Part shown: piece after piece, positions 1 to 64,000 of the stretch
How positions within the stretch are numbered: the stretch's first letter is position 1
Layout of the letters: every line of letters begins with the position of its first letter
Source of the DNA: Sipunculus nudus
Taxonomy: Eukaryota; Annelida; Sipuncula; Golfingiida; Sipunculidae
Direction: 5' to 3'
DNA: 64,000 nucleotides
Assembly (NCBI GenBank): GCA_026874595.1
Contig: CM049315.1
Span: 13,516,664-13,580,663, forward strand
Made by a program: the position numbers and the translations under genes
Notes under the pieces: model-generated
What the model was told of the DNA's origin: nothing
What the model saw: only the letters and a program-made list of their open reading frames with translations
Databases searched by the model: none

Positions 1-246
1 TAATCATGTTCAGCTAGGTTTATACAGTAATCATAATATGTCATAACTGTCAACTTTCAAGCCCAGGGCCATATGTATGTAACTATGGAAACCATTATGA
101 CATCACAATTGTGACAATGGTATTATGGCCCCCCTACTAGGCTAAAGTTCATAATAAAGTTTTTGCAACAGACACAAGGTCCAAAATACAGCTAAATTTA
201 ATTCCAGTCACCTGACCTATAAATGAAATGTGTTCACACTTTTAAA

Positions 247-1357
247 CTAGTGACCAATCGGTCTCGATGCTCAGCTGAATTTGTCCAGAAGGATATGTTC
301 ATCAACTTTTTCAAATTATTGGTCCTGTGATCAGTTTGAAGCCAACCTATCTACCCTTTAGTCATCATCCATAAACTAATTTATGAATAGATGGGCCCTG
401 TGAACTTGACCTTGGACCTAGTGACCCAAAAATAGATAAAGTTCTTCATCTCTTAGCAAGTCAGTTATATGTGCAAAAAGTAAGGTTTGGAATAAAAGTT
501 TGGCTTAATAGGCTTCCACAATCTTTCTAAATATGTGGTTCATGTGACCTGACCCTTTGATGTCAAGACCCAAAAATCAATAGAGTTCTTGCATTAGAGG
601 TTGGCCATCTATTAGTCAAGTTTGAAATTCATGTCATTCCAAAATGGAGTAATCATCTGGAAATAAATTTGACAGACATACAGAAAGACAAACAGATAAA
701 CAGACAGACAGACAGGGTAATTAATATAGGGCCCTAATAAACATATAAGGTTTTAGGACACAGATGAAACCGCAGTTGCGAATCTGATAGTATCAACATA
801 ATTTGATAGTCTCAAAATAAAGGAACAAATGCATCAAAAATAGGAAAAAATACAGGTGGTGCCACCAGTCTTCAGGAACTGAAAAAAAACAATCATAATT
901 AATAAACACACCAGGTTTCAGGACACTGGATGAAACCACAGCTGAGACATCAACATAATTGCTGCGATTTAATGGTCTGAAAAACAGAAAAAAAATTGTA
1001 AAATTAGAAAAAATATAGCTGGTACCACCAGTTTTTGGGAACTGACAAAACTAGTCATGGTCAATATTCAAGGCAAGATTCATGGCAACCCATGCATTAA
1101 TTAAGGTTCTGTATGAAATTTTTAATTATTTTGGGGTACTTACAAGCCCCATAGCTCAAAGAACATTGGTCACAGTGACCTAATTTCTAGTTTCAAAGGT
1201 GATTTTTTTATTGACTTCCCTGCATGTTCACTTAAAAGATTCTAGGGCCAGCTGTTGCCTTCACAGACAGACTGCTGGATGGCCAAATGGCTGGACGGAT
1301 GACAGACAAAGCGCCATTCCAATACCTCAGTTGACTTTCTTTCAGCTGGGTTAAAAA
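247..1357 (+). mobile_element. Family-B repeat copy B1 (Helentron-like, non-autonomous)
   Basis: Starts CTAGTGACCAATCGGTCTCG then ATGCTCAGCTGAATTTGTCC (degraded form of CTAGGGACCCATGGGTC), continues with 'gtgaccttgacc'-type blocks, a GACAGACA run, 'ggtaccaccag', 'cttacaagcccc', and ends with CCTCAG...CAGCTGGGTTAA, a decayed 3' hairpin. No coding capacity. It is heavily diverged from the copies at 28447 and 62426, so probably old. Confidence 0.7.
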
Positions 1358-1448
1358 TGAATAAAACCAACTAAAAATTAAATCTATATCATCATGGATG
1401 TGGCCTTCATGAGAAAACTTGATAACTGAGATAGATTGTAATATCCAA

Positions 1449-1462
1449 CCAACAGAGGGCAG
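1449..1462 (+). promoter_or_regulatory. CTCF-like motif beside exon F donor
   Basis: CCAACAGAGGGCAG matches the bilaterian CTCF core (CCASYAGRKGGCRS) at 13 of 14 positions. It lies 23 bases into the intron after exon F. A motif match alone is weak evidence. Confidence 0.25.
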
Positions 1463-1485
1463 CACTGTCATATGCACTTACTAAC

Positions 1486-1559
1486 CTGGATGACATTGAC
1501 CTTCTTGCCATTGAGGAAGATGGGCACTCCCACAAAGTTGCTGTATTTCTTGATCACAT
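1486..1559 (-). CDS. TRAP1: TRAP1 exon F (end of ATPase domain)
   Basis: Minus-strand exon of 74 bases with a CTCTCTCTGACAG acceptor and a CAG|GTTAGTAAG donor. It takes G from exon E to make Asp and encodes VIKKYSNFVGVPIFLNGKKV then NVIQ, matching human [20 protein letters not shown] and the linker into the middle domain. It ends in phase 0. The following exon (human AIWMMDPKDV) must lie beyond position 1. A long pyrimidine tract precedes the acceptor. Confidence 0.96.
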
Positions 1560-2013
1560 CTGTCAGAGAGAGAGAAAATACATATACAAGTGACAGTGGA
1601 TACAACCTCATTTTATCAATTTTTTCTACTCTATTTACACGTGCACAGCAGCCGCACTCAATTACATACTTAATATCATCTAATGTACATTGTTATCTAG
1701 ATGTCCTCTCATAAAACATCGCTATAAGTAAGATAAGAAAAACTGCCAGACTACAGACCCCTGTCAAAATCCTGGTACCCAATTTGTTAGGCCCCACTAC
1801 ATGGGGTTAATAGTATTCCTGACTTTCCAATATATCAAAAATTCAATAAAAGACAGCTGGAGTCATTTCATTTATTGAAAAATACTAACTCTAAATCATA
1901 GAGACAATTGTGTGGAGCTTATTATTTATGCCATAATATACAACACTAAAATTTAAATAATTAGCCTTGTTTCTTCTGAAAAAAATATGTGTTCTTATAT
2001 TGCTATTCTTTTA

Positions 2014-2017
<4 letters not shown>

Positions 2018-2061
<44 letters not shown>
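2018..2061. repeat. (TA)n microsatellite
   Basis: About 22 perfect TA dinucleotides. Confidence 0.97.
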
Positions 2062-2062
<1 letters not shown>

Positions 2063-2770
2063 GTGAAGTATTCAATTTCTTTCTATTTGCAAAAAAAGTG
2101 GTTACCTTTTTTTTTAAAATGTAACCAAGTGACTCAAGTCAACGTATTAAAATATATATTTTATCCAATTCCATATGATTTTTTAATTATTATTTCAAAA
2201 TGTTTCCAAGTTTCTAATTTGATCTTTAAGGACCCCACAATTGGATTAACCCATATCAACACAGCAAAGTGAACTTTTGAATTTTCCAATTCATCACAAA
2301 ATTTACAGTTATTTTCTACATCCCAGTTTATCTGTTTTTATTTATTTTTTTCATCCTGGATCTGGATTCCCCAACATAAAAGTGCAACAAGCATGCACTC
2401 TTTTGATCTTGAGGGACTTCATTCCCCAGAGGTTGTAAAGATAAACCCACTCAGAGTCTGTGAACCTGCCCCTTGAAGCATCTGAAACCGCCTTAAACCC
2501 AAGTATGTTAAAGTAAGACTATGCATATATAATGTGGGCAATTTCAGCAAGGATGTGTGGTAAAGTTTCTCCCTGGACAGTGTCAACAGAAGAAAAGTAA
2601 AGTGCAATGACACGGAATACTGTCAATTGACACTTCTATCATGTTGTTCACATAACAGGAAGCAAGCAAAATTCTTAAACCTGCCAGGCCATTTGTAATT
2701 TTAACAGCACTAAAACTGAAATAATTTGTACATTATCATTTGGGATGTTTCACATGACTAGAAACTCAAA

Positions 2771-2942
2771 CTAGGGACCCATGGGTCTCGAGCTCAGTTT
2801 TTTTATTTTAACAATATTTTCAAGAAATTCTTCAGAATGATCGTCCGGTGGCCTTTTAAACCAATGACCTTGTGACCAAAAAATCTGGGAACTTATTATC
2901 CTTGAACTTGCAGCAATTAAATTATTGTAACAATCTTTTAAA
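2771..2942 (+). mobile_element. Family-B 5' fragment
   Basis: Starts CTAGGGACCCATGGGTCTCG and AGCTCAG, then the family-B interior 'gtgaccaaaaaatctgggaac', matching B3 near 28547. The 3' part is missing; a family-A-type 5' end follows directly. Confidence 0.6.
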
Positions 2943-2990
2943 CAAGGGACCTATGGGTCACTGTGCTCAGCTGACGTTAACCTTGAAGGT
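2943..2990 (+). mobile_element. Family-A 5'-end fragment
   Basis: Reads CAAGGGACCTATGGGTCACT then GTGCTCAGCTGACG, a solo copy of the shared 5' end. The sequence after it does not match the longer family-A copies, so the rest is lost or belongs to a different subfamily. Confidence 0.5.
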
Positions 2991-3937
2991 AAAAATCTAA
3001 AATAATATCTAATGGAGATAAAGTGTAAGAGGAAGAGGTAATAAAGGCCATGGTTGGTTTATATGATTGGTTTGTATTGATGAGCAAGAAATTGTTGCAA
3101 AAAATATTTTGTCATCTGACCATGTGTTTCCTAATGTTGAAACTAAAGCATGTGAGCAGTTTGTGAACAAATGATCTGTACTATAACCATGATCATTAAT
3201 TGGTTTTTTGATTAACTGTTGACATTTCAGTAGTTTACACATTTGTTCAATTGAATCTGTTTTTTTGTATAATATATATTATTAAATATATATGTATTTT
3301 TTTTATGAAATGTATACAGTTGAAATATAGCTTATTAACAACATAAAACAGGGCAAACAAAGCCTGATCTCAAATTCTGCTGAGGCAGGAAAATAATGAA
3401 CACATGTTTGTATTAAATCCTGATTTTTTTATCACATCAATTATTTTCTAATTTAAGTTTATATTTCTATACATTTCCAATTTAACATATATATCTGAAT
3501 ATAAAAGTTGATTCATAATTCTCAATTGTATCATCATAAATCTCAATCTTGTCAGATAACACCACATCATGCATACAAATGTTTATCTATTTTTTACCAC
3601 AAAAATATATCTTTTAAATCTGCAAAACAGTATCTTAAAATAATACTTGATTTAGATTTCACAATTTTTAATTGTGTCTTTATTTATCCATAATGTGCTT
3701 CATATTTTATAATAATTTAAGCATACTGATGGGTTCATTTATATTTGTTAAAATCATTTAAAAGAAAATTGATTTCTTTAAAAATGCTACATTACACAAC
3801 ATTGCATCTTCTGGATTACACCTTGAATTATTTTTTCAAGGAAAGTTTTTGCATATCGGAGTGGAAACAGCATTACAATTAAGGAGATACAGTGAAAACA
3901 ATAGCAATTACTGCATAACACTTGGTGGGTTGGATTT

Positions 3938-3983
3938 GCGGGGGGGGCTGGGGGGGGGGGAGGGGGGGGGGGGTGATTGGGGT
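3938..3983 (+). repeat. G-rich tract (three long G runs)
   Basis: Runs of 8, 11 and 12 G separated by one to three bases, then further GG/GGGG groups. It is capable of G-quadruplex formation on the plus strand (C-rich in TRAP1 RNA). Confidence 0.9.
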
Positions 3984-6530
3984 GGTGATATGAGAATAAC
4001 TGTACACCTGTCACAGCAGGGGATCTCCCCCAGTGACTGTAACAAATCAGAAACCCTGGCATAGCTGACTTCCAGTGACCTGGAGTGGGACCCTGCATCT
4101 GTAATCAAAGCAAGTGACTACAGAAAAAACAAGGGACCCATGGGTCACGGCGCTCAGCTGTTATATATGATAAAAAATATGATTTGGGAAAGAGGCATAT
4201 GCTGGTTTTGTGTGGAAATAAATATAAGCTTTATTATGAGTTGTGGGTGTTTAGCTTATGTATGATTTTGATAGTATTTTTGGAGACAGGGAAGAGGATT
4301 GATTTGTCACACAGATTTTGACCTGGCCATATAACTTATAAGCAGCACATAAAATAAAAGAGTTTAACTATTTATTAAAATTTAATTGCAAATGTTGTGC
4401 CAATATAATATTTATTAAAAATAATAAAAGAATCATATGATTTTTTTAATAAAATATAACTGAACTAATTATTAAAATAATATTATAGAATATATGCATT
4501 CATGAATACATTTTGAAAGTATTTGCACTGGTATTCAAATACTTTCATTTTTACCTGAATTCCCATTCTTATGCAAGAAATTTTATAATGGAGTACATAT
4601 TCATATTCATATTCATATACATTTGCAAAGTATTTGCACCATGTCTGGTATTTATTCAGTTTTAGCCAAACAATGATGTTGAGAATCCAGAATATAAACA
4701 AAGGACTCATGGGTCATGACAAAAGTTTGAAATTTTTGCAAATGCAAAATATGAAAAATATTCTATTGTAATGTTTTATATTTATATAAGCATATGAGAA
4801 GCTAAGAGGAAAGGGCCCTCCTACTTGGTTATAGTAAAGTTCTCAATATATGATTGCAAACTAATACTCTGACAAGACTGTCATGAAGAAAAACAGTAAA
4901 AGTTTTGAGATACTGTGATGCATATGAAAAAATTACAGATGGACAGGCAAGTGGACAGAATGGACTTATACCTTCATTTCACTTTCAAAGGAATAATACA
5001 TTTAAGTTTATATATAAATATATTAATAGTTTTTATCTGATTCATTTTTTTTATTTACAAGTGTTATAAATTTGTAATATAAAAATGAAAATATAAGTTA
5101 AAATATTACAATTCTAAGTTGCAATCATTATATTTCCAGATTGTAGCTCACATTGGGTCATATTATGCATACACATATATTTTATTATTTTTAAATCAAA
5201 TGTTTAAACTGAATGTAAAAGAAAATAATGCCACAACATGGCATCTACAAAATTATTCCTTGAATTCCTATTAAAAAGTTTTGCACATTGGAGTTTTCAG
5301 GACAAGCTTAATTTTATTCACCGAAATAAAATAAAAGATTCAGTAAATTTGAAAAAATAAAAACATCTTTTCAAATAAAGTATACACACTGTTGGTTGAA
5401 TGAGGGACAAACAATATCATTATGCTAATTACAATCTAAGCTATAATTAATAACTGGAATTAATAGTCAATTTCACACCCGGTGAAGTTTTACTCTTCTG
5501 AAGTAAAGCATTACTTATCTGATGAACATCCATACTTTCATAGCAATACATCACTTTGTGGACACAATTAAATGTGCACTTTAATCATTGTAACCCTGGT
5601 GGTACAATCCAAAATCTAAAATGTAGCATGTCCAAGAATAAAATAAAATACAGAAAATTATAACATTCATCTAGTTTATGCACCAGCTGGGGGGGGGTTG
5701 AGTGCAGGGCAGAGGAGAAGCCTGCTAGTAGTGGCCAAGCTGGGTCAAGGCAAGCTGCCTGGGGTGGGTTACATAATGCAAGTGAAGGCTGTACTACTAG
5801 GTGGGCCAGATATAAACAACACTTGACATGGTGTATGAAAACTTGAATAAAAGCTACTCTTTTCAAACAATTTCTTTGAAATTTCAGATTTTAAAAGATT
5901 AAATCCTTATGTATATATGCTGTGAAAATTAAATCAACAGTGCTTACAGGGAAAAAACGTGCCACTGCCAAAGTTGGACAAAATGTAAGGTATTAATTTT
6001 TTATTTATGCTAATAACTTGAAAAATTTGCAAAATTCAGATCTAATTTTTGGCAAACAATTGAATCTTGATTAAATAAAGTTTTATTCCTGAAAAAAAGT
6101 CTTCAGCTTCAGCAATTCTCATGTTAAGTGAGCAAATATATTTCCTGATTTTTTAAAAATTGCATTATATTTGGGCCTATAACTTCAAAATAATACCCAA
6201 TACTGACCTAATTTTTGGTATGTGCACAGAAAATGTATGGAAGAATATGAATACTAAATATGATCAAAAACAGATCAGTGGTTTTGATATTAGGCAGACT
6301 TGAAGTGTAACAATTGCTTTTTTATGGAAAACGGAGGTTTTTCCTTAATATCTCGAAGGAACGAAGTTCTAATGACCCAATTTTCGGTATGGTAGGAAAT
6401 TTTGGGGACTTCTAATGGTATGCAGAATTTTGGATTCGTAGGTCCAATGGTTTTAAAACGTGCCCTGTTAACGGACGGACGGCCGGACGGCCAGACGGCC
6501 GGACATACCACGGACAAAGGACCACGACTA

Positions 6531-6561
6531 TAGCTCAGATGACTTACAGTCAGCTGAGCTA
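6531..6561 (+). other. 3'-terminal hairpin of A1, first module
   Basis: TAGCTCAGATGA and TCAGCTGAGCTA pair over 12 positions with one mismatch around a 7-base loop; the element's CTAA end overlaps the hairpin. The same hairpin ends A1 module 2, A2, A3 and A4, with weaker forms in B copies. Confidence 0.85.
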
Positions 6562-7238
6562 AAAATCAATAACTAGCTGAATTTTCAAGCTTTTATTTTC
6601 AAATTTCAGATTTAGACAAACTAAATATTTATGTTTACATGCTGTGAAAATTAAATCAATGGTGCTTACAGGAAAAAAATGTGCCATGGTCAAAGTTGGG
6701 CAAAATTTAAGGTACTGATTTTTTTTTTATGCTAATAACTTAAAATATTTACAAAATTCAGATCTAATTTTGGGTAAACAATTGAATCTTAATTAAACAT
6801 AGTTATATACTTGAGAAAATAGACTCTAGTTTCAAAATTTTTCATGTTAAGTGAGTTATTATTTTTCCTGATTTTTTACAAAGTCCATTATGTTTGGGCC
6901 CATAACCTAAAGAATTTATACTTTTCAGTCTTAATTTCTGGCATGTACATAGGAACTATATAGAGGAATATTTATGGTAAATATGAGGAAAAACAGATGA
7001 GTAGTTTTGATATTAGGCAGTCCTGAAGTGTGAAAATAGGATTTTAATAAAAAATTGAGGTTTTTCCTTAATTTCTCAAAGGAACGAAGTCACAAAGACC
7101 CAGTTTTCGGCTTGGTAGGAGATCTTGGGGATATCTAACATTATGCTGAATTTTGGATTCCTAGGTGTTACGGTTTCAAAACGTGCCACATCTACGGACG
7201 GACGGACGGACAGACGGACGGACAATGGACCACGACTA

Positions 7239-7269
7239 TAGCTCAGATGACTTATAGTCAGCTGAGCTA
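7239..7269 (+). other. 3'-terminal hairpin of A1, second module
   Basis: TAGCTCAGATGA-CTTATAG-TCAGCTGAGCTA, the same 31-base structure as at 6531, here after a perfect GACGGACGGACGGACAGACG-type run. Confidence 0.85.
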
Positions 7270-7270
7270 A

Positions 7271-8583
7271 AAAATTATGGGTCCACTGATGAAAAGTTTT
7301 ATTTACAGTGCATCCACAAATTAAAATTGTGGCTCCAGTGACCTTCATCTTTGACCTCTGGACCCTGAAAATCAAAATGTTTCTTACTTAAGTGGTTGGT
7401 CATAAATAAATCAATTTTGAAGCCAATCTGTCTATCCAAATCAGAATTATCATCCATAAACTAATTGGTGAATGGTTGGGCCCTGAGACCTTGACCTTTG
7501 ACCCTTTAACACCAAAATTGTAAAGAATCTTCTACTATTGGCAAGTGAGCAATATTTTAAAGATGGAATATTTTTGATAAAAAAAAAGTTTACCTTGAAA
7601 TGCATAAAACTTCTTTTTAAAAAAAATGTGTCCTGTGATCTTGACCTTTTGACCTTTGAACCCAAAAATGACAGGGTTCTTACTTTTAGGGTGAGTCAAG
7701 TTTGAAAACCAATATGTCAAACTAATCTGGAGTTAACATCTAGAAAATAATTTGTGATCAGATGGCCCCTGTGACCTTGACCTTGTGACCCCAAATTCAT
7801 TTATGCTCTCCCCATACTGCTAAGTCAGCTGAATGAGCAAGACGGAAAATTTAGGATGAAAAGCTTGGTCTAAAATGTAGCCATTAACTTTTGAAATAAG
7901 TGATTCCTGTGACCCTGACCTTTGACCTCATGACCCCAAAATCATACAGGTTCTTCCTTTAGTGGTGGGTCATATGTAAGAAAAGTTTGAAATCCATATA
8001 CCAATCCAGTCTGAAGTTATCATCTGGAAACAAATTTGTGTGGATGGAAGGCTGGACAGACAGACAGAAAGATGAACAGATGGACAAACAGGGTGATTAC
8101 TAGAGGGCATCCACTTGTGATCAATAAACACACCAGGTTTTGGGACACTAGATGAAATCACAGCTGAGAAACTGACATGATTGTTGTCATTTTATAGTGA
8201 AGAAAATTGAAAAATATTTTTAAAATTAAGAAATAATACAGGTGGTGCCACCACTTTTCTGGAACTGACAAAACTAGTCATGATCAATATTCATAGTAAG
8301 ATTCATGACAATCCATTCATTGATTATCAAGATAATCGAGGTTTGTATAAATTTTTTTATTATTCTAGGGGGTACTTACAAGCCCCATAGATGGAAGGAC
8401 AGGTTGCAGTGACCTAATTACAGTTTTCAAAGGAGATTTTTTATGGACCTCCCTAGATTTTTAGTTACAGGCTTCTAGGCTCAGCAGTTACAATTTGTGC
8501 CCTGCTAACAGACAATTGGATGGACGTATGATGGACAAAGTGCCTTACCTATACCTCAGATGATTTACAGTCAGCTGAGCTAA
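7271..8583 (+). mobile_element. Family-B element B2, 5'-truncated
   Basis: From 'gatgaaaagttttatttacagtgcatccacaa' style sequence (which matches B3 near 28676) through several 'ctgtgaccttgacctttgacc' blocks, a GACAGACAGA run, 'caggtggtgccacca', 'cttacaagccccatag' and the end CCTCAGATGATTTACAGTCAG then CTGAGCTAA. It abuts A1 on the left and C1 on the right. Its missing 5' part may have been lost when A1 arrived, or the two may be a read-through composite. Confidence 0.65.
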
Positions 8584-8587
8584 TAAA

Positions 8588-11007
8588 CAAGGCCTACAGG
8601 CCTAATGCGAACCTGTGCAAAGTTTGGGAGTATGAATGGAGGTTTATTTTTAAAATTTAATATTGACCCTCTTAAGTCCTGCATATCTACCTTAGTCATT
8701 ATGATTTCTGCAAAATGGACATTTCGGACCTGCAAGTTTCAGACTAGGACATTTTAAAACTAGAATATGGGTAGTCGACAAGCGACTATGTGTATCCGCA
8801 GAAATCAGAGTGGGACGGGTGAAGTGAGGCATGGATTAAGTGGCAAGGGGAAAAGAGTGAGTTGTGTTGCATATTAGCATGGATGTCAGCAGTGTAAACA
8901 TGAATGTAAGTGGTGCCACCTGTCATAAAATTGAGAAAGCTGTCCAGGATGTATAAACCTGCAAAATTTCAGGTGGATAAGTCAAACCACTGCTGATGTA
9001 CAGATTGATGCTGTGCATAAGTGGTTGCAGGGGAGCCACCAGTTTTGCCTATGATGAAGAGCTATGTGAGATCTATACACAAGCGAAATTTTTGCCCAAT
9101 TGGTCAAACGGTTCCCGAGATATGAGCTTGGATGTCTGCATAGTAAACTTGAATGTAGGTGGCGCCACCTGTCATAAAATCGAGAAAGCAGTCCAGGATG
9201 TATAAACCTGCCAAATTTCAGATGGATAAGTCAAACCACTTCTGAGATGAGTGATTTTATCCCAAGGCAGATGAATAGATGGACGCTGTGCATAAGTGGT
9301 TGCAGGTGGTGCCACCAGTTTTTGCCTATGATGAAGAGCTATGTGAGATCTATTCACATGTAAAATTTTGGCCCAATCGGTCAAACGGTTCCCTAGATAT
9401 GAGCTTGATTGTCTGCAGAGTAAACCTGAATGTAGGTGGCACCACCTGTCATAAAATCAAGAGAGCTGTCCAGGATGTATAAACCTGCAAAATTTCATTT
9501 TGAAAAGTCAAACCACTGCTGAGTTATGAGTGATTTTATCCCAAGGCAGATGAACAGATGGACGCTGTGCATAAATGGTTGCAGGTGGCGCCACCAGTTT
9601 TGCCTAAAATGAAGAGCTATGTGAGATCTATACACATGCAAAATTTAGGCCCAATCGGTCAAATGGTTCCCGAGATATGAGCTTGGATGTCTGCAGAGTA
9701 AACATGAATGTAGGTGGCGCCACCTGTCATAAAATCGAGAAAGCTGTCCAGGATGTATAAACATGCAAAATTTCATGTGGAAAAGTCAAACCACTGCTGA
9801 GATATGAGTGATTTTATCCCAAGGCAGATGAACAGATGGACGCTGTGCAAGAATGGTTGCAGGTGGTGCCATAATTTTTAGTGTATGTTATAAAGCTATC
9901 AAAGGGCTACGTTTGTGCAAAATTTTTAGCCTGATCGGTCAAACGGTTTCTGAGATATAAGGGTTTATGTTAGGAAACAGACGCACAAATGGACGCTGGG
10001 CAGCGAGGAAAGGTCAGAGGTCAACCAAAAATGAGTGCTCAGCAGTTCACATGATGATAAACCCAATTCGCTTAAAATACAAACCAAGTTTTTTCAAACG
10101 TTGAAAGATATAGTTCCAATAATCTGGGAATTCTGCATCTAGACATTGTGTCTAGACGTCTAGACGCTGTGTCTAGACATCTAGACACATTGTCTAGACA
10201 CCCGCCAGAGCCAGGTCATTGCAATGGTGATGTCTGGACCCCACCTGTTTTTACTGGGTGACCTCTTGACTTGACTGCTGAAACTCAGCATGTTGTCAAA
10301 TCTGTTTTCAAACACAGAAAACCTTTTTCAATTGGCTACAATGCTTTTTGAAGGCTGTATTTACCCAATCTATTCTTATAAAACTGGCAGAACCCTACCA
10401 TAGAATAATTCTTGTAAAGTTTAAACCAATTAGCCTAACAGTTTCATCATAAATCAGTGTATAAGCTAGAAATTAAAATTTCATTTTAGCTTGTAAAAAA
10501 CACATCAATGTAGGTAGCACCACCAATACTTCAATTTCAGATATGACATATGTGACAAACATTGGTATAAAATTTGGTGATTATAACTCAAGCCGTTTCT
10601 GAGATTTTAAATTTAGTGTGCTTTTTTGGACAGATGACTAAGTTCAACCTCCTGTTACTCAGCCAAAAATCTCCGAACTGGAACCATTCGAACAAACCTG
10701 AGAAAGATTGTTCCAGGGATCATTTCTGTGAAATATAGGACAATTTGGCTGGACAGTTTCGGAGAAGAAGATTTTAATAGCTTTTTTAGCTTTTTCCCTA
10801 TAAAATCTAAGAAAATGCAGTTAGAAAAAAAATAAACAAAATCCGATAGAGTTTTTCAGATGACTGATTATTTGCAAAACAATTGGTGATGCTAGCTTCT
10901 GCGGTATTTGAGATAGCTATGGTTAAGGTACAGACGACGCACGATGCACAATGCATGACACACGACGCACGACGACGCACCATCGCATAAGCTCACAGGT
11001 TCGCTAA
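8588..11007 (+). mobile_element. Family-C element C1
   Basis: 5' end CAAGGCCTACAGGCCTAATG (palindrome AGGCCT-AC-AGGCCT) then GCGAACCTGTG (8607-8617). 3' end CACAGGTTCGC (10994-11004) followed by TAA, so an 11-base inverted repeat links a subterminal 5' site with the 3' end. The core holds about 3.5 tandem units of 249-278 bases (gatgtataaacctgc at 8948, 9197, 9474, 9752), each with the palindrome GGTGGCGCCACC or variants. A TCTAGAC cluster follows at 10137-10200, and the 3' part has a CACGACGCACGACG-type run. No protein is encoded. The layout resembles bivalve 'pearl' and Helentron elements with internal tandem repeats (inference). Confidence 0.72.
10137..10200 (+). repeat. TCTAGAC palindrome cluster in C1
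   Basis: Five TCTAGA palindromes within about 60 bases (catctagacattgtg, tctagacgtctagacg, ctgtgtctagacatctagac, acattgtctagacacc). The same cluster is kept in C2 at 39450-39503. Confidence 0.85.
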
Positions 11008-11051
11008 AAATGTCCACCAAACAGTGTCAACCTTTTTCCTTTATGGTAGTT

Positions 11052-11066
11052 GGGGGGGGGGGGGGG
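11052..11066 (+). repeat. G15 homopolymer
   Basis: Fifteen consecutive G, 45 bases after the 3' end of the family-C element. Confidence 0.95.
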
Positions 11067-12840
11067 TAATTTTCCTAAAGTTTATATTTTGGTAATCTTC
11101 CGTACAAATTACATACAGGTCTGACAACTTAAAATTGTTAATCAAGTTCCAAGCTTATGATTAACTTTATTTTGGACTCTTTCTGATGATCTGACCAAAC
11201 ATGTTAATGCATGGGTATATTCAACACGAGCCATTTTTGTTATACTTAGTTCTGATTTCTGTAAATTCAGCATGTCAGATGTAGCAGTTTTAATTTAGTG
11301 TATGACTTTCTAAATAAATGGATTTTCTACCTAAATATAATGTAAGATCGGTAATGACCAAAGTGGTTGTAATTTGAGGGTGGTCTTATTTGTGGATTTC
11401 TAAATTACTGGATCATATATTCGGGTACGCTCCATAAGCAGCGGTTATGCTATGCTAAACTATTCGCTCCACTAACCATTGCACACAAAAAAAACACAAT
11501 TGCCCATCAGGTTTGGCCACCAGGCGGTGCTGTCTCTTTGGAATTCCCTCCTGCATACTATTTAACCATCCTGTTGGTATACACAGGATGCAATCGTAAC
11601 CTTACAGGACAGTCTCTATACTAACTTCCTGGTGTGGTCTGGGGTTAGTTAATTATCTCCCACTTATTGCAAATTTCCTCTCTTGTAGTGCCGTACAACC
11701 AGCTACACATGGATGCAGCCATGGTTGTTTACACGCTTAGCTAATCAGATTTTGTATTACGAGCGCCATGTGGCAGCAGTCAACTTTGTTTACACACTGA
11801 TCCAATCAGATTTTACCTTTCCCAGTGCAAATTGACTAGATGTTTAGCAGCTTGTCAAACCTGAAGAATCCTTCCATTTCTCACAGCGTGTGAAGGAGGT
11901 CACGTGCTGTGTTCAGAGAGTAATATTCAGGAAAAAGAAAAGCTTTCTTAATTGTGGGGTGGTTGCAATTGTGGGGTGGTTGCAAGGCCAGATTCCACTG
12001 TATTTCATCCAATGGTTGCAAATTATGTTCCTGCCTAATTTTTCTTATGTATGATACAATTTTACAAAGAACACGTTTACAGGAATGGTGAAACAAGAGC
12101 GTCAGTTTAAGAAAATGATCAATGCACCAGGAGGGTTAAATCCCTGACATTTGCATATTTGTAAATCATGCAGCCATTAAAAGAGAGATACGAGACTTAT
12201 GAAACAGTGTAAAAAATGAATACATTTGATATGTTGTATTAAGAACACAGCTGTTTCAACTGCCATCTGGCAGTTAATTTCATAATAAAGTCAGTGACAG
12301 TCACACCAAAACCACAACTGTTGCCAGTGCAACATAAATCCTTTTGCAACAATATAAGTATTTCATACTGGGTATAAAGTGAAAAAAAAATAATGCTTCA
12401 TTAGAATAAATACATGGTATTTTATAAACACTACTAGTCTAGCCCCAGTAATTGCAAAATAAACAACATGCAACATTGCTTTTCTGCAAATGTCATTGTG
12501 GGTGATAAATACATGAGATATCATCAAAATCTCAGCTTCATCACAATATGTTATTTAATTTTTATTATCACATAAAGTTTACTTCAATTCCCTCATCTTT
12601 ACTGACAGAGGGAAAAATCTTCAGTAAAGGGGTACAATAAATCACAGTCATGATCAATTATGATCAAACTTAAATTTAGGTATGATTTTACTTGACCTGG
12701 CTGGACACAGATACTAACCATTGATAATCTCCTCTTTTGAGTATGATTTTACTTAACCTGGCTGGACACAGATACTAACCTCTGATAATCTCCTCTTTTG
12801 AGTATGATTTTACTTGACCTGGCTGAACACAGATACCAAC

Positions 12841-12902
12841 CTTTGATGTTCTCCTCTTCTGAGAAGTCATAGCAGTCTCCCTTCTGGTGGATGACGATTT
12901 TC
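12841..12902 (-). pseudogene. Longer exon E fragment, distal end of array
   Basis: This unit carries about 61 bases of exon E 3' end instead of 22, ending in a donor of the form AAAG|GTTGGTATC. It would encode KIVIHQKGDCYDFSEEENIK, against KIVIHLKGDC and YDFSKEENIK in the real exon, so it has L to Q and K to E changes. It has no adjoining acceptor of the exon E type, so it is a partial exon copy rather than a complete alternative exon. Confidence 0.88.
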
Positions 12903-15900
12903 ATATGATTTTACTTGAACTGACTGGACACAGATACTAACTTTTGATGTTCTCCTCTTTTGTCGATGATTTTACTTGACCTGGCTGGACACAGATACTA
13001 ACCTCTGATAATCTCCTCTTTTGTCGATGATTTTACTTGACCTGGCTGGACACAGATACTAACCTCTGATGATCTCCTCTTTTGAGTAAGATTTTACTTG
13101 ACCTGGCAAGACATAGATACTAACCTTTAATGTTCTCCTCTTTTGTCGATGATTTTTACTTAACCTGGCTGGACACAGATACTAACCTCTGATAATCTCC
13201 TCTTTTGAGTATGATTTTACTTGACCTGGCAAGACATAGATACTAACCTTTGATGTTCTCCTCTTTTGTCGATGATTTTACTTAACCTGGCTGGACACAG
13301 ATACTAACCTCTGATAATCTCCTCTTTTGAGTATGATTTTACTTGACCTGGCTAGACACAGATACTAACCTTTGATGTTCTCCTCTTTTGTCGATGATTT
13401 TACTTAACCAAGCTGGACACAGATACTAACCTCTGATAATCTGCTCTTTTGAGTATGATTTTACTTGACCTGGATCCACACAGATACTAAAAATCCTCTG
13501 ATAATCTCCTCTTTTGAGTATTTTACTTGACCTGGCTGGACACAGATACTTACCTTTGATGTTCTCCTCTTTTGTCAAGGATTTTACTTGACCTGGCTGG
13601 ACACAGATACTAACCTCTGATAATCTCCTCTTTTGAGTATGATTTTACTTGACCTGGCTGGACACAGATACTTACCTTTGATATTCTCCTCTTTTGTCGA
13701 TGATTTTACTTGATCTGGCTGGACACAGATACTAACTTCTGATAATCTCCTCTTTTGAGTATGATTTTACTTGACCTGGCTGGTCACAGATACTAATCTC
13801 TGATAATCTCCTCTTTTGAGTTAATTTTACTTGATCTGGCTGGACACAGTTACTTACCTTTGATGTTCTCCTTTTGTCGATGATTTTACTTGACCTGGCT
13901 GGACACAGATACTAACCTTTGATGTTCTCCTCTTTTGTCAAGGATTTTACTTGACCTGGCTGGACACAGATACTAACATCTGATAATCTCCTCTTTTGAG
14001 TATGATTTTACTTGACCTGGCAAGACATAGATACTAACCTTTGATGTTCTCCTCTTTTGTCGATGATTTTACTTAACCTGGCTGGACACAGATACTAACC
14101 TCTGATAATCTCCTCTTTTGAGTATGATTTTACTTGACCTGGCTAGACACAGATACTAACCTTTGATGTTCTCCTCTTTTGTCGATGATTTTACTTAACC
14201 AAGCTGGACACAGATACTAACTTCTGATAATCTGCTCTTTCGAGTATGATTTTACTTGACCTGGCTCCACACAGATACTAAAAATCCTCTGATAATCTCC
14301 TCTTTTGAGTATTTTACTTGACCTGGCTGGACACAGATACTTACCTTTGATGTTCTCCTCTTTTGTCAAGGATTTTACTTGACCTGGCTGGACACAGATA
14401 CTAACCTCTGATAATCTCCTCTTTTAAGTATGATTTTACTTGACCTGGCTGGACACAGATACTTACCTTTGATGTTCTCCTCTTTTGTCGATGATTTTAC
14501 TTGATCTGGCTGGACACAGATACTAACTTCTGATAATCTCCTCTTTTGAGTATGATTTTACTTGACCTGGCTGGTCACAGATACTAATCTCTGATAATCT
14601 CCTCTTTTGAGTATGATTTTACTTGATCTGGCTGGACACAGTTACTAACCTTTGATGTTCTCCTCTTTTGTCGATGATTTTACTTGACCTGGCTGGACAC
14701 AGATACTTACCTTTAATGTTCTCCTCTTTTGTTAATGATTTTACTTGACCTGGCTGGACACAGATACTAACCTCTAATAATCTCCTCTTTTGAGTATGAT
14801 TTTACTTGACCTGGCTGGACACAGATACTAACTTCTGATAATCTCCTCTTTTGAGTATGATTTTACTTGACCTGGCTGGACACATATACTTACCTTTGAT
14901 GTTCTCCTCTTTTGTCGATGATTTTACTTGACCTGGCTGGACACAGATACTAACTTCTGATAATCTCCTCTTTTGAGTATGATTTTATTTGAACTGGCTG
15001 GACACAGATACTTACCTTTGATGTTCTCCTCTTTTGTCGATGATTTTACTTGACCTGGCTGGACACAGATACTTACCTTTGATGTTCTCCTCTTTTGAGT
15101 ATGATTTTACTTGACCTGGCTGGACACAGATACTCATCTCTGATAATCTCCTCTTTTGAGTATGATTTTACCTTTGATGTTCTCCTCTTTTGTTGATTAT
15201 TTTACTTGACCTGGCTGGACACAGATACTTACCTTTGATGTTCTCCTCTTTTGTCGATGATTTTACTTGACCTGGCTGGACACAGATACTTACCTTTGAT
15301 GTTCTCCTCTTTTGAGTATGATTTTACTTGACCTGGCTGGACACAGATACTCACCTCTGATAATCTCCTCTTTTGAGTATGATTTTACCTTTGATGTTCT
15401 CCTCTTTTGTCGATGATTTTACTTGACCTGGCTGGACACAGATACTAACCTCTGATAATCTCCTCTTTTGAGTATGATTTTACTTGACCTGGCTGGACAC
15501 AGATACTAACCTCTGATAATCTCCTCTTTTGAGTATGATTTTACTTGACCTGGCTGGACACAGATACTTACCTTTGATGTTCTCCTCTTTTGTCGATGAT
15601 TTTACTTGACCTGGCTGGACACAGATACTAACTTCTGATAATCTCCTCTTTTGAGTATGATTTTATTTGAACTGGCTGGACACAGATACTTACCTTTGAT
15701 GTTCTCCTCTTTTGTCGATGATTTTACTTGACCTGGCTGGACACAGATACTTACCTTTGATGTTCTCCTCTTTTGAGTATGATTTTACTTGACCTGGCTG
15801 GACACAGATACTCATCTCTGATAATCTCCTCTTTTGAGTATGATTTTACCTTTGATGTTCTCCTCTTTTGTTGATTATTTTACTTGACCTGGCTGGACAC

Positions 15901-16432
15901 AGATACTTACCTTTGATGTTCTCCTCTTTTGTCGATGATTTTACTTGACCTGGCTGGACACAGATACTTACCTTTGATGTTCTCCTCTTTTGAGTATGAT
16001 TTTACTTGACCTGGCTGGACATAGATGCTAACCTCTGATAATCTCCTCTTTTGAGTATGATTTTACCTGACCTGGCTGGACACAGTTACTAACCTTTGAT
16101 GTTCTCCTCTTTTGTGGATAATTTTACTTGACCTGGCTTGACACAGATACTTACCTTTGATGTTCTCCTCTTTTGAGTATGATTTTACTTGACCTGGCTG
16201 GACACAGATACTCACCTCTGATAATCTCCTCTTTTGAGTATGATTTTACCTTTGATGTTCTCCTCTTTTGTCGATGATTTTACTTGACCTGGCTGGACAC
16301 AGATACTAACCTCTGATAATCTCCTCTTTTGAGTATGATTTTACTTGACCTGGCTGGACACAGATACTAACCTCTGATAATCTCCTCTTTTGAGTATGAT
16401 TTTACTTGACCTGGCTGGACACAGATACTAAC

Positions 16433-16494
16433 CTTTGATGTTCTCCTCTTCTGAGAAGTCGTAGCAGTCTCCCTTCTGGTGGATGACGATTTTC
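16433..16494 (-). pseudogene. Longer exon E fragment, proximal part of array
   Basis: Second copy of the longer exon E fragment, 223 bases downstream of the real donor in transcription order. It has the same L to Q and K to E changes as the copy at 12841-12902 and the same junction (GAAAATC preceded by CATAT), so the two copies descend from each other rather than separately from the exon. Its donor is the canonical array form GTTAGTATC. Confidence 0.88.
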
Positions 16495-16716
16495 ATATGA
16501 TTTTACTTGAACTGACTGGACACAGATACTAACCTCTGATAATCTCCTCTTTTGAGTATGATTTTAGTTGACCTGGCTCGAAACAGATTCTAACCTCTGA
16601 TAATCTCCTCTTTTGGGTTTGATTTTACTTGAACTGGCTGGACACAGATACTAACCTCTGATAATCTCCTCTTTTGAGTATGATTTTACTTGACCTGGCT
16701 GGACACAGATACTAAC

Positions 16717-16826
16717 CTTTGATGTTCTCCTCTTTTGAGAAGTCGTAGCAGTCTCCCTTCAGATGGATGACGATTTTCGTTCCTCGTTGCACCCCCTCAG
16801 CCTCTGACAGTTCGTATGATCCCTGA
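16717..16826 (-). CDS. TRAP1: TRAP1 exon E; its 3' end is the seed of a tandem array
   Basis: Minus-strand exon of 110 bases with a TTTGTAG acceptor and an AAAG|GTTAGTAT donor. After completing Gly it encodes QGSYELSEAEGVQRGTKIVI then HLKGDCYDFSKEENIK and leaves one G. The GT in QRGTKIVIHL is the Thr that contacts the nucleotide at the end of the Bergerat fold. Human TRAP1 has [20 protein letters not shown] then HLKSDC. Reading past the donor gives an immediate in-frame stop (GGT TAG). The last 22 bases of this exon plus the next 39 bases of intron are the unit of the 61-bp array that follows directly (12681-16716), so the real donor is the first of a long series. Confidence 0.96.
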
Positions 16827-17249
16827 CTACAAATTAAGCAACAATTAATCAAATTTAATGAAAGTAAAATAGCAGACATTCCCTTTTATTAGGAATTACC
16901 TCATCATAATGAAGACCAGGCGAGTTCTTAATGAAGTTTATGCTGCAGGTGGTTTTGAAACCAAATGATAGTACCAGTACTACAACAATGAAAACAGTGG
17001 TGATGACAAAATGGTAATTATGAAGAAAATAATACTGGCAATATAAATGAGTGAAAGATGTATAAAAACAAGCAAATGTCCCCTGTTTCCGCCTCTTAAT
17101 GTCATTCATGCTTGCCTTATCAATGATTTAGTTTTTATTCTGGCCTGAAAATATCTCCAACATGTCACAGTGTCAGTTTTTAGTTCTCATGGTCCCCTGA
17201 AGATGTCTCCACATGTTGTAATTTTGGTTGTGAAAAAGGAACAAAATTT

Positions 17250-17481
17250 CATTTTTTTGTTTAGGAGCTGGTGAGAATAAATTTTCTGACAGACACTCCA
17301 AAATTAATCCAAACCAAGGTATACAAGAGAGCAATCAGTGACCCATATTTGAATGAAATTTGGTATTATTAAAGAAAGTTATTGCATGGAAACAAAAATG
17401 TGATGGACGGACAGACAGCTAGACGGACGGACAGACAGACAAACCCAAATCAATGTCCCCCTTTCTGAAGAAGGGGGGACA
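17250..17481 (+). mobile_element. Hairpin-ended repeat fragment (family D)
   Basis: A GACGGACAGACAGCTAGACG run is followed by a perfect-looking stem GTCCCCC...GGGGGAC at 17455-17480 and a run of A. Same 3' grammar as families A, B and F but no sequence similarity. The left limit is uncertain and no second copy is in the window. Confidence 0.4.
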
Positions 17482-18780
17482 AAAATTATTTTAGCGAAAG
17501 CAATGTATAATGAAAGAAATATTTCTGTAATATTTCTTGCATGCCAAGTGTCACTGAACTATGTCAGGATATATCACATATAGCAGTTATATTAAGAGTG
17601 GCCACACTTGTACTTACAATAACTGTGAAAGATAATAATGAGTTCACCAACATGAATGTGACTGCAGATTAGTACTGATGGCTGGGCAGTCATAACTAAT
17701 TCAGATAACAAAGGAAAGAACATGACAATTTGACAACAAGCGGCCTCAGGGAACACAAACCCATTACCAATGCATTAAGTTTGGAGAAGTAACACCAAAA
17801 GAAATGCTTGTAATTTATAAGACAGATCACAACACAAGCTAGTGTTCCTCTGAAACAGTGTGACTTTTATTAAGAGAAATTAAAAATTATTTTCATATTA
17901 TCAAAAGAGGTTCAGGAAAACTGATATAATTCCAGCTGACATGTAAGTGTTTTTGGACATGAAATGATGTGCTTTGTCTTGGTAAGCCATCCATACCATT
18001 TAATTCCCCAGGATTTTAGCTGGTATCAACTTTAACATGATTGACAGGATTGTGAATTAACAGCAGCCTATTAATGTGTCATCTAATATAGAAAGACATA
18101 AATCACTATAAAAATCATGTAATGCTGACATAAAAAGAAGGATCTGCTGTGGTGTCTATTTTTTATGAGAAGCGATGCTTACTGTGAGCTATTAGTGGGA
18201 ATACTAAACATACCACCTCCCAATCTCACACAAAACACCCCTCCCCTGCGCCTGTGCAGATATATGCTTTTGTTATTTAATTACACAGCCGAACATTCCG
18301 TTTATCCACATAGTTACGTGGGTCACATCCTCTGCAGGCTTATTACAATTGTTTTATTTCCAACAAAAACAAACCCAAAAGGGGTGATTTCACGGGGCCA
18401 TGAGCAGTGCTTTTTTTGCACTCAGCGATAGCCTACCCAGCTGCATGGTGGCCCAATAAGGGCCAAAGTTTTAAGCTAACAAGCTAGTGTGTTATTCTTT
18501 CTCAGTCACACACAATTTGTGACAATTACAACTGACAGCTACAACCTGTGACAAAAGGACTGTACACACAAGTTAATGTTATCACTAAGTGACCATATGA
18601 GTATAACTTGTCAAACAGTTAAATATTTTGGACTGGGTTGCCTCCCATCCACTGAAATACAGATCTGGTTCCTGCTGGCTGCCAGCTTCAGTAATCAAGC
18701 CTGGCAGTCAAGCACATGAACCTCTAATTAAATTTTCACTTGTCATACCTTAAATATCCTAAATCTGGCAGACACAACCT

Positions 18781-19130
18781 GTGATCCTATTATAGCATTT
18801 TTCTTCTCCGCCCTTGTTACAAGATCTGGCTTAATGCCCTTTGGCAATTTCTTCAGATAATCTGTCTTTATTATGCTCTGGGACAGCACTGCTCCAGCTC
18901 TGGTTCACTATACAGGAAGCCAATCCAGCACTGCATAGCAAGTGTCAGAAATATGATACAGGTCTGCCCTCCCCTCAGCTAAAGCACCAATTTATCTGAC
19001 AAGAATAAACCAATTATTTCACGAAGGCTTAGCAAAGAAATGCAATGAGGATTTTTTTTTTTCATTCACTCTGACACGACAGATAATTCTTCCTTATTCT
19101 ACGGCTGTCTCCATCATTAACATCCCATAA
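18781..19130. other. Candidate conserved non-coding block
   Basis: Less AT-rich than its surroundings, without repeats or long ORFs, with clustered motifs (gataatctg, caattatttc, aagtgtcag). It may be an intronic regulatory element. This is composition-based only. Confidence 0.2.
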
Positions 19131-20216
19131 CTGACTTAACAAAGTCTCTTATTCTAGTTTACTATTTTAGTTTTTGTTTACATTTTAGATAAAATAATGT
19201 TATTGGCTATGAAACTGACATGAGTATCCTAATCTAATAGCATCCTATAAAGCTATATTAATGGCTAATACCAAACAATAGATTACCTTAAATATTATCT
19301 GTGTCATAGAGTTCCTTATAGAGCCACAGTATTACGGTACCATACTCCCCATTAAGGGTCACTGGTCCAATTTCACCTTTGGCTGGGATATAAACTATGG
19401 CATCAAAAAATTGTCAAGAGGCGTTAATATTTGTCACGACTCAGCTCATATTTCTTTACCGTTACAAAACAAACATGATTTTAAAAGCTTGCTTCCACAG
19501 AGTGCGTAGGAAAGCATGATTAATTAATCTGAACCTTTTTATTTAATTTAAACTTTCCTGATATCCAGATATCTCCTATGTTGTAACTGTTTGGATTGAC
19601 ATCTTAATGGTTAAATAAGTTTGGTTTTAATATTTTTAAAAGCAACATCAATCAAATACAATTATGTACAGAAATCTAACCAAATTGTATTGAGGTGCAT
19701 ATTTGTTGAAATGTATGGACAATCTTCATATTTTATATATTCAGCTTCAGTCATATGTATGATAATTACAGCTCAAACAATACATTATGTTACAATATTC
19801 TTTGTATTGTACATTAGCATCATGATGCGGAAGTACAAATTGTATGCAGATGTTCTGTCTTGTTCGATGAAAGATGACAAAACTTAAAAACTCATGGAAT
19901 TTACTTTTTCAAAGTAAATTAACCATATTTCCAAACAATAATATTAACATCATCGATTGTCTCATTATCAATGTTTTGGCAATTATCATTACGTGTTTTC
20001 ATGAGAAGGTTGCAATACCATCCGCAGATTATGTTGTTGATTTACAAACCATGTGTCCAGAGGTGTGATAACTAATCCATTTGTGCAGATGCATAATATC
20101 CTCTTTTTCATCCTCGATTAAAGGGCAGCTTATTCCCAAGAATTTCATATTCACGATTATATCCCATTTCCGAATATCGTGAAAATAAAACACTTGCGAA
20201 CAAAAATGCAACCACA

Positions 20217-20255
20217 GTATATATATACATATACTATTATTATGTAAATATATAT

Positions 20256-20294
<39 letters not shown>
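20217..20294. repeat. (TA)n-rich microsatellite
   Basis: Interrupted TA repeat with a long perfect run at its right end. Confidence 0.95.
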
Positions 20295-20297
<3 letters not shown>

Positions 20298-21389
20298 TAT
20301 ATCCTTTTTGTGTCATGCTTGCATGAACTGAATGACTCAATTTTTTTTAATGCTTGGAGTTTGAAGTTAAATCATTACTATATAAAATCTGCTTATCTGG
20401 AACCTTGGTTAAGTCTAAGTTTTATAGTCAGTCCCTTCAACTCAAACACAGCAAGGTTTTACTATTTATTCAATTTTCAATTTTTGTGTTTCCTAATATT
20501 GATTTCTTTTTCTTTTTGGTGGATTTAAAATGTAAATGTAAAATGTGACATAAATTATTCATGGAGGCCAGGGAACAGGACAACATAAAACAGTGATAGT
20601 TTGACTCCATATCTAATCAGAAAATTTAAGTTTTTCAGAATCATATTCCCCTGAGACTGTGAATTCTCTGAAAATGAACAAACACATAAAATATGCAGGT
20701 TTAAATATATATACTTCAGAAGTTTTCACTAAAAATAAGTTTATTTAGTTATATATAAAAGGATACTATTTAATCATCCATTTTTTTGTTTCACTTTTGT
20801 CTATTGTTTATTTGTCTATTTGTAAGCCATGTTAATTATTCATACTGATTTAAGTAAAAGCTGGAATAAATTATTTTTAGATTTAAATGTTGATGAGTTT
20901 GGCTCTTATGTGTATGGATTAGTTTGTAACTCTGGATTTTATGTCATAAAAGTTCCAAGTAAGTAGGATTAAAGTTTTAGAAAAGTATGAAAAATACATT
21001 ATATTGGATTTGTATTAATGTATGGTATTTATTCAAATGTTTTCCCTTATTTTTACTTACTAATTATATTATGCCTCAATTACCCCTTTAACACACAATA
21101 TAGTTTCAATATGTTTTGAGCAATGCAGATAGCCCTAAATGAGAACAGTTAAGTGCATTTATATCAGAGAGCTTAACCAGTTTCTGTTAAAATAAAACAC
21201 AAAAGCATACATTTTATACAAGATGCAACAAGCAGATATATAGTAGTCAAGCTTAAGCAGAGGTCTGCAGAGGTCAGAGTTTCTGAGAAGTGTGTAAAAT
21301 GGTTCAGCAGTGAAAACATGGATGAAGTGAAAGTGTTCTGGTTTAAGGTGAAAGTAACCCACAGAAATCATCCTATTACAAGGCTTTAA

Positions 21390-21690
21390 ACATGTTGATC
21401 CAGGCAGAAAAGAAAAACATATTAAAATAACCAGAAAGAAAACCACTGAAACAAAACCAATTTCAGATTTTAAACAAGTTGATCTAGTCAGAAAAGAAAA
21501 GATTAGAATGACCAGGAAAAAAAACAAACACAGAAACCCCCAAATTGCTAAGTTCTGAACATGTTTGTCCATCTAATTTAAATCAACAGAAAAACATATT
21601 AAAATAACAAGTAAGAAAACCACAAGAATTTCCCATTACCAGGTTTAAAATATGTTGGTCTATCTAGTTAGAAAAGAAAACTGAATTTAA
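21390..21690. repeat. Degenerate 84-90-bp tandem repeat, 4 copies
   Basis: Diverged units beginning near ACATGTTGATCC (21390), ACAAGTTGATCT (21474), ACATGTTTGTCC (21558) and ATATGTTGGTC (21648), each followed by AGAAAAGAAAA-type and AAAATAACCAGAAAG-type segments. Its age is evident from the divergence. It has no coding meaning. Confidence 0.7.
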
Positions 21691-22689
21691 AAAATATATT
21701 TAATAAAAACATTTATTATATACATTAAATTAATATGCAGATAATAGATTTTGTTCTCCAAGCAATGGAAAAGATAAACACTCTCCTGAATGGGACTCTG
21801 CATTGAGAATAGAAACCTCCAACAGAGACCCATCCAGGGGCTACACATCAGCATAAAACTGTTTGAGGGGATTTTGTGTAAAACAAGTGTACCATCAACG
21901 ATGTGCTTACAGAAAATTAGATATATATTGACTAAGGCACCCTGGCTATCTGCCAAACGTCAGAACTTCAAGGAACATCAGCTCCTGACCGGGAGGCCAC
22001 GTGGAACATCGTTTCAGGTGATGCCTGACCTTCGCTCGTGACACGTGACTCACAAATTGGCTCTGGCGGGGTTTTTAGCATCAGGCACGATGCCTTGAAA
22101 GCCCCTGTCATACAGCGATAAATACCAAGAGAGGGGAATATATGTTCCATACACCCCAGATCAAGTGTTATCTGGTTTCCCAGGCAAATATAATTGTTGA
22201 CCGTTTATGTTTCGTGTGCAGAGCAACTGGATAAGTAAGTTTACATTGATAGATATACTCCCAAAAAGTTTAAATAATCACTTCAAAAATACTTGCTCAG
22301 CAAAAACTACTTGATAGCAGCCATTTTTATTTCAATAAAAAGATCAGAGATATTTCTAATACATCCTCTATCTTTGTGAGACGTACTTTTACTTACATAT
22401 TTATGATTTACTTGAGCTCCAGATTTCTGATTATACATTTTATTATTATGGTTATACTTATTTTCTGATAATATTCATGTTTTTTCAACAAAGGGTTCTT
22501 TTGATCATACAATTACTTTTGAATTGATACTTCTGCCTTTGATATTTTTACTATATTTCAGCAATTTTATTCACCTTAAATCTATATACACTGCAAACCT
22601 GTATAAGGATAAAATTTATTTAAAATTTACAAATTCTTGAACAATAATAATAATGAAGAAAATAATAGTGAATATAATAATGAGGAGTA

Positions 22690-22714
22690 TTATTATTATT
22701 ATTATTATTATTAA
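22690..22714. repeat. (ATT)n microsatellite
   Basis: Eight perfect ATT triplets. It could be the tail of an otherwise unrecognised LINE or SINE, since the LINE in this window has the same tail type. Confidence 0.85.
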
Positions 22715-23820
22715 ACAAATTAATTTTAGTGCATTTTACATTTTCATTACCAGTAATTAATTTGTTATTCTTTATTTAACATATTAAATTAGATACACTT
22801 TTTTCATTCACATTTGTATAAATTATTATTTTAACAGAGAAGTATTTCACAGGATAGTTGCAAAAACAACTGTACAAGCTGTCATGGTGGTAATATCTGG
22901 AATTCAAGAACATGTAAGGAAGATAAATAAACAAATTTATTTATGATATTTAAGGTTGTGTATAATTCTTCCACAAAAACAAAAATGAATTTTCTAAATT
23001 AAAAAAAAAAACATACACTGACAGAACGAATGAATTTGTTTGTATAAAGTCATGTATGGAAAATTTCTTAACAAAATTTTGTGTCTGCAACAGAGAGGAA
23101 GTAAGAGTTACATACCGGTATGTCCATTTCACACAAGGTATGACAGTATTGAAAAAAATTATTCAAGTATACAGTATATTCTTAATGTCATAAAGTATTT
23201 TTTAAACCTCTTTAAGATACATTTAAGTAACCAACAATCAACAAAAAAGCACTCAAACACTCCATATACCTCAGCAAGCTGAGGAAAAATACTTATCTAA
23301 ACTAAGAGAAATGTGTGTCATGCTTCACAGTCACATTGAGTCGTACAAGATCAGGGAGTTCTGTTCATAACAAGATACGGAGAGCGACAACCTTAATTCA
23401 GGGATGCCAAGTTAGCAGAACCAGAAAGTGTGAGATTCCAAATTCTGTTTGATTTTGAAATTGGTTTTAGTTAAAGTAATCAGATTATACAAACTCATGG
23501 AAAAAATGGAACAATGTGGGGTTGATAGGGATTTAAACCAAAAAGATACCTCACTGCCTAGACTAACATTTTGTTTGTTTAAATATTATATTGTTCATGT
23601 ATATTTATATGCAAATGAAAATTTTCACTGAATTACAAGGGTACATGAAAACATGTTATAAAGTTTGCTCAACTTCTGCCTACAACTCCAATGCAAAGTT
23701 TGGACATAGCTGTCAAAAGTCAGAGTGTGTGAGATTGAAGGGCCTTGGCATGAGAGCGTGAGACAAGGGCAGGAGATTCATACTCGGCCATCTTGTAACA
23801 CCAACTCAGAGACAACCCCA

Positions 23821-25362
23821 GGCTTCATCTTTACCTGCAGGAGGCTGAGCCTTCATCTTCACCTGAAGGAGGCTGAGCTTTCATCTTTACCTGAAGGAGG
23901 TTGAGCCTTCATCTACACCTGAAGGAGGCTGAGCCTTCGTCTTCACCTGAAGGAGGCTGGGCCTTCGTCTTCACCTGAAGGAGGCTGAGCCTTCGTCTTC
24001 ACCTGAAGGAGGCTGAGCCTTCATCTTCACCTGAAGGAGGCTGAACCTTCATCTTCACCTGAAGGAGGCTGAGCCTTCATCTACACCTGAAGGAGGCTGA
24101 GCTTTCATCTACACCTGAAGGAGGCTGAGCCTTCGTCTTCACCTGAAGGAGGCTGAGCCTTCATCTTCAACTCAAGGAGGCTGAGCCTTCATCTTCACCT
24201 GAAGGAGGCTGAGCTTTCATCTACACCTGAAGGAGGCTGAGCCTTCATCTTCACCTGAAGGAGGCTGAGCCTTCATCTTCACCTGAAGGAGGCTGAGCCT
24301 TCATCTACACCTGAAGGAGGCTGAGCTTTCATCTACACCTGAAGGAGGCTGAGCTTTCATCTACACCTGAAGGAGGCTGAGCCTTCGTCTTCACCTGAAG
24401 GAGGCTGAGCCTTCGTCTTCACCTGAAGGAGGCTGAGCCTTCATCTTCAACTCGAGGAGGCTGAGCCTTCATCTTTACCTGAAGGAGGCTGAGCCTTCGT
24501 CTTCACCTCAAGGAGGCTGAGCCTTCATCTTTACCTCAAGGAGGCTGAGCCTTCATCTTCACCTGAAGGAGGCTGAGCCTTCATCTTCACCTGAAGGAGG
24601 CTGAGCCTTCATCTTCACCTGAAGGAGGCTGAGCCTTCATCTACACCTGAAGGAGGCTGAGCTTTCATCTACACCTGAAGGAGGCTGAGCTTTCATCTAC
24701 ACCTGAAGGAGGCTGAGCCTTCGTCTTCACCTGAAGGAGGCTGAGCCTTCGTCTTCACCTGAAGGAGGCTGAGCCTTCATCTTCAACTCGAGGAGGCTGA
24801 GCCTTCATCTTTACCTGAAGGAGGCTGAGCCTTCGTCTTCACCTCAAGGAGGCTGAGCCTTCATCTTTACCTCAAGGAGGCTGAGCCTTCATCTTCACCT
24901 GAAGGAGGCTGAGCCTTCATCTTTACCTGTAGGAGGCTGAACCTTCATCTTCACCTGAAGGAGGCTGAGCTTTCATCTTCACCTCAAGGAGGCTGAGCCT
25001 TCATTTTTACCTGAAGGAGGCTGAGCCTTCATCTTCACCAGAAGGAGGCTGAGCTTTTATCTTCACCTGAAGGAGGCTGAGCCTTTGTCTTCACCTGAAG
25101 GAAGCTGAGCCTTCGTCTTCACCTGAAGGAGGCTGAGCCTTCATCTTTACCTTAAGGAGGCTGAACCTTCATCTTCACCTGAAGGAGGCTGAGCCTTCAT
25201 CTTCACCTGAAGGGGGCTGAGCCTTCATCTTTACCTGAAGGAGGCTGAGCCTTCATCTTTACTTGTAGGAGGCTGAGCCTTCATCTTCACCTGAAGGAGG
25301 CTGAGCCTTCATCCTCACCTGAAGGAGGCTGAGCCTTCATCTTTACTTGAAGGAGGCTGAGC
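23821..25362. repeat. 28-bp minisatellite, about 55 copies
   Basis: Head-to-tail units GGAGGCTGAGCCTTCATCTT plus CACCTGAA, spacing 28 bases. Variants include TCGTC for TCATC, CTACACC for CTTCACC, and AACTCGAGG for ACCTGAAGG. A 12-unit block of 336 bases is present twice (compare TTCAACTCGAGG at 24446 and 24782). Within a unit, AGCCTTCA can pair with TGAAGG-AGGCT, so every unit can form a short hairpin. The unit is not a multiple of three and no long ORF runs through it, so it is not a coding repeat. Confidence 0.95.
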
Positions 25363-25503
25363 TTAGCCTTCTATGAGCCTTCGGCAAGTACACAACAACA
25401 CCAGCCACTGTCAACAATGGTATCAACCTTCTATTACACACACTCACATCAAACGATGCTGCTCCATGTCCATCACCAGGTGGAGCCAGAGTTCTAAAAT
25501 GTA

Positions 25504-25665
25504 CAGTGGAACCTGATTGGAAGACCACCAGTCTATTTAGACCATTTTTAAGGGAACCAAAAAGCATTCACACTGGTTATAAATGACCTGTCAAAGAAGA
25601 CCACCTGTGATTTATGATCACTACTGGCCAGTCCAGTGGGTGGTCTTATTACACAGGTTTCACTG
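25504..25665. mobile_element. 162-bp MITE, Tigger/pogo-type ends, TA target duplication
   Basis: Ends CAGTGGAACCTG and CAGGTTTCACTG are inverted, and extended inverted homology (aagaccaccag / gtgggtggtctt) makes most of it a fold-back. TA flanks both ends (25502-25503, 25666-25667). It shares the CAGTGRAACC terminus with the larger element at 56809. Confidence 0.82.
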
Positions 25666-27819
25666 TACCTCCACTAACCTTTTTCTATCATACTCATCAC
25701 CAGGTGGTGCTCCACTCAAAATAACTAATGGATATTTGAATGGAGTGCCAACTGACTACCTTACAAATGAGCCTTCCCAAACTTCTGAAGGTACAGAGCG
25801 ACTTTTAGCAAAGTTTCTGCTCGGACTCGTCAAACCAAAGATAGTAGTTCCATGCCTATCTCAAGGTGGAGCTAGTGTTCTAGAATTCCTCCTTTGGCAA
25901 GCATGATGCAGTATAACTGGATGACTGATGTGTTACAAGTTACCTTACCAACAGTCTGAGGCAAGACAGCCGGTGAAGGTCACTGTACTAAGTCCTCTCA
26001 TCTGCTGATTGACTTGTCATCGATGGTTGATGGTCTTCTGTTCAGGTGCCCAAGCAGAGGCTATAAACCTTACCCGCAACAGATTTACTGGCTTCTATTA
26101 TAATGTAAATTTGAATTTATGCCTCACTTATGGATCCTCTTTGCTAATGTAAGGTAACTCTTCCAGGAACGCATTTTTTAGAACTTACCTTCACACCAGT
26201 AAGCACAAAGACCTCAATCGAAGTCCCCGTAAACAAAAAAAAAGCCTGCATTACAAGTCTCATTTTATCATGGGCACACCACTTACTAACCGGTATAAAT
26301 CAACCACACACTCCACCATAATCATTTCACGCAGTAAAAAAGACATAACAGTATGCTGCGATAAGCAAAGTTCGCCGTCAGCACCACCTTGTGTATATTT
26401 TAAGCAACACATCCTCGGAGCTTTGCTGTGCAGGCTTAGCTTTAATAAGCGGTATGGTGGTTTATAGTCCAATAAAGAAGCCACTGATTGTAACAGTCTG
26501 TTCACACGTTGATTGGCGAGCCTTCCCACCGCCTCCAAGCCCCTCTGGCATTTATTCTCTATCACTGGAGGCCAGAATTACACATAATACATAGACTGAT
26601 TCATGATTCTATAAACTAAATGCCTATTAACTAACGTCTTCAAACACACCCTTCACTAAAAGAGGAAAATGAATTCCTGGTTTATCCTGAAACTTAATCA
26701 GGCCTCACTGAAATGATATTTAACACAAAGAAAATTCACTACACAGCCATTGTGATCATAAATATTCCCAGCCATAATTTTTGTATGGAAAGTCAACCTG
26801 ATGCCATATTTAACCTAAAAAATATTAATCTGGAGATTTTTGGGTATTAAACCTGTGCATCATGATGACTATGACTTGCTTATGTTAAAATATGAATCGT
26901 CATTATTAAGCCATCAGTATTATGTTATCTGAAACTTCACCAAAAGCTCTGGCAATCCCTGTCTATACACAATGTACTTCTTAAGACTTCAGTTTAGTAG
27001 CTGATCTTTTTATTTTCATTAATAATATACATATGCATTTCTCTTCGAAAAAAGATGTCATTTTTGTTATACAACTACAGCTACCAAATGTCTGTCAATC
27101 TGAATGATAAAACTAAGGATCATCAGCTATGAAGTTTTGCCTTTTAGCACTTGAGGGGGGGTAATAACTTGAATAACCTCAGCTATGAAGTTTACCATTT
27201 TAGTCACTGGTACGGAGGGGATGTTAGACTGAATACCATCAGCTGAGAATTTCAGCCCAAAAATTTACATATATCAATGATTGTCTACAATACAGTTGAA
27301 AAAGAAACTCCCATGAGAGAGCAAGAAACCAAATAAATACGGCCTGCATACCGTATAGGGCCCCTTTTCAAAGTCCATCCAAGCCAGCATGTCTAATGCT
27401 ACCACCTCCATTTGCATACATGATAATAAAAGATTTGTCTAATAACCAGATTTGTCCAATAATCAGATTTGTGTTTTAGCTAAGGAGAGGGGATTTCCAA
27501 TTACTTCTACTGGCTCTGAAATGATATCAGTTGTATGAAAGATAGCCAGTTACTTCTGGTTTACTTCTAGTTTGTTTGATTTCTTAGAATAATCACACAG
27601 TTATTACACATCTCTGCACAAGATTTCTTAAAATAATAGTAAGTTAGAATGATACGCAGTAGAGGTCACAGAGATCCATGGAAGTGCCCACACCAAGGGA
27701 AAATGATCCAACTCAATCTAGCCCTTCCTTACAAAAAAAAGGTAAACTAAAAGATGACCCATCCAGAGACAAGAATTTCAAATATGATTTTCTCAAAGAG
27801 AATGCAGTTAGGGCATACA

Positions 27820-28014
27820 TTCACTATAACAAAATCCATTTAACCCGCCCCTTTATCCTGATCTACAATCCACACCAAAATTTGATGCGGTTTTTCCTGA
27901 CTCAGGTCTCACTTCTTTACAAAAGTTCATGAAAATCTTGCTAACAGACAAGCAAACGAACATACAAACAAACAGACACAAGTGAAAACATAGCCTCTAT
28001 GATGGAGGTAATAA
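27820..28014 (+). mobile_element. Repeat 3' fragment (family E)
   Basis: Ends with an AAACAAACAGACAC run, GTGAAAACATAGCCTC and GGAGGTAATAA. I recognise 'gtgaaaacata-cctc...ggaggtaata' as the 3' end of a repeat seen widely in invertebrate genomes, from memory only. The 5' limit is uncertain. It ends about 27 bases from the exon D donor. Confidence 0.4.
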
Positions 28015-28040
28015 ACTTTTTAATATATCCTTTTACCTAC

Positions 28041-28210
28041 CCATCAGAACTCCACTTGAGCGAAGGGCTGTTTGGTAAATGGGAACGCGTGTACACGTCA
28101 ACCTTTTCTCCCACCATAAATGAAGAGTAGAAGCCAACACCAAACTGACCGATTATGTTCCTGTTGACCCCTTCCTTTTCGTTATTTTCTGCTATCTGGT
28201 TCAAGAAGGC
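28041..28210 (-). CDS. TRAP1: TRAP1 exon D (lid and GQFGVGFYS glycine motif)
   Basis: Minus-strand exon of 170 bases (56 codons plus two bases), with a TTTTTTACAG acceptor and a GATGG|GTAGGT donor. It opens [18 protein letters not shown] (the lid, variable in the family), then [19 protein letters not shown], the conserved glycine-rich lid hinge, and ends [16 protein letters not shown] plus GG. Human TRAP1 has the equivalent AFLDALQNQAE...[19 protein letters not shown]...YQWLSDG. The donor could also be read as GTAAAA six bases further on, but only the GTAGGT site keeps the reading frame into exon E (GG + T = Gly) and matches human DGSG. Confidence 0.96.
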
Positions 28211-29201
28211 CTGTAAAAAACAAAGGTGTATATTTATGGCAACCTAGAGAAATTATAGAACCCATCCTAGACAAATCTGGAAATTTTGTTGGCTTAAAAA
28301 TATCAAGATCAGTTCATGGGGTTAAATATTTCTAATATATACTGTCATCTTTCAAACAGAAAAGACAATTTTTGTGGACCAAATCTCAGGTATAACTGTG
28401 ACCCTACAAATTTAATGGATCCTCCAGTATCTATGCTGTGATAGAACTAGGGATCCATTGGTCTTGACGCTCAGCTGAATTTGTCTATAAGGGTATTTTT
28501 ATGAGCTTTTTTAAAATGTGGGTCCTGTGACCTTAACCAACGATCTTGTGACCAAAGAATATGAGAACATACTATCCTTGAATGTGATGTTGACCTCTGA
28601 CCAGGTAATCACAAATCTACAGATCTCTTCCACTTTGGGCAGGTTAGCCATGTGATAAAAATTGAAAGTTTGGGATGAAAAGTTTGATTTACAGTGCATC
28701 CACAATCTTAAAGATGTGGCTCCAGTGATGTTCAACTTTGGACTCAAGACCCCGAAAATCAAAATGCTTCTTACTTAAGTGGTGGGTCATTAATAAATTA
28801 AGTTAGAAGTCAAGATATCCAAACCATAAACTAATTTGTGAATGGATGGGCCCTGTGACCCTGATGGTTGATCCTATGACCCAAAAATCATGAGGGTTCT
28901 TGCTTTGGTGGTGGGCCATACATAAATTAAGTTTGAAACCAATATGTAAAACTGAACTGGAGTTATCATCTGGAAACTAATTCATAGACAGATGGCCCTG
29001 GTGACCTTGACCTTTGACCTTGTGTCCCCTAATTCAATTCTGTTCTTTCCCTATGGGCAGGTCATCTATACCTGCAATGTGGAAGGTTTGGGATGAAAAG
29101 CTTGGCTTTAAAATCTTTTTAAATAAATTGTTCCTGTGACCTTGACCTTTGACCTCATGACCAACACATAACGGTTCTTGCTTTAGTGGTGGCCTATACA
29201 G

Positions 29202-29889
29202 AAGTCAAGTTTGAAATCCATATGTCAATCCAACCTGGAGTTATCATCTGGAAACAAATTTGTGTGGATGGACAAATGAACAGACAGACAGACAGACAAA
29301 CAGAAGGACAGTCAAGGTGATTACTATACGGCATCCACTACCGATCAATAAACACATCAGGTTTTGGAACAGTATATGAAACCACAGCTGAGAAACTGAC
29401 ATGATTGCTGACATTTTAAAGTAAAAATAAATAGAAAAATATTCGTAAAAATTAGAAAACAAGGGACCCATGGGTCACTGCGCTCAGCTGTTATATATGA
29501 TAAAAAATATGATTTGGGAAAGAGGCATATGCTGGTTTTGTGTGGAAGTCAAGTTTGAAATCCATATGTCAATCCAACCTGGAGTTATCATCTGGAAACA
29601 AATTTGTGTGGATGGACAAATGAACAGACAGACAGACAGACAAACAGAAGGACAGTCAAGGTGATTACTATACGGCATCCACTACCGATCAATAAACACA
29701 TCAGGTTTTGGAACAGTATATGAAACCACAGCTGAGAAACTGACATGATTGCTGACATTTTAAAGTAAAAATAAATAGAAAAATATTCGTAAAAATTAGA
29801 AAACAAGGGACCCATGGGTCACGGCGCTCAGCTGTTATATATGATAAAAAATATGATTTGGGAAAGAGGCATATGCTGGTTTTGTGTGG
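29202..29889 (+). repeat. 344-bp tandem duplication across the B3/A2 junction
   Basis: 29202-29545 and 29546-29889 are identical except for one base I can see (T at 29479, G at 29823). Each unit holds the end of the B3 left part plus the first 86 bases of an A element, so the A 5' end occurs twice in tandem. The near-identity implies a recent event or an assembly artefact. Confidence 0.92.
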
Positions 29890-32290
29890 TAATAAATATA
29901 AGCTTTATTATGAGTTGTTGGTGTTTAGCTTATGTATGATTTTGATAGTATTTTTGGAGACAGGGAAGAGGATTGATTTCATTTATTTTATTAACAAATG
30001 GAGTGCTATTGTCACACAGATTTTGACCTGGCCATATAACTTATAAGCAGCACATAAAATAAAAGAGTTTAACTATTTATTAAAATTTAATAACAAATGT
30101 TGTGCCAATATAATATTTATTAAAAATAATAAGAGAATCATATGATTTTTTTAATAAAATATAACTGAACTAATTATTAAAATAATATTATAGAATATAT
30201 GCATTCATGAATACATTTTGAAAGTATTTGCACTGGTATTCAAATACTTTCATTTTTACCTGAATTCCCATTTTTATGCAAGAAATTTTATAATGGAGTA
30301 CATATTCATATTCATATTCATATTCATATACATTTGCAAAGTATTTGCACCATGTCTGGTATTTATTCAGTTTTAGCCAAACAATGATGTTGAGAATCCA
30401 GAATATAAACAAAGGACCCTTGGGTCATGACAAAAGTTTGAAATTTTTGCAAATGCAAAATATGAAAAATATTCTATTGTAATGTTTTATATTTATATAA
30501 GCATGTGAGAAGCTAAGAGGAAAGGGCCCTCCTACTTGGTTATAGTAAAGTTCTCAATATATGATTGCAAACTAATACTCTGACAAGACTATCATGAAGA
30601 AAAACAGTATAAGTTTTGAATTACTGTGATGCATATGAAAAATTTACAGATGGACAGGCAAGTGGACAGAATGGACTAATACCTTCATTTCACTTTCAAA
30701 GGAATAATGCATTTAAGTTTATATATAAGCCTATTTTTTTAGCATATCCACTTTTTTCATTAATAGTTTTTATCTGATTCATTTTTTTTATTTACAAGTG
30801 TTATAAATTTGTAATATAAAAGTGAAAATATAAGTTAAAATATTACAATTCTAAGTTGCAATCATTATATTTCCAGATTGTAGCTCACATTGGGTCATAT
30901 TATGCATACACATATATTTTATTATTTTTAAATCAAATGTTTAAACTGAATGTAAAAGAAAATAATGCCACAACATGGCATCTACAAAATTATTCCTTGA
31001 ATTCCTATTAAAAAGTTTTGCACATTGGAGTTTTCAGGACAAGCTTAATTTTATTCACCGAAATAAAATAAAAGATTCAGTAAATTTGATCAAATAAAAA
31101 CATCTTTTCAAATAAAGTATACACACTGTTGGTTGAATGAGGGACAAACAATATCATTATGCTAATTACAATCTAAGTTATAATTAATAACTGGAATTAA
31201 TTGTCAATTTCACACCTGGTGAAGTTTTACTCTTCTGAAGTAAAGCATTACTTATCTGATGAACATCCATACTTTCATAGCAATACATCACTTTGTGGAC
31301 ACAATTAAATGTGCACTTTAATCATTGTAACCCTGGTGGTACAATCCAAAATCTAAAATGTAGCATGTCCAAAAATAAAATAAAATACAGAAAATTATAA
31401 CATTTTATCTAGTTTATGCACCAGCTGGGGGGGAGAGGGGGGGGGGGGTTGAGTGCAGGGCAGAGGAGAAGCCTGCTAGTATTGGCCAAGCTGGGTCAAG
31501 GCAAGCTGCCTGGGGTGGGTTACATAATGCAAGTGAAGGCTGTACTACTAGGTGGGCCAGATATGAACAACACTTGACATGGTGTATGAAAACTTGAATA
31601 AAAGCTACTCTTTTCAAACAATTTCTTTGAAATTTCAGATTTTAAAAGATTAAATCCTTATGTATATATGCTGTGAAAATTTAACCAACAGTGCTTACAG
31701 GGAAAAAACGTGCCACTGCCAAAGTTGGACAAAATGTAAGGTATTAATTTTTTATTTATGCTAATAACTTGAAAAATTTGCAAAATTCAGATCTAATTTT
31801 GGGCAAACAATTGAATCTTGATTAAATAAAGTTATGTTCTTGAAAAAAAGTCTTCAGCTTCAGCAATTCTCATGTTAAGTGAGCAAATATATTTCCTGAT
31901 TTTTAAAAAAATTGCATTATATTTGGGCCTATAACTTCAAAATAATACCCAATACTGACCTAATTTTTGGTATATGCACAGAAAATATATGGAAGAATAT
32001 AAATACTAAATATGATCAAAAACAGATCAGTGGTTTTGATATTAGGCAGACTTGAAGTGTAACAATTGCTTTTTTATGGAAAACGGAGGTTTTTCCTTAA
32101 TATCTCGAAGGAACGAAGTTTTAATGACCCAATTTTCGGTATGGTAGGAGATTTTGGGGACATCTAATGGTATGCAGAATTTTGGATTCGTAGGTCCAAC
32201 GGTTTTAAAACGTGCCCTGTTAACGGACGGACGGACGACGGACAAAGGACCACAACTATAGCTCAGATGACTTACAGTCAGCTGAGCTAA
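29804..32290 (+). mobile_element. Family-A element A2, full length, nested in B3
   Basis: Begins CAAGGGACCCATGGGTCACG then GCGCTCAGCTG and ends at the GACGGACGGACGACGGAC run and the hairpin with CTGAGCTAA. It is 2.49 kb, has one 3' module only, and is very similar to A1 throughout. Host B sequence flanks it on both sides without an obvious target duplication beyond an A-run. Non-autonomous. Confidence 0.78.
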
Positions 32291-33392
32291 AAATACAGAT
32301 GGCCCCACAAGTTATAAACTTACAAAACTTGTCATAGTCAATTGATATTCATGGCAAGATTTATGACAATCCACACATTAATTATCAAGATACTGGAGGT
32401 TTTGTATATAATTTTTAATTATTCTGGGGGGGGGGGGATTTACAAGCCCCATATCTCGGGGGAAATAGGTCGCAGTGACCTAATTTGAGGTTTCCAGGGA
32501 GATTTTTTTTATTGATCTCCTTGGATATTTAGATAAAGATTTTTAGGTTCAGCGGTTACGATTTGTGCCCCGCAAACGGCCGGACCGACGACGGACAAAG
32601 TGCCATTCCTATACCTCAGTTGACTTTAATTCAGCTTAGATAAAAACTAATATACACTTAGTAATTATATACACTTAGTAATTATGTACACTTTGTAATC
32701 ATATACACTGAGTAATTATATGATGTTCCAACTAAAGATACAGAATAATTGTTTATTGACATAACTTTTATTGCAAAAAGAAGACAATACTGAAATCATC
32801 TAAAATGTTAAGATAAATGTAAAAAAAAGAAGACAATACTGAAATCACATGAAATGTTAAAATTAATGTACAACTCTAAATCAAAGGTTACCATTTGTGA
32901 TGTTAACAACAAGTTTCCTTTAAATTTTTTCGGTTTCATTTTCAGGGTTTTATGAAGTACATAAACTTGGGTTTTTCTGGCTTTTTGCATGGCCTCCTTT
33001 TCAGGAGGATGATCTTCCCATTTTCTTTTATTTGATTCACCATTTTCACACATATAAGACTGTTAAACAAACATAATGAGATCTTTGTTAACAGGTTAAT
33101 GCAAGCCTTGCTCCTTCCTGCAGCTGCTATAGTAAGCCACCAGATTGAAACCAGATTAAAAAGTCTTTCCATAGAAATTTTAATATTACTTAATTCAAGC
33201 ATTTTCAAGATACCTTGAAAGGTTAAACTATAATAATAATAATAATATTAGTAATAATAATAATATTTATTGTAGTTCAAAGCCCCTGGCCTATAATACA
33301 GTCTGTCATAAATGGTACATATATTCCATTCCAATACATAGTGTTCCTGTTATGATTTTACATGACACATTTCAAAGTACCATTTATATACC

Positions 33393-33415
33393 ATATATAT
33401 ATATATATATATATA
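33393..33415. repeat. (TA)n microsatellite
   Basis: Short perfect TA run inside the 3' part of the LINE fossil. Confidence 0.9.
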
Positions 33416-34382
33416 AATAAACATCTTTACCAATTTATTGGTAGAATAACACTTTCAACATATCATATATGCATCATATCATATTGTCATTTTATAGTCT
33501 GTTCATGTTATATAATACATTTTGGGCCTCTAAATTCTTTTCCCTAATTTTGCTCTCCCTCATAAGATAAATTGCTAGTTTCTCTTTCAACATTCTTTGG
33601 TTCAATAATTGTTTAACTACTAAGGTTCTTCCAATATTGTTCTGTCAAATATTCTTCTCTTAATGTGGTTGGCTTCATGTGCGGGGTTAAAATTTCATGA
33701 CTTAACCCTTTCTATTATAACATGGGTTTCATTTTTCACGATCTCACAATACAAAATACCCTTACATAGAGTATAACCTTTATTACATGAATATATCAAA
33801 TCAAATATTACGTGCACAAAATCTTCTTTAAAAAAATATTGTTTGTTAATAGCAAATAATTGGAAAGACCTGATATTAATCAAAATATAAATCTTTGAAC
33901 AAGAACGGTCTACTTTTATTCATAATGTCAGCCTTTTACTTTTTAACTTTGCCTTGAATTATGGGACCTCTTATTCATGAAGTTTTTAGTTTTGTGATAA
34001 TTCTCATTTCTTGAATATAGCGAATTTGAAACCCTAACGAACAAAAAGGCAACGATTGTATGCAATGATACCGATTGCATTTCATCAGAAATTGCCATTC
34101 ATCTTGTACTTCTATTATACAATTTGTTTCACAATATCTACATATTCTCTCTTGTAACATTTCACCTTTATATCTGCCCTCCTCTAGTCTTTAATTTATA
34201 ATTAACACATCTAAATCTAGGTAGCAGCATTCTCAGAAACTTTGATTTAATAATACTCAAATAGTATCCTAGAATTTTTTTGTTCCCCACACAATGTAAT
34301 AACCACACATAACCAAAGCCATAGCTTAAAAATAAAGTTTTGACTGCTGTAGCTCATGTCACTCTACCAAACTCATTTAGAC

Positions 34383-34680
34383 AAAAAAAAATAAAAGGTA
34401 TGGTTCTCAGGCTCCGCCCGCGTCAATTTTATACCCCCACATCAAACATTTTGATTTTGATTTTCATCTTTCAAAAAGATAAAATGATACAATTTTGATA
34501 CTATTTCCTTTTTATCTAGTGATTTTACCTGTTTAGGAAAGAAAACTGTTTTATTAATGCTTTTCCCTGATCAAATGACATTTTATCGAAACATACAAAA
34601 AAGGTAAAAAATAAAATACCGCCTGCCCGCAGTGTTTTCTGAAAAAAAAAGGGCCTGAGAACCATACCTTTTTATTTTTG
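34383..34680. mobile_element. MITE with 25-28-bp inverted ends, inserted in the LINE
   Basis: Left end AATAAAAGGTATGGTTCTCA-GGC and right end GCCTGAGAACCATACCTTTT-TATTTTT are near-perfect inverted repeats (cores 34397-34412 and 34653-34668). The interior is about 240 bases with no coding capacity and includes GC-rich subterminal patches (ctccgcccgcg, cctgcccgc). LINE sequence continues on both sides, so it is younger than the LINE. Superfamily unknown. Confidence 0.75.
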
Positions 34681-37107
34681 GCCTTAGTGCCTTCGTTTTA
34701 ACAAAATATCAATTTTTTAGGAATTCTGCTGGCTTCCATTTACTGTATAAGTAACCAGTATAATATATATACATTCAATACAGCAGCCACATTTCTAGTT
34801 CTCCTAACACTGCTGCATTTATACATGTGCTATTTACTCCCAAAATACGTTTACAGAATTTAACTTGCACACAATCTATCGTTTCAATTTTATTATAACC
34901 CCATATTTCAGCTCCATATGTTAAGATCGGTACAAGTTTTTTTTAAACAATTCAACAGCAGGTGGCATTTGATTACATTTATACTGTATACTATATATTC
35001 TATTTACTGCTTCCTCTGCTTGTGTTGACAAAGTGCGTAGTGCTAAGTTCCATGATAATCTGCTAGAAAACATTATTCCCAGATATTTATAGTCACCACA
35101 ATTTCTTTCCCAACATAAAAACCATCTTTTATCCTTTCTACAGATGCCTCCCCTTCTGAATACTACTGCTTATGTTTTCATCAATGTCATTACCATGCCC
35201 CACCTGGAGCAAAAAAAGCTCTAATATATCTTTTTGTTGTGTCCAACAGTGTCCAATAATAACAATATCATCTGCATTTAAAATCAACTGCACGTTGATA
35301 AGCTCTCATTTATATATATACCCTGACATGGTGACAGTTTAAGTTCTTCAATTAATTAATTCATAAATAGTTCATATGTTTTTAACCTTGAAAGAACTCT
35401 GTATAATCGAGCTTGAGGAATGAGATGTGAGCTCCTATGGCTATTTGGTCCATCCTTAGTTTATCAGAGACCACCTTCACCAGAAGACTGATCATGTAGC
35501 AGTTTCATTTTCCTGGTTGGTTTTACATTGGGTGCAAAATTAAAAATCTTGTACACCCATTATCTATACATCAACTGATAGCTAATTTTAAATAGAATAC
35601 AGATTTGACATTTTTATTAATTTTTATTCTGAGGAAAAAATTCATACTGACACAAATACATAAGTACAATAATGTACAAAGTGTTATTAACTAATTTTTT
35701 TTTGCAATTTCCAATGGAATAAGGACACAAGCTTTCATTGGTCTGATTCTTGGCCCTATGCCAGAAACGGTGTTATCAGATCAATGAGAGCAGGTGTTGC
35801 ATGTTTAAAATTTTGGCTGGATAGACAATGCAATAACAGCAGTCTGATTACAATTCTGTGCTTTGTGAGTACCCTGGTGTTCCTTCCAGGAAACCTTGCA
35901 ATAGAAAGCATCGGTTACACTGGAAATAATGTCTGGGACAACTGCAGTGTATAACTGCTGCATGCAGAGCGTAAGTTTTACCACCATAAAATTAAATAAC
36001 CAAAAGCTGATCTGAATAGATACATGCCCACATTGTAGATTAACACAATCTTTTGAAAATGTTATTAAAGTATACCCAAAATATTAACCATCATTCATGT
36101 CTTCCTGCTGTACAAATTGTTTCCAAAAGTTCAGAAAAGTAGTTGAAAAGGTAAAATAATTACCACTGTCAAAGAATATGAATAGAAACTGAATCTTTTT
36201 GAAAATTTGCATGAAATAACTGTGTTTTCTCATACATTTAAAGTTTTCATAGATAAACACTTCATATAAAATAGTTATACATGTATATTTTGATGAACTT
36301 TTGTCTGAAATGAAACTTTGAGTTAAATTATATTTTATTATGGTTTCTCTCCTTTTCCTAAAAGAAAAATTTAAGTTAACTTTTTGTAACAGAATGAAAT
36401 GTGCACATTTTGGAGTCAAATATATATGAACAGAGTAGCTACAAGGCAAAATCAGATTTAAAACTGCTTTGGATCAAACCACAAAGAAAATTTAAACATA
36501 TTATTTAGGCAAAGCCTGACCCAAAAATAAACTGAAAATCAATAACCAACAGAACTCTTGACAATTATAAAAATATAACACTAATTATTTTTTCTTTCCT
36601 CATGTGTTAAGGAATAAAGTTCCATCGTAGTGGTGAAATAAATATGAAAAACAATAATTAACCTAATATATAAAATTTGTTTTAAATACAGAATAGAATA
36701 TACAGAATGCTTCATAAAAACCTTACTACCTAAAGTACTGACCATTATAAAAGCTGATAATTTATCTTAAACTGATATTTAAACTAAATTCACAAAACAA
36801 TTATTTCAAAATAACTGATTATCTGCCATGATAAAAGACAAAGTGGAGGCTACAAAGAGTTGAAAAAATATACATGTGTAAAAGCAAAAGAAGTAAATTA
36901 CTGAAATTCTATCCAAGACCATGAAAAAGCTGAAATGGCATCAAACATAAGAAAGCTTTCAGTCTGATGAAGTAGACTTTTTGTAAGGTCAGTAAAAGTC
37001 TTGATCATAAAGAAACGGCATCTCAGATGTCTGAATGAAACAAAAGTCCTAGATTTTTACATCACATGAAAACATGGCAGATAATTCATCATGTTTGACA
37101 TATGGCT

Positions 37108-37121
37108 CCCCCCCCCCCCCC
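37108..37121. repeat. C14 homopolymer
   Basis: Fourteen consecutive C in otherwise unremarkable intron sequence. Confidence 0.9.
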
Positions 37122-37589
37122 ACCCTGTGAGGGTTTTGTTATGAAATAAGCATCAGCACAATCAGGTCCAACTGAGTGAACATATAAAGTTTACTGAGAA
37201 CATTCCTTACAATCCTGTCAACTTAAACATAAAACTCAAAATTAACTGCAAATTATCCAAGTCAGCACATCTACACTGATGATTGTTAAGAGATGTTTTA
37301 GAAACTGCACAAAAATAAATTTTTCTTGCAACTTGAACATTTCAAAACAATTAACACTTTTATTTAATTCAATTCCATTTACTTCAGTTCTATGAGAATA
37401 TTATTACTCTTGTTTTTAAGATTTCTCAGTATCCTGTCTTAAGAGTTCCAAGGAATTTTATAAATTATGAATATTTCTGTATTCTGATATCATTACCTAT
37501 TTAAAGTTAAGTGCATGTAACATACTGTGTAAGAAATGGATTATGGCATATTCTCAATTATTTTCAAGACTGATTTATATCATAAAATT

Positions 37590-38110
37590 TAACACCCCTC
37601 AGCATGAACTTGTGGCGATGAAATGTTCGAATAAGACTCCCAGTTTTTAGGGTAACTTAAAATGACCTCTCCAAGGAAGGGCTGTGCTTAAACAACATCG
37701 AAAGCCAAGAGCAATTTCAGAAAAACATAGCATGTTGCCGAATCTACAACTGTCCCTGCCTCCAGCAAGCTCATGATCCCAAGGTCATCTGTGTGGGTCT
37801 CCTGTGACCTCTATATCTAATCAGCACGGGGGCCTGAGGTGATTGATTATGTCGTCTCGTTAATACAACGTTCTCAATCAGTGCTGTCTCCAGCAATACT
37901 TGCTGTGCACAGTTTTAACCAGCTTAGTGTCAACATTACATCAGCTGAACACAGTTTACTTCATCTTGTGCCCATAGCTCTTCTCAGATCCGATTTGAGA
38001 TCAGCTTTAGATCTTGTCCTTCAGCAAATGCATGATGGGAGACTCTCCCGCTGCAGGTAATCCCAGAATCGGTGGTGAATCATGCCACCTAATTCACGAT
38101 CACTCCACTA
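37590..38110. other. Candidate conserved non-coding block
   Basis: A compact, repeat-free, more GC-balanced stretch in an AT-rich intron with CCAAGGTCA (nuclear-receptor half-site-like) and TGATTGATTATG. The 73-residue ORF inside it does not resemble a protein I know. Confidence 0.2.
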
Positions 38111-38406
38111 GCTGCCATGTGTATCCATCTCACTCATGTTTCTTTCTGTAACATTTTCTAATTGACGTGATAACTTCATCAGCAATAAAAAAAGCTCACC
38201 CCTCTCACTCAATAAACTATACTTGGTTCAAGCACAAATGTCTGATTTTCACAAAATTCCTATCAAAATTAGTTAGGAACACAAAAGCATGAGACATTAA
38301 ATGTCTAATTTTTGCTAAAATTGTTTAAGACCATATTTTGCAAACAACTTTCAGCATCTGGTTTACATGCTAATGCATTGCTAATTTTGTGTATAATATA
38401 AAATAA

Positions 38407-40292
38407 CAAGGCCTACAGGCCTAATGCAAACCTGTGCAAAGTTTAGGTGTATGAATGGAGGTTTTATTTTTTTAAAATTAATATTGATCCTCTAAGTCCT
38501 GCATATCTACCTTAGTCATTATGATTTCAGCAAAATGGACGTTTCTGACCTGCAAATTTCGGACTAGAAAATTTTAAAACCAGAATATGGGTAGTCGACA
38601 AGCCACTATGTGTATCCGCATAAATCAGAGTGTGACAGGTGAAGTGAGGCATGGATTAAGTGGCAAGGGGAATAGAGCGTGGTGTGTTGCATATTAGCAT
38701 GGATGTCTGCAGCTTAAACGTGAATGTAGGTGGTGCCACCTGTCATAAAATCGAGAAAATTGTCCAGGATGTATAAACCTGCAAAATTTCAGGTGGATAA
38801 GTCAAACCACTGCAGAGATATGAGTGATTTTATCCCAAGGCAGATCAACAGATGGATGCTTTGCATAAGTGGTTGCAGGTGGCGCCACCAGTTTTGCCTA
38901 TAATGAAGAGCTATGTTAGATCTATACACATGCAAAATTTTGGCCTAATCGGTAAAACGGTTCCCAAGATATGAGCTTGGACGTCTGCAGAGTAAATGTG
39001 AATGTAGGTCGCGACACCTGTCATAAAATCGAGAAAGCTGTCCAGGATGTATAAACCTGCAAAATTTTAGGTGGATAAGTCAAACCACTGCTGAGATATG
39101 AGTAATATTATCCCAAGGCAGATGAACAGATGGACGCTGTGCAAAAATGGTTGCAGGTGGCACCACCATTTTTAGTGTATGTTATAAAGCTATCAAAGGG
39201 CTATATTTGTGCAAAATTTTTGGCCTGATCGGTCAAACGGTTCCTGAGATATGTGGGTTTATGTGTGGAAACAGACGCACAAATGGACACTGGGCAGCAA
39301 GGAAAGGTCAGAGGTCAACCAAAAATGCAGGCGCAGCAGTTCACATGTGACCTGATGATAAACCCGATTCACTTAAAATGCAAACCAAGTTTTTTCAAAC
39401 AGTTGAAAGATATAGTTCCAATAATCTGGGTATTCTGCATCTAAACATTGTGTCCAGACGTCTAGACGCTGTGTCTAGACATCTAGACACATTGTCTAGA
39501 CACCCCCCAGAGCCAGGTCAGTTGCCATGGTGATGTCTGGACCCCACCTGTTTGTAATGAGTGACCTCTTGACTTGGCTGCATGAAGTCAAATCTGTTTT
39601 CAAATACAGAAAGCCTTTTTCAATTGGCTACAATGCTTTTTTAAAACTGTATTTACCCAATCTATTCTTATAAAACTGGCAGAACCCTACAATAGAATAA
39701 TTCTTGTAAAGTTTAAACCAATCAGCTGAACAGTTTCATCATAAATCAGTGTATAAGCTAGAAGGGTTTAAAATTACATTTTAGCTTGTAAAAATCACAT
39801 CAATGTAGGTGGCGCCACCAATACCTTAAAATCAGATATGACATATGTGACAAACATTGGTATAAAATTTGGTCGTTATAGCTCTAGCTGTTTCTGAGAT
39901 TTTAATTTTAATGTGCAATTTTGGACAGATGACTAAGTTCAACCTCCTGTAACTCGGCCATAAATCTCCGAACTGGAACCATTCGAACAAACTTGAGAGA
40001 GATTGTTCCAGGGATCATTTCTGTGAAATATTGGACAATTTGGCTGGACAGTTTCAGAGAAGATTTTTAAAGGTTTTTAAGCTTTTTCTCTATAAAATCT
40101 AAATTAATGCAAATACCCAATAATAAGCTCCAGGGCACCAAGTTTCACATGTGACGAATTCTTACATGTAATTTGGAGCTGCTAGCTCAGACAGTTTCTG
40201 ACTTACAGCCATTAACTGCGGAATGCCAGCCCTGGACGGCGGACGACGGACAGACGATGCTGCGCCATCGCATAAGCTCACAGGTTCGCTAA
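38407..40292 (+). mobile_element. Family-C element C2
   Basis: Same ends as C1: CAAGGCCTACAGGCC at the left and CACAGGTTCGCTAA at the right. Only about 1.5 internal units remain (gatgtataaacc at 38768 and 39044), which accounts for its shorter length (1.9 against 2.4 kb). The TCTAGAC cluster (39450-39503) and the 3' half are retained. C1 and C2 give the family boundaries independently. Confidence 0.75.
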
Positions 40293-40880
40293 TAAAAAGC
40301 ATAAAGATTTTTCTGTCTCTCTTGTTGAAATGTTTATGGTGACAGACCAACATCACCAATACAGTCCTACCCCAGTGAGCTTTAGTACAATAATAGTGAT
40401 GTCATACCCATACAGCTGATCTAGCAGTGACTGATGTTGTCACATCTTTGAATAAGTAAGTTTGTCTGTCAAATCTCAGACAGTAAACATTGAATTTATG
40501 GTAAATTTTTATTTTTTTTTATTTGTTTTCTCATATGATGAAAGTTCAGATATTACTTCTCACCAAGGCACCTGAAGAAATTCCTCCTGCCACTACTTGC
40601 TGGACATATTTTTACTCACTTAATACTTGTATAATAATATTCATGAAAATAAGAAACATGCAGACCTGTGTACTGGTTTAGATTATAGTGAACTTATGTG
40701 GAAAGAATATTTACTCAATGAATTCTTTTCTTAAGGCTTTACCAAAACACCTTTCAAGAAAAATCTCTTCATATACACTACTTCATAAAGACTTCATCAA
40801 TTTTCCTGGATACATTATCATTTTGGCTTGGGTGATACCTCTTGGCTGTTAATATAAGCAGGGAAAGTCATGCACAGTCA

Positions 40881-41183
40881 GCTCTGGTGGTAATGCAAGC
40901 TCAGGTAGTAAAACATGCTCATGTTGTTGTTATGCATGCTCTAGCGGTAATGCATGTAAAGGTGGTAAAACAAGCTCAGGTGGTAATGCATGCTCTAGTG
41001 GTAATGCATGCTCAGGTAGTAAAACATGTTCATGTTGTTATGCATGCTCTAGTGGTAATGCTATGTCAAGTGGTTAAACAATCTCTAATGGTAATGCAAG
41101 CTCTAGTGGTAATGCATGCTCTGGTGGTAATGCATGCTCTAGTGGTGATGCACGCTCTAGTGGTAATGCGTGCTCTAGTGGTG
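40881..41183. repeat. 18-bp minisatellite, about 17 copies
   Basis: Degenerate units of GTGGTAATGCATGCTCTA with variants (AAGCTC, AAAACA). Many copies carry the palindrome GCATGC. Because 18 is a multiple of three it gives an open frame of Val/Met/His/Ala repeats, which I regard as a by-product. Confidence 0.88.
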
Positions 41184-42697
41184 GGCAAAGTTGTATACAG
41201 CAAGGAAACATTCTAAATCTTGAAGAGGTCACCAATACTGTGATACTAGTGCCAGCAAAATGTCAAATTACTTATTACACTACACTTATGTACATAATAA
41301 GAACCATTTTATAATAGCTGGTAGGTCTAGTACTGCATTCATCACTACACCAGTATATCTCTCTACCACTGATCTAATCATAAGTCTTATTGTTCAAGCT
41401 CGTCCTGCAAACAGCTGGTGTACTCTATAGCCATAAAAATAATGACACTTGTGATACATGATTGATTTCTACATCTTTCCTGCGCTTTTGACCCTGCCTC
41501 AGGTGATGGTATGTTTTCTAGTTTCCAAATAACCTAACAAATTCCTAAAAAGAACTGGTTTTTGACAACCAAAAAAATTCGAAGTTCTCCTGTAACTACA
41601 AAACTCAACTCTGTTTTTTTTTTATTTTCATGACATCTATGTATCAATTTTAACTGTATCATGAATTCAATTTTTTTATTTTCTCCCTCAGTCTCTCTCT
41701 CACTCTTTGGGTTATCTCATATTCTACCTGACAAACATTTAAGGGTGACTTCTAAAGTACTTTACTTGCACCATTTTTGTGAAAACAAAGATATTTTCAG
41801 AAAGCCTTTACAACATTCTGTTCGCACATGATACTTGTATTTCTGAATACATGAAATGGCTACATTATTCTAATTTAAATTAAGGGAACAGGTTAATAAA
41901 TTTCAACAAGTAATTTAGTAGGTAGCATTGCAAACTGATGAAAAAAGCATTGGATATGGGAACTCTATTCCTGTGCGGAAGATAGTGCTCAAATTTCTCA
42001 AGATGGTTAGCTGAAATGTTGGATCTTATCCAGTATTGTTCTCAGAAATGTTGTCTGACATCATGTCACTGTCACTTGTGATGTCATAATTCACGTTCTA
42101 CAGATGACCAAATAATCACATTATAAGTCCTTGTGGTAAACAAAGCCACCAAACCCAAAAAAGGCACATCTTAGGGTTATCTATACAGGGATTTAAACCA
42201 AAATTTGATCACTTGGAGATTTTTATACTCACAACTAAAAAGTTTAATTTTAATCAAATCCAGTCAACTGTTCTTCAGATATCTTGTGAATACACCCACA
42301 CACACACAGAATCAATTGTAAACAATACTCTCCACTTCTTGCAGGTTAATTAAGAATGACATTACATTTTATTATTAATGGATACAGACACGGCTTAGCA
42401 CTAGGTAAAGAGTTACAGACAATAATCTTTTTGTTGATCCTTTCTGATCTCATATTGATATGGTTTGAGATGGATTTGTACTTGAAAATGTTACATCACA
42501 GGAAACCTTTGCAAGAATAAGAACATCAGTTGAGCAGACTTTTCTTACCGGAATTTTATAGCAAAATAAATTACTTATACTGAATGTGACATTGTTTAGA
42601 AAATGTACATTCTTGGCATCAGCTAAAGTATGAATCCTTCTAATTAACAATTAATACACTAAATGGCATCATGTATAGTTATGTACATAAGTGTATA

Positions 42698-42955
42698 GGG
42701 GCACATGCCATATTTTTAGAAATATGAATATGGGCACATGCCATATTTTTTATAAATATGTATTTGGGCACATGCCATATTTAGAAATATGTATATGGGC
42801 ACATGCCATATTTTTTAGAAATATGTATATGGGCACATGCCATATTTTTAGAAATATGTATATGGGCACATGCCATATTTTTAGAAATATGTATATGGGC
42901 ACATGCCAAATTTTTAGAAATATGTATATGGGCACATGCCATATTTTTAGAAAAG
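42698..42955. repeat. 31-34-bp minisatellite, 8 copies
   Basis: Units of GGGCACATGCCATATTTTTA then GAAATATGTATAT, spaced 31 to 34 bases. The unit leaves both strands open (repeats such as MYMGTCHIFRN on plus, CAHIHISKN on minus), which explains the three overlapping ORFs there; no gene is implied. Confidence 0.92.
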
Positions 42956-44819
42956 TCAATTATCATTAAATATTACTATTAGCTACACTTATATTGTTAC
43001 TAACAGAGTGGTTTCTTTTCAGAGTTTTCAAAAGTAATCATGTTTATGGAGTGGATTTTATATTTCTGGATTGTATCCTGAGTGTCTATTCAGCCTTGAC
43101 ATTCCATCAAAGAGCACATTACCAGAACTAAGCTATATGTCCATTTGTATGGATCGATGCAGTGCTGATTCCTTTTATACCCTTGTCAATGCAGATTCTG
43201 GGTTTTTTGCATTTTCTAAAAGGCATAAAGCACCTTTCCAAATACATTTCTGCCCCTTCAGCTATATAATTTGGTTGGCAAAAATACATCTGCAGCCATA
43301 AACTGGATCGCACTCTGCCCCAGAAAAAACTGAATACTCACTTTCTTATTTCTTTGTGCACATTCTGAGCTATGAATGCATCTGCATCATACAAGTGGAC
43401 ACATAGCTTTATTGACATCTGCATGGAGTGAGATGCACTATATATGCATGGAGAATGACACACACTGTTACATCCAGAAAATGATATGATTTATGACCAA
43501 TCATGTACACTGTAGTGTGACTGCCAGCCAGTTTTAGGTTGCTGATGAAAATTAAAGACTACTGGCCATCAGCACTGGACTAAAATCGACAGGCCTGAAA
43601 TTCTACAGTGCAAAACCTCCCATGGGGACCCTGTGCACCCTTATACTTTACCAAAATCCACATCAATAATAATGAGGGCTGGAGATGGTCTGAAAGTGAA
43701 ACCATGCACCCTAATTGCACCAGTTAGGATGTAAGTGCTCCAGCAAGACATTTGCACTACTTTATGTCTAAAGCCCATTTTCTTTACAAATACTACACCT
43801 TGATATATACCTTATTTCTTCTATTTAAACTTTCCAGCATTTCTAAGGTAACGGAAATTTATTTCTATCAAATTTACTAGTTTACAGTACAAGTTATTCC
43901 AAATGTTTGAACTTCTTCATCAATTTACATTTTCAACACAACAAAATTTTTTTTTTCTAATTCTAAATCTCAGACTTAATGACTTACATAAGAGTATTTG
44001 TTTCTTTATAATTATAAAAACCCATATATATATATATAAAACACTGGGAACATAGCAACTCATTTATAAAAATAGGGAATTCAATCTACATAACAGTGTA
44101 AATTTTCATAATTTTTAAGGAACCTTAAGATAGAGTCTGTAATTCTCTTAATGTCAAGCAATGGGAGTTTAAATTTTAAATCCTGTGGTTGTTCAGTGCA
44201 TGAAGTGCTGTGAACACCCTAATACTACAGAAGTGAACATTTAGGGAAAAAGGGACTTGTAACAAGTTTATAGCCAGCAAAAGCTATGTCTCTCACCCCC
44301 GTACTGTGTGTCTGACTTACATCATCTTGTACTGCACTCTAAAGATTGTACACCAATAAATAAAATGTATGCTATACACCTTGCAATATTTTTGCCCTCT
44401 GCCAGCGCTTTGCAGGAAATTTTTTATTATTTTTCTTTTTCCCTGTGACCTGAAACAGAATACCTTATTAGCCCCAACGAGATCCAATATTGTACTCGGT
44501 TGGCCCGCGGACAATTTTCTACAATGTTCTAAAAAATATCTATACATACATAGAGACTTGAAAACTTTGAAAGTGGCCCAGTCACTTTGATATATCTATC
44601 TACATAGCACAAGCCAACACCCGCAGAGACCCCCATTTCTGCCATATCTAGATACAAGCTCGGCACTCCAGCTGCAGGAATTTGCCAATATTGGATTTGT
44701 CACTGGTTAAATGTACTCATCAAATAAGCAGATAAAGAGACGGAGTAAAATCCCGCCACAATGAATGGCCACCACCAAGCCATTGGCTGCTCCTATCAGG
44801 CTGCACTTAATGACCTTAC

Positions 44820-44891
44820 CTTGGAACCCGACTTGGCGATGGTCCCCAGGTTTTCAATCACTTCTTCTTTTGACATTCCGAGTCCCGTGTC
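44820..44891 (-). CDS. TRAP1: TRAP1 exon C (DTGLGM adenine-binding motif, lid start)
   Basis: Minus-strand exon of 24 codons, phase 0 at both ends, with a CTTACAG acceptor and an AAG|GTAAGG donor. It encodes DTGLGMSKEEVIENLGTIAK then SGSK. The leading Asp is the adenine-contacting residue (human Asp158), Asn of EN-L corresponds to human Asn171, and GTIAKSGSK starts the ATP lid. All expected HSP90 ATPase residues are present. The neighbours are 8.4 kb upstream (exon B) and 16.6 kb downstream (exon D). Confidence 0.97.
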
Positions 44892-45619
44892 CTGTAAGCA
44901 TATAACGCCAGAGTAAAACTCATTCATCAAAGTGCTGTTTATGTCAGAAAGCAAAGTCCACTGAAATGGGACCCCCATATATATCTAACCTAATGTGAGA
45001 TGGTTAAAAGACTGGAGGGCATGTTCACCATATCTGGCAAATCCCAACTGGTTCATAATATTCTTTTTTTTTTTGCGGGAATATTTCTCATTTCTCATAC
45101 AGCTACCTGAATATGCAGAAAGTTTGACATTCTGAGAGAATCAAAAGTTGTTTTCAAAATAACTTTTGCTGTTATTTCTTATTTTTAGATTTTGACTGAA
45201 GAAGGGCCAAAGCTGTATAACATCCTTTAAGGCTGATTGAATTCTTTATCTTCCTTAAAATTATGATCAAAATAAATGCACAAGTACCTCTTTTAACATG
45301 TTTACCAGATACATGTTAAGGGATGGTTCAAAATTTAAAATATAAAAACAAATGATTTATAACATTTGTAGGCCTTTTGTGTAAATATTTGCTCTATGCA
45401 TTTTTATTAATGTCATATAAAATTTGGACACACAGAAGGTATATTTAAGGTAAAGTTACTGTATTCATGTACTCATACTCCATTCTAAATCCAATTTATC
45501 TGACTCGACATAGTTCATGTTTTTTTTTTGTTTTTTTTTTTGCCAGTTTCTTTATCATATAAAATACACTTTAAATTTTATCTACTTGTAAAGATTTAAG
45601 GGATTACTAGAAATATGCA

Positions 45620-46010
45620 TTCCCACAGATGCAGGCCTCCGCCATGAGGGCGGTCCTTAATGTGAGATAATTAGCAACCCAAGTTTTAATTCCCTCATTG
45701 GCCCATATTCCCAGGGTCACTGGAGCACAAGTTCCCCTAACAAGTGTTTGCATTCACTTATTCTGCCAATATTCCCATGTTCAAGCAGACATATGTGACT
45801 GCACATTTGTGAATATTCCTGGATCCGGATCATGAGCCAGACCCACACCAAAATCTAATCGATTCTTCACTGGCCCATTCCCAAGGTGCCCTGAAACTTC
45901 CATGGGATTCCGTTCATGAGTTATCTTGAATCACACACATCAATGGAAATGAACACAAACCCTCCTGGCAGCGGCAATTAAAACACCAGTACATCTCAGC
46001 TACAGACTAA
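45620..46010. other. Candidate conserved non-coding block
   Basis: Relatively GC-rich and repeat-free, including CCGCCATGAGGGCGG and a run of 'tggcccatattccca'-like near-repeats (45699, 45764, 45871). It carries no ORF of note. Confidence 0.2.
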
Positions 46011-46174
46011 GATGGGACCTTTCTTTTTTCCCTTTTATTATGTACAAAGGTGCCCACAGTATGGTGGTATCTGTAAGATTTTCCTATACAGATTGAATGA
46101 TGTTGACTCATTGGTGAAGATTCTGGTAACTGATGTCAAAACATCATAATTCCCTTTTCATTTTATTCACTAAA

Positions 46175-48021
46175 CAAGGGACCTATGGGTCACGGCGCTC
46201 AGCTGTTATATATGATAAAAAATATGATTTAGAAATGAGGCACGTGCTGGTTTTGTGTGGTAATAAGTATAAGCTGTATTATGAGTTGTTGTTTAGCTTA
46301 TGTTTGATTTTGATAGTACCTTTGGAGACGGGGAAGAGGATTGATTTCATTTATTTTATTAACAAACAGAGTACTATTGTCACACAGATTTTGACTTGGC
46401 CATATAACTTATAAGCAGAATATATAATATAAGAGTTTAACTATTTATAAAAAAATATTACAAATATTGTCCCAGATATAATTTTTATTAAAAAATAATA
46501 AGAGAATCGTATGATTTTTAAAAATGAAATATAACTGAAATGATTATTAAAATAATATTAAAGAATATATTCATGAATGCATTCATGAATACATTTGGAA
46601 AGTATTTGCACTGGTATTCATATACTTTATTTTTTACCTAAATTCCCATTCTTTATGCAAGAAATTTTATAATGGAGTACATGTTCATATTCGTATTTAA
46701 ATACAATTGCAAAGTATTCCCTTCATGTCTGGTATTTATTCAGTTTTCACCAAACAATGGTGTTGAGAATTCAGAATGTACAATATTCACACATTTAAAT
46801 AATGATCATAAGTACCTGGTTTTATGGCTTTTATTTATATTAAAAAAAATAAATGTAATATATTCATTTTGGACTTATTTCACATCAATGTACACACTAG
46901 ACACAGTAGGAATCTAGATTAATATTATCAACTGTATCTTTGTCTATCATTAATTTCCTTCATATGATCCCTAATGATTAGTAATGAATAATATGATTTA
47001 CTTTTTTATTATTAAAATTGAACTGAAAAATGCCATAAATGCCATTTTCTTTAATTTGTTATAAAAAAACAATACAAAATTATTAATTTATTGTTTATTG
47101 TTATGTTGTTTTTCAAAACAACTACTAGATGAGTTGGGTTGGACACCTGGATCAACTGTGGCTGGGCATTAGCTGCCTGGCTGCCCCAGTGTATGCTTCG
47201 CTCAAGCATGCATAATCTGATGAAAGGTCAACAAGGTCAACATACAGGTGACTGAAGAGGGGCTGGATTAAGCCTGGGTCTGACATGGTCTCATAAAAAC
47301 ATTAATAAAAGCTACAATATTTGGCCAATTTCTTTCAGCTTTCTAAATTACAAAGATGAAATCCATATGTGTGCATAATATGAAAATTATATCAACAGTG
47401 CTCTTAGGAAACAAACGTGCCATGTTCAAAGTTGGGCAAAATTTAAGGTACTAATTTTATATTTATACTAATAACTTATAAAATTTTAAAAATTCAGAAC
47501 TAATTTTGGGTATTCAATTGAATCTTGATTAAATAATGTTACATCCCTGACAAAAAATCTCTAGCTTCAGCAAGCTCCTTGTTAAGGGAGTAAATATATT
47601 TCTTGATTTTTACAAAGTGCATTATGTTTGGGCCCATAACTTAAAACAATTACTCAATACTGACATCATTTCTGGCATGTACATAGGAACTATATAGAGG
47701 AATTTTTATGGTAAATATGAGGAAAAACAGATGAGTTGTTTTGATATTAGGCAGCCCTGAAGTGTGAAAATAGGTTTTTAATAAAAAAAATTGAGGTTTT
47801 TCCTTAATTTCTCAAAGGAACAAAGTTGTAAAGACCCAGTTTTCGGCTTGGTAGGAGATCTTGGGGACATCTAACACTATGCTGAATTTTGGATTCCTAG
47901 GTCTTACGGTTTCAAAACGTGCCACATCTACGGACGGACAGACACACGGACGGACAGACGGATGGACGACGGATAATGGACCACGACTATAGCTTAGATG
48001 ACTTATAGTCAGCTGAGCTAA
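46175..48021 (+). mobile_element. Family-A element A3, diverged
   Basis: Starts CAAGGGACCTATGGGTCACG then GCGCTCAGCTG and shares the first about 570 bases with A1/A2 at lower similarity; the middle is replaced or diverged. It rejoins the second-module sequence at about 47380 and ends with GACGGACAGACACACGGACG-type repeats and the AGCTTAG...CTGAGCTAA hairpin. Older than A1 and A2. Confidence 0.7.
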
Positions 48022-48024
48022 AAA

Positions 48025-51000
48025 GGGCCTAGAGGCACAAATAGTCTCTGGCCCATGCATAACTCTAATGTCGCATTTTCTGTGACATGCCTTTCCTTGG
48101 GATTGGCTGAAATAGGATAATTCAGGATCCAAGGGTGTTTTGTGTATTGGATGCAACTAAAGAAGAAGAGCAGGCACACAAAACAATTATCAGTGGTGCC
48201 ACCTGTCTTATGTATGCGATAAATCTATCAATGAATATATGGCTGTGCAAAATTTCAGGCCAACAGCTAAAACAATTTCTGAGATATGTTTGATATTTAC
48301 CTAAAATGGCCATAACAGAAAAAACAAGGGACCCATGGGTCACGGCGCTCAGCTGATCGTGATTGGACTATAAATGTTTCTCCACTGTGATACTATATAG
48401 AGTCGATAAAGCTTATGAATATCATGTACATGTTGGGCTATTATAAAGGAATGTAATGTAATATGTGAGTAAAAGATAAATGAAATTACCTGACTGATGG
48501 ATTAATAGAGTCAAATAAAGTGGTTTATTTTTTATTTATTTAGGAGGGGTTGAAAATTGTGATATATTTGAGCAAATATGAATGCAATGACAGCAGTAAT
48601 AAGCAGTAGTAGAATGATGATAAGGCTATTTGTTGAAGGATCTAAAGTGTATGGTAGTCTGCAAGCGTTCAATTTGACAGATATGATGTTATGATTAACT
48701 ATGCTGATGAAGTGATTTATGAATATGTGACTGTATGACACAATATCTCTTTAGTCTTGACAAGGTACATTATTGTGATGCCCTTTATGTCTACATATTA
48801 CACAATATTGACATAATTTCTGGCATGTACATAGGTATCTATGGACGAATAGTTATACAAAATATTAAAGTATGAATATATCTGATTCATCTTGTTCTTG
48901 CTTACTGAGGCTGACTTTGGGATGGGTTCGGAGAAGGGAAAAGTGAGGGCAGCACGAAGGTGGATGTAGAAATATTCTATTGTAATGTTTTTCATTTATA
49001 TAAGAATATGAAAAGCTAAGAGGAAAGGGGCCCTCCTACTTGGTTATAGTAAAGTTCTAAATATATGATTGCAAACTAATACTCTGACAAGACTGTCATG
49101 AAGAAAAACAGTAAAAGTTTTGAGATACTGTGTTGCATACGAAAATTTACAGATGGACAGGCAAGTGGACAGAATGGACTGATACCTTTATTTCACTTTC
49201 AAGAGAATAATGCATTTAAGTTTATATATAATCCTATTTATTAAGCAGATCCACTTTTTCCATTAAGAAGTTTTTATCGGAATCATTTTTTTATTTACAG
49301 GTTTATAAATTTTTAATTAAAAAACCTGAAAATATAAGTTAAAATATTAGAATTGTTGCAAAAGTTGCAATCATTATATATACAGAGTAAAAAACATTGG
49401 GTCATATTATGCATACACATATATTTTATTATTTTTAAATCATAAATGTTTAAACTGATTTTAAAAGAAAATAATGCCACAACATGGCATTTACAAGAAT
49501 ATTCCTAGAATCACTATTAAAAAGTTTTGCACATTGGAGTTTTCAGGACATGCTTAATTTTATTCACCAAAATAAAATAAAAGTAAATTTGATAAAATAA
49601 AACATCTTTTCAAATAAAGTATACACACTGTTGGTTGAATGAGGGACAAACAATATCATTGTGCTAATTACAATCCCAGTTTTAATTAATTACTGGAATT
49701 AATAGTCAATTTCACACCTGGTGAAGTTTTTACTCTTCTGAAGTAAGGAATTATTTATCTCATGAACATCCACACTTTCACAGCAATACACCACTTTGTG
49801 GACACAATTAAATGTACACTTTAATCATTGTAACCCTGGTGGTTCATTCATCTAGTTTATGCACCATCTGGGGGGATGAGTGCAGGGCAGAGGGGAAGCC
49901 TGCTAGTAGTGGCCAAGCTGGGCCAAGGTAAGCTGCCTGGGGTGGGTTACATAATGCAAGTGAAGGCTGTACTACTAGGTGGGCTAGATGTAAACAACAC
50001 TTGACATGGTGTATGAAAACATGAATAAAAGCTATTCATTCCAATCAATTTCTTTTGAAAGTTCAGATTTTAAAAGATTAAATCCTTATGCATATATTCT
50101 GGGAAAATTAAATCAACAGTGCCAAAGTTGGACAAAATTTAAGGTATTGATTTTTTATTTATGCTAATAACTTGAAAAATTTGCAAAATTCAGATCTAAT
50201 TTTGGGTAAACAATTGAATCTTGATTAAATAAAGTTATATTCCTGAAAAAAAGTCTCTAGGTTCAGCAATTCTCATGTTAGGTGAGTAAATATATTTCCT
50301 GATTTTTTTAAAAATTGCATTATGTTTTGGCCCATAATTTCAAAATAATACCCAATACTGACCTAATTTTTGGTATGTTCATAGAAAATGTATAAAAAAA
50401 TGTGAATACTAAATACGATCAAAAACAGATCAGTGGTTTTGATATTAGGCAGCCTTGAAGTGTAAGTCTAACAATGGCTTTTTTTTATGGAAAACAGAGT
50501 TTTTTTTCCTTAATATCTCGAAGAAACAAAGTCCTAATGACCCAATTTTCGGTATGGTAGGAGATTTTGGGGACATCTAAAATTATGTCAACAGCCTGGG
50601 GAGCATAGAGATGTGCACTGAATGACCTACAGTCATCAAAGTGGACTGCTTGACAATGTAAGGGAATACAACAAGAGCCTCCAAAAAAATTCAATAACTA
50701 GCCTAATTTTGCAGCTTTTATTTTCAAATTTAACATTTTAACAGATTAAATCCCTATGTATACATGGTGTGAAAATTAAATCCACAGTACTTACAGGAAA
50801 AAAACGTGCCATGGCCAAAGTTGGGCAAAATTTAAGGTACCAATTTTATATTTTTGCCAATATTTAAAAAAATTTAACAAATTTTGATCTAATTTTTGGT
50901 ATAAAATTAAATTTTGATTAATTAAAGTTGTATTACTGGAAAAAAGTCCCTACCTTTAACACTTTTGGTCTTAAGTGACCAAATATCTTCCTGATTTTCT

Positions 51001-52976
51001 TACAAAATCCATTATGTTTGGGCCCATAACTTTTTTAAATTATATAATAATGACTTAATATCTGGCATGTACATAGGAACTATGTAGAGGAATATTTATG
51101 GTAAATATGAAGAAAACCAGATGAGCGGTTTTGATATTAGGCAGTCCTGAAGTGTGAAAATAGATTTCTAATAAAAAATTGAGGTTTTTCCTTAATATCT
51201 CAAAGGAACAAAGTCCTATTGACCCAATTTTTGGCATGGTAGGAGATTATGGGGACATCTAACTGTATGCCGAAATTCAGATTCGTAGGTCCAACGGTGT
51301 CAAAATGTGCCAGTCTTACGGACGGACATCCGGACGGACATCCAGACGGACAGACGGACGGAAGGACGGACGGACGGACAGACGGACGGACGACGGACAA
51401 TGGACCATGACTATAGCTCAGATGACTTATAGTCAGCTGAGCTAAAAATTATAGATGGCGTGACCAGAGTTCAGTAAATGATAAAGGTGTCCAAGAGCTT
51501 TCCATAAAAACAATATACGAGCAAATTTGTTGAAGGAGTCCTGATATATGGGTGATATTTTGTAGCAGTCAAACAGTTACTAGTGGTGCCAACTGTCTTA
51601 CATATGAGATAAATGTATACACAATCTATGACTGTGCAAAATTTCAGTGTGAAAGCTTACAACATTCCTGATGAAAACTTACAACATTCCTGAGATATGT
51701 TGTGCTATATTTCACCTTAAACAGACCGTTAGATGGCCAAAATGGAAAAAAAATTATGGGTGGCACCATCAGAGTTCAGTACCTGATAAAGCTATTGAAG
51801 TGCTTTCCACAGAAATAAACATAGAGCAAATCTGTTGAACCACTCCTCTGTATGGGTGATCATATGCAGAAGTGGCCCAAAACTGACCTATTTAGGGTCA
51901 AGCTCACCCTCATGGTAAAGATCATGACCTCATTTTATAAAGGCTTTGTCCTCTGGGCCATATCTAGGAGCTTGCAAAATTTGAAAATGATCAGTCAACC
52001 CCTTCTTGAGTGATCTAGCTCACAAGATTTGTCTGCGGTGCCACGGCCATATCAAAACCATAGTATCCCTGACTTCTTAGTCTGGGGAAAAGGGAAAACA
52101 ACTGTAGCTGGAAGAAGTAGGTCTAACACAGGTGGCACCATTTTCAGGATACAATGTCATGCTCATCATGTGACGAACATGTGTGTAAAATTGGGTCACA
52201 AAATCAGCAGGGGTTTTAGAGCTATCAAGTGAAAGAAGGGGTGGGATGGACAGACAGATGTGAACCATTTTAGCAGTCCTCCCTCCAACAGCAGGGCACT
52301 AATAATTCTATTTGATATTGTATTCATTGAATTCCCCTCTCTCCAAGGTATCCTTGCATATGATTTGAAGGCTAAAGTTCTGATTTACCAACTTATCTGA
52401 AGGAAAGTGAAAAAAAAACCATTATGGAGCACAGTAAGTCATTAAACAGAGGTGGCACCACCATGCGAGTTGTGTGCTGAGTAAATCTGTAAAATATGGT
52501 GAAGAAATCAGCAAGGGTCATAGAGATATTTGGTAAAAGAATGGGGCAGGACAAACAGACCAAATGGAATTAAAAAAATTTTGCGATGAAAAAATTTGAA
52601 CTCTGGTGAAATCATCATTCTGAAAATAATTATTTTCAATATCAGTATTATTCACTGAATTCCCCTAGCTCAAAGAAATATATGAATATGATTTGAAGGC
52701 TAAAGTGTTCTTATTTACAGAATTATCTGAAGGAAAGTGAAAAAGACCATTTTGGAATGCAGAAAATCATTTAACAGAGGTGGCACAACCTGCAGGTGAT
52801 TATCCCATGTAAATCATGTGCTGAATAAGTCAGTAAAATTTGGTGATGAAAGCAGCAAAGGTTTTAGAGATACGTGGTAAAGAATGGGGGGATGGACGGA
52901 CCGCTGGACAGATGGACAGACAGCCAGACGAAAGCAAACCATTGTAGTAGTCCTCCCTCCTACTGCAGGGGACTAA
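48025..52976 (+). mobile_element. Family-F element, split by nested A4
   Basis: Left part 48025-48324 opens with an imperfect palindrome GGGCCTAGAGG...TCTCTGGCCC; right part 51446-52976 has several modules containing 'ggtggcaccac' and 'gttttagagatac', GACAGACAG runs and two 3'-type hairpins (52273-52302 and 52948-52975, TAGTCCTCCCT...AGGGGACTA) each followed by TAATAA-type sequence. The join across A4 is supported by an internal repeat copy near 51735. Boundaries are tentative because there is only one copy. Confidence 0.5.
48325..51445 (+). mobile_element. Family-A element A4, nested in family F
   Basis: Begins CAAGGGACCCATGGGTCACG then GCGCTCAGCTG. Positions 48356-48965 are unlike the other A copies; from 48970 it follows A1/A2 and then carries both 3' modules, the last with a long GACGGACGGACGGACAGACG array (51319-51393) and the hairpin ending CTGAGCTAA. 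Family-F sequence lies on both sides. Confidence 0.72.
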
Positions 52977-53309
52977 TAATAAATGAAAAGTTGACTGTGT
53001 CACCCATTTTAATGAATTTGATTCTTATGCCAGTTCATCAAATTTGTCATTTGTACATGTGTTGAAATTTATTTTCAAGAATATCCATTGTGGATGACAT
53101 ATGGTGGAACATTTTGATTTTACTACAAGAAATAATCAATGTAGATTTTATTTCTACATTTTGGAGGAGTTTTTTAACATTCTGGAGGTGACCACAAGTT
53201 TAGTTTATTAAACCTCATTAACTCTAGAGTGGGTGGAGGTGTGTGCTCTTATATCATATATATTTTTTTAAAAATCCACATCCACTACTGATAGAAATTT
53301 TGTACTCAC

Positions 53310-53459
53310 CTGTATTGTGAAAGTCTTCTTGTTTTCATCCACATGGATGTGTATCTCTAGCGGGTTGTCTTTAGCGTCAAAAGACTCAGATGTGACCTGC
53401 ATGTATCTCAGCTTCTCAAGAGCATCAGAGGCATTGGAAATGAGCTCCCTAATAAAAAC
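53310..53459 (-). CDS. TRAP1: TRAP1 exon B (ELISNASDA nucleotide-binding motif)
   Basis: Minus-strand exon of exactly 50 codons, phase 0 at both ends, with a TTTTTACACAG acceptor and a CAG|GTGAGTA donor. It begins VFIRELISNASDALEKLRY, the first Bergerat-fold motif of HSP90-type ATPases: the Glu of ELIS is the catalytic base and the Asn of SNASDA (human Asn119) coordinates Mg-ATP. The rest (DAKDNPLEIHIHVDENKK then TFTIQ) is the strand leading to the adenine-binding Asp. The central part of the exon differs most from human, which is usual for this loop. It joins exon A after ...SEKE and exon C before DTGLGM without a gap. Confidence 0.97.
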
Positions 53460-53526
53460 CTGTGTAAAAATCACTGGTTGAATATGCAGCTTTGATAAAA
53501 ACATGAACAACAAGCTAACAATTCCC

Positions 53527-53562
53527 GTCTGTCTGTCTCTCTCTCTTTCTTTCTCTCTCTAC
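53527..53562. repeat. (CT/TCTG)n microsatellite
   Basis: Pyrimidine-rich run of TCTG, CT and TTTC units, 68 bases upstream of exon B in transcription order; on the TRAP1 sense strand it is purine-rich. Confidence 0.85.
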
Positions 53563-56520
53563 TTTATTAATGAAGGAAGTCTCTGTTATTTTACCTTTGT
53601 TTGTCCATATGTTTGCCTGCCAACTGTCTAAGTGTAGTTCATTTGAAAGGTTATTAATGGAATCCAGAAACTCCAATAGGTACACATTATACTGAAACTG
53701 ATTTTTTTTTCTACCAGTCTGTTAGCAAATTTGGTTAATTGTAAGGTCAGCCTTTATAGCCTAAATCATTCTGAACAATTATAAAGAACACTTTAAAATA
53801 TTTAGGAAATCAATTTAAACCATGTCTAAAATTGAGGCAGTGACATTAAGCAGATTAAAATCATCTTCTGTTAAAAAGTTAGAAATTCATGATGTTTCTC
53901 CCATCTACCCAACAAGATTTTGTGTGAAAAACTGCTGATTCAGCAATTTCTTTCTTGGGCCCATGATGAAATATGCATGGTTGACTTACAACTGCTGTCA
54001 AACCCCTACTCAACCAGCCTTCCTGTGATGTAACATTCATTATGCAAGCACTCAACATTTTTCTCCACTCATGAATAAATATGGCTTTTTGGCATAATGG
54101 AATTCCCTTTAAGGTATCAAGGTTAAAATTTCCTTTGGGTGGGTTGTCTTTCACTGTCACAGAATGTGCTGTTAACCTGAAGACAAATTTGGAGTCTTTG
54201 CGCGTAACATGCAGTATTTATTACCTCAGACTATGTCATACTGAAAATACACCTTCTCCAAGTCTGTTTCTTCTTTAGCTTTTCTCTTCACAATCGTGAA
54301 AAAACATTATTGATTCATTCCAACTGAATGTTAGGTACAGCTGGACCTTATAAAGGGTAATGTTCTTTGTTGACTTAAGGATATAACCATGGCCTGTTGG
54401 AGGCACTGTCCACTGAATGAGAATGAAGGCTACCTTATGATAAGAAAGATAAGTTATAGTTAAGCCTTCCAGATTTATTAATATTTATGCACAGAGCTAG
54501 GAACAATACATGCTTCATAACTTGTCTTAAAGACATGGAAGCAAAATTGCTATCTTTGACAGAAGATCAAATGGACTGTTTCAACCGTATCTTGTCTTTC
54601 CCTACTATGACACTTTGAATTTCTGTATATCCTAAAAAAAAACAAGAAGGAGGGAAAATATATGTATTGTCTTTAAATGTCAATGACACTCCCTCCTCCC
54701 CATTATACCCTGTCTCAATCAATCTACACACTGGTTTGAGACATTTTGGGAATGGCAGATTTCTTGCTGCGGTCAGAGGAGTAACATTCTTCCACACCAT
54801 CCTGCGCCAACAAACACAGAGTTTTCTCTCTGATTTAGCCAATTCCCTTCAACAGACATTTATTTTTGTTATTCTCAAGTCTTATTCAAATATCACATAC
54901 ACCTTGTACTCACTTAGGCTGAAAAAAAATCATATTTTAATTCAACTAGTCATTCTAAAATAGCCAGTAGTTCTAACCACTGTAACTCATATAAAATATT
55001 CTTTATATTCATTAGTTACTGTGACCTGGATTTGTAAATTTAATATTACCATGCTCAATTAAATCACATACATACTGTTAACTGCAATTTATGGTATTAC
55101 AAGTGATGTTTTTTGTCAAACACACTGTAAATACAACAGAATTACTCTCTTTGGATCAACTGATATGCATCTGTAAATTTTTTGTAAACCAATGCCTACT
55201 ACTATCTAATGACTACCTGATCTGTTCATTTATGTACCTTGTCTGCTATCCATGAAGGAGGTCAGACTGACCTAATTTAAAAAGGCTTGCATGGAAAGAA
55301 CTCAATGAAGGGAATTCAAGTTTTTTCAGCTGCAGCTGAAGCAGTGTCGGACAGATTTGAAAGGAATTCAAGAATAATTAAGCATTGCATGCCAGTAAAT
55401 GTTACAGTGATGAGTAGTTCTACTTGATATTGTTCTAAATGTGCATTTTACATAAACAATGATAGAGTGAGTTGAACTCCAATGGTTTTCATCACATTCA
55501 CAGTTTAATCAATGGTCTCTCGAGTTTCTGGAAGATTTTATTGAATATTTTTAGATAAACATACTAGGAGGCAAAGAAGAGATTATAAAAATGCAGGATC
55601 TGTTATATTTGTAACTGCATCTTTTTTTCAGCATGATTTCACACTTTTGCTTGTTCTGTCTAGTTTTAGTCCTGTACATTTCATTTGGTCTATTACTGTA
55701 CTGTTGAATACCTTTCAACCAGTCTAGTCATTCTTCTGTATATTTTCTCCTGAACAGTTTTGTTCTGCACCTTTTGTCTTGCCTAGGTTTGATCTGTATC
55801 TGTTGTTCTGTCCTGTTAGTTCTGTACTTTGTTCTGTCATTTTTTCTGCCTGGTTTTGTTACGGACCTTTTGTTACAAAAATGCTTAAAAGCCTTGCTAA
55901 AATTCTGCCTAGTGTTAATCTGTACTTCTTGTTCTGCAGATTATCATCACATAACCTTTAATTATGGTGAGAGGTTTTTTTATAATTATTCCCCTAATTA
56001 ATCTACATTTGAAACAGCTGCAGATATACTTGTTAATACTTAATGTAATGACTAAAAAATTCTTCTCAGGCAAGTTTTCAACCAAAGGAAAAACATACAC
56101 AGTGGCTCATTGACAATGTCAGGAGCACTACCCGCACTCTGTTAACTACCATTGTTATAATAACAACAAATGATTTTCCCACAATTTCCGAATGAATGCA
56201 TCTCCATTTCCACTGCCCTGCTGAGTCTTTAAACACCTGATGAGGTATTCTACTGTGAAAAAGATTCATTAAGTCCATAAATCATATAATACCAGGCAAT
56301 TATTGTTAATATGGTGAAGATTAACACTATTGTAATAATTAAATGCTTGCAGTGAAACAATTAAACACTTCCAAGTGCACAGAGTGTGTGTTAATTGTGC
56401 TACCCTAATGTTTTATCTGATTAACCAGGATCTATGTAACAGTCCTAAAAAATCTTCCAGACACCATTTGTGACTGACATTTGCAAGTTATCACACTTAT
56501 TTTAGAGATATTAATGTTAT

Positions 56521-56710
56521 GCGGCCTGAGCAGTGGTAACAAGCTCAGCTCTCTCCACCGCCAACTTGAGTTTGAGCCCCGGCATGGCTAGGAAAATGGG
56601 TTGTGTGGACTGTCTCAGGTAGGTAGTTTAATACAGGTTTTCTGTTTCCTCTACCTCAAGACCACACAGTGGGTCTGATGCGCTGAGCTTGGGACCAACT
56701 GAATAAATCC
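56521..56710 (+). mobile_element. tRNA-derived SINE
   Basis: The head contains a degraded pol III promoter: an A-box-like TGAGCAGTGGTAACAAG and a B-box GAGTTTGAGCCCC 30-odd bases later. A non-tRNA body follows (gtctcaggtaggtagtttaa, ccacacagtgggtctgatg) and an AATAAATC-like end. It does not fold into an intact cloverleaf with the body attached, so it is a SINE rather than a tRNA gene. Confidence 0.65.
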
Positions 56711-56808
56711 AGATTTTCTGTGAACAGCTAACAGACACCTTATCCCTATTTAATTGCAAATTTTTATATTCCCTTGTTTGGAGTTGTTTTAGTTACTGCA
56801 ATAAAATA

Positions 56809-58026
56809 CAGTGAAACCTCGTTGTGTCAAAGTCGAAGGGACTGGTGAATTTACTTCGACACAACCGGAGTTTGAGACAACTGATGTTCATTATATTCAA
56901 CCTCTTAAGCCTCGATTATCATTGATTAATACTGCACATGTACAGGGCCTATGTTATTTAGGTCTCATAAATGTTTTCGTGAAAGAAAACACAGATTTTA
57001 TGTACATTTTTTCATTAATAATAAAAAAACACATAAGTACCACCAAAAGTAAGATTAGGTTAATCAAGAAAGTGAAATAAGAGCCATACATGTATGTGTA
57101 TAAAAAGCACACAAATGAATAAATGATTGGCTCAGATCATTTTCAGTTCAACACATCAGATCTTCTTTAAAAGGGCAGTAACCTTGATCTTCTCAGCATT
57201 CTTGATCCATGTACACAGCTTGTTGATGTGGATGTTGAAGTCCTTTGCAATCTTTGCCTTAGTCTTGCCACCACGTTCAACTTCGACCAGTGCTTGTACT
57301 TCTGCTCAATGGTCTTTACATCAAGCTTACGCTTAGCAGGCCGCGACGCCATTGCAAACAGAACACGAAAAATATGAAAGTGAAACAGTAATACTGTATA
57401 ACGTACTCTATGGTAAATTAGAGTCAGTCTGATATAGATCTCATCTTCCTCCATTTATACAGAGTCCTGTATGTTTATACTAGACACATCAAAGGTAAGG
57501 ATTGGATTATGTTTGGTTAATCAATAACTACTCATTGATGCTTTTTGGGTGAGAGAAGAAGGCGTGATAATGAGTGACTAATTGGTCAAACAAGAAAACG
57601 GACTAGGTTTGTCAGCCATCGCACTTGATGAGTAAGATCTTAGCCGGTATTAATTATGTAACTAGTCACCACGGCTGTAGGTATGACTGTTGGACTGTGC
57701 ACAACTGTTGACCAAACACTAAAGTGGCATGACCTTGAGTCGGCAGAGCCATCGTGCTTGATAATTATAACTGCTAATCACGGCCCAATCATGACTGACG
57801 GGCCCTGTACAACTGTTATCCAACCATGACTTCCAGTTAAGTGATGGAAAATTAGCTAGGGACCAACAAAACACCTCAACACATCCGGTTTTTCGACACA
57901 TCTGACTTCGATACAAGCGGAGTTAAATTAGAAAGATTTTAACTATTTTTTGCAAGGACCTCACGTTCGACTTCGACACATGCGGGAATTCGACTTAACC
58001 GAGTTTGACACAACGAGGTTTCACTG
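56809..58026 (-). mobile_element. Tigger/pogo-like DNA transposon remnant
   Basis: Termini CAGTGAAACCTCGTTGTGTC and GACACAACGAGGTTTCACTG are perfect inverted repeats, flanked by TA on each side (56807-56808, 58027-58028). Longer inner arms contain repeated 'cttcgacaca' motifs. The 1.2-kb element keeps only the start of a transposase gene on the minus strand, so it cannot move by itself. Both the ends and the CENP-B-type DNA-binding domain point to the pogo/Tigger branch of Tc1/mariner. Confidence 0.88.
57166..57352 (-). pseudogene. Transposase N-terminal remnant (CENP-B-type HTH)
   Basis: Starts MASRPAKRKLDVKTIEQKYK, then a one-base loss shifts the frame, and the next frame reads ALVEVERGGKTKAKIAKDFN then IHINKLCTWIKNAEKIK, the psq/CENP-B N-terminal helix-turn-helix of Tigger transposases. 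About 60 residues remain of a family normally several hundred long; the DDE catalytic domain is absent. Confidence 0.85.
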
Positions 58027-58521
58027 TATTTCACTTTCTTCATTACCTATCACCTCTTTCAAATGTTCTTGGTATGTCTGGGAAAAGCAGAAATGCATTA
58101 TAATGACCCATGTATATGGTTTTCTAATAGACTGAAGAAAGTACACTGTTGGAAAATGTTTTTAAAAATATATTAAAAATGAATTCTGGTATTTTTTATG
58201 GGCTCATTAAATTTAACTTATAACTTAACTTTAATCTTATGTTTCCACTGCACCTTGTTAATCAGACCAGCCACTCACATCGCATTTCAACTTATTCTCT
58301 TGCAATGTTTATAATTCCTGTCAAAATATGTGAAAATTTAAATGGGCACACCCGCTAGCACTGACTGTAATAACAAGCTGAAGTCTTGCATTCTTTCTTT
58401 ATGTACCAAACATATGAGCTTTTTCTTAGCACATAAATCAACTTAGTAACAAGTATATTTGATATTATTTGTTTGCTGTTCATAGCAGGCACTCAGTAAT
58501 AAGAGAATAAATCATTCTTAC

Positions 58522-58604
58522 CTCTTTTTCTGAGTACAGAGACTTCGCCACAATGTCCAGCAGCTTCCTTGTCTCAGCCTGGAATTCATGTTTATCAGAC
58601 GGAC
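58522..58604 (-). CDS. TRAP1: TRAP1 exon A (start of HSP90 ATPase domain)
   Basis: Exon of the mitochondrial HSP90-family chaperone TRAP1, which folds client proteins in the matrix using ATP. Read on the minus strand, a TTGTTGACAG acceptor is followed by 83 bases and a GAG|GTAAGA donor. The exon starts in phase 1 (needs one G from the previous exon, giving Gly) and encodes [20 protein letters not shown] followed by SLYSEKE. This is the TRAP1 signature at the first helix of the ATPase domain; human TRAP1 reads HEFQAETKKLLDIVA then RSLYSEKE, as I recall it. Cytosolic HSP90 and bacterial HtpG differ here, so the paralogue call is firm. Upstream exons (presequence) were not found between here and 64000. 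A 44-bp tandem array begins about 30 bases upstream of the acceptor. Confidence 0.96.
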
Positions 58605-58636
58605 CTGTCAACAAAAGTAACTTGTATAAGTTGTAT

Positions 58637-59525
58637 TACCAAAATTTCTAGAATAAAGTTATTAGTGGTAACTTTTTCTAAACTAAATATTCTACAATAA
58701 AGTTATTAGTGGTAACTTTTGTATTACCAAAATTTCTACAATAAAGTTATTAGTGGTGACTTTTGTATTACCAAAACATCTACAATAAAGTTATTAGTGG
58801 TAACTTTTGTATTACCAAAATTTCTACAATAAAGTTATTAGTGGTGACTTTTGTATTACCAAAACATCTACAATAAAGTTATTAGTGGTAACTTTTGTAT
58901 TACCAAAATTTCTACAATAAAGTTATTAGTGGTGACTTTTGTATTACCAAAACATCTACAATAAAGTTATTAGTGGTGACTTTTGTATAACCAAAACTTT
59001 TACCATAAAGATATTAGTGGTAACTTTTGAATAACCAAAATTTCTACAATAAAGTTATTAGTGGTAACTTTTGTATTACCAAAACTTCTACAATAAAGTT
59101 ATTAGTGGTGACTTTTGTATAACCAAAACTTTTACCATAAAGATATTAGTGGTAACTTTTGAATAACCAAAATTTCTACAATAAAGTTATTAGTGGTAAC
59201 TTTTGTATTACCAAAACATCTACAATAAAGTTATTAGTGGTGACTTTTGTATAACCAAAACTTTTACCATAAAGATATTAGTGGTAACTTTTGAATAACC
59301 AAAATTTCTACAATAAAGTTATTAGTGGTAACTTTTGTATTACCAAAACATCTACAATAAAGTTATTAGTGGTGACTTTTGTATAACCAAAACTTTTACC
59401 ATAAAGATATTAGTGGTAACTTTTGTATTACCAAAACATCTACAATAAAGTTATTAGTGGTGACTTTTGTATAACCAAAACTTTTACCATAAAGATATTA
59501 GTGGTAACTCTTGTATTACCAAAAC
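58637..59525 (-). repeat. 44-bp tandem array next to exon A acceptor
   Basis: About 20 units of 44 bp; plus-strand core ACCAAAATTTCTACAATAAA followed by GTTATTAGTGGTAACTTTTG. Three variant units form a 132-bp higher-order repeat in the second half (variants with ATAACCAAAACTTTTACCAT). On the TRAP1 sense strand each unit reads CACTAATAACTTTATTGTAG, a compact branch-point-plus-AG arrangement. The array starts about 30 bases upstream of the exon A acceptor. Confidence 0.93.
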
Positions 59526-60879
59526 TCAGGAAATCAACATGGAGCAAAGCAAGACAGGTGTGGGGAAGAATTTGTTTTTTTCCGAAGGTCTAATGTCAAG
59601 CATCTTAGAATAAATCAGAAAGATATCTTTTGATGATGGCCTTATAGAGCAGGATCACACTGACAATCTGTGTACAATCACCGCTCACTGGATATAAACA
59701 GTTAATTTTATTCACTCACTCAACATTCTTGAATACTTGTGACCAATAAGCTAAAGAGTTGTGACAAGGTCTTATGGTATGTAACTGGTGATCAGGCACT
59801 GTAAATATCATTAAACGTGACGTATATTCTGTCCAAACGCCCGTGTGAACCTAATTTGACATAACCGATGTTTTCAATAAATATAAGCTGCACCCGTAAC
59901 TAAATGTCAGCTTTTATCACAGGATAGCACAGAGTGGCAATTTATGATAATTTAAATAAATAAGTATGAAATAAATATATCTATTTTGGGCAGTTCAGAT
60001 TAGTCAAATAAAGAGTATAGTCCACCTTTTGTTTTTGGTAAAGAATGACTATTTTATAAACTGAAATTTTATTTATACAAGTTTATCTTAAGCAAGAGTA
60101 AGGGAACCACCTGAAAAAAGTGAAAAAGTGTATACTTTCAACAATATCTAGAAAATAAATATATCCAAGTTAAAGGTCTCTTTACACTACAGTTTAAGCC
60201 AACAATTATGGGGATTCGTCTTGTGCAAAAAACAAACACATTCATTTGAAACTGAAATCTATTGAGCCAATAAACAATTTTTTTTAATCAGCTAAATAGG
60301 GATAATGCCTGATCTGCAATGCTTTCCTTGTTTTAGAAGAATAATAAGGTAAAACTTTTCATCTGAGAGTCAAGAGAGATAGATACAGCTAGAGGAATTA
60401 TTACATACACAGGGACAAAATTTAATACAACATTTGGTTAAATATAAACTCTACACAGTATGACTGTAATATGAAACAAGAGACACAAAAATAACACAAA
60501 CCTGCCAGGGGTAAATTACAGATACAAAATTCAGAGGTTAATTGTAAATAACTTGGGAACTAGGATATTCATCACTTAATTTTAAGATATTTGACACAAG
60601 TTTAAACCTTAGTAGTAAATCAAATGTCTAAAAAACAATGTAATTTTGATTATTCCCTAGTAATGAAATAAGTTGAAAGATGCAAACAGACTGTGAGTGA
60701 TACGGAAGCTGAACTCAATCCTCGCTAAATTCAAACTCCAAAACTTAAATGTTCCATAATGATTAATGTGTTGCTTTTCATGAATGGGAGAAAAAATTCA
60801 CCATTTGGCACAAATCAAGTAATTGCACTGCACTGAGTCACGCTTAACATTTGATTACCCCGCGTTAAATAACAATTAC

Positions 60880-61330
60880 ACATACAAACCAGCAAGCTTA
60901 ATTATTGTTAGCCTTTTAACGGCTTTGTTTAATTAAAATCCTTTTTTCACCCTCTTCCATTAGCAAACAAGGATTCATGGTTTGGAGACAGCAGCAGAAG
61001 AGACATAAGATATTAATAGAGTAGGTCTGGTTGGAATGAAACTGACATCATCACCTGTCATTGAGATTGGTGATTAATGACAGTAGCTTTGAATACGTGG
61101 CTGGAACAAGAAACAAGGTTACAATCTTTACACGGCAATGCTGCGTGAACACAGCATCTCAATGGGGAGTTGCTGGATCACGCACTTTCTCGGTAATTAC
61201 CTAATTTCGAGGTGGCCAACTGGTGTTATGATAACACCAACAGTTTTCAACATTCCAAGATTGATTGCTTCTCCTCCAAAAAACTGGATACGCCCAAATG
61301 CCCACATGTAAAATGAAAATTAAAAAGCGA
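60880..61330. other. Candidate conserved non-coding block
   Basis: Repeat-free with dense TAATTA/TTAATTAA, GATTAATGACAG and GTTATGATAACACC motifs, in the intron upstream of exon A. It looks like a homeodomain-site-rich enhancer by eye, which is only an inference. Confidence 0.22.
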
Positions 61331-62425
61331 TGGGAATAATTAGCTACTGTTAAATTGGCAGAGGATGGTGGAATGTGATAAAAAGTATCATTAGCACTGT
61401 CAAATATTCTACAGAGTTAAAGGCAACCTCAGAGAGAGCTCTACTGATTTAAAGTAAAATAATACATGTGTGTTTTTTAAATAAAGACAATTACAAGTTC
61501 AGGAGGTCAAAAGTTGCAAATTTATATCTACACACTGTAGTATGAAAGTCTGACTTTAAGTACCTTTTGATCACATTTTTAATTATACTGTGTATTTAAA
61601 TAATTTATCTGGTGATGAGATGAATTAATTTGGTCTTTACATTTTCTCAAAGCATTATACAGTCTTGAAAATTAATTGACACTGGCTCTGCCTTATCACT
61701 GTTGTTTACTATGATGGTAACTAAATATATCTATCATTCTTCAATAAATGACAAAGTAAGAACTAAAGTTCTTCCATAAACAAGTCAAATGTAATTAATC
61801 TTCACATCACCAGGTAAAATTTGGCCAAGTTAGAACTGATTAGTAAGTACAATTTAAAATCTGTTTGTCTCCTTTAGAATGTCTTTTTATGTCTGATTAT
61901 GGCAGTTGGAACATACATTAACCATATCTGTTGAGGCTCCTATATGAGGGTACAGATACAGAAATGGATACAGCAAGATGTTTGTGTATAAAACAGGAGT
62001 TAAGTTTAAGCATATACTGATACAGATTGACAAATTTAACCTGGCTGGAGATTTAGTTATTTATTTAAATCAAAGAATATGTAAACTATTGAACATCAAA
62101 GTAGAACACAGAATGGCAAATACTTCATTAAGATGGAAGAAATATCTTGGTTTCACAAAGGACCAAGTTTAATTGTCATACTTGTACTCTGAACAACAGA
62201 TTCCAAAAACAATGTCATAGGTCAAATGATCCAATACACTCAGTTGTATGTAGTTTCCTTATACCACAGATAGTACAAACAAGGCCAATCAATGCCATAC
62301 AAAGTTAAGCTTGTCATTTGTTTTACTTTTAAAAAAAATTCAGATGAGGTTATAGTAGCTAAATATATTTAAAATTATTTAACAATCCGCAAAGCCACTT
62401 CTGTGTAAATGACAACAAATAACGA

Positions 62426-63157
62426 CTAGGGGCCCATTGGTCTCGATGCTCAGCTGAAATTGTCTATAAGGATAGGTTTATGAGTTTTTTTTCAAAATGT
62501 GGGTCCTGTGATCAGTTTGAAACCAACCTGTCAACCAAAACCGGAGTTATCATCCATAAACTAATTTGAGAATGGATGGGCCCTGTGACGTTGATGTTTG
62601 ACCTAGTGACCCCAAAATCAAGAGGAACCTTCCCCTATTGCATAAAAAAATGGAAAAAATAAAGGTGGCACCACCAGTCTCCAGGCAATGACCAATAAAC
62701 ATGCCAGGTTTCAGGACACTGTATGAAAGAACAACTGAGAAACTGACATAATTGCTGTTTTTTGACAGACTCAAACACATGAAAAAAAATCGTAAAAATC
62801 TGAAAAAAAATTCAGGGGACACTACCAGTTTTCTTGAACTGAAAAAACTAGTCATAGATAATATACAAGGCAAGATTCATGGCAATTCATGCATTAATTA
62901 TCAAGATACTGGTGATTTTGTATCAATTTTTTTATTTTATTATTCCAGGGGGTACTTACAACCCCCATAGCTTGGAGAATATAGGTCACACTGACCAAAT
63001 TTCTGGTTTCCAAGATTTTTTATTTAACTCCCTGGATGTACACAGAGAAGTTTCTAGGTCCAAGGTTATGATTTGTGCCCTGCTAAAGGACGGCCAGATG
63101 GATGACAGACAAAACGATATATCTATACCACAGTTGATTTTCAGTATACTGAGCTAA
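62426..63157 (+). mobile_element. Family-B element B5, internally shortened
   Basis: Starts CTAGGGGCCCATTGGTCTCG then ATGCTCAGCTGAAATTGTC, has one 'gtgacgttgatgtttgacc' block, 'aggtggcaccaccag', 'cttacaacccccatag' and ends CACAGTTGATTTTCAGTATA then CTGAGCTAA. It is 0.73 kb against about 1.7 kb for B3 without A2. Confidence 0.7.
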
Positions 63158-64000
63158 AAACAGTTTGAACAAAATGTTCTTAAGTTCAATCAATTTCTAT
63201 TTACCAATCCATCCAAACATGCTAGTTTCATAATAAAATTAAATGATGTTTAAATCAGGTATATAAAATGTAAACATGTACAACTGGAGCGGAGTCACAG
63301 TTAATCTATGTAAGGTTTATATAGCAAAACTTGTTGTATAAAGGTAACATGGGGTCAAAGGTGTAGCAATTTCACTGCTTTATTTACAGCCAAATGAACA
63401 CCTTCAATATTTTTCATTTACAAATTTTCAAATTTCAACAGGACATTAAATCACATGTCTATCAATACATTTTCAATGGAGGTGGCTTCAAACAGTTTCA
63501 ATTTCTAAATGGTTTGAAATGGCAAAACAACAGTGGCTTGTGAGCAAGACTGACCACTCAAAAACTGCATATGCTCAGAGCTTGGAATGACCAATACACA
63601 ATATATGTAACCAGACATTAACATTACTCCATTTTTTCTGCTCTAAAATATATCTGTGCTAAACTGAACCTGCTACCATTCTTTAAATGGTTTGATGGCC
63701 GTAACATTCAGCTGCTATATACTGATATCTGGACATGACATCCTGTGGACTTTATAATTAAATAATACAACCTCAACTCCTCAGGACTTTGGGAACTAAT
63801 GAACCATGAAAGTTAAAAGAAAATAAATATGTTTTGTCAGAGAATACACTGCCTTTCAAACCTTTCACAAATCCTCATCAGGACATCACCTCTTACTCTC
63901 TATGTTTTCCTGGCAATGATTATTTTTTTCAAGTACATATCTTATATTAAGTAATATTAAGTCCTGCATTTTGATATATGTTTCTAGGTCTTCCTTGTTC

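Follow-up and report, generated by a model that had tools for sequence, protein, structure and literature searches.

The TRAP1 gene in the window (the whole stretch of 64,000 nucleotides analysed) carries, at the 5' splice site of one of its exons, here termed exon E, a 61-bp minisatellite that spans the exon-intron boundary and comprises 67 units including the true junction. Repeats of this kind are already known as mirages, and the TRAP1 array is a large example of them. We consider it a passive mirage-type minisatellite in which the true, proximal donor dominates, with a probability of roughly 0.86. The array is most likely a by-product rather than a regulatory device, and we infer that it has no function of its own. 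Coordinates below are those of the window, and every TRAP1 feature listed lies on its minus strand.

Exon E (110 nt, 16717..16826) reads QGSYELSEAEGVQRGTKIVIHLKGDCYDFSKEENIK plus one base and was delimited by its reading frame and by gap-free alignment with TRAP1 proteins, its putative start and acceptor being placed so as to stay in frame with the exon before it (28041..28210). It ends at the junction AAAG/GTTAGT (16717/16716), and the true donor GTTAGT (16711..16716) opens an intron in phase 1, as joining the next exon (1486..1559, DVIKKYSNFVGVPIFLNGKKVNVIQ, acceptor CTGACAG/ATG) restores the codon GAT; the intron between the two measures 15,157 bp. The gene had been named TRAP1 from the letters alone, and protein alignment of the joined exons bears this out, with 58-66% to three proteins designated TRAP1/HSP75 (P0003, P0011 and P0024) and 72% to the best TRAP1 relative. 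The join of exon E to the next exon is gap-free in all nine aligned relatives, and the coding frame is intact. The GTTAGT donor is of the weaker type and recurs at the next TRAP1 exon. Reading through past the true donor gives KEENIKG followed by a stop, which is the second codon after the last complete exon codon, confirming the immediate termination that had been predicted.

The array (12680..16738, in the sense of TRAP1, about 4 kb) was established by TRF and direct reading and is far beyond chance. Cutting it into units in the sense direction makes unit 1 the real end of exon E with its donor and leaves 66 extra copies; the whole array is intronic except for the exon part of the first unit, namely the final 22 bases of exon E (16717-16738). 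The consensus unit takes 22 bases from the exon and 39 from the intron, and its register is that of the true junction. The sequence-only reading had counted about 65 tandem copies after the exon, sense-oriented and continuous with the true junction, and both TRF and unit splitting agree with it. It had further described the unit as exactly 22 exon plus 39 intron bases; the lengths stand and the exactness does not, since the exon part is of the real-exon type in 33 of the 67 units, whereas the other 34 have a variant that departs from it at 3 sites. The unit is 61 bp long in 55 cases, 34 bp in four, 101 bp in two and 58, 62 or 65 bp in the remaining six. At the donor position, the 66 extra units read GTTAGT (34), GTAAGT (17, within the 15-20 anticipated), GTGAGT (2), GTAAAA (4) or another GT (3), so that by direct unit count GT is kept in 60 and lost in 6. 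The four GTAAAA donors sit in the 34-bp units, which lack the middle of the unit.

The two 101-bp units carry 40 more exon bases than a normal unit. They hold a fragment of exon E made up of the 42 bases that precede the usual exon part, 40 of them beyond the normal unit, which lies at 16453..16494 in the fourth unit from the exon and again, near the distal end of the array, at 12861..12902 in the fourth unit from the far end. As the two copies share changes, the exon fragment was probably captured in a single event and afterwards copied to both array ends. Elsewhere in the 64-kb window only chance-level matches of 11-16 bases to the unit were seen. A search of the 1.43-Gb assembly (153 contigs) returned 38 listed matches, all of them within the TRAP1 array; in this search one candidate region was scored and very common words were skipped, and absence elsewhere is accordingly not proven by it.

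Several features point to how the array grew. Each unit is joined to the next as ATCATAC/TCAAAAG, and the last unit continues into ATCATACCTAAATTT, from which it follows that the original duplication would have linked base 39 of the intron to a position within the exon, 22 bases from its end; by inspection, this breakpoint seems to have had homology of at most 1 base. A 61-bp stretch across the exon E donor would thus have been duplicated in tandem, and the array then enlarged, by a presumed route of unequal exchange and block duplication, to about 4 kb. Within it, a 684-bp block (15385..16068) is repeated at an offset of 678 with 98.7% identity, a recent higher-order duplication, and a 668-bp block (13945..14612) is repeated at an offset of 791 with 99.0% identity. 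Against the 98.7-99.0% of these central blocks, the two array ends share 94% identity over 464 bp. The 17 GTAAGT units are confined to units 9-53, a more central placing than shuffled orders give (P 0.014, for a shuffle that ignores the descent of units from one another). The overall picture resembles turnover in which blocks are duplicated and exchanged, most strongly in the centre.

The decoy donors were scored with a mammalian-like frequency matrix and against the 5' end of U1, and these scores rank donors rather than predict their use. In the matrix, 38 of the 66 decoys fall below the true donor, 9 equal it and 19 exceed it, so that 47 are no better. This scoring with a splice-site model, proposed in the sequence-only reading, places the first decoy that outscores the true donor at decoy unit 8, about 500 nt downstream, and none among decoy units 1-7. 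Such a distance downstream is beyond normal exon size under exon definition. By U1 pairing, 35 of the 66 are stronger than the true donor, 16 of these by only 0.1 kcal, and several of the first seven are among those with a 0.1 kcal advantage. Decoy use is therefore plausible in sequence terms. We also considered whether strong decoys are held away from the true donor and rejected it: finding none among the first seven has a P value of about 0.08 (a hand estimate for 19 strong decoys of 66), the distal units 54-66 are devoid of them too, and the contrast in homogenisation between edge and centre explains their absence from the first seven units.

Decoys kept for a purpose should vary less at the donor, and harmful ones should be broken more often; neither was found. 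The GT is intact in 94% of aligned units (63 of 67, the alignment placing two units with 4-base insertions differently from the direct count), which is mid-rank among the dinucleotides of the unit, 28 being more intact and 31 less. The variability of the donor hexamer resembles that of random sets of six unit positions (P 0.23 and 0.32). Hence, by GT rank and hexamer variability across units, no selection for or against the decoy donors was seen. An RNA structure formed by the repeats was also considered and rejected, as a 261-nt stretch around the true donor folds no better than its shuffles do (z 0.94).

These observations are in line with a passive course of events. The true donor keeps its place at the upstream end of the array, nearest the acceptor of exon E, and would be the one used for productive splicing, a dominance expected to hold in vivo. 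The array would leave with the intron, the better decoys lying some 500 nt or more further on, and rare use of a decoy would bring a stop and the loss of that transcript to decay. The sequence-only reading had left the choice between neutral expansion and a U1 sink or competitor tuning TRAP1; the former is favoured here, and the latter is without positive support, considering the lack of decoy constraint, the distance of about 500 nt to better decoys and the ordinary fold.

The most serious rival, although an unlikely one, is that the decoys act as splice competitors, capturing some transcripts that then meet the immediate stop and decay, with copy number tuning TRAP1 output. It would profit from the GT retained in 60 of 66 extra units and the 17 GTAAGT among them, from the KEENIKG-stop that any decoy use entails, and from the decoys that surpass the true donor in the matrix (19) or in U1 pairing (35). 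It is kept alive by human IFI6, in which two downstream repeat units are used as donors (PMC4526556). Against it speak the unconstrained decoys, the first seven of which never exceed the true donor in the matrix, even though several gain 0.1 kcal in pairing, and the amphioxus mirages, whose AG/GT-bearing units are described in PMC3087553 as leaving splicing undisturbed. A bolder version, in which the 66 decoys form a rheostat set by copy number that sends a share of the transcripts of this mitochondrial chaperone to decay, and in which such arrays recur across genes of the animal, is a long shot. The long intron begins with dozens of sites complementary to U1, and these could also serve as docking points that guard its 15 kb against premature cleavage and polyadenylation. 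This is very improbable, given that the sites are unconstrained and that none of the remaining introns in the window contains the unit, not even a longer one of 16.6 kb (44820 to 28210).

Equally improbable as a present role is that the array provides raw material for new exons or introns, according to the mirage model of intron gain proposed in PMC3087553, with acceptor-like units turning into microexons. The motif TGTGTCCAG occurs in 50 of the 67 units and ends 43 bases upstream of the next donor, as counted on the unit; a weak acceptor had been ascribed to each unit, which holds for its position and not for its presence throughout. However, its pyrimidine tract is poor by eye, a 43-nt insert would shift the frame, and both copies of the exon fragment are without an evident acceptor, again by eye; the model, moreover, concerns a possible future and not a present function. 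Lastly, an assembly artefact is the least likely of all. Tandem arrays are error-prone, and PMC3087553 mentions a mirage that was wrongly assembled in a draft. Nevertheless, the units here differ from one another (a mean pairwise identity of 0.90 for the 55 units of 61 bp, and 46 distinct units of 67), the window contains no N, and the array lies inside a contig of 79.6 Mb. The assembled copy number may still be off.

For a base rate, exon loci were sampled outside the window from genes of the HSP90, chaperonin and kinesin families. Junction-spanning arrays were found at one of 44 such loci, several of which share one gene, and at one of the six TRAP1 exons in the window. Dropped before this count were 18 long intronless-frame loci on unplaced contigs (L009-L016 and L042-L051) and also L056, which lies on one of the same contigs; L052, which was retained, may be intronless. 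Six kinesin loci, drawn from 126 kinesin matches listed, were represented with flanks of only 200-250 bases. The one positive locus (L053) belongs to an MKKS-like gene, identified by the Pfam domain Cpn60_TCP1 and by four homologs found, one of them named McKusick-Kaufman/Bardet-Biedl chaperonin, with which the exon join aligns. Its exon ends in CTCACAG/GTGAGT at locus base 2425, and the array across this donor (84 bp x 4.7) has units of about 31 exon and 53 intron bases, with GTGAG kept in two of the four extra copies.

Arrays were also noticed within 60 bases of the match at L024, L028 and L068. The array at L028 proved on reading to be coding low complexity that ends at the exon end. A 44-bp array at 58631-59526 in the window was considered as an acceptor counterpart and was set aside, as 26 bases separate it from the exon and the acceptor lies outside it. 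For the background, 60,000 random bases were taken from the contig that also holds the window (6 of the 20 stretches drawn, all from contig C10); 4,233 of them (7%) lie in minisatellites that have a period of at least 10 and no fewer than 3 copies. In the window such minisatellites cover 8,252 of 64,000 bases (13%), about half of which is the TRAP1 array, and about 7% without it. With arrays covering about 7% of the background, boundary arrays need no special cause.

The TRAP1 array offers a natural experiment, and a very large one, on donor choice, in which splicing has to select a single site from dozens of near-identical, sense-oriented ones. Taken together, this array and that of the MKKS-like gene suggest that boundary-spanning minisatellites reach beyond the few genes for which we met descriptions of them. 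Should such arrays turn out to be frequent in large animal genomes, they would be relevant both to the growth of introns and to the model in which introns are gained by tandem duplication.

Among known systems, human IFI6 (6-16, G1P3) bears a minisatellite with a unit length of 12 bp that, like the TRAP1 array, adds donors downstream of an exon. It is described as supplying multiple splice donors (Turri et al. 1995, as cited), the two downstream repeat donors in use give rise to isoforms (PMC4526556), and one paper cites the case as a minisatellite interfering with splicing. In TRAP1, by contrast, the downstream donors would bring an immediate stop and yield no full-length isoforms. In human segmental duplications, minisatellite repeats have expanded at exon-intron boundaries as in TRAP1, some of them forming new introns, and 27 intron modifications remained after inspection beside 53 in exons (PMC2812944). 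Those repeats differ in having units of about 30 bp in 4 copies on average, a figure that covers all the gene-modifying repeats of that study, and in belonging to recent paralogs, with new introns in some. The sequence-only reading knew of no case in which an exon-intron junction forms the unit of a minisatellite; these two systems (PMC2812944; Turri et al. 1995, as cited) and the amphioxus mirages (PMC3087553) refute the claim that none had been described.

The closest counterpart is the latter. In amphioxus Adh3, tandem repeats across exon-intron boundaries received the name mirages (Canestro et al. 2002, as cited; PMC3087553), and the globins BflGb6 and BflGb9 carry them as well. As portrayed in PMC3087553, their units measure 10-160 bp and hold AG/GT in many but not all repeats, evolution is concerted in the centre with the boundary units excluded, haplotypes differ in length, and regular splicing is reported to proceed undisturbed. 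The TRAP1 array likewise spans an authentic boundary, with a unit of 61 bp, a splice signal in many but not all extra units (60 of 66), and a homogenised centre (98.7-99.0%) beside diverged edges (94%) whose units are excluded, and it is this shared anatomy that was counted in favour of the passive mirage reading. The two differ in that TRAP1 has 67 units against 3 and 6 in the BflGb6 haplotypes, in the gene concerned, in the 1.43-Gb size of the genome, and in that the TRAP1 array is known from the sequence of a single assembly.

Besides the 61-bp array at the TRAP1 donor, the genome has a second exon-intron-junction minisatellite, in an MKKS-like chaperonin gene whose donor it spans. It lies at L053:2395-2780, a sampled exon locus corresponding to about 73094649-73095034 of G000 contig C3, and comprises 4.7 copies of an 84-bp unit.

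Within TRAP1, a 44-bp x 20 array (58631-59526) is located upstream of the exon at 58604-58522, which begins 26 bases past the end of the array. Acceptor-like TTTATTGTAG is carried in sense orientation by many of its units, and the true acceptor of this exon falls outside the array. Another array, 16-bp x 46, occupies L034:1807-2560, in a locus sampled outside the window, and precedes a later exon of TRAP1 by about 220 bases; it reads ACCCAGGTTACAGGTA in sense and has abundant CAG/GT signals. A 28-bp x 55 minisatellite is also present at 23823-25362, within another TRAP1 intron.

Elsewhere in the window, translated frames are near-identical and of conserved order between 4486-5906 and 30191-31657, which suggests that the two stretches are copies of a single dispersed repeat.

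The assembly also includes bacterial-type contigs (G000 C61-C99). On these, GroEL gave nine matches with equal scores, in a 547-aa frame, and the HSP90 family gave eight, in a 688-aa frame. Since the closest named relatives of the one GroEL searched from these contigs were Spirochaetota (80%; closest relative overall, 84%), their source is perhaps a spirochaete-like cobiont.
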